Translations under genes and position numbers: made by a program | Source of the DNA: Sulfurimonas sp. | GTDB lineage: Bacteria > Campylobacterota > Campylobacteria > Campylobacterales > Sulfurimonadaceae | Length of the DNA stretch: 64,000 bases | Assembly (NCBI RefSeq): GCF_019429335.1 | Contig: NZ_JAHYJB010000003.1 | Location: 50,769 to 114,768, forward strand | Direction of reading: 5' to 3' | Part shown: piece after piece, positions 1 through 64,000 of the stretch | How the letters are laid out: every line of letters begins with the position of its first letter | Position numbering within the stretch: the stretch's first letter is position 1 | The notes under the pieces: model-generated | Told to the model about the DNA's origin: nothing | The model's input: the letters and a program-made list of their open reading frames with translations, nothing else | Database searches by the model: none

Positions 1-107
1 AGAAAAAACAGCACAATAGTGCTTGAATGAGCATCTTTTCCTTTTCTATATATATACTGAAACTCCTTATGCAGCTTCAGCGTATAGAAATTTCCTAAAC
101 TGACAAT
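1..107 (-). CDS. rnpA: Ribonuclease P protein component, partial (C-terminus beyond left edge); start codon uncertain
   Basis: Minus-strand frame reads (I/V)[33 protein letters not shown], typical of the RnpA N-terminus, directly downstream of and overlapping rpmH out of frame. No ATG/GTG/TTG in frame after the upstream stop; ATT at 107-105 or CTG at about 83 are the options. Confidence 0.75.
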
Positions 108-229
108 TTTTTACGACCCTTAGCACGACGACGGTTAATTATACGACGGCCATTTTTTGTTGACATTCTCAATCTGAAACCGTGAGTTGATTTTCTCGGT
201 TTTCCATGAGGCTGGTATGTTCTTTTCAT
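95..229 (-). CDS. rpmH: 50S ribosomal protein L34
   Basis: Manual translation [44 protein letters not shown], canonical L34. Too short for the ORF track. Confidence 0.98.
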
Positions 230-302
230 AGACACATCCTTCTTTAAATTAAGTCCGCAATATTACAAAAAAGTTACTTAAAGCGTGGTTAAGGTTCTAT
301 TT

Positions 303-656
303 TTACCTGATAATATAATCTTTTAGAGTATCTCCGCTAGATTGCTCAAACGAAGTCGCAATGTCAAAGAGTTTCTCTTTTAGCCCAACATGGCAATCTC
401 TGCACTCCTGAATTACATCATGCTCTTTTACTTTTGCTTTGTAAATTTTAGACATCGGATGACACCCGAAACAGTCTGCACCGCAATCTGCCATCTTGTT
501 TGGTTCGGCTTGATGACAGTTTATACATGTAAGCATCGGTTTGTGTCTTAAATCCTCGTTTATTGTCGGAATAAGACCTGGATGACATGACATGCAATCA
601 CCGGTACATGCAAAGACTGAGACCGAAAAACAGAGCGATAAAATTATATATTTCAT
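303..656 (-). CDS. Small secreted tetraheme c-type cytochrome-like protein
   Basis: Signal-peptide-like N-terminus; four CxxCH motifs (CMSCH, CINCH, CFGCH, CRDCH) in 117 aa. Confidence 0.8.
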   Translation of the reverse strand: MKYIILSLCFSVSVFACTGDCMSCHPGLIPTINEDLRHKPMLTCINCHQAEPNKMADCGADCFGCHPMSKIYKAKVKEHDVIQECRDCHVGLKEKLFDIATSFEQSSGDTLKDYIIR

Positions 657-663
657 ACCAAAA

Positions 664-3258
664 TTATAGCCCTGCTTCTATTTGCGATATTTTTACCTTT
701 ATCTCGCCGTCTTTAAAATCAAAATCAACATGTGAGCCCTCGACAACATTGCCCTCCAGTATGAGTTCCGCCAGTCTATCTTCAACTATCTCGTACAGAG
801 CACGCTTAAGCGGTCTAGCTCCATAAACTGGGTCAAACCCAGCCTCTGCTATGTAAGCTTTTGCATTTGGCGTCAATGTTAAGGCAATATCTCTTGAAGC
901 CACTTTTTTAGCAATTTCGCTAAAGAAGATATCAACAATTCCTACTATCTGCTCACGTCCAAGAGCGTTAAATATAACAATGTCATCCAAGCGATTTAAA
1001 AATTCAGGTTTAAACGACTTCTTCAGCTCTCCCAAAACCATCTCTTGAAGCGCATCCGAGTTTGGATTGTTTATGATTTTATCGCTTGCAATGTTTGATG
1101 TCAAAATAATAATAGTATTTGTAAAATCAACTGTAACTCCCTTGTTATCGGTCAATCTTCCATCATCTAAAACCTGCAACAAGATGTTAAATACATCTGG
1201 ATGGGCTTTTTCTACCTCATCAAAAAGAATTACGCTGTATGGTTTTCTTCTAACCGCCTCTGTGAGCTGTCCGCCCTCTTCATATCCGACATATCCCGGA
1301 GCCGCACCGACAAGACGGGAGACCGAATGTTTTTCCATATATTCACTCATGTCTATTCTTATCATAGCATCAGCGGAGTCAAACAAAAACTTAGCAAGAG
1401 TTTTAGCCGTTTGAGTTTTACCAACACCAGTAGGTCCCAAAAACAGGAAACTTCCTATTGGCGAATTGCCGCTTGATAGCCCTGCTTTGTTTCTTTTAAT
1501 CGCACGCGCCACCGCATGCGTAGCCTTGCTCTGTCCTACAACCTCTTTATTTAGCTCATCTTCTACGTTTAAAATTTTATCTTTGTCGGCTTGGAGCATC
1601 TTCTTAACAGGAATGCCTGTCCATCTTGAGACAATAGAGGCAATGGACTCCTCATCAACGCTGTTTTTTAGGAGCGTTCCCTCTTTTTGAAGCTTTTCCC
1701 AATTCTCTGTAATCTCTTTTTCCTGAGTTAGAAGTGCAGGAATCTCTCCATACTCTATCTCAGCCGCACGGTTAAACTCCGACGTGCTTTTTGCCACATG
1801 TGCTTCTCTTCTTTTTGCTTCAATCTCATTTTTTATGCTTGATATTTTTCCAAACACCTCTTTTTCATATGCAAACTGCGCCTCAAGGCTTCTAACCTTC
1901 TCCTCAACATCCGCCAACTCTTTTTTAATCTCTTCAAGCCGCTTTGTATTTGCAGGTGACTCTTCCATTTTTAGAGCCTCTTGCTCTACACGCAACTCTG
2001 ATTTTTTTATCTTTGCATTGCTTAGAGCATGCGGTTCCGACTCTATCTGCATCTTAAGCTCAGCCGCAGCTTCATCGATTAGGTCGATTGCTTTATCAGG
2101 CAAAAATCTATCTGCGATATATCTGTCGGAGAGTTTTGCAGCCGCGACCAGAGCGCTGTCTGTAATGGTTACATTATGGTGCGTCTCAAGTCTCTCTTTT
2201 ATACCGCGAAGTATCTGAAGCGACTGATTTACAGTCGGTTCACTAAGATTAATAGGCAAGAAACGTCTCTGAAGAGCCATATCTTTTTCAAAATACTTTC
2301 TATACTCTTTGAGCGTTGTCGCTCCAATGGTATGCAACTCTCCGCGTGCAAGCGCAGGCTTTAGGATATTTGCCGCATCCATGCTTCCCTCGCTCGCTCC
2401 AGCTCCGACTATTGTGTGAATCTCATCTATAAAAAGAATGATATTACCGCTCTTTTTAACCTCGTCTATTACAGCTTTTAATCTGTCTTCAAACTCGCCT
2501 CTGTATTTTGCACCTGCGATTAAAGCACTCATATCAAGAGCAATCACCTTTTTGTTTTGAAGCGATGTCGGAACTTTGCCGTCACTTATTCTCTGAGCAA
2601 GACCCTCGACGAGAGCCGTTTTACCAACCCCAGGCTCACCTAAAAGCATAGGGTTGTTTTTAGTTTTGCGGATTAGTATCTGCATCATGCGGGTAATCTC
2701 TTCATCTCGTCCAATTACCGGAGCGAGCTTGCCCTCTCCTGCCTCTTGTGTTAAATCGACTCCATACTTTTTCAAAGACTCTAAAGTCTCATCGGAGCTT
2801 TGAGAGTCTATCTTCGCGCTGCCGCGAGATGCTTCTATATTTTTAGCAAGCTCAGATATATCTATATACTTTTTCAGCAGACTAAGAAACGGCTCGTTCT
2901 TTAGATTTGCCAATATATATGTATCGACAGCCAAAAAAGAGTCTCCGTTTTTTGTCATAAGTCCGATACCGTTTTCTAAGGTTTGAACAAAATTTCTTGA
3001 TAACTTTATATTCTCTTTTGAGATAGATGATGATTTTGGCAGCTTCTCGCTAAGACTCTTTACGTCAAGCTCAATCGCGACCTTGTCAATACTCATTTTG
3101 TTGAACATCTGATTTAGCACAGAGTTTGAGTTTGTCAGCTGCGCCCATAAAAAGTGCACAGGCTCAACCTCTTGGTTTTTATTATGCAGAGCCAGCGACA
3201 CCGCCGACTCAATTGATTCACTCATATTGTTTGTTAGTTTCTCAAATATATTATTCAT
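664..3258 (-). CDS. clpB: ATP-dependent chaperone ClpB
   Basis: 864 aa; two AAA+ modules ([30 protein letters not shown]), coiled-coil middle domain, ClpN-like N-terminus. Confidence 0.97.
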
Positions 3259-3400
3259 TTTCTATTTCCTTGCGTTTGATTTACAGAAAATATTATATCA
3301 AGTTGAGCGACTCATTGTCAAGTATATTTAGTCTATCTTATGCATATGTGATTTTAATTTTATTTGTAATATAATTCCAAAAATATTTATAGGATTTTAT

Positions 3401-4078
3401 ATGCCAACAATTATTAATGCAATACAAAACCGTTCGTCAAAAAGGGCATTTCTGCCAAAACCGATACCGCTCGATATCCAAGAAAAAATTTTAAATGCCG
3501 CTGCAATGACGCCAAGCGGTGCAAACATGCAGCCTTGGGTAACCTACGCTATAAGCAATCAAGAGGTTCTAAAAAATATAGGTGATGCAATTATAGAGAA
3601 GATGCAAAGCGGTGTAGAGAGCGACCAGTTTATCCAGTACTATCCGCTAAACTGGAAAGCTCCTTATAGGAAGAGAAGAATAGAGACAGGTGTGGGATTA
3701 TATACTCTAATGGGCGTTGACAGAAAAGATATAGAGACACGAACAAAGATGTGGCACGACAACTTCAGGTGGTTTGGAGCACGTACTGTGTTTTTTGTCT
3801 TTACCGACAAGGCAATGATAGATGGTGCACAAGGCGCTCTTATTGATTGTGGCGCATACATGCAGACTATTATGCTTGCGGCTCAGGAGTTTGGCGTAGA
3901 AAGCTGCCCTCAAGGTTCAACTACGGAGTTTGGAAAAGTTGTAGCTGAGATACTTGAAGTTCCTCAAAATCTCGCACTTCTGTACAGCATAGTACTTGGC
4001 TACGAAGACAAGAGCGCTAAAATCAACACATATAAACCAAGCAGAGTCGATTTAACAGAAAACGTAATATTTATCTAA
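3401..4078 (+). CDS. Nitroreductase family protein
   Basis: RSSKRAFLPKPIP...AAMTPSGANMQPW and C-terminal GYED pattern typical of nitroreductases. Confidence 0.9.
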   Translation: MPTIINAIQNRSSKRAFLPKPIPLDIQEKILNAAAMTPSGANMQPWVTYAISNQEVLKNIGDAIIEKMQSGVESDQFIQYYPLNWKAPYRKRRIETGVGLYTLMGVDRKDIETRTKMWHDNFRWFGARTVFFVFTDKAMIDGAQGALIDCGAYMQTIMLAAQEFGVESCPQGSTTEFGKVVAEILEVPQNLALLYSIVLGYEDKSAKINTYKPSRVDLTENVIFI

Positions 4079-4922
4079 AACCTTTTTGCGCATATCTGCG
4101 CATCATGCTCTCGTTTCCGCTTACTCCGCCGCTGTGAATATACAAAGTCTCTTCGTTAGTCTGCTCAATTAAACACTTCCAAAGACTTGGTGCATAAATC
4201 AGGTCAAACTCAACTCCTGCAGACAAAAGTTTCTGTTGTATCTCTAAAAACTCTCTATATGGTTTTGCGAAATGGTACTTTTTTTGCGGTTCTAAAATAG
4301 TAAGATTTTTTGGTATCTCATGAAGCGCGCTCATCTGCTCTCTTAAGTAGTCGACATCACCAACGCAAGGGGTTGTATAAACTCTATACTCAGGCAGAGA
4401 GAGAGCAAGATAAAGCGCCGTTGTTCCGGTTCCTGATGGGGTGGCTAGAGATTTTACATGTAAGTTTTGCGCTCTTATCTCCTCGGCTAAAACTTCCAGC
4501 CCGAGTCTTGCTTCTTCTACCGCTCCGCCTTGATCAATAACAAACGTTTTTTCATCCAGATTAAATCTCAAAGAGGCTATAAAATCTTTATAAAACTGCT
4601 GCTCGATTTCTACATGTAGCATTCCAAGACTCTTTGCATGATAAAAATTGCCGCTTTTTTCATTTTTTTGCGCATCGCTCAGAGGTTTTGTATAGTAGAT
4701 AAACTCCCAGCCCTTGTTTTTACACATAGCGGCAATGGCGAGCATTGCATTTGACTGCGTTCCGCCGTAGGAGATAATTTTGTTAAATTGATCTGAGAGA
4801 GTTTGTAGAAGTGTATATAGTTTGCGGTATTTGTTTCCTGCTAAAAAAGGATCTATAAGATCATCTCTTTTAACATAAAAAACCCTCCCCTCTAAATCAA
4901 TTTTAGATATGGGAGAGTTCAT
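4071..4922 (-). CDS. PLP-dependent ACC deaminase/D-cysteine desulfhydrase-like protein
   Basis: VKRDDLIDPFLAGNKYRKL, YGGTQSNAMLAIA and PSGTGTTALYLA motifs of the fold type II family. Confidence 0.85.
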   Translation of the reverse strand: MNSPISKIDLEGRVFYVKRDDLIDPFLAGNKYRKLYTLLQTLSDQFNKIISYGGTQSNAMLAIAAMCKNKGWEFIYYTKPLSDAQKNEKSGNFYHAKSLGMLHVEIEQQFYKDFIASLRFNLDEKTFVIDQGGAVEEARLGLEVLAEEIRAQNLHVKSLATPSGTGTTALYLALSLPEYRVYTTPCVGDVDYLREQMSALHEIPKNLTILEPQKKYHFAKPYREFLEIQQKLLSAGVEFDLIYAPSLWKCLIEQTNEETLYIHSGGVSGNESMMRRYAQKGFR

Positions 4923-4926
4923 AAAA

Positions 4927-5757
4927 TTATTTGATTTGAGCTTTTTTCTCTAACTCTTTCATTTTTGTCATCATAACTGTTTTTGCTTTTTCCATTTTCA
5001 GTCTCTGCTCGATAAACGGTTTTACCTCAGCAAAACTTTTTGTTGTCTTTGCTTTTTTATCTTCGATATATATTACATGGTATCCGAATTGAGTCTTCAC
5101 AGGCTCTGTAGTAAACTCTTTAGCTTTCATAGAGAAAGCTTTGTCATTAAACTCAGGAACCATCTGTCCAGCAGTAAAATAACCTAAATCTCCACCCTCT
5201 GCCGCGCTTGCACATGTAGACTTCTCTTTTGCAATCTCAATAAATTTATTTTTAAGCGCGTCACCTTTGAGAGGCTTAAGTTCTGCTATAGCTTTTTTTG
5301 CATCTGCCTCTTTTTCTACTAGAATATGACGAGCATTAACGCTTTCATTTTCAACAAACTCTTCTTTGTTTGCGTCATAATATTTCTTAAGATCAGCATC
5401 TGAGATAGCAATTTTATCAACTTCTCTTTTTTGCCAAACCTGAATAGCAATCTCTTTTTTAATTCTCTCGGTTACTTCCGCGTACTTCTCTTTGTACTCT
5501 TGTGAGTCTAAAACACCGCTTTTTTTAGCATCGTCATACACAAGTTCTTTTGCAACAAGCTGCTCTAAAACCTGCTTTCTAAACTCCGCCTGTTTCTCTG
5601 TCGGAACCTGATTAAATCTGCCTTGAGTTGCAGCCATAAGTTCTCTCTCAACATCTTGTTGAGTAACAGCAGTTCCGTTGACTGTTACAAGCGTTTGTGC
5701 CATTGAGATAGTAGAGAGCATAGCTAAAGACGTTATGATTTTTGTTACTTTATTCAT
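4927..5757 (-). CDS. Periplasmic PpiC/SurA-type peptidyl-prolyl cis-trans isomerase (PEB4-like)
   Basis: Signal peptide, SurA-type N-terminal region, parvulin core (ARHILVE...GGDLGYFTAGQMVPEFNDKAFSM...QFGYHVIYIEDK). Confidence 0.92.
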   Translation of the reverse strand: MNKVTKIITSLAMLSTISMAQTLVTVNGTAVTQQDVERELMAATQGRFNQVPTEKQAEFRKQVLEQLVAKELVYDDAKKSGVLDSQEYKEKYAEVTERIKKEIAIQVWQKREVDKIAISDADLKKYYDANKEEFVENESVNARHILVEKEADAKKAIAELKPLKGDALKNKFIEIAKEKSTCASAAEGGDLGYFTAGQMVPEFNDKAFSMKAKEFTTEPVKTQFGYHVIYIEDKKAKTTKSFAEVKPFIEQRLKMEKAKTVMMTKMKELEKKAQIK

Positions 5758-5842
5758 TATATTTCCTTGTTTAATTGTAAAAATTTTAGTTTGTTAATAC
5801 TAATGATTATTAAACAAAGAGCATTTTATATATAATTGCGTC

Positions 5843-6484
5843 ATGAAAAAAGCCACAAAAGAAGAAATTAAAGAGATTCATCGACTTTTTATCGAAAATT
5901 ACAGTGATGCTGTGACAGAACTTGATTATAAAAACGCATACGAACTAGTCGTTGCAGTTGCGCTCTCAGCCCAATGTACAGATAAAAGAGTAAATATAAT
6001 AACGCCTGCTCTGTTTGAAAAATATCCGGACCCAAAAGCTTTGGCAGAAGCTAATATAAAAGAGCTAAAAGAGCTTATTAACAGTTGTTCATTTTTTAAC
6101 AACAAAGCAAAAAACCTAATTGATATGGCAAAAAGAGTAACAGAGGTTTACGGCGGTGAGATACCGATGGATGAAAAAGAGCTTGTAACACTTGCAGGAG
6201 TGGGGCAAAAGACTGCAAACGTCGTGATGATAGAGTATACGGGAGCGAATCTGATGGCGGTTGATACACACGTATTTCGCGTCTCACACAGGCTTGGTCT
6301 AAGCGATGACAATACAGCGATAAAGACAGAAGCAACCCTTGTAAAAAAGTTTAAAACCGATCTGCGCACACTTCATCAGGGAATGGTGCTTTTTGGACGC
6401 TATATCTGCAAGGCAAAAAACCCAAAATGCGATGAGTGTTTTTTGACGCAGCAGTGCAAAACAAAAGAGAGTTTCAAAGTTTAG
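5843..6484 (+). CDS. nth: Endonuclease III
   Basis: HhH-GPD: LAGVGQKTANVVM...VDTHVFRVSHRLGL; C-terminal Fe-S cysteines (CKAKNPKCDECFLTQQC). Confidence 0.97.
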   Translation: MKKATKEEIKEIHRLFIENYSDAVTELDYKNAYELVVAVALSAQCTDKRVNIITPALFEKYPDPKALAEANIKELKELINSCSFFNNKAKNLIDMAKRVTEVYGGEIPMDEKELVTLAGVGQKTANVVMIEYTGANLMAVDTHVFRVSHRLGLSDDNTAIKTEATLVKKFKTDLRTLHQGMVLFGRYICKAKNPKCDECFLTQQCKTKESFKV

Positions 6485-6519
6485 TTCAAATATGGATTAA
6501 TTTTTGCTTGAAAAGAGCT

Positions 6520-6762
6520 ATGACAAAATATCTACTCATTATCTCAACACTATTTTTATTTTCTGCATGTTTTAATAAACACGGAATTTCTGCTAAATAT
6601 TACAGCGAATGCAAAGAGTATTACGACGTTCAGGGTTACTACCATAAAGAGTGCGGCAAAGATGATATTGTCACCTATGATGAGCTCGGCAAAAAAAGCA
6701 ATGAAGTTGTTGAGTATATTGTCGGAACCGAAGAGGAGAAGCCAAAAGGGAATGTTTGGTGA
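6520..6762 (+). CDS. Small putative lipoprotein
   Basis: Internal start MTKYLLIISTLFLFSACFNK gives signal peptide plus lipobox; the longer ORF (6436) reads from nth coding sequence. Confidence 0.6.
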   Translation: MTKYLLIISTLFLFSACFNKHGISAKYYSECKEYYDVQGYYHKECGKDDIVTYDELGKKSNEVVEYIVGTEEEKPKGNVW

Positions 6763-6920
6763 GGATAAAGAGTTCCTACAAAAGAGTCCTTTCATAGCCA
6801 TGCTCGTTCACCAAGGCTTCACGGTGGGTACCCCAAATCTAGCACGACCAGAGTTGACCCTTCCGTTGCAGAATCGTTTGCTTCGTATGGCAATGAAATA
6901 TAAATGGAAAATACAAAACG

Positions 6921-7196
6921 GTTTTAGGCAGTTTAGCGAAAATCTACTCTGGTACATTGAAACAAGCTAACGAAGAAATATGAAGCAGTATGCAACAACT
7001 CTATAAATTAAAATCGCAAAATAGTTCTAGGCAGTTTGTTGAAAATGTACTCTGGTACATTGAAATAAACTAACGAAGAAATATAAAGCGGTATACAACA
7101 ACTCTATAAATTAAAATCGTAAAATTGTTCGAGGCAGTTTGTTGAAAATGTACTCTGGTACATTAAAATAAACTAACGAAGAAATATAAAGCGATT
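6921..7196. repeat. About 2.7 copies of a 103-bp tandem repeat
   Basis: GGCAGTTT anchor at 6927, 7030 and 7133 (103-bp spacing both times). Unit contains GGCAGTTTGTTGAAAATGTACTCTGGTACATTGAAATAAACTAACGAAGAAATATAAAGCGGTATACAACAACTCTATAAATTAAAATCG. Confidence 0.95.
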
Positions 7197-7904
7197 TTAT
7201 TTTATAGCTATGAAAGTTGCGAAATTTGCCCAGCGAAATACCACCTCACAGTGTGAGAAACCGCAGTTTTTTGCCATCTTAATATTTTCATCCTCGCTGT
7301 AGGGAACTAGAACATTCTCAAGCGCTTCTCTCTTTTGCATTATCTCATACTCTGAATAGCCCTGCTCTTTTTTAAAGTCATAGTAACACTCGATCAGATC
7401 TTTGTTGAGTTTTGAATGATGGCTTATAACCTTTTCGCTAAAGATAAAAATACCCTCTTTTTTTAGTGAAGCGGATATCTTCTTTACAAGCTCCTCGCGA
7501 ATAAGAGGGCGTATAAACTGAAGCGTATAGTTACTGATAAAGAGGTCAGCCTCTTTGTACTCATACTCAAGTATATCCGCGTTTGCAAGCTCAATGTCCG
7601 CCCTGAATGCTTCGCACTTCTTTCTGGCCTGCTCAAGCATAGCTTCTGAGTTGTCAAGACCGATGAGAGTTGCGCTTTTTTTTAGTTTTCTGCTTATGTT
7701 TATAAGAAGTGTTGCGGTAGAACAGCCCAAGTCATAAGCAACTCCGCCCTCTTCAAGCTGTTTTAGGGCAAAAAACTCCGTAATCTTCTGAGACTCTTTA
7801 TAAAAAGGCACACTTCTTTGAAGCATATCATCAAAGACTGCAGCGACCTCTTCATCGAACTCAAACTGTTTTTTTATCGGTTTTGTAAATACTTTATCAT
7901 TCAT
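7197..7904 (-). CDS. cmoA: Carboxy-S-adenosyl-L-methionine synthase
   Basis: SAM-binding [26 protein letters not shown]...R and [13 protein letters not shown] ending typical of CmoA. Confidence 0.92.
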
Positions 7905-7983
7905 TTTAATTTCCTAGGCTGAAATTTTAACCAAAATATTATGATACAAACCATATAATCTGCAAAAAACTAAAGGCAGACCT

Positions 7984-8328
7984 ATGGAGATAGAGACATC
8001 GCATTTAATGATGATATTTTTTATACTGCTTTTTGCAGTCAGCTTCTGGAAGATATATGCATTTTTACCCAATAAACAGCTAGAAGATGATGACACGACA
8101 AAAGAAGCACAAGAAGAGTTGCAACATTTAATGCTAAAGGTAATCAAGAAAAACGGCGGGAATCTTGAGAGCAAAAAACTTTTTGATTTAATGATTAGTG
8201 ATGAAGAATTTGATAAAAAAAAATTTTGGAGATTTAACGAAAACAGATTAAACAGAGTGCTCTCTTTATATTTTTTACAAAATCCGCATCTCAAAAATAT
8301 AGAAGACATTTATGAAGAGCTAAAATAA
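7984..8328 (+). CDS. Small single-TM protein of unknown function
   Basis: N-terminal TM segment MMIFFILLFAVSFWKIYAFLP; charged C-terminus; TATAAT about 35 nt upstream. Confidence 0.65.
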   Translation: MEIETSHLMMIFFILLFAVSFWKIYAFLPNKQLEDDDTTKEAQEELQHLMLKVIKKNGGNLESKKLFDLMISDEEFDKKKFWRFNENRLNRVLSLYFLQNPHLKNIEDIYEELK

Positions 8329-8352
8329 CATGTAGTGGCTCTACATGTTATT
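8324..8352. terminator. Bidirectional hairpin terminator between convergent genes
   Basis: Perfect 12-bp stem AATAACATGTAG-TGGCT-CTACATGTTATT. Confidence 0.75.
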
Positions 8353-8356
8353 TGTG

Positions 8357-9430
8357 TTAATTTCTACCTAGAGCATTCAGATCTGAAAAAGCACTCTCAA
8401 CTCTTTGAATCAAAGTCAGCTGACCTGCCCTAAGCCATTTTCTAGGATCGTAGTAACTCTTGTTAGGCTTCCCTTCGCCCTGTGGATTTCCAATCTGCCC
8501 CTGAAGATAATCTCTATTTTTCTCATAATACTCTTTGACGCCTATCCATGTAGCCCACTGTGCGTCAGTGTCGATATTCATCTTAATTACGCCGTAGCTT
8601 ATTGCTTCACGAATCTCTTGTAAAGTTGAGCCTGAACCACCGTGAAATACGAAACTAACAGGCTTTTCGCTAGTGCCAAATTTCTCCTCTATATATTTTT
8701 GAGAATTATCCAAAATTTTTGGAGTAAGCACTACATTACCGGGCTTATAAACACCGTGAACATTTCCAAATGAAGCGGCAATCGTAAAGTTTGAAGAAAC
8801 TTCGCTCAGCTCCTTGTATGCATAAGCTACATCTTCTGGCTGGGTATAAAGAAGCGAGTTATCTACATTTGAGTTGTCAACTCCATCCTCTTCTCCGCCG
8901 GTAACACCTAGCTCTATCTCTATGCTCATACCGATTTTGCTCATTCTCTGGAGGTACTTTTTACAAATTGCAACATTATCCGCCAAAGATTCCTCAGACA
9001 AATCGAGCATGTGAGAGGAGTAGAGAGGTTTGCCATGAGTTTTGTAATGTTTTTCACCCTCATCCAAAAGAGCATCTATCCATGGGAGAAGTTTTTTTGC
9101 CGCATGGTCTGTATGAAGAATAACGGGTACGCCGTACGCCTCTGCCATCATATGTACATGCAACGCACCTGAGACTGCACCTACAATTGCTGCCTTTTCT
9201 CCTTCATTACTTAAACCTTTTCCTGCATAGTATAATGCTCCACCGTTACTAAACTGGATAATTACCGGAGACTTTACTTTAGCCGCAGCTTCTAAAACAG
9301 CATTTATAGAATCAGTTCCCACAACATTTATAGCAGGGATGGCGAATCCGCCATCTTTTGCATACTGATAAACTTTTTGCACATCGTCACCAAACAGTAC
9401 CCCTGAATTTACAATATTTAAAACACCCAT
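8357..9430 (-). CDS. fba: Class II fructose-bisphosphate aldolase
   Basis: Zn ligands and motifs (HTDHAAKKLLPWID, FGNVHGVY, FHGGSGS); start probably MGVLNIVNSG rather than the 9496 ATG. Confidence 0.95.
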   Translation of the reverse strand: MGVLNIVNSGVLFGDDVQKVYQYAKDGGFAIPAINVVGTDSINAVLEAAAKVKSPVIIQFSNGGALYYAGKGLSNEGEKAAIVGAVSGALHVHMMAEAYGVPVILHTDHAAKKLLPWIDALLDEGEKHYKTHGKPLYSSHMLDLSEESLADNVAICKKYLQRMSKIGMSIEIELGVTGGEEDGVDNSNVDNSLLYTQPEDVAYAYKELSEVSSNFTIAASFGNVHGVYKPGNVVLTPKILDNSQKYIEEKFGTSEKPVSFVFHGGSGSTLQEIREAISYGVIKMNIDTDAQWATWIGVKEYYEKNRDYLQGQIGNPQGEGKPNKSYYDPRKWLRAGQLTLIQRVESAFSDLNALGRN

Positions 9431-9543
9431 TCTTAGACTCTTTTTATAAAATTTTTGCCTAATTGTATTACAGGCTTCATTTAAAATAACTTTCATAAAA
9501 ACTTTATTATGCTAAAATATCCAAAAAATAATCGGGAATTAAA

Positions 9544-10215
9544 ATGAGACTAACAATTGATGAGTATTGTAAATATTTTAAGATGTCTAAAGAGATGATT
9601 AACTCCAAGATTAAAGCAAAGAAATTAAACTATATTATTGAAGAGAGCAAGACCTATATAATTGTCACCAGAAGTTCGCTTGATAGAGAAAAAAGGGAAG
9701 AGATTCACCAAGAAAAAAATATGACACCAAGAGAAAATACACAGATAGCAAAACCTAAAACTACTGTTGCCACCGTTATAGCTCTTTACCAAAAAGAGAA
9801 CAGCTTTCTCAAGGGCAAAATCGCCCAGCTAGAGGCAAAAATAGACAAACTAGTAGATGACAAAGAGCAGATGCTGCGCGATGAGATAGAGAAAATCGAG
9901 CGTATATACATTACAAAAGATGCTCAGCTAAAGAATATTTTAGAGCTCATAGATAAAAAAATGAAGTTTGAAAGAGCAGATGCAACTATACTTGAAATTG
10001 AGAGCTTCAATTATCAAAGCGGGACTGAATTAGAACAGGGAGTTGTTGAGCTAAAAGAGTATCTAAAATCGCTAAATATTAAATCTTCTCAAAGAAAAAT
10101 AATTAAAAAACGATTTTTGAATGCTTATGACAACGATTCAAGAGTGATACACAAAGAAGGCAAACTCTACCTTGATTTTTCAAAATACGATTACAGTGAT
10201 TTGCTTGCTTACTAA
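9544..10215 (+). CDS. Conserved-looking coiled-coil protein with N-terminal DNA-binding-like segment
   Basis: SD-like ATCGGGAATTAAAATG; MRLTIDEYCKYFKMSKEMINSKI excisionase/HTH-like start, then coiled coil. Confidence 0.7.
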   Translation: MRLTIDEYCKYFKMSKEMINSKIKAKKLNYIIEESKTYIIVTRSSLDREKREEIHQEKNMTPRENTQIAKPKTTVATVIALYQKENSFLKGKIAQLEAKIDKLVDDKEQMLRDEIEKIERIYITKDAQLKNILELIDKKMKFERADATILEIESFNYQSGTELEQGVVELKEYLKSLNIKSSQRKIIKKRFLNAYDNDSRVIHKEGKLYLDFSKYDYSDLLAY

Positions 10216-11869
10216 AAAAACAAAAACCAAAAATATCATAGCCTCAATAAACAAATTTGCGACAGAGAACGACTCTTCTCCTTTGGAGTTCTCTTTTAAC
10301 ATCAATGGCTTAGATACATATATAAAAACAATCGCTGATGATGATTTTGTACTCTACAAAGAAGACCCAATGGGTTATTATAGTAATCATGAAAAAATGG
10401 TAAACGAACATGTAAGATTAAAACAGATATATTCCATTACAATAAAACAGAATATTAAACGCTTAATAAAGCTTAGCTACAATATAAATTTCTCAGAAAA
10501 TAACGCCACTCCGGCTATAATCCTGCATCCTGAGTCTCAAATTCCCTATAAACGCTATCAACCAAAAGAGATATATCTGCTTCTCCTCAAGGAGTTTAAT
10601 AATATAAAAGCGACAAACAACATATTGATAAATATTTTTGACGAAGAGATGAAAGAGAAACTCAAAGCTTTTGTAAGATATCTCTACAGCGGAAAGTTTG
10701 TTAAAAAAATCAAAATTCCGCTCTTTAATGGTATCGAGCCTGAGGTAAGAAGAAATAGCAAGCTTTTGATGCGCTTTTTAGACAAAGATACAAATCATCA
10801 GGTGATAGAGGTTGATGAGGGAGAAGTACTTGTCGAGTTTATAAAGCCAGTTTTTGGAAAAAACGGTTTAAATGCATTTGGCGAGATTATCGATAATAAC
10901 TACCTAAAAAACAGCGACGATTTAAAATGTAATGTTGATAGAAAAAGCATCGAGATTTTAGAGAATGATGAGAGAAAAATCTACAAAAGCAGAATAAAAG
11001 GGTATGTTCATTTCGACAAAGACGATTTCTATATCGATAATAAAATAAAAATGCAGCATCTCTCCCGTGTTCAAGATTCTGTGGCAAAAGATGAAACCAA
11101 CAATATAGAGGTAATTATTTCGCAAAGTGACACTTCGCTTGACAGCCTTGGAGAAGGCGTAGCACTGACATCAGAAACAATCCATATAAACGGGCATGTA
11201 GGCGCAAAATCAACACTAAGAGCAGTCAACCTTACAATTGAGGGCGCAACACATCAAGACTCATCGCAAGAGTCCAAGTATGCAGATATAAACAGACATA
11301 AAGGCAAACTTAGATGCCACAGCGCAAAAATCAAACTTCTTGAAGGCGGAGAGATTCATGCCACAAATGTGGATATAGAAAGCTCACTCGGGGGAACCGT
11401 TTATGCAGAAAACGTAACAATCGGACATGTAAAAAACAATCTAAAGGTTTATGCATCAAACTCTATCACCATTAGACTCGTAAGCGGAGAGGACAATCTG
11501 TTTAAAATCAACTATAAAGACATTCCTACTCTCAACAGCAGATATAACTTTATAACCAATGAGATGGAAGACCTTAAGTATAAGCTTGATGGCGTAAAAA
11601 AACACACGCCCTCTGATGTTCCGGCTATAAAAGAGCAGATCGACAAGCTAAAAGAGCAGCAAAATGCGATAACAAACGGTGTCAAGCATGCAAAAATTAC
11701 AATCCAAGAGCCTTTAAGAGGGCTAAATACAGTTATTTTTACATTAAATAACGGCGAAGAACTTATATTTAAAACTGAAGAGAGGGCTTATGAGCCTTTC
11801 TATCTTCTAGAATCCAACAACTATATCACTCTTCATCCAACAAACAAAAAAATCTCCATAGACTCTTAA
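10172..11869 (+). CDS. DUF342/FapA-family protein
   Basis: FapA-like features (VEVDEGEVLVEFIKPVFGKNGLNAFGE; beta-helical repeats INGHVGAKSTLRAVNLTIEG...; terminal coiled coil). Start uncertain (ATG 10172 or GTG 10196). Confidence 0.8.
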   Translation: MIFQNTITVICLLTKKTKTKNIIASINKFATENDSSPLEFSFNINGLDTYIKTIADDDFVLYKEDPMGYYSNHEKMVNEHVRLKQIYSITIKQNIKRLIKLSYNINFSENNATPAIILHPESQIPYKRYQPKEIYLLLLKEFNNIKATNNILINIFDEEMKEKLKAFVRYLYSGKFVKKIKIPLFNGIEPEVRRNSKLLMRFLDKDTNHQVIEVDEGEVLVEFIKPVFGKNGLNAFGEIIDNNYLKNSDDLKCNVDRKSIEILENDERKIYKSRIKGYVHFDKDDFYIDNKIKMQHLSRVQDSVAKDETNNIEVIISQSDTSLDSLGEGVALTSETIHINGHVGAKSTLRAVNLTIEGATHQDSSQESKYADINRHKGKLRCHSAKIKLLEGGEIHATNVDIESSLGGTVYAENVTIGHVKNNLKVYASNSITIRLVSGEDNLFKINYKDIPTLNSRYNFITNEMEDLKYKLDGVKKHTPSDVPAIKEQIDKLKEQQNAITNGVKHAKITIQEPLRGLNTVIFTLNNGEELIFKTEERAYEPFYLLESNNYITLHPTNKKISIDS

Positions 11870-12087
11870 AAACTCCCTTTTTCTCAATAAATTTTTTTTA
11901 TTTTTTTTATCTTAAAAAGATTTTTTTGTCTATCGTATACGTTATTCCGTATAATTAATACAATATAAACAATTTTATATAGCTATAAGTAATAAAAATA
12001 TATGTTTTATAGTATGTATTAGTATTTATATATTATAATTACATAATTTAAATGTATATTTAAGTATTAATTCCGTACAATCGCTTC

Positions 12088-12327
12088 ATGCAAATTAATG
12101 ATCTGTTTAACATTCTTCACAACTCCATAGAATCCAAAAATAATGGAAAAAAAATATCCCTAAAAGATATGGCCAACTCATTAGGGATATCTATGCGCAC
12201 ATATCAGGATTGGAAGCTTGGTCGAGCAAAGCCTCAAGCTGCAATTACCGTTATGAAGATGCTAGGCAAACTTGAAGATGGAGAGATTATTAGAGCTGTA
12301 AGAAAAATCAATAGCCTGAAGGATTGA
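12088..12327 (+). CDS. Small helix-turn-helix protein
   Basis: SLKDMANSLGISMRTYQDWKLGRAKPQ HTH signature; near-consensus -10 (TACAAT) 6 nt before ATG. Confidence 0.75.
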   Translation: MQINDLFNILHNSIESKNNGKKISLKDMANSLGISMRTYQDWKLGRAKPQAAITVMKMLGKLEDGEIIRAVRKINSLKD

Positions 12328-12331
12328 GTTT

Positions 12332-12565
12332 ATGAGTGCACTAACAAAACAAGAGAGAGAAGGTTTGGAGGATGTATTTTTGTCTATTCATACGCATAAA
12401 GATAGATATGAAAAAATGAGAGAATTATCGTCTTTTATTATAGCTAGCAAAATTAGCAGCGTTGCCGCAAGACTACTAAAACGTGCAAAACTAGGACTTA
12501 AAAAGAGAAAAACTTCGTGTTTTTTATCATTTTTTGATAAAAAGAAGAAATCTTTAAGCAAATAA
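12332..12565 (+). CDS. Small basic protein of unknown function
   Basis: 77 aa, 4 nt after the HTH gene; Lys-rich C-terminus. Confidence 0.55.
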   Translation: MSALTKQEREGLEDVFLSIHTHKDRYEKMRELSSFIIASKISSVAARLLKRAKLGLKKRKTSCFLSFFDKKKKSLSK

Positions 12566-12661
12566 ACTATAAAGTGTCTATAGCTGAATTACCTTGTTCT
12601 GAAATTTTATTTTAAGGTCTAGGTAGTTTCGGAAAATCTTTATAAATTCAAGGGTAGATTT

Positions 12662-12946
12662 ATGAATAAAGCTCAATTCGTTGAACTAGTGCAAGCAAGC
12701 GGTAAATACAAAACTAAAGTTGAAGCTGAAGCAGCTATCAGAGCATTCACGGATGCAGTTGCATCTGCATTGGTAAATAAAGAGGATGTTTCTCTTGTAG
12801 GATTCGGAAGCTTTGGTGCTTCATTACAAAAGGGAAAAAGCGGTAAAGTTCCTGGAACTGACAAGTCTTATTCTACTAAAGATAAAATGGTTCCTAAATT
12901 TAAGGCTGGCAAAGGTCTTAAAGACCGCGTTGCTGCTGGTAAATAA
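12662..12946 (+). CDS. HU-family DNA-binding protein
   Basis: MNKAQFVELVQASGKYKTKVEAEAAIRAF...VGFGSFGAS... canonical HU. Confidence 0.96.
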   Translation: MNKAQFVELVQASGKYKTKVEAEAAIRAFTDAVASALVNKEDVSLVGFGSFGASLQKGKSGKVPGTDKSYSTKDKMVPKFKAGKGLKDRVAAGK

Positions 12947-12958
12947 AACCTAAAGTTC

Positions 12959-12979
12959 TGCCGCAAGTAAATTGCGGCA
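12959..12979. terminator. Hairpin downstream of the HU gene
   Basis: TGCCGCAA-GTAAA-TTGCGGCA perfect 8-bp stem, no clear U-tract. Confidence 0.5.
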
Positions 12980-13104
12980 AACTCCATTCTCAACAAACTC
13001 ATACTTTTCTCACCAACTCTTTTCAAAAAAACACATTCATTACATTTTAAATTTCAACAAAAATAGATACAATATAAATATCACATACGAAACGGGGTAA
13101 AAAG

Positions 13105-13650
13105 ATGAAAAAAATTATACTTATCTTACTGATGTTATTCTCAGTAAACCTTAGTGCACAAGGCAAGAATCCGCATGTTGTTTTAGAGACTAGCCAAGGA
13201 GTTATAGAGATAGAGTTATTTCCAGAAACTGCACCTATGGCTGTAGAAAACTTTACCACCCTTGTAAAAAACGGCTACTATGACGGTCTTATATTTCACA
13301 GAATTATCAAAGATTTTATGATTCAAGGCGGGGATCCGAGCGGAACAGGCAGAGGAGGAGAGAGTATCTGGAAAAAAGATTTTAAAGATGAATTTACAAA
13401 TAAAATATTTGACAGAGCCGGTATTCTTGCAATGGCAAACAGAGGTCCTCACACAAACGGCAGCCAATTTTTCATAACAACCGCTCCTGCTCCGTGGCTA
13501 AACGGGAGACATACGATTTTTGGACAGGTGACAGCACAGACCATAAATAGTGTGAAAAAACTTGAAAACGTTGCAACACTCGGACAAAAAGGTGGAGACA
13601 GACCTGTTGAAACACAAAAGATAATAAAAGCCTATATAAAAGCCGATTAG
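13105..13650 (+). CDS. Exported cyclophilin-type peptidyl-prolyl cis-trans isomerase
   Basis: Signal peptide; FHRIIKDFMIQGGDPSGTGRGG, MANRGPHTNGSQFFIT. Confidence 0.95.
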   Translation: MKKIILILLMLFSVNLSAQGKNPHVVLETSQGVIEIELFPETAPMAVENFTTLVKNGYYDGLIFHRIIKDFMIQGGDPSGTGRGGESIWKKDFKDEFTNKIFDRAGILAMANRGPHTNGSQFFITTAPAPWLNGRHTIFGQVTAQTINSVKKLENVATLGQKGGDRPVETQKIIKAYIKAD

Positions 13651-13728
13651 TTCTTTTAAAATTCAACCTGTAATAACTTTATAAATATTATTACAATATA
13701 ATTGCGCCACTAACAAAAAAGGTGTTTA

Positions 13729-15378
13729 ATGGAAATCAAAACTATTGCCAGACTCCAAAAACAGGCACTTAAAAAAAGTGCTTCTGATTTCACTAGATTG
13801 GGCTTTGCGCTTTTTTTCATGATATGTGTTTTAACATTTACATTTCTAAGCAACGGTGGCATCTCTAACAATATATTTTTGGCAGTGGCTGCGCTAATCG
13901 GCGCATACATGGCTATGAATATAGGAGCTAACGATGTGGCAAACAACGTAGGTCCCGCAGTTGGCTCAAAAGCGCTTACTCTCACTACAGCAATTATTAT
14001 CGCCGCTGTATTTGAAGGGGCAGGCGCGCTTATTGCAGGTGGCGAGGTTGTTAAAACTATAAAGAACGGCATTATTGACATCTCTGCATTTGATGGCAAT
14101 CCAGACCCTTTTATATGGGCAATGATGGCCGCTCTTCTTGCTGCGGCTCTTTGGCTAAACTTTGCAACAATGATGAAAGCCCCCGTTTCCACGACACACT
14201 CTATTGTCGGAGGCGTAATGGGAGCTGGAATAGCGGCTGCCGGATTTGGCGTTGTGGACTGGTGGACAATGGGAGGCATAGTTGCTTCTTGGGTTATCTC
14301 CCCTGTCTTGGGCGGAATTATCGCCGCTGCGTTTCTCTTTGCAATCAAAAAATCTATTGTTTTTCAAGAAGACAAGGTTCAAGCCGCCAAAACTTACGTT
14401 CCGGTATTTGTGGCGATTATGTCTTTGGCATTTGTAACATACCTTATACTCAAGGGTGTTAAGCAAATATGGCCTAAAATAATAGAGTCTGTCAATATAT
14501 TGCCTCTTGTTTCTTTCGAAGTTACAAAAAAACCGGCATTTACAACTGCACTTGCTATCGGTGCTATTATTGCAGTTGCTGTCTATTTCTTTGTTAAGAA
14601 AAGGGTTAACTCAAATACCACGGCTCTGCAAAATACAAAAGCTTCAGTAAACACCATGTTTACCATCCCCCTTATTTTTGCAGCGGCTCTGCTAAGCTTT
14701 GCACACGGTGCAAATGACGTTGCAAATGCTATCGGACCATTAGCGGCAATCAATGATGCAGTGGTAAATAACGGTGTTTCGGCGAGTGCTTCTATTCCGC
14801 TGTGGGTTATGGGCGTAGGCGCAGTCGGTATTGCGCTTGGACTAGCGCTGTATGGTCCAAAACTAATCAAAACAGTTGGAAGTGAGATAACTGATTTAGA
14901 CCAGATAAGAGCATTTTCCATAGCAATGTCAGCATCTGTAACCGTAATCATAGCTTCGCAACTTGGTCTTCCCGTCAGCTCTACACATATTGCTATTGGC
15001 GGTATATTCGGCGTTGGTTTTCTAAGAGAGTGGCTACATATAAAAGATGAAAATAATCACACGATTGAAGATGATGTCATTATTATAAAAGATGAACAGC
15101 TCAACAGAGAAGCATACAAGGCTGAGTTAAAATCGCTGCAGGAAAAAAGTGAGAAAACTCAACCAGACTATGCAAGAATAGTCGACCTTTATAAACTTAT
15201 CGAGAATGAAAAAAGAATAATTAAATCGACTAAGAAAAATATCAAAAAAGCAAAAAAAGTCCAGTTTGTAAGAAGAGATGCTATCAAAAAAATAGTAGCT
15301 GCATGGCTAATTACAGTACCTGCTGCCGCTGTGCTTGCAGGAATGCTCTTTTTTACAATAAAAGGAATTATGATTTAA
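13729..15378 (+). CDS. Inorganic phosphate transporter, PiT family
   Basis: Duplicated GANDVANNVGPAVGS / GANDVANAIGPLAA signatures, multi-TM. Confidence 0.95.
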   Translation: MEIKTIARLQKQALKKSASDFTRLGFALFFMICVLTFTFLSNGGISNNIFLAVAALIGAYMAMNIGANDVANNVGPAVGSKALTLTTAIIIAAVFEGAGALIAGGEVVKTIKNGIIDISAFDGNPDPFIWAMMAALLAAALWLNFATMMKAPVSTTHSIVGGVMGAGIAAAGFGVVDWWTMGGIVASWVISPVLGGIIAAAFLFAIKKSIVFQEDKVQAAKTYVPVFVAIMSLAFVTYLILKGVKQIWPKIIESVNILPLVSFEVTKKPAFTTALAIGAIIAVAVYFFVKKRVNSNTTALQNTKASVNTMFTIPLIFAAALLSFAHGANDVANAIGPLAAINDAVVNNGVSASASIPLWVMGVGAVGIALGLALYGPKLIKTVGSEITDLDQIRAFSIAMSASVTVIIASQLGLPVSSTHIAIGGIFGVGFLREWLHIKDENNHTIEDDVIIIKDEQLNREAYKAELKSLQEKSEKTQPDYARIVDLYKLIENEKRIIKSTKKNIKKAKKVQFVRRDAIKKIVAAWLITVPAAAVLAGMLFFTIKGIMI

Positions 15379-15407
15379 AACAACAGTTGAGATATTTTAA
15401 ATTATAG

Positions 15408-15902
15408 TTATCTATAATTTTTAAAATCTCCTCTGGCAACCTCTAGCGCTTCGTAAAAATCCATTATCTCTCCGCTGTTTTGAGCCTGAAATTTTCGTGC
15501 ATCCTCTTCGTTTAAAAAGGCATATTTGCTGATTTTGCTCATCGTTCCTCTAACTCTGCTTCCTACAACATAATAGGCCTTTGTAGCGTCAATAAATTTT
15601 AAAGTAGTTACATCAACTACCAATGGATTTTTAAGCTCAATGCCATCTCCTAAATGCTCTTCAAGACAATGAATAGAGCAGTATTGGTAGACCTTTTTTT
15701 CATCTGAAGCACTATGGCTTGTTTTATAATATTTGACCAAATCCATTCCGCATCTAGGACAATAATTTTTATCTGAAGCGTCTTGAAGCAAAACGGCATC
15801 CTTCTCGTCAACGCTCTGGAACATTGTTAGTTTAGTATTAAGCTCTTTTTGTGCACATCCAGCAAAAAATATCATAAATACTACTAAAATTGTATTTTTA
15901 TA
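15408..15902 (-). CDS. NosL-like lipoprotein
   Basis: Start MYKNTILVVFMIFFAGCAQ (lipobox); YCPRCGMDLVKYYKTSHSA...YCSIHCL copper-site-like motifs; SD AGGAG upstream. Confidence 0.85.
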   Translation of the reverse strand, partial: YKNTILVVFMIFFAGCAQKELNTKLTMFQSVDEKDAVLLQDASDKNYCPRCGMDLVKYYKTSHSASDEKKVYQYCSIHCLEEHLGDGIELKNPLVVDVTTLKFIDATKAYYVVGSRVRGTMSKISKYAFLNEEDARKFQAQNSGEIMDFYEALEVARGDFKNYR

Positions 15903-15973
15903 CATATCTAAACTCCTATATTTATGTAATGTTAGCAATATATGATTACTATTTTGTTAACCGTAAAGAAAAG

Positions 15974-16480
15974 ATGACCATTATGAAAAACAGAGCTATT
16001 AAATATGTTAAAGAGATTATTCTCTTTGTTTTTGTTATGACTATTTTTGCCAATGCATTGAGCCTATACAGAAGCAACGAGTTAAACAAAGAGGCGTTGA
16101 ATATATCCAGCGTTACACTTCTGGATAACAGCATATTTACACTGCCCGTAAATGAGCCTATATTGATCCATTTCTGGGCTACTTGGTGTCCTACATGTAA
16201 AGCCGAAGCTCCAAATATACAGACTATATCCGAACACTATAACGTCTTGACAATTGCCATAAAATCTGGAAATAACTCAGAAATAGAGGAGTATCTAAAA
16301 AGCCGTGGTTTAAACTTTTATGTCGTTAATGATACAGAAGGAGTATTGGCAGAAAAATTTGGTGTATTGGTATTTCCAACAACAATTATTTATGATAAAA
16401 ATGGTGAGGTTTTCTTTAGCGATATAGGATATACGACTACGTTTGGATTGTGGCTTAGAATGTTCTTTGCCGGTATGTAA
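15974..16480 (+). CDS. Membrane-anchored thioredoxin-like (TlpA/DsbE type) protein
   Basis: N-terminal TM; HFWATWCPTCKAEAP (CPTC), FPTTIIYDKNGEV cis-Pro loop. Confidence 0.88.
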   Translation: MTIMKNRAIKYVKEIILFVFVMTIFANALSLYRSNELNKEALNISSVTLLDNSIFTLPVNEPILIHFWATWCPTCKAEAPNIQTISEHYNVLTIAIKSGNNSEIEEYLKSRGLNFYVVNDTEGVLAEKFGVLVFPTTIIYDKNGEVFFSDIGYTTTFGLWLRMFFAGM

Positions 16481-16484
16481 AATA

Positions 16485-16539
16485 AGTCATAAAATGGGTA
16501 AAGCCCAAAAGATAGGGCATAAGAGCCCATTTTATGACT
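16485..16539. terminator. Long bidirectional hairpin between convergent genes
   Basis: Perfect 14-bp arms AGTCATAAAATGGG/CCCATTTTATGACT, nested inner GCCC/GGGC stem. Confidence 0.8.
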
Positions 16540-16550
16540 GCTGAGAGTAA

Positions 16551-19500
16551 TTATTTATCTATTTTAACTACGTATGCTTTATGAGATAAAGGTACCCATG
16601 GGCGCTTGATATGCTTTGGACGTCTAAGAGTGGAGTTTTCATCCAATCCGCGAGTCAGCTGATCTCTCCAGCCCTCATAAACTTTAAAGTTATTGTCATA
16701 GTTTACAAAGATATCACCTATCTTATCACCGGCTTGCGCAGGCTCTAAAATTACCTTTTGGTGCCAGCAGTGCATACCAGAAATTGGGTCTGGATGCGGA
16801 GCAGCAACGGCATTTTGCCATGAACCGCTTAGTCCATCCCACCAGACATTTGCACTGTCTTTATTGTAGTCAGCAAATCTTTCACTGTGGAAAGGCTTGA
16901 TACCATCAACATATTTGAGTTTACCCTCTTTTCCATCCATTTGAAGTTCGGCAGTTGGAACACCAAAGCTGTTAATTCCGCCTGCACCTTTATAATCTTC
17001 AATCTTAATCTGTGCTCCGTCTTTACCTGCATTTTCAAATGAGTGAGCCATGAATTTAGGATCGTTCATATTTCTTGCTATCGGCTGCGAATCAACTTTT
17101 CCATCCGTTACACCGTTAGGAATAGATACAGAGTTAACTAATTTCCATCTTCCACCGTGGTGTGAACAAGCAAGCGTTCCAGGAAGAACACCTTCTGTTG
17201 GTATTGCCATTGCTACAAAATAACCAGATTCAAGCCCTGTTAGACTATCCACAATTCTAACTCTTATGGCTTCTCCGCGCTTAAATCCTTGACGAGCTGC
17301 ATCTCCTGTTGAAATCCAGATAGGGTCATGGTTTTGCGAAATTTCCATAAGGTGCTTAGAGTTAGCAGAACGAGTATGAATATTATACGGCAGACGAAAA
17401 ACTGTATTAAGCGCATATGAGTTTTTCTCTGTCATAAAAGAGTGGTTTACGTGTGATACAATATGAACCATCTCTTTTTTCTCCTGCTCATTTCTTGGAT
17501 AGAAAGGAATAGCATACTCAGGCCACTTCCAATCATCAGCAAGCCACTCACAGAAGAAGTCAAGTTTCTTGTCAAGAGTTGCAAAACCTTCCATGTTCTT
17601 GCCGTCAACAACAATACCGATGGCTTTCTTCTTGCCATGAGATTCAGCACTCATAACGCCTGTTCTCTTGTTAATTGTTACATCTTTTTTACTATATTTA
17701 TGTCCGTGAGAAATATAGTTCTCTCCGTCATCTTTGATTTCACGCTCTTGCGCAGAGTAGATATTATTCTCTTCCATCCAAGCGCCGTAATCTCTCATGT
17801 ACTCATACACAGGGTATTCTGAATTCTTGTATCTCTCATCAGATGTAGCTGTTGCTTTAAGATTTGGCAGGTTGTCTCCAAATGCAGCATCATACCACTC
17901 TGCAATAGTAACAGGTTTGCCGGGATTCTTTTTAGACTCCCACATTTTTCTAATACCAAGCTCACCGGTAGGGTCAACGTAATTAACACATAAATCAATC
18001 CAGAACTCATTTTCTTCCCAAACTTCGCCAAGTCCTGCTTTAATATGAGCTTCTAATGTAGCACGGTTTGGATTATTTGGTTTCCAGCCTGCTTTTTCAA
18101 GCGCAACTCTCATAACAGGCTGACGGAACGATGTCCAACGAGCTGGCATAGAAGGCTCAGAGTGTTGGTCATGTCTCTCGCCGGCGAGGCCAACAGGAAG
18201 AATGTAATCAACATACCAGTTAGTCTCAGACCATACAGGAGAGAGATTAAACGTAAGTTCCATTTTAGACTCATCTTTAATCGTATCAATCCATCTAAAT
18301 CCATCAGGATTAATCCAAACAGGATTGTACATACGAGGAGCCCATACAGCAAGCTTCTGAGGGACTTTAAGACCTTTGTCTATCCATTTTTGCTGCCACT
18401 TTTTATCAGCAAGAAGGTGCGGTAACAGGTAAGACATCTCATAGGTTGAAATAGGCCATTCAGGCGGCCAAGAGAGTTCGTTATAAACATCTATAGGGGC
18501 TACATTAGCACCGCGCGTACCTTGTCCTACGGTTGAGCTTCCGCCTTTTCCGCCGACAGATATAACGTGCCAATAGTGAAAAAATGTACCGCCCTCAGGT
18601 CCGATAGCACCACGAAGAGCAAGCGGAAGATAGCCTGCGCGTCCACTCATCCATCCACCACGATTTCCTGCTGCTGCTGCTCTCCAGAAGTATGTAGATA
18701 TCGCAGATCCAGCCCAGATAAACATATCATATAACGCCTCAAGTTTGTATCCAGGAACGTGAGTCTCTTTTACAGCAAAATCTAAAGTATAAGGAGAATA
18801 TAGCTCTCTTAATACCTCAATAAACGTATCAAAATCGTCACCATCCGGAATTTTTGAGATATAGCCTTTGCTTACCATAAACTCTAGATATTTTTTATTG
18901 TCTAAGAATACTTCCCAGTTTAACCATCTTCTAACAAACTCTTTGTCAACTTTGTTTTCACTTAGAATTCTGTTTGTAAGATAAAGATAGATTACAGGCT
19001 CCGTTCCAGGCCATGCAGCAATCCAGAGATCAGCCATACCAGCCGAATTTGAAAGACGAGGGTCCATAACAACCATCTTTGCGCCCTTAGCTCTAGCCTC
19101 TGCTATAAATGCAGCAGCTTGAGCAAAGTAGTGACCAGCATCAGCAGCGTGTGATGAATTTAGAAAAAGCAGTTTTGCATTTGCCCAGTCAGGAGATGTT
19201 CTGTCATCGTTTGCCCACTGAATGGTAGGAGTACGCCCGCCAGAACTACAGATATTTGTATGCGAGTTTGTACAGTCTTGACCAAGCGTATGCCAAATTT
19301 GAGGTGTGAAACCATTCTCATTTGGACGGCCAACATGGTACATGATAGATTTTTTAGAGAGCTCATCGCCCACTTTTATCGTATCACTCATCTTTTTACC
19401 GATGGTAGTCATGGCTTCGTCCCATGTAGTACGAATCCACTTACCTTCACCACGTGCAGAACCTGGAGCACGCTTCAATGGGAATGCTATGCGATCTGGA

Positions 19501-19943
19501 TCATACATTTGAGATTGAACAGCATAACCTTTTGCACAGTTGCGACCGCGAGAAGCAGGGTGAAAAGGGTTGCCCATATACTTTTTAACAGTAAATGATT
19601 TCTTATCAATCCAAGCCGTTAATCCACATGACGCTTCACAATTTGAACATGCAGTAGGAACGATTGCATAATCGTTAACTTCAATACCGTCTGGATTTGA
19701 TTCACTTCTAACGCCGTGACGGTCAATACCCCCTCTCTTCCAGTCATCACCGTCCAACTCTTTAAAATCATTCCATTCGTTCATTGGAGGATAAAATGAT
19801 AGCGAGTCTGGAGTATTTGTAAATTTGCTCTCACTAACTGACTCAGCAATAGCATCAGTAGTAAATACGCCTTTTGCGATTGCAGCGCCTGCAACAGTAA
19901 ATGCAGCGCCTTTTAAAAATGTTCTTCTACTTTCTAAATACAT
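16551..19943 (-). CDS. Molybdopterin oxidoreductase catalytic subunit (polysulfide/sulfur reductase-like)
   Basis: 1130 aa; Tat signal SRRTFLKGAAFTVAG; N-terminal 4Fe-4S motif CSNCEASC...NCAKG; C-terminal molydopterin-binding region. Confidence 0.88.
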   Translation of the reverse strand: MYLESRRTFLKGAAFTVAGAAIAKGVFTTDAIAESVSESKFTNTPDSLSFYPPMNEWNDFKELDGDDWKRGGIDRHGVRSESNPDGIEVNDYAIVPTACSNCEASCGLTAWIDKKSFTVKKYMGNPFHPASRGRNCAKGYAVQSQMYDPDRIAFPLKRAPGSARGEGKWIRTTWDEAMTTIGKKMSDTIKVGDELSKKSIMYHVGRPNENGFTPQIWHTLGQDCTNSHTNICSSGGRTPTIQWANDDRTSPDWANAKLLFLNSSHAADAGHYFAQAAAFIAEARAKGAKMVVMDPRLSNSAGMADLWIAAWPGTEPVIYLYLTNRILSENKVDKEFVRRWLNWEVFLDNKKYLEFMVSKGYISKIPDGDDFDTFIEVLRELYSPYTLDFAVKETHVPGYKLEALYDMFIWAGSAISTYFWRAAAAGNRGGWMSGRAGYLPLALRGAIGPEGGTFFHYWHVISVGGKGGSSTVGQGTRGANVAPIDVYNELSWPPEWPISTYEMSYLLPHLLADKKWQQKWIDKGLKVPQKLAVWAPRMYNPVWINPDGFRWIDTIKDESKMELTFNLSPVWSETNWYVDYILPVGLAGERHDQHSEPSMPARWTSFRQPVMRVALEKAGWKPNNPNRATLEAHIKAGLGEVWEENEFWIDLCVNYVDPTGELGIRKMWESKKNPGKPVTIAEWYDAAFGDNLPNLKATATSDERYKNSEYPVYEYMRDYGAWMEENNIYSAQEREIKDDGENYISHGHKYSKKDVTINKRTGVMSAESHGKKKAIGIVVDGKNMEGFATLDKKLDFFCEWLADDWKWPEYAIPFYPRNEQEKKEMVHIVSHVNHSFMTEKNSYALNTVFRLPYNIHTRSANSKHLMEISQNHDPIWISTGDAARQGFKRGEAIRVRIVDSLTGLESGYFVAMAIPTEGVLPGTLACSHHGGRWKLVNSVSIPNGVTDGKVDSQPIARNMNDPKFMAHSFENAGKDGAQIKIEDYKGAGGINSFGVPTAELQMDGKEGKLKYVDGIKPFHSERFADYNKDSANVWWDGLSGSWQNAVAAPHPDPISGMHCWHQKVILEPAQAGDKIGDIFVNYDNNFKVYEGWRDQLTRGLDENSTLRRPKHIKRPWVPLSHKAYVVKIDK

Positions 19944-19955
19944 TAAATATTCTCC

Positions 19956-20855
19956 CTAACTCATTGGTAATAATTGTGGAATCATCAGCCATACATGTTT
20001 AACTATTGCCAAACCAACTAACGCTAAAATTGCTGCTAGTTTTAAAATAGCATCAGATTTACCGACTCTGCTTAGTACTACAAAGAGCATCGGCAGTATA
20101 TAAGTCATCCATTGACCTAGCCAGAACATAACAGTATATGGTCCGTCACCCTTGATATAATCTATTGTAGCTGCAATCTCTTCGGCCTTCATAGGTCCGA
20201 AAATATATTCTGACATGTAGATAATAAACGCCATAAGCGCACTTAGCCCTAACACAACGCCTAAAGTGTTTTTAGCTTCGTCACTAAGCTTGTTACCGCC
20301 AAGCAGAAGCATAAACGCAGAACCTGAAAGCAGTGCTGCAAGAATCATTTGAGCTGATTCAGCCGGCATTTGCCATAGTTCGCGTGCCGTAGCCTGAGAC
20401 ATAAGTGCTGCAGTATAAAGCGTAACCGGAATCGCAAGGATTGCTGTCCAAAGAAGTACTTTGTCAAATAGCTCATTGTTTTTCTTAAATGCCAAGAACG
20501 CAAGAAGTATTAAAAGTCCCAAGAATGCAGAAGCCATAAAAGAACCGACTGCAATAGCAGAATTCCAGTGTGGATAGACAAATATATGCCACATTCTAAA
20601 TGGTTGATGTAAGTCAGCCAATGTAAAAAGTAAGAAAATGTTAATAAAAACAAATGCTGCTACTGCACTTGGAAGTCTTAAGCTTTTAGCTGACTCAGGA
20701 TGCATTCTAAGAAGCATAAATAACACAAAGATAATGCCTGTACCTATACTCTTAGCCCACATATTCACAGTAACCAGCCAAGGCCAAACTATACCCGGAA
20801 GCGCTACGTCTAAAGTAACTACAGCATTTGTCGCTGCTAATGTTTCATGTACCAT
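19956..20855 (-). CDS. NrfD/PsrC-type membrane anchor subunit
   Basis: 299 aa multi-TM protein between the Fe-S and Mo subunits. Confidence 0.85.
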   Translation of the reverse strand: MVHETLAATNAVVTLDVALPGIVWPWLVTVNMWAKSIGTGIIFVLFMLLRMHPESAKSLRLPSAVAAFVFINIFLLFTLADLHQPFRMWHIFVYPHWNSAIAVGSFMASAFLGLLILLAFLAFKKNNELFDKVLLWTAILAIPVTLYTAALMSQATARELWQMPAESAQMILAALLSGSAFMLLLGGNKLSDEAKNTLGVVLGLSALMAFIIYMSEYIFGPMKAEEIAATIDYIKGDGPYTVMFWLGQWMTYILPMLFVVLSRVGKSDAILKLAAILALVGLAIVKHVWLMIPQLLPMS

Positions 20856-21493
20856 TAGTGGTCTCCTCCAACCGGAAGTGTTGTTATGTTGTTAAACAGT
20901 GAGTGTCCATTTACTCTATGAGAAGCAAGAGGGTTAAGAGTAACATTTCCGCCGCCTACATAGTAGTGATGAGGATTTGTTCCTTTTTCAGGCTTACGAA
21001 CTTGAACTCCGCCTTGGTTAACTTGAATATATTTTGAGATATTTGAAGTTGGATCTTCAAGGTCACCAAATATATTTGCCTGAACAGGACAAGCAACAAC
21101 ACAAGCAGGCATCATACTAGAAGCAACTCTATGTGCACAATATGTACATTTATCTGCGGTTTGCGTCTGAGGGTCTATATATATTGCTCCGTACGGACAA
21201 GCCATTACACAGCCTGCACAGCCTATGCAACGCTCTTTATCAATATTTACGATGCCATTGTCAAGGTAGTGAAGCGCACTAACAGGGCAAATTCTCTCAC
21301 ATGGCGCATTTTCGCAGTGGTTACATCTTAAAGGTGTAAATGTTCTTTTTGTTTCAGGGAATGTTCCAACGTCAACATATTTAACACGAAGTCTCCATGT
21401 GCTTAGCGGAACTTCATTTTCCACCTTACATGCGATTTCACACCCCTTACATCCCATACACAGATGTAAGTCAACTAGGAAGCCTAATTGCAT
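20855..21493 (-). CDS. PsrB/NrfC-type 4Fe-4S ferredoxin subunit
   Basis: Four Cys clusters: CMGCKGCEIAC, CNHCENAPCERIC, CIGCAGCVMAC, CTYC...C...C. Confidence 0.93.
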   Translation of the reverse strand: MQLGFLVDLHLCMGCKGCEIACKVENEVPLSTWRLRVKYVDVGTFPETKRTFTPLRCNHCENAPCERICPVSALHYLDNGIVNIDKERCIGCAGCVMACPYGAIYIDPQTQTADKCTYCAHRVASSMMPACVVACPVQANIFGDLEDPTSNISKYIQVNQGGVQVRKPEKGTNPHHYYVGGGNVTLNPLASHRVNGHSLFNNITTLPVGGDH

Positions 21494-21699
21494 ATATTCT
21501 CCTTATAGCCTTCAATAGACAAATGTTAAGATTTATAACTATGGTTAATCTTTTTAAAAAGAGATTCCTATTTCAAAAAGCACAAGAACTCTTATTGCAA
21601 GAATACTACCTATATAAAGCTTAAATTAGTTATAAAAATGTGATAATATTGTAATAATTTCTTCCAGTGTGAATATTCGAAAATTCTATTTTACTCATT

Positions 21700-22173
21700 C
21701 TAATCGTCTTCAAACAGAGCCTTTTCTTCGATACAAGCTTTTCCATCTGAATATCCCTCTACATGAGCGCCATACTTATATGTGATTTCTCCGCCCATTT
21801 TACCTTGATAGAGTACGCCCGCACTAATTGCTGCAACTAACACTATTGATAAAAGTTCCACTTTATAAAGCTTCTTGAAATATCCAAACAGATTCAGTGC
21901 TGCTACTAAACCCGTAGCTATTGCCAAATATTGTCCAAGCTTTGCATGCTCCTTAAGAGCTGATTTTCCATCGCTTGAAAGAAATTCAAAAACTGCTCCC
22001 GCATCCTCTTTGCCTGTTAGGAATGCAATGCCGACAAAAATTGCGCCAAACAGCACAAAACCGGTAGATATTTTTTGAATGGAGTCGCTTGGCTTAAGAA
22101 GATAAACCAAACCTATAATTAGAGCTATTAGTGGTAGAACCACTGCGAAGTGTACTGTAGCGGGATGTAACAT
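21700..22173 (-). CDS. DUF2231-like membrane protein
   Basis: LHPATVHFAVVLPLIALI N-terminal motif, four TM segments. Confidence 0.65.
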   Translation of the reverse strand: MLHPATVHFAVVLPLIALIIGLVYLLKPSDSIQKISTGFVLFGAIFVGIAFLTGKEDAGAVFEFLSSDGKSALKEHAKLGQYLAIATGLVAALNLFGYFKKLYKVELLSIVLVAAISAGVLYQGKMGGEITYKYGAHVEGYSDGKACIEEKALFEDD

Positions 22174-22250
22174 GATAATACCTTTATATTAAAATATAAG
22201 TGCATTTTACATGTTAATTTTTATTCTCTCTTGTAAAGAGAAAACTAATT

Positions 22251-23543
22251 TTATTTTTTAAGCCTTACTCTAACAGACTGCTCGTGTGCGGTCAGCCCCT
22301 CTATATTTGCTATAAGCGCACACTCTTCGCCTATCTCGTTTATAGCTCTTTGGCTAAAAGAGATAATCGATGTCTTTTTCATAAAATTTTCAACTCCTAA
22401 AGGAGAGTAAAACTTGGCTGTCCCTCCTGTTGGAAGCGTATGGTTGGGACCTGCCACATAATCGCCGATTGCTTCAGGTGTATTATGCCCTAGAAAAATC
22501 GCTCCGGCATGCTTAATAAGCGGAAGCAGCTCAAAAGGAGACATGGTTGCAACTTCTAAGTGTTCTGGCGCAATTTGATTCATAAGAGTGATTGCTTCTT
22601 CCATATCCGCCGCTACGATTATAGCTCCGCGCTCCTCGATGGATTTTCTTGCTATGGCTTCACGTGGAAGCTTTTTTAACCAATTTTCAATCTCAATCTT
22701 AACCTCATCGGCTAGTTTTTGTGACGGAGTTATTAGGATAGAGCTTGCCATCTCATCATGCTCAGCTTGAGATAACATGTCGATTGCCATATGAGAAGGA
22801 TTTGCGCTATTGTCGGCTAAAATACCTATTTCGCTCGGACCTGCTATCATATCTATATTTACATCGCCAAAAACCATCTTTTTCGCAGTTGCCACAAAGA
22901 TATTTCCCGGTCCCGTAATCACGTCAACTTTTGGTATAGTCTGAGTCCCATAGGCCATAGCTGCAATTGCGCTTGCTCCGCCGACTTTATAAACCTGACT
23001 TACGCCACACAGATGGCATGCGGCAAGAAGAAGCTCATTTGGTTCATTATTTGGAGTCGGTGTGCAAACTACGATATTTTCAACACCTGCAACCTGAGCA
23101 GGAATGACATTCATCAATAGTGAAGATGGGTAAGCGGCTTTGCCTCCAGGGATATAGAGTCCTGCGCTATCAACAGGCGTAACTCTCTGTCCGAGTATCG
23201 TTCCGTTTGGTTCATCATCAAACCATGATCTAGGCTTTTGTTTCTCGTGATATATTTTAATTCTATCATATGAGAGGTGCAGAGCCGATTTTAGTTTTTT
23301 ATCGAGATTTTTATATGCTTTCTCCATAGACTCAGTTGATATTCTAAGCTCATCATCACTCTCTGGAGTCCACTTGTCAAACTTGGCAATATGCTCTTTT
23401 AGCGCCTGATTTTTGTTACTTCTTATTTCGCTTATAATATTTGCAACAATGGCGCTTACATGCTCCATGTCCATCCTGCCGCGTCCGAGAAGCTCCTCAA
23501 ATTCGGCTTTAAAATTGCTACTTTTTGAATTTGTAAAAATCAT
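22251..23543 (-). CDS. hisD: Histidinol dehydrogenase
   Basis: TPVDSAGLYIPGGKAAYPSSLLMNVIPA, DMLSQAEHD, TAKFYSPLGVENF. Confidence 0.97.
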   Translation of the reverse strand: MIFTNSKSSNFKAEFEELLGRGRMDMEHVSAIVANIISEIRSNKNQALKEHIAKFDKWTPESDDELRISTESMEKAYKNLDKKLKSALHLSYDRIKIYHEKQKPRSWFDDEPNGTILGQRVTPVDSAGLYIPGGKAAYPSSLLMNVIPAQVAGVENIVVCTPTPNNEPNELLLAACHLCGVSQVYKVGGASAIAAMAYGTQTIPKVDVITGPGNIFVATAKKMVFGDVNIDMIAGPSEIGILADNSANPSHMAIDMLSQAEHDEMASSILITPSQKLADEVKIEIENWLKKLPREAIARKSIEERGAIIVAADMEEAITLMNQIAPEHLEVATMSPFELLPLIKHAGAIFLGHNTPEAIGDYVAGPNHTLPTGGTAKFYSPLGVENFMKKTSIISFSQRAINEIGEECALIANIEGLTAHEQSVRVRLKK

Positions 23544-23962
23544 TATCTGCTTCTTCCTTTATTAAACTCTTTTTTTACTATTGAAATCGCCTCTAATAAA
23601 TTCTCAGCATCTATTGCACCCATAATTGGCTGAAACATCGGCTCTGCGCTAGGTTCTAAAAACCAGATTGCAGGTGTGCCAGACTGCCATAACTCTTGAG
23701 GCATATAGTCATTCTCATCGCTGTATGAAATAATTGAGACGAAATTTTTATTCAACTCCTCTATCACTCTGGCATCTTTGAATGTAGTATTGTCTAATAT
23801 TACACAATATTTACATTTATGGCTTGATGAAACAAACAACACAGGTTTCACTGCCGTTCTCGCATCTTCAATCCCCTCATGATAATCCTTTGCCCACGCT
23901 ATCTCTGAAGCAAACAGATTGACTGCAATGCCAAGTATTAAATATATAAAAATTTTACGCAA
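23543..23962 (-). CDS. Thioredoxin-fold periplasmic protein
   Basis: Signal peptide; HKCKYC redox-like motif; SGTPAIWFL. Confidence 0.8.
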   Translation of the reverse strand: MRKIFIYLILGIAVNLFASEIAWAKDYHEGIEDARTAVKPVLFVSSSHKCKYCVILDNTTFKDARVIEELNKNFVSIISYSDENDYMPQELWQSGTPAIWFLEPSAEPMFQPIMGAIDAENLLEAISIVKKEFNKGRSR

Positions 23963-24470
23963 GTTTTTTTACCTTTTCTAAAAGTTCTTTGGCACACTCA
24001 AGTGCACTTTTATCAGTCACATCGATTATTATGTCAGCAACAGCCGTATACTCTGGCAAACGCTCTTTATAAAGCTCTTTTGCTTTTCTTAGATCATTTA
24101 AAAGCGGTCTCTTTTTAAGTTTTTTGGACGCATTCGGATGACTTTTTATTCGCTTTAATATTTTATCAAAAGGTGAATTTAAAAAAACAACGATGCCGAT
24201 ATCTTTTAAATTTTTCTGTTTATAAAATCCGCCGCCTGTTGAGATAAGAGTATTTGTTACACTCTTTTGCAACCACAAAGAGACTTTTTTCTCCAAATCC
24301 CTGAAGTAAACTTCTCCGCTCTCTTCAAATATCTTCTTAACAGCCCTGTTCTCCATACTCTCTATCAAATCGTCGGTATCCACAGAGATAAAATCAGAGT
24401 GCTTGACAACTTCACGGGCAACACTGCCCTTCCCAACACCCATAAAACCTACTAAAATAATATTTTTCAC
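23955..24470 (-). CDS. aroK: Shikimate kinase
   Basis: GFMGVGKGSVAREV P-loop, DTDDLIE, RDLEKKV, STGGGFY. Confidence 0.92.
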   Translation of the reverse strand: MKNIILVGFMGVGKGSVAREVVKHSDFISVDTDDLIESMENRAVKKIFEESGEVYFRDLEKKVSLWLQKSVTNTLISTGGGFYKQKNLKDIGIVVFLNSPFDKILKRIKSHPNASKKLKKRPLLNDLRKAKELYKERLPEYTAVADIIIDVTDKSALECAKELLEKVKKLA

Positions 24471-24472
24471 TT

Positions 24473-25771
24473 TTAACTTTCCACTTTCATCGTAAACATA
24501 CTCATGTCAAAATCAGGTTTTGTTTTAATGGTTTTAATGTAAATCAAAACTGGCACAGCAATATTGTACTCTAATATTATCATGCTTATTATAAATATAA
24601 CTGCAAAAAGAGCTAAAAGCGAGGGAATAAAAAATGATATCATAAAGCCTATAATAGAGACGATAAAGAGAATAAATTGTAATTTTGACAATCTTTTGTC
24701 TATCATCTGGTTCATCGTAGGTATGCTCATATACCCTTTTGAATTAAGATGAAACCAGACTAGAAAAGGGATGATTTTATATAGCATTCCCGACATAATC
24801 GAGAAGATAAATCCGCCGCCGATTAGTATAGAAACAACTACAATATATTTTGCATCGTAAAGGTCGTTTATTACCCATGCAAACGAGCCTAGCGTCATAA
24901 AAATTGCCGAGCTTTTCCAATACCAGACGGTCACATCGCTTACAGGACGGCGGCGCGCATTCAGTTTTATGTAAACCGTGGTCGCAAATGCCCAGAAAAA
25001 TAGGGCCACCCATACTTTTGACGCTATTGAGTACTCCTCAAAATAGAGATTAAAAATCAGCCATAAAAAAAGACCCGCACTTATAATCCAAACAACATTT
25101 TGTTTACAAAACTTTTTAAATCTAGGAGCAACGTAAAACATAGGCAGAATATGAAAAGCAACACCTATAATCAAAATGCCCGCAAAGCCAAAAATTGCCC
25201 ATACGCTGTGGATATTTGAAAATAGCACATGTAGTTCTGAAAACTTCTCCAATCCGTACGATAAGAGGAGGTGAACGCCAATCAAAACTATCATAAATGC
25301 AAATATCAGGCTCGTTATCATCGCTCTTACGCTTGGAGTTATATTTTTAACCCTTATAAGTCCAAAGAGCATCGAGATTATCATAATTAAAAAACCGCTT
25401 CCCAAAAATAGCGATGCTGCAAGAGTAAGTGCTGAGTGTGCATTTTGCAGACCAAATATCATAAAAAGTGTGCCAAAAAGCAAAAGCAGATGCGAAACCG
25501 ATGCAACCATGCCGACTTTGGCAATTTTTGCTCCGGCTAAAACAGGAAGCATCTGAGTAAGCGCTCCAAGCATCACAAAACTTAAAAAACCGATTGTAAT
25601 CGCATGCGCAATTGCAATTGCGTCCAAAGAGTGGCGGTTTGAGAGAGTTTGCGCATCGCTAAAAAGAATCAATACTCCAGCCAAAACACCAAAAAGCGGC
25701 GCCGTTAAAAAAAATCTAAGCGGCGCTGATATGGGTGGCGCTTGATCTACAGATAGCCCGTCAAAATCCAT
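24473..25771 (-). CDS. Multi-TM protein resembling NnrS/heme-copper oxidase subunit I-like proteins
   Basis: 432 aa polytopic; conserved His in TM segments (AIAHAITIGFLSFVMLGAL, GVAFHILPMFYVAPRF, WFHL). Confidence 0.6.
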   Translation of the reverse strand: MDFDGLSVDQAPPISAPLRFFLTAPLFGVLAGVLILFSDAQTLSNRHSLDAIAIAHAITIGFLSFVMLGALTQMLPVLAGAKIAKVGMVASVSHLLLLFGTLFMIFGLQNAHSALTLAASLFLGSGFLIMIISMLFGLIRVKNITPSVRAMITSLIFAFMIVLIGVHLLLSYGLEKFSELHVLFSNIHSVWAIFGFAGILIIGVAFHILPMFYVAPRFKKFCKQNVVWIISAGLFLWLIFNLYFEEYSIASKVWVALFFWAFATTVYIKLNARRRPVSDVTVWYWKSSAIFMTLGSFAWVINDLYDAKYIVVVSILIGGGFIFSIMSGMLYKIIPFLVWFHLNSKGYMSIPTMNQMIDKRLSKLQFILFIVSIIGFMISFFIPSLLALFAVIFIISMIILEYNIAVPVLIYIKTIKTKPDFDMSMFTMKVES

Positions 25772-25786
25772 ATCCGCCTCCCTCTT

Positions 25787-26227
25787 CTACTGAACAATCA
25801 TCGACTGCATCATATCTACTATGCGATCAGAATCTGCACTTAAGTGCTGCTGAGCCATCGTGTAGAGCATCTGCTCCTCTTTCATATTGTGCTGCTGCAT
25901 TAAAATCATAAGCGTTTCGCTGTTGCCGAAAAATTTATCTTTATCTTTAGCGTCTATGGCCTTGCCCATCTCTTGTGTTAAGTTTCTCATCTGAACGTGT
26001 TCATGCCTCATAACCGCCGTTGGACCCTGCGTCATTCCCGTTTTTTGTTCAAACTCAAAAAACATAACGCGCTCTTCCATCTGGAAATGTCTCTCCGTCT
26101 CTTTTGCAAAAGCTTCATAAGCCTCTTTTGCGCTCTCGATAGATTTTGAGACCGCGTCTTCCATATTGGCAAAAAGCTCGTCACACTGCCCGTGGCTTGC
26201 AGTCAAATACTCTTTTATAGTGCTCAT
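25787..26227 (-). CDS. Hemerythrin domain protein
   Basis: His/Glu pattern: HGQCDELF, ETERHFQMEERVMFFEFE, MRHEHVQMR, QQHNMKEEQMLY. Confidence 0.85.
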   Translation of the reverse strand: MSTIKEYLTASHGQCDELFANMEDAVSKSIESAKEAYEAFAKETERHFQMEERVMFFEFEQKTGMTQGPTAVMRHEHVQMRNLTQEMGKAIDAKDKDKFFGNSETLMILMQQHNMKEEQMLYTMAQQHLSADSDRIVDMMQSMIVQ

Positions 26228-26379
26228 ATTTTATACCCTGAATTTTAAAATTTTCGTATTATATTAAAAATAAATTAAATAGAAATTACTATAAATCAAT
26301 AATCAATTATAGTTCTTCTTTAAACAGCTTTTTACTATTTTTTACTATAATAGCCTTTTTAATTAAGATAGGATAAATA

Positions 26380-27696
26380 ATGAAAAACAAAAAATTAATT
26401 ACTCTCGGTCTTGCCTCTGTTACAGTTGCTTTAGCTTTGTTGTTTTCTACTAATCTATTTGCATTGGATGAAGGGAAAAAAGAGAGCAAAGAAGCATCAA
26501 GACTTGAGGCTTTGGCAAAATTTACAAAAGTCATCAGTATTGTAGAGCAATACAACGTTGACAATGTTACCATCGAAGAGCTTATGGACAAAGCGCTTGA
26601 GGGTATGATGAGCAACCTCGACGCCCACTCAAACTATTTAACGCAAAAAGATTACAAAAATTTAAAAGTTCAGACAAACGGCGAGTTTGGCGGATTAGGA
26701 ATCACCGTCGGAGTAAGAGACGGGGCACTTAGCGTAATTGCACCTATCGAGGGGACTCCGGCTGACAAAGCAGGCATAAAAGCGGGCGACATTATCCTTA
26801 AAATCAATGAGCAATCTACGCTAAACATGACTATCGATGAAGCTGTCTCTATAATGAGAGGCAAAGTCGGCACAAAAATCATACTGACTATTGTTAGAGA
26901 CGGAGAGACTAAACCGCTTCCAATCACCATAACAAGAGCAACAATCACAATAGAATCGGTTTATGCAAAATCTATCGGGAATGATATTCAATATATCCGC
27001 GTAACGAGTTTTGACAAAAAAGTCATAAGCGATGTTACAAAAGCGATAAAGCAGAAAAAATCGACTACAAAAGGAATTGTGCTTGACTTAAGGAACAACC
27101 CCGGCGGACTTCTTGACCAAGCCGTAGGTTTAGTAGATATATTTGTAGACAAAGGCGACATAGTTTCTCAAAAAGGCAGAAACAAAGCTGATGACGAAAT
27201 CTATTCTGCAAAGACTGAAAATACCGTAACCAAAGTACCGCTAGTTGTACTTGTAAACGGCGGAAGTGCAAGTGCAAGCGAGATTGTAAGCGGAGCACTT
27301 CAGGACCATAAGCGTGCGATTGTCGTGGGTCAAAATACATTCGGCAAAGGAAGCGTGCAAGTAGTTCTCCCCATAACTGAGGAAGAGGCTATCAAGCTCA
27401 CTATTGCAAGATACTACCTTCCAAGCGGCAGAACCATCCAAGCCGTAGGCGTAAAACCTGATATCGAGGTTTTTCCTGGCGAAGTAAAGACGGATAAAAA
27501 TGAGTACGCATTAAAAGAGGCTGACCTTAAAAAACATTTAACAGAAGAGTTAGAAAAAGTTGACGGCGCAAAAGAAGAGGAAGATACCAAAGTGGACTCA
27601 AAATTTGTTATAACCGATGAGATGATGAACAAAGACATTCAGCTAAAAGTCGGTACCGATATCATAAAAGCTTTAATTATCACAAAAGGAGTGTAA
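26380..27696 (+). CDS. ctpA: S41 C-terminal processing protease
   Basis: PDZ domain plus [45 protein letters not shown]. Confidence 0.96.
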
Positions 27697-27700
27697 CCAG

Positions 27701-28414
27701 ATGGAAAAAAGAGAACTGCTCTACGAAGGAAAAGCAAAAAAGCTATTCACAACTGATGATGAGAATTTGCTTATCTCTGAGTTTAAAGATGATTTGACTG
27801 CATTTAACGGTGCGAAAAAATCAAGCGAAGCCGGAAAAGGCGCACTGAACAATAAAATTTCGACAGAGCTTTTTAATCTTCTAGAAGAGTGCGGCATTCA
27901 GACCCATTTTGTAAAAATGCTGGATGATAATAACATGTTGCACAAAAGAACAAAAGTTATTTTGATTGAAGTAATCGTTCGCAATATTGCAACTGGAAGC
28001 CTAAGCAAAAACCTTGGCATAAAAGACGGAACGGTTTTACCGTTTACTCTTGTTGAATTTGACTACAAAAACGATGCTCTTGGTGATCCGAAACTAAATG
28101 ACCAGCATGCACTTATCCTTGGGCTTGTTGATTATCAAGACGAACTTGACAAACTTCGCCGCTTGGCAAGACAGGTAAACGATATTCTAAAGCCCTACTT
28201 CGCCTCTAAGGGTCTCAATCTTGTTGACTTCAAACTTGAATTTGGAAAAGACAGTAGCGGCAATATAATCTTAATAGATGAGATTAGTCCTGATAATTGC
28301 CGTTTTTGGGATATGACAAGCGGTGAGAAGATGGATAAGGACAGATTTCGCCAAGGTTTGGGCGGACTGAGAGTAGCTTACGAGCAAGTTTTAAACCGAA
28401 TACTCGGTAAATAA
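27701..28414 (+). CDS. purC: Phosphoribosylaminoimidazole-succinocarboxamide synthase
   Basis: [45 protein letters not shown]. Confidence 0.97.
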
Positions 28415-28540
28415 TAGCACTAGTGCTATGAGCTTGACGCTGAGTTGCTTATGCCCTTGTGGTACAAACTTAGCATTAGCGTAGGCAGCGGAATCTAGGT
28501 GCCCCTTGAGGGTATACTTCCGAAGCCGTAATAAAAAAAT
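28414..28540. other. Structured intergenic element between purC and purS
   Basis: 16-bp perfect palindrome ATAGCACTAGTGCTAT at 28414-28429, then further complementary segments and an imperfect internal repeat. Confidence 0.5.
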
Positions 28541-28558
28541 AATTTTAGGGAAATAAAA

Positions 28559-28801
28559 ATGAAAATAGTAGTAAATGTGTTTTTAAAAGCCGGCGTTTTG
28601 GATTCTCAGGGAAAAGCGGTTCATCATGCACTGGAGTCTCTGCATTTTAACAATGTAAGCGATGTTCGCATCGGAAAACAGATAGTTATGAATATGAATG
28701 AGAACGATGAGAAAAAAGCTATGGCCGACGCTACAAAAATGTGTGAGGAGCTTCTTGCAAATACGGTAATCGAAGATTATACGATTGAGCTTGTAAAATG
28801 A
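28559..28801 (+). CDS. purS: FGAM synthase subunit PurS
   Basis: 80 aa; VFLKAGVLDSQGKAVHHALESL. Confidence 0.95.
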   Translation: MKIVVNVFLKAGVLDSQGKAVHHALESLHFNNVSDVRIGKQIVMNMNENDEKKAMADATKMCEELLANTVIEDYTIELVK

Positions 28802-29472
28802 AAGTAACAATCTTACAGTTTCCAGGTACCAACTGCGAATACGATACAGAGCATGCTTTTAAATCTCTAGGAGCGGATACTGAAATTTTGTGGCATAAGG
28901 CCCAGAGTGTTCCATCTGACACCGATCTGCTTGTTGTTGCAGGAGGTTTTAGCTACGGTGACTACCTAAGAAGCGGCGCTATCGCAAAATTCAGCCCTGT
29001 TATGAAAGCGGTAATAAAATATGCAAACGGCGGCGGAAAAGTTTTAGGTATATGCAACGGTTTTCAAGTCTTGACAGAGGCCGGTCTTCTTCCGGGCGCG
29101 CTTAAAAGAAATGAGACTCTTCACTTTCTCTCAAAGCACCACAATCTAAAAGTCATAAACAATGACAACACCTTTTTAAAAGAGCTAAACAAAGGCGATG
29201 TAGTCAATGTTCCTATCGCTCACCATGACGGAAACTACTATATTGATGAGAATAGTTTGCAAGAGCTATACGCTAACAATCAAGTTCTTTTAAAATATTG
29301 CGACGAAAAGGGCAATGAAAAAAATCCTAACGGAAGCGTTGACTCAATAGCCGGAGTCTGCAACAAAGAGAAGAATGTTTTTGGACTTATGCCTCACCCG
29401 GAAAGAGCAATGGAAAAGCTTCTAGGAAGCGATGACGGCGTTAAAATGCTACAGGGATTTTTTCAAGCGTGA
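28798..29472 (+). CDS. purQ: FGAM synthase subunit PurQ
   Basis: VLQFPGTNCEYDTEHAF-like start, GGFSYGDYLRSGAIA, GICNGFQVLTEAGLLPGAL, MPHPERA. Confidence 0.96.
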   Translation: MKVTILQFPGTNCEYDTEHAFKSLGADTEILWHKAQSVPSDTDLLVVAGGFSYGDYLRSGAIAKFSPVMKAVIKYANGGGKVLGICNGFQVLTEAGLLPGALKRNETLHFLSKHHNLKVINNDNTFLKELNKGDVVNVPIAHHDGNYYIDENSLQELYANNQVLLKYCDEKGNEKNPNGSVDSIAGVCNKEKNVFGLMPHPERAMEKLLGSDDGVKMLQGFFQA

Positions 29473-30614
29473 TTAAACTACTACTGTTATTGCTATTTCT
29501 TTACGGTTCAATATTTGCAAATATTGATGATTTACGTGGAACAAACGACTCTGCGACCGCGGAGGAGATAGTCAAATATAGTGACCTTGAAGAGATAAAT
29601 ATTGCGCCCTCTTCAAAAGTTATATACCTAAGCTATCAAGCGCTCCCTGATAGAGTTTTAAAGGGAGAGATTTTCAAGGTAACTGTCAAATCTCTCTGCG
29701 TAGTCAAAGATTTTGCAGATATAACATACGAACTCATAAACGCAAAAGGGGTAAAACTTCTAAGCAATGTTCCATCAAGAGACAAAGACTCAAAGCATTA
29801 CTATGAGACATTTTATTTCTTAGCTACTTCTGAAAATGCAAAGCTTCCTGACTTTAAAGCCACTCTGCTTGATTATAACAACACCCCTTATGAATATACA
29901 ATATTAGAGGGCGCAAAGCTCAACGTCATCTCGCTAAATCCGAAAAACGATTTTGTAAACATAATAGCGGACTCCTTTGAGATACTCGAATATAAAACTA
30001 CAAACTATAACACTACGCACAATATTGTAGTTTTTGTAGCAACTGCGACAAACTGCGATATAACAGCCCTAAAACTGGACGGTGTTCAAAAACAGGGAAT
30101 AGAGTCTGCCACTGGCTCCTATCTTGATTCTAAAATTACATACTACGCGATAATCGACAAAAAAATTGAAAATCTTCTTATGTCATATTTCAATCTCACA
30201 AAAAACAGATTTATACCTATTAACATACCTATTATTGTAAGCGATGACAGCGTAACCACCCAAAGCGACCTAAAACCGAGAGACCAGTCACATCAGATGC
30301 TAAAGATGAGCGTTGCTGCTGCAATTGCAATAATCGCATTTTTAATAATACTCTGGAGAAGAAAGTACATCTATCTTGTTTTTATCATCATCCCTCTTCT
30401 GTATATAGTCTATGTCGGTTCGCCCTCCAAAGAGGTATGTATCAAAGTAGGCTCTGAGATACACCTGCTTCCTGTTGCAAACGGAACGATATTTGAAACG
30501 ACCACAAATGAGCATAAAATGCAAAAAGAGAATGAGATAGACGGGTGGGTAAAAGTACAGTTAAATGATAAAAAAATAGGATGGGTAAAAGATGAAAATA
30601 TTTGCTCACATTAA
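29469..30614 (+). CDS. Membrane-anchored periplasmic protein with C-terminal SH3-like segment
   Basis: Signal peptide, beta-rich ectodomain, two TM segments near 290-320, C-terminal GWVKVQLNDKKIGWVKDENI. Confidence 0.7.
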   Translation: MIKLLLLLLFLYGSIFANIDDLRGTNDSATAEEIVKYSDLEEINIAPSSKVIYLSYQALPDRVLKGEIFKVTVKSLCVVKDFADITYELINAKGVKLLSNVPSRDKDSKHYYETFYFLATSENAKLPDFKATLLDYNNTPYEYTILEGAKLNVISLNPKNDFVNIIADSFEILEYKTTNYNTTHNIVVFVATATNCDITALKLDGVQKQGIESATGSYLDSKITYYAIIDKKIENLLMSYFNLTKNRFIPINIPIIVSDDSVTTQSDLKPRDQSHQMLKMSVAAAIAIIAFLIILWRRKYIYLVFIIIPLLYIVYVGSPSKEVCIKVGSEIHLLPVANGTIFETTTNEHKMQKENEIDGWVKVQLNDKKIGWVKDENICSH

Positions 30615-31290
30615 TTGGCTATTTGCGACAATCATAATTGTAACTTCGCTTTCATTTATGATTTTGACTTTTTATCTTTTCCCAAGACCATACGCCAGAA
30701 AAATTTCTGCTTGGCTAATCAGACTTAGTATATTTTTCAGAGTTGAGATTAAAGGCAAAGAGGACCCTGATGCCCAGATGTTTCTACTTAATCATCAAAG
30801 TGATTTAGATATTGCCATTATGGAGACGATAACAAAGAGAAATCTTGCATGGGTTGCAAAAAAAGAGCTCTTCGATATACCTTTTTTCGGTCTTGCTCTG
30901 AAGCTGCCGCAAGATATTGCAGTTGAGAGGGAGAGTAAAACATCACTTATAAAGCTACTAAAAGATGCCAAACATGTACTTAAAACAAACAGAGCTATAA
31001 CTATGTTTCCCGAGGGCACACGCTCTGCAAAGGATGTAATGCTTCCTTTTAAATCCGGCGCAAAATTAGTAGCCGACGCTAACGCTCTTCGTGTGCAGCC
31101 TATTGTAATTTTACAGAGTTCAAAATACTACAATATGAAGAAGTTTTACTATATGCCTGGTAAGATTACCGTAGTTTTTATGGAATCTTTTGTTGCCGAT
31201 AAAAGTGACAGTAATTGGCTGAGTGATTTAAGAATTAAAATGCAAAAAGTGTATGACGATGAGCTGGCAGACAATACTAGCAATAGGTAG
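30592..31290 (+). CDS. plsC: 1-acyl-sn-glycerol-3-phosphate acyltransferase
   Basis: NHQSDLD (HX4D-type), MFPEGTRS. Confidence 0.95.
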   Translation: MKIFAHINWLFATIIIVTSLSFMILTFYLFPRPYARKISAWLIRLSIFFRVEIKGKEDPDAQMFLLNHQSDLDIAIMETITKRNLAWVAKKELFDIPFFGLALKLPQDIAVERESKTSLIKLLKDAKHVLKTNRAITMFPEGTRSAKDVMLPFKSGAKLVADANALRVQPIVILQSSKYYNMKKFYYMPGKITVVFMESFVADKSDSNWLSDLRIKMQKVYDDELADNTSNR

Positions 31291-31648
31291 CGGCGGTTTT
31301 ATCGGCGCTGTGCTTAGAGCCTACCTAAACGGTCTTATTTCTCATAAAATCCCGCATGATTTGCCATATGGAACGCTTGGTGTAAACCTTATAGGCAGTT
31401 TTATAATGGGGCTTTTGATAGCCTACTTTATGCACACAACCATCTTTTCTCTACATGTAAAGTCTTTTTTATCGACCGGGATTTTAGGAGCGCTTACGAC
31501 CTACTCCACGTTTGCGATAGAGAGCTTTTTTCTCCTCAACAGCGGACATATCGCTTTGGCTCTTGCAAATATCTCTCTAAACGCTTTTGGCTCTATTTTT
31601 ATGGCTGGCGGCGGTTTTTATCTGGCAAAATATTTTCTCAAAGCATAA
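31259..31648 (+). CDS. crcB: CrcB/Fluc-type fluoride channel
   Basis: GSGGFIGAVLRAYL, PYGTLGVNLIGSFIMGLL, STGILGALTTYSTFAIE. Confidence 0.94.
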   Translation: MSWQTILAIGSGGFIGAVLRAYLNGLISHKIPHDLPYGTLGVNLIGSFIMGLLIAYFMHTTIFSLHVKSFLSTGILGALTTYSTFAIESFFLLNSGHIALALANISLNAFGSIFMAGGGFYLAKYFLKA

Positions 31649-32207
31649 TAATCTCATCCGCACACCATTTAGCAAGGTCAAGATCGTGCGTAATAAGAAG
31701 CATTCCCATTCTATCGAGATGTTTTACAAGCATACCCATAACCTCCAGCTGAATAACATTATCAAGTGCTGAAGTAGGCTCATCAAGCAGAAGCAAATCA
31801 GGTTTCATAAGCATAGCACGAAGGATGGAAGCGCGCTGAAGCTGTCCGCCCGAGAGTTCATGCGGAAGTTTTAAAAGCAGTTCGTAATCGAGGTTTATTC
31901 TATTTAGGTAGATATCCATCTCATCAAGTTTTGCCACATCTTTTATCTGATTTAAAAGCGTATAACTTGGATGAAAAGAGCTGTATGGGTCTTGAAACAC
32001 CTCAGAACTAAAAGAGGTTCTAATACTCCCTTTAAGCGGTTTAAGGTTGCCGAGTATCAGCTCAAAAACTGTGCTCTTGCCTGCCCCGCTCGCTCCGACT
32101 ATCGCTTTTATCTCCCCTTTTTTAAGAGAAAACGAGAGGTTCTCAAAAAGCAGACTATCCTTTTTATACCCAAAAGAGAGATTGGCGACCTCTAGCACAC
32201 TGCTCAA
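31638..32207 (-). CDS. ABC transporter ATP-binding protein (short, NikE/DppF-like)
   Basis: GASGAGKST, ELSGGQLQRASILRAM, LLLLDEPTSALD; 189 aa. Confidence 0.85.
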   Translation of the reverse strand: MSSVLEVANLSFGYKKDSLLFENLSFSLKKGEIKAIVGASGAGKSTVFELILGNLKPLKGSIRTSFSSEVFQDPYSSFHPSYTLLNQIKDVAKLDEMDIYLNRINLDYELLLKLPHELSGGQLQRASILRAMLMKPDLLLLDEPTSALDNVIQLEVMGMLVKHLDRMGMLLITHDLDLAKWCADEIIML

Positions 32208-32210
32208 CTA

Positions 32211-32903
32211 CTATCTCTTGTTTAGCGCTAAATATAGTTTCGTGAGCTCTTTGTAGAGTTCGCTCGGAGATACACTGCTGTTCTCCTCCAAAACTCTCTT
32301 CATAACGACATTATCCTCTTCACTGCCCCAAATCTTGATATATGAACCGTCTTTGTAGCCGTTGTCCTGTCTGAACTGGTTTAGGATATTTTTGCCGACA
32401 TAGAGCTTATAGAGGCTCTCTAAATCAAGCCCGCTCATAACAACCAAATCAAAAAAGTCTGATATCATCTTCTCTAGATTCAGTTCTCCATGTGAAAGCG
32501 TATCAAGCATAATAGACTCGATTTTTTCTATAACCTCGGCCTGAGAAGCAAATAGGGTGTTTTTTCTATCAATTTTGGCAAAGCTCTCCAGCTCAGATAT
32601 ATTTTGTGCCAAGTCATCAATATGCCCCCTGCGAGTTTGAACATAGTTCTCTATCGCCAAACTCATAATAAAGTGCCAAACATCTACAACTTCTATCTGC
32701 AGATTATCCCAGTCAGCCTCTTGATCTATGTTTTTCCAGTGCTTCCAAGTAAAGCTGTCAATCATCTCCGCGCACTCCATATAGATGCATCGTTTCCAGT
32801 TGATAACCTTGTCGTTTTTTGTAATCCCGCTTGTCCAATCAGCGCCGTTTGTAGCCTCGTTCAAATCGGCTTGCAGCTGTAACATTAAAAGTATTTTATC
32901 CAT
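32211..32903 (-). CDS. dut: dUTPase, dimeric type
   Basis: MDKILLMLQLQADLNEATNGADWTSG, EMIDSFTWKHWKNID, EVVDVWHFIMSL. Confidence 0.9.
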   Translation of the reverse strand: MDKILLMLQLQADLNEATNGADWTSGITKNDKVINWKRCIYMECAEMIDSFTWKHWKNIDQEADWDNLQIEVVDVWHFIMSLAIENYVQTRRGHIDDLAQNISELESFAKIDRKNTLFASQAEVIEKIESIMLDTLSHGELNLEKMISDFFDLVVMSGLDLESLYKLYVGKNILNQFRQDNGYKDGSYIKIWGSEEDNVVMKRVLEENSSVSPSELYKELTKLYLALNKR

Positions 32904-32977
32904 ACGCTTCTCTCTAAAATTTAATTCGCCTATTGTACCAAATATGCTAAAATATGACACTTAAAACCGAGATATAT

Positions 32978-33151
32978 ATGAAAAGAATTAATTGCAGAAA
33001 ATGTGAATACTATTTTGTTACATGGGAAGCCAAAAGACCTCACGGCTGCAGAGCATACGGATTTAAATCGCCTCAAATCCCGTCTCTGCTTGTTTTCCAA
33101 AGCAGCGGAAGTGATTGCACGATGTTTAAAGAAAAGATTGTGTCCAAATAA
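32978..33151 (+). CDS. Small Cys-containing protein of unknown function
   Basis: MKRINCRKCEYYFVTWEAKRPHGCRAYGFKSPQIPS; CxxC plus C. Confidence 0.7.
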   Translation: MKRINCRKCEYYFVTWEAKRPHGCRAYGFKSPQIPSLLVFQSSGSDCTMFKEKIVSK

Positions 33152-33551
33152 TTTTTTTGCCAAACCCCAGAGTGTTGTCGGTTAGTTTAAAGTAGTCTAT
33201 TTTTATCTCCCAAAGTTTCGGATTCGTAGCCAGCGCATACGGAAAATTCTTGAAATATAGCTTTTTTAAAGCCTCATCATGAGTCTCTAAAAACTCGCCT
33301 CTAAACTGAACTCCCTCGATTTTGCCGACTATTTTTGTCTCCAAAACAACCGTTCCTGCAACTCTTTGATTTTTTGAGATGTTTTTTATATGCTCTGTCT
33401 CATCGCTGCTTGCTACGACGAAGGAGATTTTTTCAGCGTCAAATACGTAAAAAAGATTGCATGCGCTAAGTTCAAAACCATCACTGGTTGCTAGAGTAAG
33501 CACATGATGTTTTGATAAAAAAGAGGCTATCTTTTTAAGGTTATCTTGCAC
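33126..33551 (-). CDS. Pyridoxamine 5'-phosphate oxidase-like (FMN-binding split barrel) protein
   Basis: HHVLTLATSDGFELSACNLFYVFDAEKISFVVAS pattern. Confidence 0.75.
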   Translation of the reverse strand: MQDNLKKIASFLSKHHVLTLATSDGFELSACNLFYVFDAEKISFVVASSDETEHIKNISKNQRVAGTVVLETKIVGKIEGVQFRGEFLETHDEALKKLYFKNFPYALATNPKLWEIKIDYFKLTDNTLGFGKKIIWTQSFL

Positions 33552-33777
33552 TGAAATTCTTATAAAGACGCTTTTCCAAATCTTCTAAAGAGCTAATCTC
33601 TCTCTTGTTTAGCATCAGAAGCGCAGTTTCATCGTTAGCCATCGTCTCATACATCTCTTTTGGCGACGTCATCTTGTAGTGGCTTTTTAAAAAATCCAAC
33701 AAAATCTCGAAATTGTCATTTTTTTTCTCGCTGTATTGTTTAAAAAATTTAAAATCATCCCAATTTATCTCAATCAA
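33541..33777 (-). CDS. Small protein of unknown function
   Basis: 78 aa, overlaps and is codirectional with neighbours. Confidence 0.55.
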   Translation of the reverse strand: MIEINWDDFKFFKQYSEKKNDNFEILLDFLKSHYKMTSPKEMYETMANDETALLMLNKREISSLEDLEKRLYKNFSAR

Positions 33778-33779
33778 TG

Positions 33780-34970
33780 CTATCTCCCAAAATTTTTCAG
33801 TGCTTTTTCTAGTTTCTCTATCAGTTGTGACATTTTAGCAGAAGAGATGGCAAAGTTCAACCTCATAAAACCGCTCCCTTCCCTGCCAAAACTAATCCCC
33901 GCACTTAGTCCAATCCCCGCTTCTTGAACAAAAAAATCCCGCAGCTCCTTATCGCGAAGCCCCAAACCTCTGCAATCAAGCCAAGCCAAATAAGTAGCCT
34001 CTATGGGAGTGATTTTTATAGGATATTTGTCGCACAACTCTTTTAACATGTAGAAATTTTTTGCAAGATGTATCTTTAGCTCTTCAAGCCATATTTTGCC
34101 CTCTTTGTAAGCTGCTTCAAAAGCTACATGTGAGAGCGAACTTCCGTTGGCAAAGTGGATACGGTTATAGACTTTTAAAAATTTCTCTCTCAGCTCTTTA
34201 TTTGGTACGGCGACACTGCTTATAGCAAAGCCAGCCATATTAAAACTCTTTCCTACACCGATAGCCGTAACCGTTATATCTCTCGCCTCTTTGTTTAGCG
34301 AAGCAAAAGGAACATGTAGATTTGGCGCATAAACCAAATCGCTATGAATCTCATCGCTAAATACGACTATGTTATGCTTCAAACATAGCTCTAAAATCTC
34401 CTCCAACTCCTCTTTTTTCCAAACTCGCCCGACTGGGTTATGCGGAGAGCATAGAAGCAGAAGTTTGGTTTTCTCATCTATCTTTGATTTTAAATCTTCT
34501 ATGTCAAATGTATAACTTCCGTCTTCTCTCTGTTTGAGAGGATTTTTCAAAAGCTCTCTCTTATGCTCCATTACACTGTGAAAAAACGGCGGATATACCG
34601 GAGTTTGAACTATGACTTTATCGCCCTTCTCGGTAAATGCCTCTATGGCGACGTTCATACTCGCAACCACCGAGTGCGAATAGAGCATATCTTCTAAGGC
34701 AAACTCTACTCTGTGCTCGTTTTTCATCCACTCTATCTGGGCAATAAACATACTTGGCGGCACCTCCTCATACCCTATGACTGGATGTTCAAGGCGTTTT
34801 TTTACTGCTTCAATCACAAAATCAGGAGTGTCTATATCCATATCCGCAACCCAGAGAGGCATAACATCGTTTGTGCCAAAAAGCTTCTCTCGAAGAACGT
34901 ACTTCTCCGCGTTTGTGTTTTCTCTACATGCAGAGGTTGAAAAATGGTATTTATTTTTTTGATTTTTCAT
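33780..34970 (-). CDS. MalY/PatB-type PLP aminotransferase / C-S lyase
   Basis: PLWVADMDIDTPDFV, SPHNPVGRVW, SDEIHSDLVY, GVGKSFNMAGF. Confidence 0.92.
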   Translation of the reverse strand: MKNQKNKYHFSTSACRENTNAEKYVLREKLFGTNDVMPLWVADMDIDTPDFVIEAVKKRLEHPVIGYEEVPPSMFIAQIEWMKNEHRVEFALEDMLYSHSVVASMNVAIEAFTEKGDKVIVQTPVYPPFFHSVMEHKRELLKNPLKQREDGSYTFDIEDLKSKIDEKTKLLLLCSPHNPVGRVWKKEELEEILELCLKHNIVVFSDEIHSDLVYAPNLHVPFASLNKEARDITVTAIGVGKSFNMAGFAISSVAVPNKELREKFLKVYNRIHFANGSSLSHVAFEAAYKEGKIWLEELKIHLAKNFYMLKELCDKYPIKITPIEATYLAWLDCRGLGLRDKELRDFFVQEAGIGLSAGISFGREGSGFMRLNFAISSAKMSQLIEKLEKALKNFGR

Positions 34971-35016
34971 GAATATACTATCTGATTAACGTAAATAATA
35001 GTAATATTCCCATTTA

Positions 35017-35760
35017 TTACATGTTCTCAAAAAATATTTTAATTACTTCATGTTTTAATTCTTCAAAATCAATTGTATAATCAAAATCTTTTTCCAACCC
35101 TATATTAACTACATTGATAAAATTTTCTTTTGTATAGTTTCCATAACAATTTTTATAATCTATTTCAATAGAATCTAATTTTGAAATTAAACATATTGCT
35201 TGATATGCTTTATCCGATACGCTTGTTTTATTATTTGGATGGGCTCGATAAAAATGTTGATTTGGAGTTATAGCAATAATATTTTCAGCCATATCTGCTA
35301 ATTCTGGAAATTTAGATGATAAAAAAATATGATGTGCTTGTGTTGCAGGATATGAATTAAATCTGTGAATTTCACTATAAGGGTGAATAGTTTTAACAAA
35401 TCTTTTTGCTTTTTCGATTTGGTATTTATAAAATTTATCATTATCAATTTCTTTTTCAAAAAATTGAACATTAAACTCTTCCCTTGTAAGAGATTTATCT
35501 TTTCTAATATCTCTCCAATTTGGTCTATTATAAAGTAAATCATTGTAATTTATTTCAGCAACTTCACCTGATTTACTACCAAATTTTTTATATTTAAAAC
35601 ATAATGTATTCAGCATCGGATTAAATATTCTTATTGGCTCTTTATCTTTAGTGATTTTTGTATATTTTTTAATAAATACTAAATAATTATTTCGTAATTC
35701 ATAAAGTGAATCTTTATCTTGTATTTTAAAAAAAAGTATCAAAATATTTCCATATATCAC
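35017..35760 (-). CDS. HNH/His-Me finger-like restriction endonuclease, C-terminal portion (probable frameshifted gene with 35726-36187)
   Basis: PATQAHHIFLSSKFPELADMAENIIAITPNQHFYRAHPNN resembles a bba-Me finger core; adjacent to MTase; frames join cleanly if the 8-nt homopolymer at 35728-35735 loses 1 nt. Confidence 0.7.
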   Translation of the reverse strand: MIYGNILILFFKIQDKDSLYELRNNYLVFIKKYTKITKDKEPIRIFNPMLNTLCFKYKKFGSKSGEVAEINYNDLLYNRPNWRDIRKDKSLTREEFNVQFFEKEIDNDKFYKYQIEKAKRFVKTIHPYSEIHRFNSYPATQAHHIFLSSKFPELADMAENIIAITPNQHFYRAHPNNKTSVSDKAYQAICLISKLDSIEIDYKNCYGNYTKENFINVVNIGLEKDFDYTIDFEELKHEVIKIFFENM

Positions 35761-36187
35761 TATCTTTTAAAACTTTTTCAAGATATATTGATAAAAAATA
35801 AAAAGCATTTCTATCTCTTAAAGATATATACTCTATAAATTCTTTATTTACAACTATATATTTATATGGTTTTTTATCTCTATTTTCATTAATTAAACCA
35901 GAATAAGCCAGCATTTTCAGTGGCTGTGAAAAAAATTTATCATATTCCTTTTCTGCTTTTTTGACTTCTGGCTTATTAAATATTTCTGTAACTAATTCAT
36001 TTGAATAGGAACAAAATCGTATATCATTAACTGTAAAAGTATTTTCATCTTTTATACAATTAAGAATACATTCACAAACTGCACTTAATACATCAGGCTG
36101 AACTTTTTGATCAAAAAACCTCGCACTCCTAGTTTTTCTAATATCCAAATCTTTATTGTGAAAATATTCTTGTATTTCAGCTCTCAT
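35726..36187 (-). CDS. N-terminal portion of the same putative restriction endonuclease
   Basis: Ends ...DIWKYFDTFF* exactly in the T8 run (minus strand); next frame continues KIQDKDSLYELRNNYLVFIKK. Confidence 0.65.
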   Translation of the reverse strand: MRAEIQEYFHNKDLDIRKTRSARFFDQKVQPDVLSAVCECILNCIKDENTFTVNDIRFCSYSNELVTEIFNKPEVKKAEKEYDKFFSQPLKMLAYSGLINENRDKKPYKYIVVNKEFIEYISLRDRNAFYFLSIYLEKVLKDSDIWKYFDTFF

Positions 36188-36190
36188 AAT

Positions 36191-36574
36191 TTAATTTGGT
36201 AAACCTAAACCTATATCAAAATCACCAATATAGTTAGTAGGAATATTTCCACGAACTATATTAACATTCTGTATCTTGCCATTAATAAATCCATAATTTT
36301 GATATAAATTACATAAAAATTCATTACAATTTGTTCTATGTTGAATATTTCCATTTCCTGCTGTTAAACTAAAGTAACCTGGTATAGACGGATTAGTTTG
36401 ATAAAAATGAATTCTTCCTTCACTTCCCCAAGCACCTTGATTTTGGTTGTTTTCCCAATTTAAACTAGTAGAATTATTATTCCTAGCTAAATAACCTAAA
36501 GCTTGATAGTATTCACTTTCAGAATTAAATCGAATTTGTGCTGGATTATTTGTTCCAAAACTTGATTGATACAT
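36191..36574 (-). CDS. Uncharacterised 127-aa protein within the R-M-like operon
   Basis: Good SD (AAAAAGGAAAAGAATG); 3-nt gap to the following ORF; Asn/Gly-rich, no family recognised. Confidence 0.7.
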   Translation of the reverse strand: MYQSSFGTNNPAQIRFNSESEYYQALGYLARNNNSTSLNWENNQNQGAWGSEGRIHFYQTNPSIPGYFSLTAGNGNIQHRTNCNEFLCNLYQNYGFINGKIQNVNIVRGNIPTNYIGDFDIGLGLPN

Positions 36575-36613
36575 TCTTTTCCTTTTTAAATAAATTTACA
36601 ACATTAATATTAC

Positions 36614-39100
36614 TTATTTAAACTTAAGTAATCCAAAAAACTTTACTGAATTATTATCTATATTTAAAGACCTAGTGCCTCTATTTCTTGCAATTTTATA
36701 ATATTCAGTAAATTCTTCACTACTATAATAATTTAAATGTTCTTGTGTTATATTAATACCATCTTTTGCTTTTAATAGGGCAACGGAACCATCTGCAATA
36801 CTGTTTTTTGGTAAAAAAGTTGCTCTTGGGTAGTATGTCAAATTTGGCACTAAAACAATATCGTTCTGATTAAGATATTTTGATACCACAAAACTATCTA
36901 TTTCATCCATAAAACAATCATAACTTTCTATATCTTTTATTTTATTGTTATCTATATTTCTTGATTTCAAAACTCTAAACTTTCCACTGCTTAAAGTATG
37001 TTTTTTTGTAATTTGCCTATCTCTAAATGTTTCAAATATATCAAGTTCCATTTTTTCAGCAATAAGATCAAAAAACTCATTTCTATATATTAGCCAGTAG
37101 GGAAATTCTTTTGAAAATATATAGTCTTTATTTTGATAAATAAGAGTATTGGTAATATAACTTTCTATTTTCATCTGCTCAAGTTTTTCTTTTTTATATG
37201 TATCAAGTAAAAAGCTTATTGTTTCAATTTTTACACCTTTAAAAGCTTTCTCTCCATAATCGGTAAGAGAGTGGAGATTATTTTTTTCTAACATCTTTCT
37301 TGTTTCATTAAATTCAGGTGCATTAATCAAACTTTTTGGAACAATCAAGGAAACATATTTACCTAGTTTTATGGATTTTTCAATAAAAAATGAAAATAGA
37401 TTATTTGTATCTTTGTTTTGAGAGACTGATTTATATGATTCCAATAAAGATTTTTCATTTATAACTTTTCCATAGGGTGGATTACCTATTACTAAGTCAT
37501 AAGAATATTCATTAGCCCATAATAAAAAATCCTCATTTATAAAATTAATAATGATATTTTTTGGTACTTTTGTTTTTTCTAGTAGCAGTTTCAATATCCC
37601 AAGTGAATTTTTATCAATATCAACTACATCTAAAATAACTTTTGGAATGTTTTTGTATTTTTTAAATAGTAAAGGCAAAAAGTTTCCTATACCAACAGAG
37701 GGTTCAAGTATTTTAATAGATTTTTTGTTATCAAAACTAGGTAATTTAGAAATAACATTAAAAACTATATCTTCTCTTGTAAAATATGCTTTTGTCTCAC
37801 TTCTATTTACATTAGATAATTCAGCAATATTATAAAGAGTATTCATATCGCATTTAAGAGGATTGTCTTTTATAAAATTTTTTAATATATTTAAATCTAG
37901 CAGATTGTATTCTTGTATAGTTTTATTTATTTCATTAATAGATAAAACTTTTTGATTTAAAACTTTTTTAATATTTTGTGCAATTTGCTCAAATATTTTA
38001 GTTGGTACTGCTTCACCGATACAATGTCTTATATTTAATTCTTCTTGTTTTAAAAACTTTTTCTTTTCTTCATTTGATAAATTATTTAATGCTTCAAATT
38101 CAATATTTGACCATTTAAATTCATTAGGGATAGTCATCATACGCATAAGTTCTCTTATACTAAATACTCTGTTATCGGAGGGATGAATTGTATTTTGACT
38201 TGCTAAAATATCATTTCTTGTGTGAATACAAGGTGCAACTTTATCCCAATACCATCTTGCGTATTTATCACCATTTTTATTTTTGTTAAAAACCATCTTT
38301 CCATTAATAATTTTGTGTGGTATTCGCTCTACTTCAATATTGCTAAATGCTGATTGCCCTTCTTTTATAGTTTCTATCCAAGGCAACATTTTTTCATCAA
38401 AACTCCTGCAAGAGTGGAAAATATCATCTTTAGAGATTTCTCCCATAATTTTTAATGATGGTAAGTCTGATATTAAATGTTTTAATATTTTTGCTTTTTG
38501 TTCTTTTGGAAAAAGTTGATGTGGGCTTACATTTATTAAATCTTTTCTAACACCGATAACTAAAGTTCTTGTTCTACTTGATTGAGCACCATAATCTTTA
38601 AAATTTATTACTTTTGATAAAATGTTGTATGTCCCACCAAGATTTGAGTCTATAGCTTCTTTAATAGATTTTTCAATATTGTCTACATCAGTACAAAGAG
38701 TATTTAAAAAAGCTCTTACATTTTCAAAAATAAAAAATTTTGGTTTAATTTGACTAACTATTTTAATAGATTCTACTACTAAGGAATTTCTTTTGATTTC
38801 ATTATTTTTTTTATGATTTGCAACAGACATCCCTTGGCACGGGGGAGTGGCTATTAAAACATCTAAATCGTTTACATTATTATTTTCTAATTCTCTGTAA
38901 ATTTTATCTTGTATTTCTCGCTCTGATAAATCACCTTGTATATATCCAGTACTAAATTCACACTTATTATTAAACTGTTGTATCTTAATTCTTTTACTAA
39001 GGTATTCATTTGTTGCAACACATTTAAAACCTTGTTGCTTAAATCCGTAACATCCAATACCTGCACTACTGAAAAGAGAGACATAATTTAATAATTTCAT
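36614..39100 (-). CDS. Fused DNA methyltransferase: C5-cytosine MTase (N-terminal) plus N6-adenine MTase (C-terminal)
   Basis: m5C motifs FSSAGIGCYGF (I), ATPPCQGMS (IV), FIFENVRAF (VI), SSRTRTLVIGVR (VIII), IGEAVP (X); then m6A motifs ILEPSVGIGNFLP (I) and DLVIGNPPYG (IV). Confidence 0.92.
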   Translation of the reverse strand: MKLLNYVSLFSSAGIGCYGFKQQGFKCVATNEYLSKRIKIQQFNNKCEFSTGYIQGDLSEREIQDKIYRELENNNVNDLDVLIATPPCQGMSVANHKKNNEIKRNSLVVESIKIVSQIKPKFFIFENVRAFLNTLCTDVDNIEKSIKEAIDSNLGGTYNILSKVINFKDYGAQSSRTRTLVIGVRKDLINVSPHQLFPKEQKAKILKHLISDLPSLKIMGEISKDDIFHSCRSFDEKMLPWIETIKEGQSAFSNIEVERIPHKIINGKMVFNKNKNGDKYARWYWDKVAPCIHTRNDILASQNTIHPSDNRVFSIRELMRMMTIPNEFKWSNIEFEALNNLSNEEKKKFLKQEELNIRHCIGEAVPTKIFEQIAQNIKKVLNQKVLSINEINKTIQEYNLLDLNILKNFIKDNPLKCDMNTLYNIAELSNVNRSETKAYFTREDIVFNVISKLPSFDNKKSIKILEPSVGIGNFLPLLFKKYKNIPKVILDVVDIDKNSLGILKLLLEKTKVPKNIIINFINEDFLLWANEYSYDLVIGNPPYGKVINEKSLLESYKSVSQNKDTNNLFSFFIEKSIKLGKYVSLIVPKSLINAPEFNETRKMLEKNNLHSLTDYGEKAFKGVKIETISFLLDTYKKEKLEQMKIESYITNTLIYQNKDYIFSKEFPYWLIYRNEFFDLIAEKMELDIFETFRDRQITKKHTLSSGKFRVLKSRNIDNNKIKDIESYDCFMDEIDSFVVSKYLNQNDIVLVPNLTYYPRATFLPKNSIADGSVALLKAKDGINITQEHLNYYSSEEFTEYYKIARNRGTRSLNIDNNSVKFFGLLKFK

Positions 39101-39327
39101 TAAAACTCCATATTTTATACTTTTTATTACTGTATTCCATATAACTAATTTCTCAACGAGTTAGTTGTTTACTCTCATTTGATTATTATTTGCCATACTT
39201 AGAAAAACTTTGATTATATTAGACAACTTTTGACCTCCGCTCTTTATTTTTAAAATTATAACTTTTTATGCTTACATATATTACTTTCTTTTTATATGAG
39301 AACAATAAAATATGTCATTTTGCAATA

Positions 39328-41427
39328 TTATCTTTTCCTCCAAACACTAACCTCTGCGATGCTGTGCTGAAACTTTCTTGCCGTCTCTTTGATAACAAAC
39401 TCCAAATCCTGAAGATGTACAAGCTCAAATTTTTTACCCAAAATCTCTTTTAGCGTATCTATCGTTTTTATCTCTTTGGCGCTCTCATCTTTGTATCCGC
39501 CGAGCCAGAACTCTTTTTTGGTTGAGCTCTCTTGCCAAGTGTATGGCGAGGTTAAAATCAAAACGCCATCTCTGTTTAGCCTCTCATAAACGCTCTCCAA
39601 AAATAGTCTGGGATTGTAGAGCCTGTCTATGAGATTTGTAGCCATGACTAAATCGTAAGAGTTGAAATTTGGCTTGAGGTTACATGCGTCACCCTGCCAG
39701 AATGAGACTCTCTCTTTTAGATTCTCATAGCCAAGCTCCTCTATGTTCACCTTTTTTTTCTCTACCAAATCGCCCTCGGTTTTTGAAGCAAAACCGATGT
39801 ATCCGTCACTTTTTAGTTTTACGCCCACGCCTATAAATCTAGCCGAGAAGTCAATCCCCTGAACCTCATCAAAACTCTTTGCAAGCTCAAAAGCCGCTCT
39901 TCCTGTCGCACATCCCAAATCAAGAGCTTTTGTGTGGTTTTTTGCAAATTTTGAGGCTATTTTTGCGCACTCTATTGCAAAGTTTTTTACGCCGAAGTTC
40001 TCATCTCCGTACTGAAACTCACAATACTGTGAAACAAGTTCGTCACTCTCGTAGACATCACTCTCTATTCTATCGTCACTGCTTGAGATAACATATCTAA
40101 AACCGGCGTTTTGAGGGAAGTGCTTACGAAATGCGTAACGGGAGTGTTTCATTATAAGGTTTCCGCTGCTAGCCCATGACGAGCCTAAAATCAGCGCATG
40201 TCTGCCATCATATGTCGGCACGGAAAAGTCATCATATGCCGAATGAACTTCAAATCCCTCAAAGCCGAATATCGGAGTTTTACTCCACTGCCAGACGTTT
40301 CCGACAACATCATATATGCCGTTGAAACCAAACTCATTTACGGGACATGAGCTAAAGTAGTGGTAAAAGTTTAGGTTTGCCCTGCTCTCATGAAAGTCCG
40401 GAATATCCTGCAAACCTGCATAATTGTATATCAGTCTATACTCCGTCTCGCTTGGCAAAGAGTAGATAACTCCATCCTTTTTACCTTTGTAACGGCAAAA
40501 TGCCTCCGCTTCAAGCGCATTTACATCCGCAGGCCAGTCAAGCGGCATATCTATGAGTTTAGAGAGTGTTCTATATCTGTACATGCCCTCTTCTAATACC
40601 CAAAACAGAGGATGTTTTGCGCCGCTTATCTCTAAAAACTTTCTCCCCTCGTCATCCCAAAATTCCTCATCTTCATATCCCCCCTCTTTTACAAACTCCA
40701 TAAATTCGGCGTTGCTTACCAGATATTTTGAGACTTTAAATTTTTCTATCGTCTCGCTAAACTCTCCATACTCGTTATCCCAGCCGTAGAGATTGTGTGA
40801 CTTATCTTTACCTAAAACAACATTGCCGCCCTCTATTGTTATCATCTTATTTTTTGGAGCGGATGAACTATGCGGACAGATGTTGAACTCTTTTACCTCT
40901 TTTACCTTCTCAAGCGGCATCTGGCGGTGCAAAACAAGCGATGTTTCTATATGGATACGCTCATGCTCTATGCCCATAAGAACTATCCACATAGGCGATT
41001 CCTGCGTAATAGGCAGAGTCAATGGAAGCGAAGCTATAAGAGAATCAACGATATTTCTCACCTTCATTCTATATGCTCTAACATCATCCACTTTTGGCCA
41101 CTTATAATGCGTGCTATTTGTATCGTCCCACTCCATCTCATCCACACCAACGGCAAAAATGGACTCAAACTCGGGATTTATCCGTTCTTTTATTATCTTC
41201 ATATATATTAGTTTATTTATAAAAAAAGTGGCGGTATGTCCGAAATAAAATATCATCGGATGGCGAGTCGGCTCGGATTTTTGATAAAAAACCTCATCGC
41301 TCTTTAGTACTTCAAAAATCTTCTCAAAAATATCGTAAGTGTTGTGAAAATATGCTCTTATCTCTTCTCTTTTTGCCTCTCTGTCTGTCCCGTCTAAAGT
41401 TATGGGATATAAACTAAACTTACTCAA
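39328..41427 (-). CDS. ovoA: 5-histidylcysteine sulfoxide synthase with C-terminal methyltransferase (ovothiol biosynthesis)
   Basis: DinB-like domain with HERIHIETS, FGE-sulfatase domain (NVWQWSKTPIFGFEGF...GSSWAS), C-terminal SAM-MTase (LDLGCATGRAAFELAK). TTG start with AAAGGGA upstream. Confidence 0.9.
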   Translation of the reverse strand: MSKFSLYPITLDGTDREAKREEIRAYFHNTYDIFEKIFEVLKSDEVFYQKSEPTRHPMIFYFGHTATFFINKLIYMKIIKERINPEFESIFAVGVDEMEWDDTNSTHYKWPKVDDVRAYRMKVRNIVDSLIASLPLTLPITQESPMWIVLMGIEHERIHIETSLVLHRQMPLEKVKEVKEFNICPHSSSAPKNKMITIEGGNVVLGKDKSHNLYGWDNEYGEFSETIEKFKVSKYLVSNAEFMEFVKEGGYEDEEFWDDEGRKFLEISGAKHPLFWVLEEGMYRYRTLSKLIDMPLDWPADVNALEAEAFCRYKGKKDGVIYSLPSETEYRLIYNYAGLQDIPDFHESRANLNFYHYFSSCPVNEFGFNGIYDVVGNVWQWSKTPIFGFEGFEVHSAYDDFSVPTYDGRHALILGSSWASSGNLIMKHSRYAFRKHFPQNAGFRYVISSSDDRIESDVYESDELVSQYCEFQYGDENFGVKNFAIECAKIASKFAKNHTKALDLGCATGRAAFELAKSFDEVQGIDFSARFIGVGVKLKSDGYIGFASKTEGDLVEKKKVNIEELGYENLKERVSFWQGDACNLKPNFNSYDLVMATNLIDRLYNPRLFLESVYERLNRDGVLILTSPYTWQESSTKKEFWLGGYKDESAKEIKTIDTLKEILGKKFELVHLQDLEFVIKETARKFQHSIAEVSVWRKR

Positions 41428-41455
41428 AATATTCCCTTTTGGATATAATTTTTCT

Positions 41456-42181
41456 ATGAAATTTTATTATAGTGAAAAACTAAGCTTATTTACAAACCTC
41501 TTGCACGCTTTTACTACAAAAGAGAGCGGCAACCTTGCATTTCATGTCAGAGATGACGAAACAGAGGTGCAAAAAAATCATGAACTCTTGGCAAAAGAGT
41601 TAGGATATGAAAAAAATTCACTTGTTCACATGCAACAGATTCACTCCGACATCGTACATGTGGTTGCAAATGAGGATTTTAAAACTCCCCCTACATGCGA
41701 CGCGCTTATAACAAATAGACCAAACACACCTCTTATGGTTATGGTTGCCGACTGCTCTCCTATACTGTTTTATGATGATAAAAAAAGGGTTATTGCTGCG
41801 GCTCATGCAGGACGTCAGGGTGCCTTTAAAAACATAGTTAAAAACGTGGTTGAGAGGATGAAAACAGAATTTGGCACAGAGGCAAAAAATGTACATGTAA
41901 GCGTGGGAGCAAGCATCGGAGTGTGCTGTTATGAGGTTGGGGGCGAGATTTACGTCGAGGCAAAAGAGAAAGGTTTAGAGTATGCTATGCAAAAAAGAGG
42001 CGGGAGCTTTTACCTTGATGTCGCCTCAATTTTGCAAAAACAGCTGCTCTCATGCGGTATAAAAAGAGAAAATATCGAGTTTTGCGATGATTGCACATGC
42101 TGCAACACGCATAAATATTTCTCTTACAGAGCAGAGGCAAAAACAGGAAGATTTGCCGGGATTATCCAACTAAAAGGGTAA
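41456..42181 (+). CDS. YfiH/LACC1-family multicopper-polyphenol-oxidase-like protein (PgeF)
   Basis: VHMQQIHSDIVHVV, VADCSPILFYDDKKRVIAAAHAGRQG, GASIGVCCYEVG; start MKFYYSEKL with TATAAT 6 nt upstream. Confidence 0.92.
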   Translation: MKFYYSEKLSLFTNLLHAFTTKESGNLAFHVRDDETEVQKNHELLAKELGYEKNSLVHMQQIHSDIVHVVANEDFKTPPTCDALITNRPNTPLMVMVADCSPILFYDDKKRVIAAAHAGRQGAFKNIVKNVVERMKTEFGTEAKNVHVSVGASIGVCCYEVGGEIYVEAKEKGLEYAMQKRGGSFYLDVASILQKQLLSCGIKRENIEFCDDCTCCNTHKYFSYRAEAKTGRFAGIIQLKG

Positions 42182-43985
42182 CTTTTTTTGCAAGCTGTGC
42201 AGGCAGAAGTCCTAAAGACTCCTCAACCAGCTTTGTGTTTCCGTGTGTGATAAACTTATCCTCATACTCAAAGCTTACAACTTCTACATGTAGAATTTTT
42301 TCACGAGACAAAAACTCTAAAATAGCGCTGCCGACTCCGCCCATTTTTGCGCTGTCGCTAAATACAAACCACTTTTTATGTTTTTTAGACATCTCTTGAA
42401 GCATCTCTTCATCAAGCGGTTTTACAAATCGCAAATCCAAAATACTTACTTCAAAATCCAAATGTTCTGCACTCTCATAAGCACGTCCTACGCCGTTTCC
42501 GTATCCTATAAACAAAATATCGCTGTTGTTTGAGCGCAGAAGCTGGGACTTTGCCAACTCAAAAGGCAAAGATTCCGGCAAAGTAGTTTGAGTAAACGAA
42601 CCTCTTGGATATCTGAGCGAACACGGATATGGATACTCGGATGCAAACGCCATTGCCTGATGAAAACTCTTCTCATCACGCGGAGCAAAAAGCGTCATGT
42701 TTGGTATCGCCCTTAAAAAACTGATATCAAAGGCACCCTGATGCGTCTCACCGTCCTCTCCGACTATTCCGGCTCTGTCAAGCGCAAAAACAACAGGAAG
42801 ATTCATCAAACATGTATCATGTATTATTTGATCATAACCGCGCTGCAGAAATGTCGAGTATATGGTACAAAACGGCTTAAACCCCTCTTTTGCCAAAGCT
42901 GCCATTGACGTAACGGCATGCTGTTCGGCAATAGCCACATCCCAAAATCTGTCCGGATATGCTTCCATCAGCTCATTTAAGCCTGTTCCGCTTGGCATTG
43001 CAGCAGTTGCTCCGACAATTTTAGGGTTGTTTTTTGCAAGATGCAAAAGTGCCTCCGTATATATCTGCGTTGCGCTTTTGTCAGAGCTCTTATTTGCACT
43101 TGCTCCGCTGTCAAGGTCAAAAGGACCCACCCCATGCCACTTCTCATCTTTGCCCTCTGCTATTTCATAACCTTTGCCCTTTAGAGTTTGTACATGCACG
43201 ATGACAGGTTTTTTAAGATCTTTTGATTTGTGAAGTATCTCTATCAGCGACACCAAGTTATGTCCGTCAATAGGCCCGATATAGTCAATACCCATCTCTT
43301 CAAACATTATCCCCGGAGTTATCAGCTTAAGTGATTCTTCCATTCTTTTTGCCATATATCTGGCACCTTCGCCGAAATTATCAACAAAATTCTCGGTATG
43401 TTTTTTGAAATTTTGATAAAACGGAGAAGCCATTGCGGAGCTTAGCATACGGCTAATCGCGCCTATAGGCTTTGATATGCTCATCTCATTATCGTTTAGT
43501 ATGATTACCATCGGATATTTTCTCTCGCCAAGCTCATTTAGCGCCTCATACACCATGCCGGCGGTCATCGCGCCATCACCAATCATTATGACGGGAACTC
43601 TTGAATCCTGCTCACCCTTTAGTGCAATAGCTTTTGCTGCACCCACGCCTAAAGAGATGGATGTGGAGCTATGCCCTGCTACAAAATAGTCGTGCTCGCT
43701 CTCGCTTGGTTTTGTATATCCGCACAATCCGCCAAACTCTCTTAGTGTATCAAACTCTTTAAATCTTCCTGTTAAAAGTTTATGCGCGTAGGCTTGGTGC
43801 GAAACGTCAAAGATAAAAGGGTCTTTTTTTGAGTCAAAAACCTCATGCATCGCAACGATAAGTTCCGTTGCGCCAAGAGTTGAGCTTAGGTGTCCGCCGT
43901 TTTTGCTGACCACCCTCAATATCTCTTCTCTTATATCTTTACAAATCTCTTCAAGCTCTTTTATTCTACTTAATTGTATATTCAT
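42162..43985 (-). CDS. dxs: 1-deoxy-D-xylulose-5-phosphate synthase
   Basis: GHLSSTLGATELIVAMHEVF, DVSHQAYAHKLLTGR, GDGAMTAGMVYEALN, EDGETHQGAFDISFLRAIPNM. Confidence 0.97.
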   Translation of the reverse strand: MNIQLSRIKELEEICKDIREEILRVVSKNGGHLSSTLGATELIVAMHEVFDSKKDPFIFDVSHQAYAHKLLTGRFKEFDTLREFGGLCGYTKPSESEHDYFVAGHSSTSISLGVGAAKAIALKGEQDSRVPVIMIGDGAMTAGMVYEALNELGERKYPMVIILNDNEMSISKPIGAISRMLSSAMASPFYQNFKKHTENFVDNFGEGARYMAKRMEESLKLITPGIMFEEMGIDYIGPIDGHNLVSLIEILHKSKDLKKPVIVHVQTLKGKGYEIAEGKDEKWHGVGPFDLDSGASANKSSDKSATQIYTEALLHLAKNNPKIVGATAAMPSGTGLNELMEAYPDRFWDVAIAEQHAVTSMAALAKEGFKPFCTIYSTFLQRGYDQIIHDTCLMNLPVVFALDRAGIVGEDGETHQGAFDISFLRAIPNMTLFAPRDEKSFHQAMAFASEYPYPCSLRYPRGSFTQTTLPESLPFELAKSQLLRSNNSDILFIGYGNGVGRAYESAEHLDFEVSILDLRFVKPLDEEMLQEMSKKHKKWFVFSDSAKMGGVGSAILEFLSREKILHVEVVSFEYEDKFITHGNTKLVEESLGLLPAQLAKKVTLLVG

Positions 43986-43994
43986 ATATCTTTT

Positions 43995-44789
43995 TTACTC
44001 ACTAAGTGCTGCCTTTTTTACACGCTCAAATCTTTTTGAAATCTGCGCATCTATATTTCCTGCATCACTAATTGCAATTACACCGCCTAGAGTTACAGCA
44101 CCATCGGATATCACCTCAACGTGTGCCATTGAGCCGACTGCTTGAGAAATTGCCCCATGGTCTTTCGGGTTGACTTTTAGAACTACTTTTGAAGCTCCTT
44201 GTAGCTCTTTAATAAGCTCTTTTGCTAAAGTAAACGCTACTTTTTTCGAGTTCTCTTGAAGCTCAACTTTAATTACCTCTTTTGAGATATCCAAAGCTGC
44301 ACTTATCAGCTCGCTCTTAATCCCCTCCAAAGAACTCTCAAACTCTTCAGCGCTCTTCTCAAGTTTCTCTATGGATGTACTGTATTGCGACATGATATTT
44401 GATAAATTTTTCTCATCATCCTTAAGAGTCTTCTCTCTGCCCGCTTCTAAGCCCGCCGCAAAAGAGTCCTCTTTTACTTTGGCAAGCTCAGCCTTGTGCT
44501 CTTCGCTCATGTTCTCTAGTTTCATCTGAAGTTTTATAAAATTAGAAGACATCTCGTCGGTTTTATTTAAAAGAGACTCTATAAGTGAGTCTTTAGAACC
44601 TTGAGACATTGCACTTGAGTCCACTTCGCGCTCTTTAATTGGCTGCTGCGGCTCTGGCAAGGGCTGTTTTTTTACAAAAGTAGACTCTACAAACTCATCG
44701 CTTGAATCTGCACCGAGTGCAAGAATCTTAAAGTTGTACTTATCGACAGTATGTCTATTTATTTTATCGCTGCTGATTATACTTGCCAA
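43995..44789 (-). CDS. fliH: Flagellar assembly protein FliH
   Basis: Position after fliF-fliG; coiled-coil plus FliH C-terminal pattern. Confidence 0.85.
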   Translation of the reverse strand: MASIISSDKINRHTVDKYNFKILALGADSSDEFVESTFVKKQPLPEPQQPIKEREVDSSAMSQGSKDSLIESLLNKTDEMSSNFIKLQMKLENMSEEHKAELAKVKEDSFAAGLEAGREKTLKDDEKNLSNIMSQYSTSIEKLEKSAEEFESSLEGIKSELISAALDISKEVIKVELQENSKKVAFTLAKELIKELQGASKVVLKVNPKDHGAISQAVGSMAHVEVISDGAVTLGGVIAISDAGNIDAQISKRFERVKKAALSE

Positions 44790-44790
44790 A

Positions 44791-45819
44791 CTACTCTACC
44801 ATCTCTTCGGTTGAAGTTCCAAGCTGAATAACACCACCCTCTGCAAGACCGTTAACAACCTCAACAATTCTTCTTTGAGCGCCCTCAACATCTTTCATTT
44901 TAACAGCACCCATAAACTGCATCTCTTCTTCAAATGCCTCTTTGGCTCTCTCACTCATAGCGCTAAAGAATTTCTCTTTAAGCTCTTCTGGCGCACTCTT
45001 TAGACCTAGCATCAAGTCAGGTTTATCGATAGCTTTTAGTATCTCTGTAATTGCATTTTTATCCAGCTTTTGGATATCTTCAAATGTAAACATCATCTCT
45101 TTAATGAGGTTAGACATCTCTTCATCTCTCTCCTCAATCTTAGCGAGCGTCTCTTTGGAAGCTTTTGCGCCAAGACGGTTAAAGATATCTGCGACAGCAC
45201 GTGGACCGCCGACTTCGACCTTGTACGAGGCAAGAGATTCAAGTTTTGACTCAAGCACAGCTGAGACTCTTTTGATGACCGAGGGAGAGATATCCCCTAG
45301 TTTTGCCATTCTCATGGAGACTTCACTTCTTAAGTCATCAGGGAAATATTGAAGCGTGTCTGCCGCTTCAGTTGCGTCCATATGAGCCAAGATAAGAGCG
45401 ATTGTCTGAGGATGCTCGTTAATAATAAAGTCTGATAGCTGTTGGGGCTTGATTTTTGATAGATATGCAAAATTTTGAGTCTCCTGCATACTTTTTGATA
45501 GCTTTTCTAAAACTTTTTTTGCCTCTTCAGGTCCCAATGTTCTATAGAGAAGTTCTCTCGCATACTCTAAACCGCCGGATGTGATAAACTGTCCGGATTG
45601 TAAAATAGCATAAAACTCTTCGAGTATGGCGGTTGCAACAGCCTTATCAACACTTTTGTTTGTAGCTATGTTTTTTGAGACTTCAGTAATAGCATCAACG
45701 CTCATATTTGAAAATATTGAAGCCGTTGCATCTTCGCCTATTTGCATAAGCAAAATTGCAATCTTCTCCCCCATCCCCATCTCATCAAACTTAGCTTGCT
45801 GTGTAGGACTTAAATTCAT
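44791..45819 (-). CDS. fliG: Flagellar motor switch protein FliG
   Basis: EHPQTIALILAHMDATEAADTLQYFPDDLRSEVSMRMAKL; MFTFEDIQKLD. Confidence 0.97.
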   Translation of the reverse strand: MNLSPTQQAKFDEMGMGEKIAILLMQIGEDATASIFSNMSVDAITEVSKNIATNKSVDKAVATAILEEFYAILQSGQFITSGGLEYARELLYRTLGPEEAKKVLEKLSKSMQETQNFAYLSKIKPQQLSDFIINEHPQTIALILAHMDATEAADTLQYFPDDLRSEVSMRMAKLGDISPSVIKRVSAVLESKLESLASYKVEVGGPRAVADIFNRLGAKASKETLAKIEERDEEMSNLIKEMMFTFEDIQKLDKNAITEILKAIDKPDLMLGLKSAPEELKEKFFSAMSERAKEAFEEEMQFMGAVKMKDVEGAQRRIVEVVNGLAEGGVIQLGTSTEEMVE

Positions 45820-47531
45820 CTATTTCTCCTTCCGGTTTCTGAGACATCAGATTCTTCAGATAGCAGAGCTTGAAAAACTAAAGCAATAGCTTCAGGCGAT
45901 TCCTCCGCCATTGCTTTAATTTTTTCAAGAAGAACGTCATATTTGAGCTCGTCTTCACTAAAACCTTCTCCAACACCAAGCTGCTCCTCGACTTTTTTGC
46001 GCATTGTCTGGACTTTTTCAACCAAATCTTCATCTTCATCATCCTCTATTGAGAGGTGCGGCTTGCCGTGTTCATCCTCTTCCTTGGAGATTTCTAGCAT
46101 CCTCTGCGCAAACGGAGAAATAGCTTTTTTGTAAACAATAAAAAGAAGAAGAAGTACAAATATATATTTAAAGAGCTCCGAAAACGGTGCCAGATATGTT
46201 TGAGAAAAGATAACAGCCTGAGCAACTCTTTTCTCTGCATTATCAATCACAGGAGCTTTAAACTGGAGGTTTTGAACGCTTATCTGATCGCCTCTCTCCT
46301 CGCTGATTCCTATTGAGCGGCTAACAAGCGCTGAGAGAGCCTCTATATCACTCTCTGAGAGCGGTTCATACTCCATTGTATCGGTAGAATTTCCGTTCTC
46401 ATCAAGCTTATACTTATACTTTCCATCAACAACAACAGCCGCGGTAACTCTTTTTATTCTTGCAAATTCGCTCTTTGTGGTTGAGACTGTTTTGCCAACT
46501 TCATAATTAGTCGTACCGCTGTTTTTCTCATACTTTTCAGTAACTTGATTGTTTGAAAGCCCTTGAACCGGACCTATATTGCTTACGGTTCCGGGAACAC
46601 CTCCGACCTCAGGAGGAGTTGAACCCTCTCTTTTTTCTTCGCTTATCTGCTCACTTCTCACTACGTTTTCAGGGTCAAAAACCTCTGATGTTGAACTTTG
46701 TATGGAAAAGTCGAACTCTATAGTGACCTGAGCGACGACTTTCTCCTCGCCGCCGACAAAAGGAGAGACAACCTCTATAATTTTTCTCTGCTTTTTCTTC
46801 TCTTCTTTTGTCTTAAAATTCTGCTGTACAGTTGATAGCTCACCCATCTGAGCCATCTCATCTTCATCTCCGAGCGTCTCGCCGTCATTGTCAATCAGCA
46901 TAACATTTGCAGGAGTAAGATTTGGAACGGCAGCGGCTACGAGATTTTTAATCCCTCTAATCTGTTTTGTAGAGAGCCTTCTGCCCTCCACAAGTTGAAG
47001 CATTACAGAAGCAGTCGGTGTTGCCTTTTTTTCAACAAATAGAGTATCTTTTGGCAGAGCAAGACTGACACTTGCTCTCTCAATCGGCGCCAAAGCGTTT
47101 ATTGTGCGGGAGAGTTCTCCCTCTATAGCACGGAGATATTTTACATTTTGGTCAAAGCTTGTAGAACCAAACTCCTGCCTGTCAAAAAGTTCAAACCCGA
47201 CTCCGCTGTTTTTTGGAATACCTAGCGAAGCGATTGCGATACGCTCTTTGTAGACTACGTTTTTAGGAACTTTTATAATATTTTTATCAAATATCTCGTA
47301 AGGGACGTTGTTTTTCTCCAGCTGCTCCACAACTTTTGCAGCATCCTCTGAGGTTAAAGAGTCAAACAGCACTTCATACTTGCTCACCGTCTCCTGTTTT
47401 GCAGTATAAACAACCAGAAAAATAACAAATGCAACAATGCCTACAACAGCGGCTCCTATAATAAGCTTCTGCTCTTTCGTCAGCTTGGCATATAGAACTA
47501 TTAGTTGCGAAAAAAGTACTTTAAAATCCAT
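45816..47531 (-). CDS. fliF: Flagellar M-ring protein FliF
   Basis: YEVLFDSLTSEDAAKVVEQLEKNNVPYEI, ALEGELSRTI-like, two TM segments. Confidence 0.96.
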   Translation of the reverse strand: MDFKVLFSQLIVLYAKLTKEQKLIIGAAVVGIVAFVIFLVVYTAKQETVSKYEVLFDSLTSEDAAKVVEQLEKNNVPYEIFDKNIIKVPKNVVYKERIAIASLGIPKNSGVGFELFDRQEFGSTSFDQNVKYLRAIEGELSRTINALAPIERASVSLALPKDTLFVEKKATPTASVMLQLVEGRRLSTKQIRGIKNLVAAAVPNLTPANVMLIDNDGETLGDEDEMAQMGELSTVQQNFKTKEEKKKQRKIIEVVSPFVGGEEKVVAQVTIEFDFSIQSSTSEVFDPENVVRSEQISEEKREGSTPPEVGGVPGTVSNIGPVQGLSNNQVTEKYEKNSGTTNYEVGKTVSTTKSEFARIKRVTAAVVVDGKYKYKLDENGNSTDTMEYEPLSESDIEALSALVSRSIGISEERGDQISVQNLQFKAPVIDNAEKRVAQAVIFSQTYLAPFSELFKYIFVLLLLFIVYKKAISPFAQRMLEISKEEDEHGKPHLSIEDDEDEDLVEKVQTMRKKVEEQLGVGEGFSEDELKYDVLLEKIKAMAEESPEAIALVFQALLSEESDVSETGRRNR

Positions 47532-47560
47532 TAACTTCCCATTTATTATCTGATGTTACG

Positions 47561-47606
47561 CACTAAAGCGAACACGTCCCCTTTAGTGGCAGGGACTAAC
47601 GTCCCT
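47561..47606. promoter_or_regulatory. Two adjacent inverted repeats between hisC and fliF
   Basis: CACTAAAG-N12-CTTTAGTG (47561-47588) and AGGGAC-TAAC-GTCCCT (47591-47606). Confidence 0.6.
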
Positions 47607-47664
47607 ACAACCCCCTGAAGCTACAAAAAACAAGTTTTTCGAGAACTACAAAGTATTTTTACTA

Positions 47665-48759
47665 TTATAAAAATTGTGTCACTAACTTAAAAAAACGACT
47701 ATTTTGTTCATCAGTACCTATCGTAACCCTAATTGCGTTCATATTATAGCTACTCAAATCCCGCACAATCATCCCTTTTTGCAATAGCTGAGTCGATATT
47801 TTTGTAGAATCTTGGCTTGAATTTAGGCACAATGTAACAAAATTAGTATAGCTGTTTATTATATCTATTTTTTGTTCTTTTGCAAACTCTTCATACCTTT
47901 TCATCTGCTCAAAATTGAGAGTTACACTTTTTTTCACAAACTCCTCATCGCCAAGAGCTACACTTGCAGCCTCAAGAGAGAGCGTTGTAATGTTAAAAGG
48001 AGGTCTGAGTTTATATAGCTCTTTTATGATCTTAGAGTCTGCTACACCGTAGCCTACCCTCATGCCGCCAAGCCCGTAAGCTTTAGAAAATGTTCCGAGA
48101 TAGATAACGTTGTCAAACTGCTCAACGAGCGCCTTTGCGTCTACCTTTTTCTTTACGTCTTTAGCAATTGCATACTCAATATAAGCGGCATCTATAACTA
48201 CTAAAGTATCACTATCTATTTTTTCCAAAAAGTTGTATATTTTGTCGGCATCAAGCGCATCTCCAGTTGGATTGTTCGGTGTGCATATAAATATAATTTC
48301 CGGTTTCTCTTTTTTATAGAGTTCATAAAACTCATCTAGATTGTGCTCCTGCGAAGATGTTCTAATAACCTCTGCACCTACATGTTTTGAATATATCTCA
48401 TACATGGCAAATGTTATTGAGTTCATTAAAATCTTAGAGCCGGCATGCGCTTTTGCATGAATGAGAAACTCTATAACCTGATCGCTTCCTGAGCCTATAA
48501 TAACGTTTTCATCTTTAACGTCAAATCTTGCACTTAGCGCACCTTTAAGCTTTATCATAGAGTCATCAGGATAGAGAGCCATTTTTGAGACTATGTCACT
48601 TACAGCTTCTATTACCTTTGGGGAAGTACCATAGGGATTCTCATTAGAAGCGAGTTTTACAATATCTTTTGGCTCAATGCCATACTCTCTTACAACCAAC
48701 TCTATCGGTTTTCCCGCTTCATATGTTTTAATATTTTCTAAATTTTTATTGAACTTCAA
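47665..48759 (-). CDS. hisC: Histidinol-phosphate aminotransferase
   Basis: KLASNENPYGTSPK, FICTPNNPTGD, TFSKAYGLGGMRVGY. Confidence 0.94.
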   Translation of the reverse strand: MKFNKNLENIKTYEAGKPIELVVREYGIEPKDIVKLASNENPYGTSPKVIEAVSDIVSKMALYPDDSMIKLKGALSARFDVKDENVIIGSGSDQVIEFLIHAKAHAGSKILMNSITFAMYEIYSKHVGAEVIRTSSQEHNLDEFYELYKKEKPEIIFICTPNNPTGDALDADKIYNFLEKIDSDTLVVIDAAYIEYAIAKDVKKKVDAKALVEQFDNVIYLGTFSKAYGLGGMRVGYGVADSKIIKELYKLRPPFNITTLSLEAASVALGDEEFVKKSVTLNFEQMKRYEEFAKEQKIDIINSYTNFVTLCLNSSQDSTKISTQLLQKGMIVRDLSSYNMNAIRVTIGTDEQNSRFFKLVTQFL

Positions 48760-49840
48760 TCTCTTCTCCCTTAACGTAACTTCCTAACCAAGTTACCTCT
48801 CCTTTATGTTTTTGCAATACCTTTTGAAACTTTTCATCATCTACATGTCCGTAGAAATCAATAAAGAACCAGTAGTCAAAACCGCCCTTGTCTTTGGATG
48901 GTCGAGACTCTATTTTGGAGAGATTTATATCTTGTTTGTCAAAATCCTGTAAGAAATGAACCAGTGAACCTGCTTTTATGGAATTTTCCAATCTTACCAA
49001 TATCGAAGTTTTATCATCCTCGCTCTTGGCGTTCTTAAAGTCGCTTAGTATTACAAATCTTGTTTGAGAACCTATATAATCTTCGATATGGTCAAACATT
49101 ATCGGAATACCGTATAATTTAGCCGCAATATGACTGCAGATAGCAGCTGCGCTTGAATCTTTTGCAGCCAAGATAGCAGCTTTTGCAGTTGACTCAACGG
49201 GAATCTGCTCGACATTTACAAGATTGTGCTCTTGAAGAAACTCTCTGCACTGTCCAAAACCTTTATCCCTCGAATAAACCTTTGTTATCTCGGATAACTT
49301 CTTTGCTTTTGTAGCAAACGACATGTGAATAGGCATATATAGTTCCGCTACTATTTTTACACTGCTGTTTGCCAACAAATCAAGAGTTTCGCCAACTATG
49401 CCGTCTATTGAATTCTCAATAGGAACAACGCCGAATTTTGCTCTTTTTGTCTCAAGCTCTTTAAAAACTGAGGGTATTGATTTCATTGAGAGATAGTCGC
49501 TCATAGCCCCAAAACGGCTCTCTGCCGCTTGATGCGTAAAACTGCCCTCAGGCCCAAGATATGCTATGCGCTCTGGGAGTTCTAGGTTTCTTGAGACCGC
49601 AAAAATTTCTAAAAAAATAGCTTCTATCGCGCTTGTGTTTAAAAGACCGCCGGCATCAATGCTGTTTTGCGTCAATCTTTGAATAATCGCTTTTTCTCTT
49701 TCAGGTCTGTAAATTGCGCTGTTGCCGCTCTTTTTTATCTCGCCGACACGCTTGACTATTTTCATTCTTCTGTTTAAAAGTTCTAAAACCTCATCGTCAA
49801 TAATGTCGATTGCTTCTCTGCATTCCTCTAAAGTTTTCAT
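48746..49840 (-). CDS. pheA: Bifunctional chorismate mutase/prephenate dehydratase
   Basis: Chorismate mutase N-terminus; YLGPEGSFTHQAA, PIENSIDGIVGETLDLL, ESRPSK ACT motif. Confidence 0.96.
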   Translation of the reverse strand: MKTLEECREAIDIIDDEVLELLNRRMKIVKRVGEIKKSGNSAIYRPEREKAIIQRLTQNSIDAGGLLNTSAIEAIFLEIFAVSRNLELPERIAYLGPEGSFTHQAAESRFGAMSDYLSMKSIPSVFKELETKRAKFGVVPIENSIDGIVGETLDLLANSSVKIVAELYMPIHMSFATKAKKLSEITKVYSRDKGFGQCREFLQEHNLVNVEQIPVESTAKAAILAAKDSSAAAICSHIAAKLYGIPIMFDHIEDYIGSQTRFVILSDFKNAKSEDDKTSILVRLENSIKAGSLVHFLQDFDKQDINLSKIESRPSKDKGGFDYWFFIDFYGHVDDEKFQKVLQKHKGEVTWLGSYVKGEEIEVQ

Positions 49841-50628
49841 CTGCTCTCCAAACTTGTTTTATCCAAAATCTCCTGCATATCCGCAGAAATACAATCGGGT
49901 CTTAATTCAGGTTTTAAAAATGGAACTATCTCATCGGCGCTTTTATATTTTCCGCTTGTCACAAAAATAGTCTTCATTCCCATCTTCTTTGCTCCGCCCA
50001 AATCACCCTTTACGTCATCACTAATAATTGTCACATCGCTAAATTTTGCGTCACTCTTTTGTTTTTGCAGCATACGCAGCGCCTCTTTGTAGAATGATAC
50101 ACTTGGTTTTCCGACAACTTCATAGCTGCAAGACGTAGCAAACTCAAGCATCTTTAAAATCGCTCCGACTCCAGGGTATCTTTTGGAGCCTTTGGCATAT
50201 ATGGATGTTTCATGCATACCTACCAAAGATGCTCCGCCGAGTAGAAAATCTATAATCTGGGCATACTCATCATGGGTAAAATTCTCTTTTATTGAAATAA
50301 GCACCGTCTTTGGATCTGTATAGTTTAAAACATACCCCATTTTTTTTAAAACATCCAAGAACTCATCTGCACCATAAGCAGCTACAGACTCTTTTGCTAC
50401 GCGCGACTCGAGCATCATAAGAGGGTCAAGATAAGATGAAAACTCAAAATTAAACCCGATTGATTTTAAGAAATTGTAGAACTCGCTTGAAGCTTTTTTT
50501 GTACTGTTTGTGATAATCATGTATGGAATTTTCTTCTCATTCAGCATGTCGATAAACTCTATACTTCCGCGAATCGGAGATTTATCGCTGTCGCTGATTA
50601 GAGTGCCCTGTACATCAATAAAATACAT
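49837..50628 (-). CDS. HAD-superfamily hydrolase (NagD-like)
   Basis: DVQGTLISDSDKSPIRG, ITNSTKK, ISDDVKGDLGGAKKMGMKTIFV. Confidence 0.88.
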   Translation of the reverse strand: MYFIDVQGTLISDSDKSPIRGSIEFIDMLNEKKIPYMIITNSTKKASSEFYNFLKSIGFNFEFSSYLDPLMMLESRVAKESVAAYGADEFLDVLKKMGYVLNYTDPKTVLISIKENFTHDEYAQIIDFLLGGASLVGMHETSIYAKGSKRYPGVGAILKMLEFATSCSYEVVGKPSVSFYKEALRMLQKQKSDAKFSDVTIISDDVKGDLGGAKKMGMKTIFVTSGKYKSADEIVPFLKPELRPDCISADMQEILDKTSLESR

Positions 50629-50629
50629 C

Positions 50630-51841
50630 TTATTTAACCAAATACTCTTTCTCTAGAGCTATTAAATCTTCAAACTCTTCGCGTCTTCGGATAACTCTTG
50701 CCTCGCCGCCTTTAATTGCAACCTCTACACTTCTGCCTCTTGTGTTATAGTTGCTACCCATTCCAAAGCCGTAAGCTCCGGCACTGTGGAGTACGAGCAG
50801 ATCGTTATGCTCTAGCGTAGGAAGCGGATAGTTTTTTGCAAAAAAGTCGCCACTCTCGCAAACAGGACCGACTACATCAGCCTCGCTCTCTTCTGTTTTG
50901 CTACTAGTAATCGCCTCTATCCTGTGGTACGCTTTATACAAACTAGGGCGAAGCAGATCATTCATAGCGCCGTCAACCACAACAAATCTCTTTGCGCCGT
51001 TTTTCTTCTCGTAAAGAACTTTTGTCAAAAAGTATCCGCCGTTTGCGGTTAAAAATCTTCCAGGCTCGCAGATAATAGTCAAATCCAAACCTTTTAGAGT
51101 GGATAAAACAGCCTGCGCGTAGTCATATGGTTTTATTGTAACCTCATCTTTGTATCTCACGCCAAGACCGCCGCCGATATCAAAAAACTTCAGCTCAACT
51201 TTTATGCTTTGAAGCGAGCGGACCAAATCAGCCACAATCTCTGCAGACTCATAAATAGGCTTAAGCTCAGTAAGCTGAGAACCTATGTGAAAATGGATTC
51301 CTACAGGGTCTAGATGCTCCGAGTTGTTTGCTCTGATATACATTCTCTTTGCAGCCTCTATCTCGACTCCGAATTTGTTATCATGAAGCCCTGTTGAGAT
51401 GTATGGATGCGTAAGAGGGTCGATGTTAGGATTTACCCTTACACTGATTCTACATGTAACCTTTAACTCTTTTGCTATAAGCTCTACGCGCCCCAACTCT
51501 GCTTCGCTCTCAACGTTAATATACAAAATCTCTTTTTCTATCGCTTCGCGTATCTCATCATCACTCTTTCCAACACCAGAGAAGATTATTTTGTAGCTTG
51601 GAATGCCTGCTAAAAACGCACGGCGAACCTCACCGATAGAGACGCAATCAGCGCCGCTTCCCAAAGTTGCAAAGTGGCTGATAATGCTAAGGTTTGAGTT
51701 TGATTTTATCGCAAATGCCAAAATAGACTTTCTGCCCCTGAAAGCCTCTTTAAGCTCTTCGTACTGCGCAGTCATGTAGTCTAAATCATATATATAAAGC
51801 GGAGTTTTATAGGTCGATGCCAACTCTTTAAAATTTATCAT
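50630..51841 (-). CDS. lysA: Diaminopimelate decarboxylase
   Basis: TPLYIYDLDY, AIKSNSN, HFHIGSQ, CEPGRFL, GPVCESGDFF. Confidence 0.96.
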   Translation of the reverse strand: MINFKELASTYKTPLYIYDLDYMTAQYEELKEAFRGRKSILAFAIKSNSNLSIISHFATLGSGADCVSIGEVRRAFLAGIPSYKIIFSGVGKSDDEIREAIEKEILYINVESEAELGRVELIAKELKVTCRISVRVNPNIDPLTHPYISTGLHDNKFGVEIEAAKRMYIRANNSEHLDPVGIHFHIGSQLTELKPIYESAEIVADLVRSLQSIKVELKFFDIGGGLGVRYKDEVTIKPYDYAQAVLSTLKGLDLTIICEPGRFLTANGGYFLTKVLYEKKNGAKRFVVVDGAMNDLLRPSLYKAYHRIEAITSSKTEESEADVVGPVCESGDFFAKNYPLPTLEHNDLLVLHSAGAYGFGMGSNYNTRGRSVEVAIKGGEARVIRRREEFEDLIALEKEYLVK

Positions 51842-51905
51842 AAAAGTCCCGAATATTTTTTAGGGCATTCTATCCAAAAAGTACTTATATTTTTGTTATA
51901 AAGCC

Positions 51906-52976
51906 TTATGTGGCGAGGCGATACGTTCTCCACTGCCTTAGTGCAACTAAAAAGAGCAGAAATGCCGGAGCTATGATTCCGAGTTCACTTGATATTGTTT
52001 TATGGCTTGAGAGCTCAATCAGCGTAAAAAGAATAGCCCATACCACTAGTGATGAGATGATTGCCGCAAAACTAAAGAGCGTCACATTTAAAAACCTAAC
52101 ACTCACGGGAACAAAAAAGAAGATTATAACTATTAGGCTGGGTACAAAAAGCGGATATACAAATATTTTATAGAGTGAGCTTTTTACAATGCTTGTGTTT
52201 ATGTTTTGCTCTTTTAAAAGCATATACGCATCAATGGCGTCTCTTATGGTGAAGTCTACCTTGCCCTCATAAACTTGATCAAGCATTTTTGGTCTAAAGC
52301 CGTGAAGAATTTCTAAATTATTCTGCTCACTCACTCTCATGCCCAAAGAGTCAAAGCTAATATCCTCAGGCTTGGTAATGATATCTGCGGCGTCAATATA
52401 CCATGCGTCATTTCTATATCTTGCACTTGAGGCTACCAAAACCTCTTTTAGCGAGTTGTCTATAAAACTAAATACGCGTATATTCTCAGCACTCTCCTGC
52501 AGCGGCAGCATTCTTGAGAAATATACAAATTTATCTTTGTAAGTAAAAAAGAGGTCTCGTGTAGGGCTTAAATACTGCGCATTTTTACGAATATTTTTGG
52601 CCATCTCATCAGCTCTTGCAAAATTTGATATTGCGTGCAAGGATATAAAAAGAATAATTACGGCGCTAGATACGGCTACGAATGGCTTAAGAATATCAAC
52701 CCTTGAGTAGCCAAGGGAGTAAAATGATACGAGTGCATTTGAGCGGATTAAAAATATTTTTGTGCTTATCATCGCAAAAATCAGCGAGAGAGGAAGTAAC
52801 ATGTCAATAGCATAAAATGTTTTATAGACCACATAGATAAGAAGCAGGTTAGCAGAAATATCCAGCTTCTCGGCACCTCCTATGTAGTCAAAGCCTACTA
52901 GAAAAAGAACAAGGGCTGTTAAAATAATAATAAAATATCTTATATAGTGAAAAGCAATATATTTAAAAGCCAACAT
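51906..52976 (-). CDS. LptF/LptG-family (YjgP/YjgQ) permease
   Basis: TM topology and ...LPLSLIFAMISTKIFLIRSNALVSFYSLGYSRVDILKP typical of LptG/LptF. Confidence 0.88.
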   Translation of the reverse strand: MLAFKYIAFHYIRYFIIILTALVLFLVGFDYIGGAEKLDISANLLLIYVVYKTFYAIDMLLPLSLIFAMISTKIFLIRSNALVSFYSLGYSRVDILKPFVAVSSAVIILFISLHAISNFARADEMAKNIRKNAQYLSPTRDLFFTYKDKFVYFSRMLPLQESAENIRVFSFIDNSLKEVLVASSARYRNDAWYIDAADIITKPEDISFDSLGMRVSEQNNLEILHGFRPKMLDQVYEGKVDFTIRDAIDAYMLLKEQNINTSIVKSSLYKIFVYPLFVPSLIVIIFFFVPVSVRFLNVTLFSFAAIISSLVVWAILFTLIELSSHKTISSELGIIAPAFLLFLVALRQWRTYRLAT

Positions 52977-53069
52977 CTCTATCCTTCTCATGCAAACAAA
53001 ACAAGTCCGGTCCATATTGAGTCACGAATGCTTCGCCTTTTGGCGAGGAACCTATTTTATATTTCACCG

Positions 53070-53627
53070 CTATTTTAGCTGAAATTTTTTAATTGTATAT
53101 TTAGAGCTTACATCTTCGAGAGAATGTTCAAGCAAATAATCGACTGCTTTGGCGGCAAAAGAGATCCAGTCCGCAAGATGCTCCTCTTCCTCTTTGCTAA
53201 AATCGCTTAAAACGTAAGATACAACTTCCCCTTTATGTTCAGGTTTGCCTATACCCATTCTCACTCTTACGTAATCTTTTGAAATCTTCTCATCTGTGGA
53301 TTTAAGGCCATTATGTCCGCCGTCGCCTCCGCCTTTTTTAAAGCGAAGCGTGCCAAACGGCAAATCCAAATCATCATGTATTACAACTACGTTATCTATC
53401 TTATAAAACTTTTTAACGGCCGCTATTGAATTGCCTGAGAGATTCATAAATGTGAGAGGTTTTAATAAAAAATGGTTTGAAAATTTAAAGAGTTCACCGT
53501 TAAACGACGATGAGGAGAGTTTTTGAGCATTTTGTCTTTTAATTAGCTCGTCTATAACCATAAATCCTATGTTATGACGAGTATGCTCGTAGTTCGGACC
53601 AGGATTTCCTAGACCGACTATTAGCAT
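53070..53627 (-). CDS. pth: Peptidyl-tRNA hydrolase
   Basis: LIVGLGNPGPNYEHTRHNIGFMV, PLTFMNLSG, HDDLDLPFGTLRFKKGGGDGGHNGLKS. Confidence 0.97.
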   Translation of the reverse strand: MLIVGLGNPGPNYEHTRHNIGFMVIDELIKRQNAQKLSSSSFNGELFKFSNHFLLKPLTFMNLSGNSIAAVKKFYKIDNVVVIHDDLDLPFGTLRFKKGGGDGGHNGLKSTDEKISKDYVRVRMGIGKPEHKGEVVSYVLSDFSKEEEEHLADWISFAAKAVDYLLEHSLEDVSSKYTIKKFQLK

Positions 53628-53629
53628 AA

Positions 53630-54166
53630 TTACTTAGCTTTGATTACGCTCAGTACAGATACGCGCTCAGCATCTGTGAATGTAACGTTCTCAACTCTTG
53701 CTATATCACGAAGAAGTTTTGAATCTCCAACGTCCATTTTAGCAACATCAATAACGATGCTCTGCGGAACGTTTTCAATAGCAGCTTTAACTCTTAAACG
53801 AGGCTTTGAAATATGTATAAGACCTTTGTTTTTCAACCCTATAGCATCACCAACTGTTACAACCGGAACATGGTAGTGTGTTACAACACCAGGTTGTGCA
53901 ACCATTAAATCAACATGTAAAAGCTTGCTTGTTACAGGATGAGCCTCATATGATTGAACAACAACGTTCATAGTTTTTCCAGCTACAGAAACTGGGAATG
54001 ATAAAGAATCTTTATTACGAACAGTACGGATATATTCATTCTCTTTGAATGCGGCATGAATATTTTCAAGCCCTTTTCCGTAAATGTTTGCAATTAGATA
54101 ACCATCGCGGCGAAGCGCTTTCGTGCCTTGTTTGCCAATACTCTCTCTAACTATGCCTTCTAACAT
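53630..54166 (-). CDS. rplY: 50S ribosomal protein L25/CTC
   Basis: Adjacent to pth; [23 protein letters not shown]5/CTC C-terminal domain. Confidence 0.92.
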
Positions 54167-54232
54167 ATTAAATCCTTAATAAAAAATGTTTGGAATTATA
54201 CATCTTTAAGCTTTAATTGTAGTTAAAGGTGA

Positions 54233-55429
54233 TTATTTCAGATCAAATACATCCTCTTGCTCAATCTTGCCATCACCGTTTTTCTCAGCTTTATTTGCAA
54301 AATCTGCAGCTTTTCCGCTGTTTAGGCCGCTCATTTTAAGCTCTAGGTCAGCTGCGCTTGTAGCATAATCCTTTGCTCTCTCTTTTGTGATGATTCCAGC
54401 ATTGTAAATATCCAAAATATGTTGGTCAAAACTTTGAGATTTATAGTGTTCACGCCCTTTTTCTATCGCCTCTTTAATCTCATAATCGCGATTTTCCAAA
54501 ATAAGCTTCTCGATAGTAGGAGTTTTTACCAATATCTCCATTGCCGCAACTCGCTTGTCATCTATCGTTGGGATAAGTCTTTGAGATATTACGCCTTTTA
54601 GTACGCCTGCCAGAGAGAGACGAACACGATTTTGCTCATCATTAGGAAAAATCGCGATAATACGGTTGATCGTCTCTTTGGCATCGACTGTGTGAAGCGT
54701 TGAAAAAACTAAGTGTCCCGTGTCTGCCGCATGAAGTGCTAGCTCAATCGTCTCTCTATCTCTCATCTCACCGACAAGTATGATATCAGGGTCTTCACGA
54801 AGAGCAGCTCTTAGTGCTCTGTCAAAACTCAGAGTATCCTGTCCTACAGAACGCTGATTTATGATACATCCCCTGTCTTTATGAACGAACTCGATAGGGT
54901 CCTCGATAGTTATAATATGTTTTTTCTGTGTTATATTGATCTCATGTATCATTGCCGCAAGAGTTGTTGATTTACCGCTACCGGTTGTTCCGGTAACCAA
55001 TATAAGCCCGCGCGTCTCTTTTGTAAAGGCTCTTACAGTCTCAGGATATTTCATCTCATCAATTGTCGGGATTGCCATAGGAATAACGCGAAAGACAAAA
55101 GAGGGACCGTCTGTCTGAAAAAAGATATTTACACGAAAACGGTTTCGCTCATCAAACTGATAGACTAAGTCGACCTCTTTATTCTCGACCAACTCCGAGT
55201 ATCTGCCTCTAAGTATCTCTTTTGCCAAACTCATCGCATCTTCATAAGCAAATATACTTCCAGAAAAAGGAACAATCGTTCCGTTAATTCTCGCTCTGAT
55301 TACGCCGTTTGATTTGACATGCAAGTCACTTCCGCCGTTTTCAATAAGTTTTTTAAGATACTCTCTAATCTTTTTTATCTGCTCAAACGTTAACTGGCTG
55401 ATATCCACTTCATTTCTGTTTTCACTCAT
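54233..55429 (-). CDS. pilT: PilT-type twitching ATPase
   Basis: GTTGSGKSTTLAAMI, ITIEDPIEFVH, LRAALREDPDIILVGEMRDRETIELALHAADTGHLVFSTLHT. Confidence 0.93.
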   Translation of the reverse strand: MSENRNEVDISQLTFEQIKKIREYLKKLIENGGSDLHVKSNGVIRARINGTIVPFSGSIFAYEDAMSLAKEILRGRYSELVENKEVDLVYQFDERNRFRVNIFFQTDGPSFVFRVIPMAIPTIDEMKYPETVRAFTKETRGLILVTGTTGSGKSTTLAAMIHEINITQKKHIITIEDPIEFVHKDRGCIINQRSVGQDTLSFDRALRAALREDPDIILVGEMRDRETIELALHAADTGHLVFSTLHTVDAKETINRIIAIFPNDEQNRVRLSLAGVLKGVISQRLIPTIDDKRVAAMEILVKTPTIEKLILENRDYEIKEAIEKGREHYKSQSFDQHILDIYNAGIITKERAKDYATSAADLELKMSGLNSGKAADFANKAEKNGDGKIEQEDVFDLK

Positions 55430-56406
55430 AATGACTCCAATATATCTTTAAATGCGTCTTTAAAAGATTTTAACCCATCAGATATCTGTTTATCCAAAAC
55501 AGCGTTAAAATCTATACCTAAATTCTTGATTTTTTCAAAATGTTCCTCTATGATTTGAGTTGAAATCGGCAAAACACTAATTTTTGCTCCATTTGCATGA
55601 AAGGCTTTTATGGTCTCGACCGGAGCGGTGTTTACACTGTTGTACGCCAAAAGCTTCTCAACATAGTAGTGAGCCTGAAGAGAATCATCCTTAACTCCGG
55701 TACTTGCAAAAAGCGTTCTGCAGCCTTTAACGCCCATTTTTTCAACTTCTGCATATATATCCGCGCTGTTGTATATTCCGCTAAGCGCCACATCAACACC
55801 GCCCTTTGAGAGCTCATCATCCAAAGCTCTGTCTATTCTGCTTACAAAAACGCTTATGACCGTGTCAACCTTTGAGCCGTTTTTTGCTACGCCTTCTCTA
55901 AACGCCTCTGCACATGAGATGGCCTGCTCTTTTTTAAATATAAGAGTAGCATTTACGGGGATTCCGCTTCCCACAAGCTCGCGCATGGCAACATATCCTG
56001 CATCTGTTGCGGGAACTTTTATCATAACGTTTTTACGATTAATTTGCGCAAAAAGTCTCTTGCCCTCCTCTATGGTTCCCTTGGCATCATCGCAGAGATA
56101 AGGGTCTACCTCTATGCTAACATAGCCGTCATCATTTGCATCATAGAGCGGCTTTAATATGTCAGCTGCTTTTTGTATGTCATATATCGCAACCGCCTCA
56201 TACTTCTCTTTAGCAGGTAAAGAGCCAAGTGATGAGAGCTGTTCTTTGTACGCACTCGAACTTAATATCGCATTTTTAAAAATTGCAGGATTTGAAGTAG
56301 CGCCATTTATTATTCCAGCCTCTATCAGCTCTCGAAACTCTTTATCTAAGTAGTTTCTTTCAATGAAATCCGCCCACAAAGAGAACTTTAAATCTTTTAA
56401 ATACAT
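55426..56406 (-). CDS. tal: Transaldolase
   Basis: GATSNPAIFKNAI, VSIEVDPYLCDD, MIKVPATDAGYVAM. Confidence 0.94.
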   Translation of the reverse strand: MYLKDLKFSLWADFIERNYLDKEFRELIEAGIINGATSNPAIFKNAILSSSAYKEQLSSLGSLPAKEKYEAVAIYDIQKAADILKPLYDANDDGYVSIEVDPYLCDDAKGTIEEGKRLFAQINRKNVMIKVPATDAGYVAMRELVGSGIPVNATLIFKKEQAISCAEAFREGVAKNGSKVDTVISVFVSRIDRALDDELSKGGVDVALSGIYNSADIYAEVEKMGVKGCRTLFASTGVKDDSLQAHYYVEKLLAYNSVNTAPVETIKAFHANGAKISVLPISTQIIEEHFEKIKNLGIDFNAVLDKQISDGLKSFKDAFKDILESL

Positions 56407-56492
56407 ATATTAACCTCAGTTGTTTTGATAAATTATATCTCAAAAATTATCAATTTTTTTTAAACATTCTGCAAAAGAGTGTTTTTGCTCTC

Positions 56493-57893
56493 TCATCCGA
56501 TATCTTTAGGAATTTTTATAATAAACGTGGAGCCGCCACTATTAGTTATTACATCAATCTCGCCTCCAAACTGCTTCTCCACAATCATTTTGCTCATGTA
56601 TAGACCCAGTCCCGTTCCATTTTTGCCCTTTGTGCTGAAATAGGGCTCAAAAAGGTGAGACAGATTTTCGCTCTTTATACCGCCTGCATTATCCTCAATG
56701 TATACAATAACTATATCTCCCGCCATTTTGGCATTTAGCGTTACAAAAGGCTCTCTTGCTTTTGCTTCATTGTGGGCGTCTATGGCATTGTTTAGTATGT
56801 TTAAAACCACCTGCACCAGCTCATTTATATATGTGCTGACCTCAATGTCAGCTGATTTGTTAATAGAGATTCTGATTCCTCTATCCTGTATTCTCGATAT
56901 TGCAAAATTTACTGCTCTTTGTAGTAAATCATGTATCTCAATCCTTAATATCTCTTTATTTGGATGAAAATATGCCTGAAAGTCATCAATAGTGTCAGAC
57001 AGGTAGACTATCGTGTCGCTAATGTTGCTCAGCGCGCTGTCTATATCTTCGCTGCTTCTGTCATGACCAAGCAGTTTTTTAAACTGAAGATTTGCGATTT
57101 GCAGAGTAATCGTGGAGAGCGGCTGTCTCCACTGATGCGCTATCATACTTATCATCTCACCCATGACCGCCTGCTTAGACTGCACTTCTAAAATTTGCTC
57201 CTTGTTCCTTAGCTCCTCTATTTTCTGCTTGACCTTTAGCTCCAGCGATTCATTGAGTTTTATAAGCTCTGTAGTTTTGTCGTTAACCTGTTTTTCAAGT
57301 TCTTGATTAAAATTTCGCAGCATATTCTGCTTCTCTAAAATAATAGATTTTGCTTCGTCTATCTTTTTTTGATAGAAGTAGATGATAATACTTATGATGA
57401 CAAGAACAAACGAGATATAAGTCACCTGATACATGGAATATTTTATATCAATAAGATTTTGCAGAGGCGCGATTATAAGCATAAAAAGTATAAAAGCCAA
57501 CCAATATACGGCATGCACGGTCTTTTGAAAATAGAGAAGAATAATAGGATACGTAAATACCCATAGATGTTTCAGGTCACTCGGCTCCCCCGCGTAGATA
57601 AGAAACAGAAACAAAAATGTATACTGAAGAGTCATGGTTATGGCAAAGAATTCAAAAAAGTGGCGATATTTTCTGAGTGCAAAAAACATTATAAAATTCA
57701 TACATAAAAGCATGAGCTCAATCGGTATAAAGCCTTGGATATCTCTTATATAATTTCCGATAATCCCGTAGATAAGCCCGCTTGCCGAGAGTAAAATACC
57801 GATGTTTACCATCTGATATCTGTTTTTCAAATCCTGCTCTTCCTCATTAAACGTCCAGCCACTCGTAAAAAAACCATCTATTTTTAGCATCAT
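56493..57893 (-). CDS. Membrane sensor histidine kinase
   Basis: About 6 TM, coiled coil, H-box MIAHQWRQPLSTI, N-box NILNNAIDAHNEA, GTGLGLYMSKMIVE. Confidence 0.93.
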   Translation of the reverse strand: MMLKIDGFFTSGWTFNEEEQDLKNRYQMVNIGILLSASGLIYGIIGNYIRDIQGFIPIELMLLCMNFIMFFALRKYRHFFEFFAITMTLQYTFLFLFLIYAGEPSDLKHLWVFTYPIILLYFQKTVHAVYWLAFILFMLIIAPLQNLIDIKYSMYQVTYISFVLVIISIIIYFYQKKIDEAKSIILEKQNMLRNFNQELEKQVNDKTTELIKLNESLELKVKQKIEELRNKEQILEVQSKQAVMGEMISMIAHQWRQPLSTITLQIANLQFKKLLGHDRSSEDIDSALSNISDTIVYLSDTIDDFQAYFHPNKEILRIEIHDLLQRAVNFAISRIQDRGIRISINKSADIEVSTYINELVQVVLNILNNAIDAHNEAKAREPFVTLNAKMAGDIVIVYIEDNAGGIKSENLSHLFEPYFSTKGKNGTGLGLYMSKMIVEKQFGGEIDVITNSGGSTFIIKIPKDIG

Positions 57894-57906
57894 TTAAAAA
57901 CCTCTC

Positions 57907-58845
57907 TTATGGCAGGTAAACTTTATCAAAAAGTTCACTGTATTCGCTCTTGGCATCGCTGTCAAGCGTTATGCCACCTCCACTTTTATAGATATATCCG
58001 TCTTTAGTTTTCTGCACAAATCTTATCATAACACCACTATCTAGTGTTTTGCCGTCATACACGCCAAATACACCGCTGAAAAATCCGCGTTCATAGCCCT
58101 CAACCTGACTAATTATATCTAATGTGCTTTTTTTTGGAGCGCCGCTTATACTTCCTGCTGGAAGAAGCGAGTTTAAGATGTCTCCTATTCTGTCATGCCA
58201 ATCCTCTGTTACATCTCCGCTGATATGTGAACTTACATGTAAAAGTTTTTTCTCACCTGCTTCAATCTCTGTTATATATCTAAACTCTTCGACTTTTACA
58301 TCTTTTGCAACGATTGAGAGATCGTTTCTGAGCAAATCAACCACCATAACATGCTCTGCCATCTCTTTTTTGTTATTTAAGATAATCTCTTTTGCGTTTG
58401 GAATTGATGCATCGATTGTCCCTTTCATCGGGAATGTAGAGATTTTGGAATTTTTTATCTGGATAAATTTCTCAGGAGAGAAACAGACAAACTCATCTTT
58501 GTATCTTAGTTTGTAGTGGGCATTTGCACACTTAAAAATCTCTTCTAATGAGAGCGAAGTTTTTATAAATGTCGGCTGCGTGAGATTTAGAAGATAGGTA
58601 TCGCCCGCTTTTATCTTCTCTATAACAAAGTCAAACTTCTTTTTATATTCACTAAAAGGAGCTCTCTTTTTCTCCAAAAAATCTTTATGGGCTCTGAGGG
58701 GATAATCTTCATCTATGCAAAATTCAATATCGTTTGCTTCAAGCTCATATAAAGCAGATGCGACTATATTTTGGGCTTTAAAGTCTATTATAAACAAAAA
58801 CGGCTCTCTATTTTTACCAAGAGCATTTAAATCATCAAATGTCAT
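57907..58845 (-). CDS. pabB: Chorismate-binding enzyme, aminodeoxychorismate synthase component I
   Basis: [58 protein letters not shown]. Confidence 0.9.
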
Positions 58846-59728
58846 TAATCAATTTTTTAAGCACAGCCATTCTAAGCGCGACACCGTTTGAGACCTGCTC
58901 CAAGACCTTGCATCTCTTATCTGCCAAAAGTGCATCGCAGATATCTATATTTCTGTGGACAGGTCCAGGGTGAAGCAAAATTATATCTCTCTGCCCAATA
59001 AGCTCAGTCGTTATGCAAAAATCGCTCGCATAATCTTTTAGCGAAGCATAAGTCTGAGAGGAGTGTCTCTCTGTTTGCGTTCTAAGACTCATAATAATAT
59101 CTACTTCATCGACTATTTCGTTTATGTAGTGCGTTGTTCGCAGAGTTGTTTTTGGCAAAAACTGCGGCGGTGCCACTAAAATCACCTCCATGCCGAATCT
59201 CCCAAGAAGCTCAATATTTGAGTTTGCGACTCTTGAGTTTTTTATATCTCCGACTATCGCTATTTTTTTGCCTCTTAAGTCATTTTCAAAATGTTTTTTT
59301 AGCGTAAAAAGGTCCAACAGCGCTTGAGTAGGATGAGCATGAGCACCGTCTCCGGCATTAATTATGGAAGCTTTTGTATGGTTTGAGAGAATTTTGGGAA
59401 CACCAGAGTTTTGATGTCGCACAATTATTGCATGCGGATTCATAGCGTCCAAATTCATCGCCGTATCAACGAGAGTCTCCCCTTTTTTGGTAGAGCTGTT
59501 TGCGACATCAAGATGGACAATCTCTGCGCCAAGCCTCTTAGCGGCTATCTCGAAAGAGCTTCTCGTTCTTGTCGAATTTTCAAAAAACAGTGTAATAATT
59601 ATTTTGTCTTTTAGAATTTTATCAATCCCGCTTCCATCTTCAATCTTTGCGCTAAAGAGCTTCGCATCTTCTAAAATAGCTTCTATCTCTAAAGTTGTAA
59701 AATCGTCTGTTCTGATTAAGTGTTTCAT
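58835..59728 (-). CDS. pyrB: Aspartate carbamoyltransferase catalytic subunit
   Basis: [46 protein letters not shown]. Confidence 0.97.
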
Positions 59729-59767
59729 TTTTCCCTTACGCTCGTCATTCCGTACTTTATACGAAAC

Positions 59768-60424
59768 CTAATTTATTTTTAGATTATACAAGACATCACA
59801 TATTTTTTCAATATCATTATCTACTTTTAGTACCTCAAGGCCTATATGCAAAAAATATGGTTGTGAAATTTTATTAAACTCATTTTTAATATCTTTACAA
59901 TTAAATGCAACTGCATGTCGTATATTTTTATCTTCTAATGCTTTTTTACTTAAAAGCGTATCATTAATGCATCCAAGCGCACAGTGCGTAACTAAAAGTG
60001 CCGTAGCTTGTAACTGAGCAATCAAATCTATCATCATACTATTCTCATCTATTGGAACATAAAGTCCGCCAGCTCCCTCGATAACAATTAGATCGCAAAA
60101 AGCCTCAAGCTCTTCAATCTTGCTTTTAATCTTCTCTATATCAAGAGGCGCATTGTTAGATGCTACAAACGGGACCGCCGCCATCTCGTACATAAAGGGA
60201 ACAATATCTTCGGCTTCTAGGTGCCACAGCTTTGGATTAAGCTCTTTAATAAGCTCTAAAAGTTCCTCGCCATCCTCTGCGTATCCATCCACAACACCTG
60301 TTTCTATGGGCTTGATAACACCGACTTTGAGTCCGCGCGAAGCGAACTCTTTCAGAAGAAGTTTTGTAGTATATGTCTTGCCTATATTTGTGTTTGTGGC
60401 GGTTATAAAAATTCGTTTTGTCAT
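59768..60424 (-). CDS. bioD: Dethiobiotin synthetase
   Basis: FITATNTNIGKTYTTKLL, KPIETGV, EGAGGLYVPI. Confidence 0.94.
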   Translation of the reverse strand: MTKRIFITATNTNIGKTYTTKLLLKEFASRGLKVGVIKPIETGVVDGYAEDGEELLELIKELNPKLWHLEAEDIVPFMYEMAAVPFVASNNAPLDIEKIKSKIEELEAFCDLIVIEGAGGLYVPIDENSMMIDLIAQLQATALLVTHCALGCINDTLLSKKALEDKNIRHAVAFNCKDIKNEFNKISQPYFLHIGLEVLKVDNDIEKICDVLYNLKIN

Positions 60425-60484
60425 AGTTATCTCTATTTTGTTATAATTTTTTTAATTATTAAAGATAATTATTATAGGAAAATT

Positions 60485-60784
60485 ATGGCAACAAATACAG
60501 ATTTAGAAATTATCGACGAGATATCGCTTAAATACCCTAAAAAATATAAAGTGCTGATTTTAAATGACGACTATACCTCCATGGAGTTTGTAATAGATGT
60601 GCTTATGAGCATATTTCACAAAAGCTACCAAGAGGCGGAAGCCGTAATGTTTGAAGTTCATAAAAAAGAGAGGGGTGTATGCGGTATTTATTCCTATGAA
60701 ATTGCGGAGACAAAAGTTATGCAGGTGCACAAACGTGCCAGAGACAGCGGCTTTCCGCTAAGAGCCGAAATGGAGGAAGAGTAG
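60485..60784 (+). CDS. clpS: ClpS adaptor
   Basis: YKVLILNDDYTSMEFVIDVLMSIFHKS, upstream of clpA. Confidence 0.95.
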   Translation: MATNTDLEIIDEISLKYPKKYKVLILNDDYTSMEFVIDVLMSIFHKSYQEAEAVMFEVHKKERGVCGIYSYEIAETKVMQVHKRARDSGFPLRAEMEEE

Positions 60785-62961
60785 TGATAAGCCATTCATT
60801 AAACGAGGTTTTCCAAAAATCAATTATCTATGCAAAAGAGCTAAAACATGAGTATATAACCATTGAACATGTATTTTATCAACTTCTTAACTCTCCGGAG
60901 GGTGCAAAAATCATCTTTGAGTGCGGCGGTGATGTCCAAAAGATGAAAGAGCTCATAAAAGATTATATATATTCAAACACAAGCACGCTTCAGCAAAACG
61001 TGAGCGATGAGCCTTTTGAGAGTGTTGCTCTCTCACGGCTGATTGACAGGATGATAAAGCATATCCAAAGCTCACAACAGCAGAGTGCGGATATTGGCGA
61101 CCTGCTTGTTGCCATCTATGATGAAGTGAACTCTTTTGCCTACATGCTGTTAAATGAGTATCATATCTCAAGACTTGATATATTAGAGATGATTTCGCAC
61201 AGCGATGAAACTGATGCTCCAAAAGAGAGTGAATCATATCTTCAAAAATACTCCATAAATTTGCTTAAAAAGGCAAAAGAGGGAAAAATAGACCCCGTTA
61301 TAGGCAGAGATAACGAGATAGAGAGGGTAACGCAGATTTTATGCCGCAGAAAGAAAAACAACCCCATTTTAGTCGGAGAAGCAGGAGTCGGAAAAACTGC
61401 TATTGCAGAGGGGCTGGCGCTAAAGATAGCGGCACGCGAAGTCCCAGAGATTATCCAAAACAGTGAGCTTTATGCACTCGATTTGGGAGCGATGCTTGCA
61501 GGCACAAAATATAGAGGCGATTTCGAGAAGCGCTTAAAAGGCATAATGGATGAGCTTAAATCTATTCCAAACGCTATTCTTTTCATTGATGAAATTCACA
61601 CACTAATAGGCGCAGGTTCAACAAGTGGAACTATGGATGCGGCAAACCAGCTAAAACCAGCATTAGCTTCAGGTGAGCTAAAATGCATGGGTGCTACCAC
61701 GTTTACAGAGTATAGAAACGGTTTTGAAAAAGACAAGGCGTTAAGCAGAAGATTCTCCAAAATTGATATAAATGAGCCTTCAGTAAAGACAACATATAAG
61801 ATTCTAAAAGGGCTAAAAAGTAAATATGAAGAGCACCACAACGTAACATTTACGGACAAAGCCCTAAAAACAGCAATAGATTTGTCAAAAAGATATATAA
61901 CCGATAAATTTTTACCCGACAAGGCAATTGACCTTTTAGATGAAACCGCTGCGTCATTTCATCTAAAAAACAAGAAAAAAAGAGTTGTAGGCTCTCACGA
62001 TATTGAAAATACCATCTCAAAAATTGTCGGTATATCAGGCTCAAAAGTAACACAGGATGAAACACTCTCTCTAATAAACCTAGAAGAGAATTTGCAAAAA
62101 AAAGTAATCGGGCAGGACAAAGCAGTTGCAGAGGTGGCAAAAGCCATAAAAATATCCAAAGCAGGTCTTACTCCGCCAAACAAGCCAATCGCTTCATTTC
62201 TATTTTCTGGACCTACGGGCGTGGGCAAAACAGAACTTGCACTCTCTCTTAGCCAAATACTCGGCATTAATTTTGAGAGATTTGATATGAGCGAATACAT
62301 GGAAAAACATGCCATAAGCAGGCTTGTAGGGGCGCCTCCTGGCTATGTAGGATATGAGCAGGGAGGACTGCTTACGGAGGCAATAAAAAGACACCCTTAC
62401 ACTGTTTTACTGCTTGATGAGATAGAAAAAGCTCACCCTGATTTGGTAAATATTTTACTCCAAATTATGGATAACGCAACTCTTACAGATAATAACGGCT
62501 ATAAGGCAAACTTCCAAAATGTCATACTTATTATGACATCCAACATCGGCGCTACAGCTAGAAATATCATGGGCTTCAACAAAGACAGCTCGCTCTCAAA
62601 AAATGAGGAGTTAAAACTTTTCTTTACACCTGAATTTAGAAATAGGCTAAGCGCTGTAGTAGAGTTTAATCAGCTAAATATAGAGGTAGTCAAAGGAATC
62701 GTAAATAAGTTTATAGATGAGCTAAACAGTGACCTAAAGAAGAAAAAGGTAACCATTACGATATCTCCTAAAGCTGCAGAGTACATAGCAGATAACTCTT
62801 ACTCGATAGAGATGGGAGCAAGGCCGATTAAAAGATATATTGCTGATAATATAACAAATAAATTAAGCGATGAGATACTCTTTGGCAAACTAAAAAACGG
62901 CGGCAGAGTAAATGTATCATTCAACAGAAAGCTGATTTTTAATTTCAAGGAATTAGAATGA
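60784..62961 (+). CDS. clpA: ATP-dependent Clp protease ATP-binding subunit ClpA
   Basis: Double AAA+ ([30 protein letters not shown]), ClpN N-terminus. Confidence 0.96.
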   Translation: MISHSLNEVFQKSIIYAKELKHEYITIEHVFYQLLNSPEGAKIIFECGGDVQKMKELIKDYIYSNTSTLQQNVSDEPFESVALSRLIDRMIKHIQSSQQQSADIGDLLVAIYDEVNSFAYMLLNEYHISRLDILEMISHSDETDAPKESESYLQKYSINLLKKAKEGKIDPVIGRDNEIERVTQILCRRKKNNPILVGEAGVGKTAIAEGLALKIAAREVPEIIQNSELYALDLGAMLAGTKYRGDFEKRLKGIMDELKSIPNAILFIDEIHTLIGAGSTSGTMDAANQLKPALASGELKCMGATTFTEYRNGFEKDKALSRRFSKIDINEPSVKTTYKILKGLKSKYEEHHNVTFTDKALKTAIDLSKRYITDKFLPDKAIDLLDETAASFHLKNKKKRVVGSHDIENTISKIVGISGSKVTQDETLSLINLEENLQKKVIGQDKAVAEVAKAIKISKAGLTPPNKPIASFLFSGPTGVGKTELALSLSQILGINFERFDMSEYMEKHAISRLVGAPPGYVGYEQGGLLTEAIKRHPYTVLLLDEIEKAHPDLVNILLQIMDNATLTDNNGYKANFQNVILIMTSNIGATARNIMGFNKDSSLSKNEELKLFFTPEFRNRLSAVVEFNQLNIEVVKGIVNKFIDELNSDLKKKKVTITISPKAAEYIADNSYSIEMGARPIKRYIADNITNKLSDEILFGKLKNGGRVNVSFNRKLIFNFKELE

Positions 62962-63028
62962 TTATTCTCGCCAACAGTGAAGCTTTTATTCTGTGCTTTG
63001 AAATAGCACAAAACACACGATTGACTAA

Positions 63029-63056
63029 ATGCAACTTGAACTTGTTCAAGTTGCAT
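63029..63056. terminator. Perfect inverted repeat between clpA and aat
   Basis: ATGCAACTTGAAC-TT-GTTCAAGTTGCAT, 13-bp arms; no strong U-tract. Confidence 0.5.
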
Positions 63057-63072
63057 GAGATAATTAAGTAAT

Positions 63073-63762
63073 ATGATACCACAGCTAAAAAAATATGAGC
63101 TGACCTTTCCAAATCCCAACGATGCTAGTGAAGAGGGCATTGTTGCATGGGGAGGCGACTTAAATCCATCTAGACTTATTCGCGCATATCAAAATGGAAT
63201 ATTTCCTTGGTACGCTAAAGATGACCCGATTATTTGGTGGTCGACAAACCCCAGACTTATAATGGAGCTAGATGATTTTAAATTGAGCCGCTCCCTGAAA
63301 AAAAGCATGAAAAAATTTCACTATAAATTTGATAGCAACTTCATAGAGGTTATGAAGCGGTGCAGCAGCGTAAAGAGAGAAAATCAAAATGGTACTTGGA
63401 TACAAGATGAGATAATTGAAGCCTACAGCGTACTTCATGATATGGATATGGCACACAGCATAGAGAGTTATCAAGATGGAAAACTTGTCGGCGGACTTTA
63501 CGGAGTTGTTGTAGGAAAAGTTTTTTGCGGAGAATCCATGTTCTCTCTGGTAAATGATGCCTCAAAATCAGCATATGCAATGCTTGTCAAGCATCTTAAA
63601 TTTTGGGGATATGATTTCATAGACTGTCAAGTGCCCACAGAATATCTGAAAAGCTTGGGCGCAAAAGAGGTTGCAAGAGAGTACTTTTTAAACAGGCTAA
63701 AAAGAGTAAATATAGATACTATAAAGCATAAATGGGATATAGAAAACTCTATAATAGATTAA
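63073..63762 (+). CDS. aat: Leucyl/phenylalanyl-tRNA-protein transferase
   Basis: LRAYQNGIFPWY-like (LIRAYQNGIFPWYAKDDPIIWWSTNPR), GVVVGKVFCGESMFSLVNDASK. Confidence 0.96.
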   Translation: MIPQLKKYELTFPNPNDASEEGIVAWGGDLNPSRLIRAYQNGIFPWYAKDDPIIWWSTNPRLIMELDDFKLSRSLKKSMKKFHYKFDSNFIEVMKRCSSVKRENQNGTWIQDEIIEAYSVLHDMDMAHSIESYQDGKLVGGLYGVVVGKVFCGESMFSLVNDASKSAYAMLVKHLKFWGYDFIDCQVPTEYLKSLGAKEVAREYFLNRLKRVNIDTIKHKWDIENSIID

Positions 63763-63897
63763 AATAGTGTGATAATTGATACTGAAATTTAATAACGCCT
63801 ACATATAAGTTTTTTACGCTTAAGTTTTAGATTGATTTGATTAGTTTGATTGAATTGTTAAGTTTGATTGTGAGTTGTTGTTGCAAGAAATGATCAA

Positions 63898-64000
63898 CTA
63901 GGCAGCGACCTACATTTCCACACCTGACAGGTGCAGTATTATCAGCGATGAGAGGCTTAGCTTCTGGGTTCGGAATGGGGCCAGGCGTTTCCCTCTCTCT
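63898..64000 (-). rRNA. 5S ribosomal RNA, partial (5' end beyond right edge)
   Basis: Minus strand AGAGAGAGGGAAACGCCTGGCCCCATTCCGAACCCAGAAGCTAAGCC...ACCTGTCAGGTGTGGAAATGTAGGTCGCTGCCTAG; 5S loop B/C consensus CCATTCCGAAC. Confidence 0.95.

Follow-up and report, generated by a model that had tools for sequence, protein, structure and literature searches.

The 64,000-nt window (the whole stretch of Sulfurimonas DNA analyzed here) encodes on its minus strand a fused m5C and m6A DNA methyltransferase (M), which is highly likely to be the modification enzyme of a HpyAV/Hin4II-type (type IIS, HNH) restriction–modification cassette; this reading best explains the locus as a whole. The domain order, motifs and family match of M, the homology and HNH spacing of its partner endonuclease (R), the frame break in R and the insert site were all observed directly. 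The locus contains the following features.

36614-39100, minus strand: M, fused m5C + m6A DNA methyltransferase, M.HpyAV-like (Pfam, PADLOC, 27-sequence alignment)
36191-36574, minus strand: X, conserved accessory ORF of 127 aa between M and R (homologs at HpyAV-type loci)
35017-36187, minus strand: R, gene for an HpyAV-type HNH type IIS restriction endonuclease, broken into two overlapping frames (PDLC03488)
35728-35735, minus strand: 8-base homopolymer (T8 in gene sense), site of the frame break (alignment, homopolymer scan)
39178-39328, minus strand: apparent remnant of an NgoPII-type restriction endonuclease gene, comprising its 5' end and upstream DNA (blastn)
34971-39327, no strand assigned: whole insert (low GC; site empty in most same-genus genomes)

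The M ORF starts with ATG and encodes 828 aa, as an earlier note on this DNA had described at the same coordinates; it lies on the minus strand, and the plus strand across it is riddled with stops. Residues ~1-385 form the m5C half and residues ~430-828 the m6A half. The Pfam search that the note had called for placed both domains in the one protein, each above the curated cut-off: DNA_methylase at residues 5-379 (E 1.1e-42) and Eco57I at residues 518-619 (E 5.9e-13). All the motifs that the note had cited were found, namely FSSAGIG, PPCQG (86-90), ENVR (126-129), SSRTRTL (174-180) and IGEAVP in the C5 half, and EPSVGIGNF (466-474) and NPPY (540-543) in the Eco57I-type N6-adenine half, which is followed by a C-terminal recognition region. 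In the 27-sequence alignment of fused relatives, P86, P87, C88, Q89, E126, N127, V128, R176 and R178 were invariant, as were N540, P541 and P542. The fused frame was uninterrupted in relatives of 47-80% identity from Campylobacterota, Bacteroidota, Ignavibacteria, Patescibacteria and Psychrobacter, so the fused frame did not arise from misassembly. The dN/dS of M against its counterparts at the closest related loci, L025 and L026, was 0.10-0.11.

Comparison with PADLOC models assigned M to a known family. The type II methyltransferase model PDLC03277 (823 positions) spans residues 3-826 (E 2.6e-235), and the models PDLC03370 (387 positions) and PDLC03382 (445 positions) match the first and second halves, respectively. 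Since M.HpyAV, M1.Hin4II and M2.Hin4II were published as proteins of 823, 387 and 445 aa, these three models presumably derive from those enzymes. In HpyAV of Helicobacter pylori 26695 (M.HpyAV = HP0054, R.HpyAV = HP0053), the 823-aa M is a fusion in the same C5-then-N6A order, located upstream of and co-directional with an HNH endonuclease gene with the same catalytic spacing as here, and the system recognizes CCTTC(6/5) (PMC2816704). The Sulfurimonas cassette differs from it in carrying a further gene of 127 aa between M and R, in the frameshift that splits R, and in its host, another campylobacterotal genus. Novelty of an m5C–m6A fusion, which the earlier note had implied, does not hold: M.HpyAV and ten homologous fusions were already described in 2010, and such published fusions are what the note itself had named as refuting novelty.

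Hin4II of Haemophilus influenzae (M1, M2, R) shares the R family, and the halves of M match the M1- and M2-length models; however, Hin4II has two separate methyltransferase genes where the window has one fused gene. On two Acinetobacter plasmids (NZ_CP114603 and NZ_CP101116; loci L054/L052), the two methyltransferases are encoded by separate, overlapping genes ahead of R; this two-gene form, as in Hin4II, indicates that the fused and split states are both natural. Joined methyltransferases for asymmetric sites are a known arrangement, also represented by FokI and AlwI, which likewise have two methyltransferases in a single chain, each serving its own strand of an asymmetric site, but belong to different families with different pairings and not to the m5C plus m6A combination of this lineage (review, PMC4081073).

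The R gene adjoins M downstream on the same strand, with M first, as supported by PDLC03488 and by tblastn in relatives. R consists of an N-terminal part (35726-36187, 153 aa) and a C-terminal HNH part (35017-35760, 247 aa), and the PADLOC model PDLC03488 (REase_II) matches them consecutively, at profile positions 5-158 and then 153-382. The HNH part contains AHHIF, with N at +16 and H at +25 from the second H, a spacing equal to that of H294/H295/N311/H320 of HpyAV, which were verified by mutation. A family feature that differs is the reading frame, which would be continuous over about 390-420 aa and is here split at 35728-35735. Whereas the earlier note had recognized the fusion, it had overlooked the HNH endonuclease downstream with its apparent frameshift, as well as the third gene.

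Alignment showed that the homopolymer at the break is one base longer than in L025, L026, L027, L005 and L007, and R is unbroken in one frame in >30 relatives, including the closest, L025 and L026. The R homolog of L007, from Maribacter litoralis, is likewise intact. Against these two loci, each R part had a dN/dS of 0.16-0.20; this purifying selection indicates that the break is either recent or an assembly error. No second copy of R was found in the genome. At the HpyAV-type homolog L035 (genome G055), R is likewise split over two frames and M is intact, and R of the H. pylori G27 homolog also carries a lesion. Given the frame break, R has presumably lost its function and M, itself presumably active, probably works without restriction; in the cells as sequenced, CCTTC would then probably be methylated but left uncut, or be cut at a low level only. 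The split bears on the present activity of R, not on the descent of M or R.

It is nevertheless quite possible that restriction is fully active and that the break is an error of sequencing, reflects a phase-variable OFF state or is overcome by slippage at the 8-base tract. The sole lesion is a single homopolymer length difference, the reading frames are otherwise intact and under purifying selection, as expected of a recent or spurious break, and slippage on poly-T/A tracts is known from AT-rich genomes. On the other hand, the assembly does read a break, R is also split in L035 and damaged in H. pylori G27, and the tract is not special, since a homopolymer scan of the 64,000-nt window found 14 A/T tracts of 8 or more. 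We do not claim phase variation of R, as the tract is merely one of these 14. Loss of R function is our preferred reading.

In the mechanism proposed for M, the N-terminal half would produce C5-methylcytosine in CCTTC and the C-terminal half N6-methyladenine in GAAGG, and one M protein would guard both strands of the asymmetric site. The methylome of M.HpyAV showed exactly these modifications: CCTTC carried m5C, and its complement GAAGG carried m6A (PMC3936762). Because the homologue is published as working in this way and M is conserved in both of its recognition regions, M here, too, very probably modifies the two strands of an asymmetric site differently, one with m5C and the other with m6A, judging from sequence and analogy; the earlier note had proposed this two-strand modification, and its proposal stands, although as an instance of a known mechanism and not as a new one. 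It is plausible that protection would be gained in a single step.

CCTTC is the putative target, assigned from homologs of the Helicobacter/Campylobacter group, with which M is about 50% identical. When specificity changes, recognition regions usually diverge quicker than catalytic cores. Compared with Helicobacter/Campylobacter-side homologs, assigned by kinship and published host range, the C5 recognition region of M showed 54-59% identity against 55-58% for the core, and the N6 recognition region 40-47% against 43-48%. This conservation at the level of the cores supports CCTTC without proving it. It also argues against an HpyAV-type architecture with diverged specificity for a related 5-base asymmetric site other than CCTTC, as neither half shows extra divergence in its recognition region relative to its core; such a shift is unlikely, even though M is no more than about 50% identical to the Helicobacter/Campylobacter group and the HpyAV paper suggests a 1-bp variant site for distant REase homologs (PMC2816704). 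A chance fusion of two unrelated methyltransferases with independent targets is extremely improbable, considering that the fused form and the same R neighbour are kept across phyla, that the split version on the Acinetobacter plasmids consists of adjacent overlapping genes, and that the M.HpyAV methylome revealed a single site (PMC3936762). The observed/expected ratio of CCTTC was 0.58 in the genome of the window (G000), 0.84-1.00 in three relatives and 0.61 in a fourth, a close relative with a small sample; depletion was dropped as a sign of methylation because the likewise depleted close relative (0.61 vs 0.58) makes it non-discriminating.

Homologs of X were present at 13 other loci beside HpyAV-type M/R (L001, L003, L005, L007, L008, L009, L013, L022/L050, L025, L026, L051, L052 and L053). 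In the window and at L025, L026 and L001, X separates M from R; in Bacteroidota, Ignavibacteria, Acinetobacter, Psychrobacter and a faecal scaffold labelled as phage, it follows R. Searches started from X in 397 Campylobacterota genomes, plasmids, phages and viral contigs gave matches only beside HpyAV-type genes, with one chance-level exception, a weak match in G210 that sits in a sensor-kinase-like ORF and was taken as chance. Most HpyAV-type loci of Campylobacterota lack X, which indicates an optional component. In Carboxylicivirga (L022, L050), a contig classed as viral (IMG/VR) carries a small helix-turn-helix gene ahead of an HpyAV-type M, an additional gene of 184 aa, R and X.

By sequence, X belongs to no family in Pfam, NCBIfam or PADLOC, and its matches in PHROGs and PDB were at chance level only. 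Its AlphaFold2 model is confident (pLDDT 90.4); Foldseek returned no significant match with it, the best matches in both libraries being LAGLIDADG/DOD homing-endonuclease proteins (PDB 1dq3, E 0.72; viral A0A6J5L1N7, E 0.04, prob 0.92, TM 0.49). The EYYxALGxLAxSDG region has a loose likeness to the LAGLIDADG motif, with N instead of D in the window protein. As a weak lead, the predicted fold may loosely resemble single-motif LAGLIDADG proteins, although X does not conserve the catalytic acid. Only tentatively could X be regarded as an undescribed, optional third restriction–modification component that may bind DNA and regulate or assist the endonuclease.

The insert has a GC content of about 25-31%, compared with ~39% around it, and is flanked by an ovoA-like gene (39328-41427) and a patB/malY-like gene (33780-34970). 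These two genes overlap or abut in most of the about 50 same-genus genomes that have both, whereas in the window they are 4.36 kb apart. The cassette (M, X and R) was probably acquired horizontally into a chromosomal slot between them. At least six different inserts, mostly defence genes, were found at this junction (L080-L089), and no integrase was seen in the slot inserts examined. The occupants in other genomes are listed below.

G200: NgoPII-type R-M system
G427: Eco47II-type R-M system
G428: type IIG enzyme and TIR protein
G341 and G432: PDC-S05-type proteins
G414: 1020-aa protein (L083:213-3275)
G357: gene of non-defence appearance

The 1020-aa protein had no Pfam or PADLOC match and is a candidate for an unrecognised defence gene. 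In this genus, we regard the ovoA-patB junction as a slot into which defence cassettes insert. Next to the cassette, ~150 bp of the window are homologous to the beginning of the gene for the NgoPII-type endonuclease in G200: blastn aligned window positions 39178-39500 with L080 33-355 at 81.6%, crossing the start of that gene at L080:307. This apparent remnant suggests that one cassette was replaced by another.

Whether such a fusion serves both strands has already been answered for M.HpyAV, and the remaining value lies in the wide sampling of HpyAV-type fusions, beyond the mammal-associated microbes of the 2010 survey, in X, and in the ovoA-patB slot, where different defence cassettes have apparently replaced each other. 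X, conserved and unannotated, is the least explained part of the cassette.
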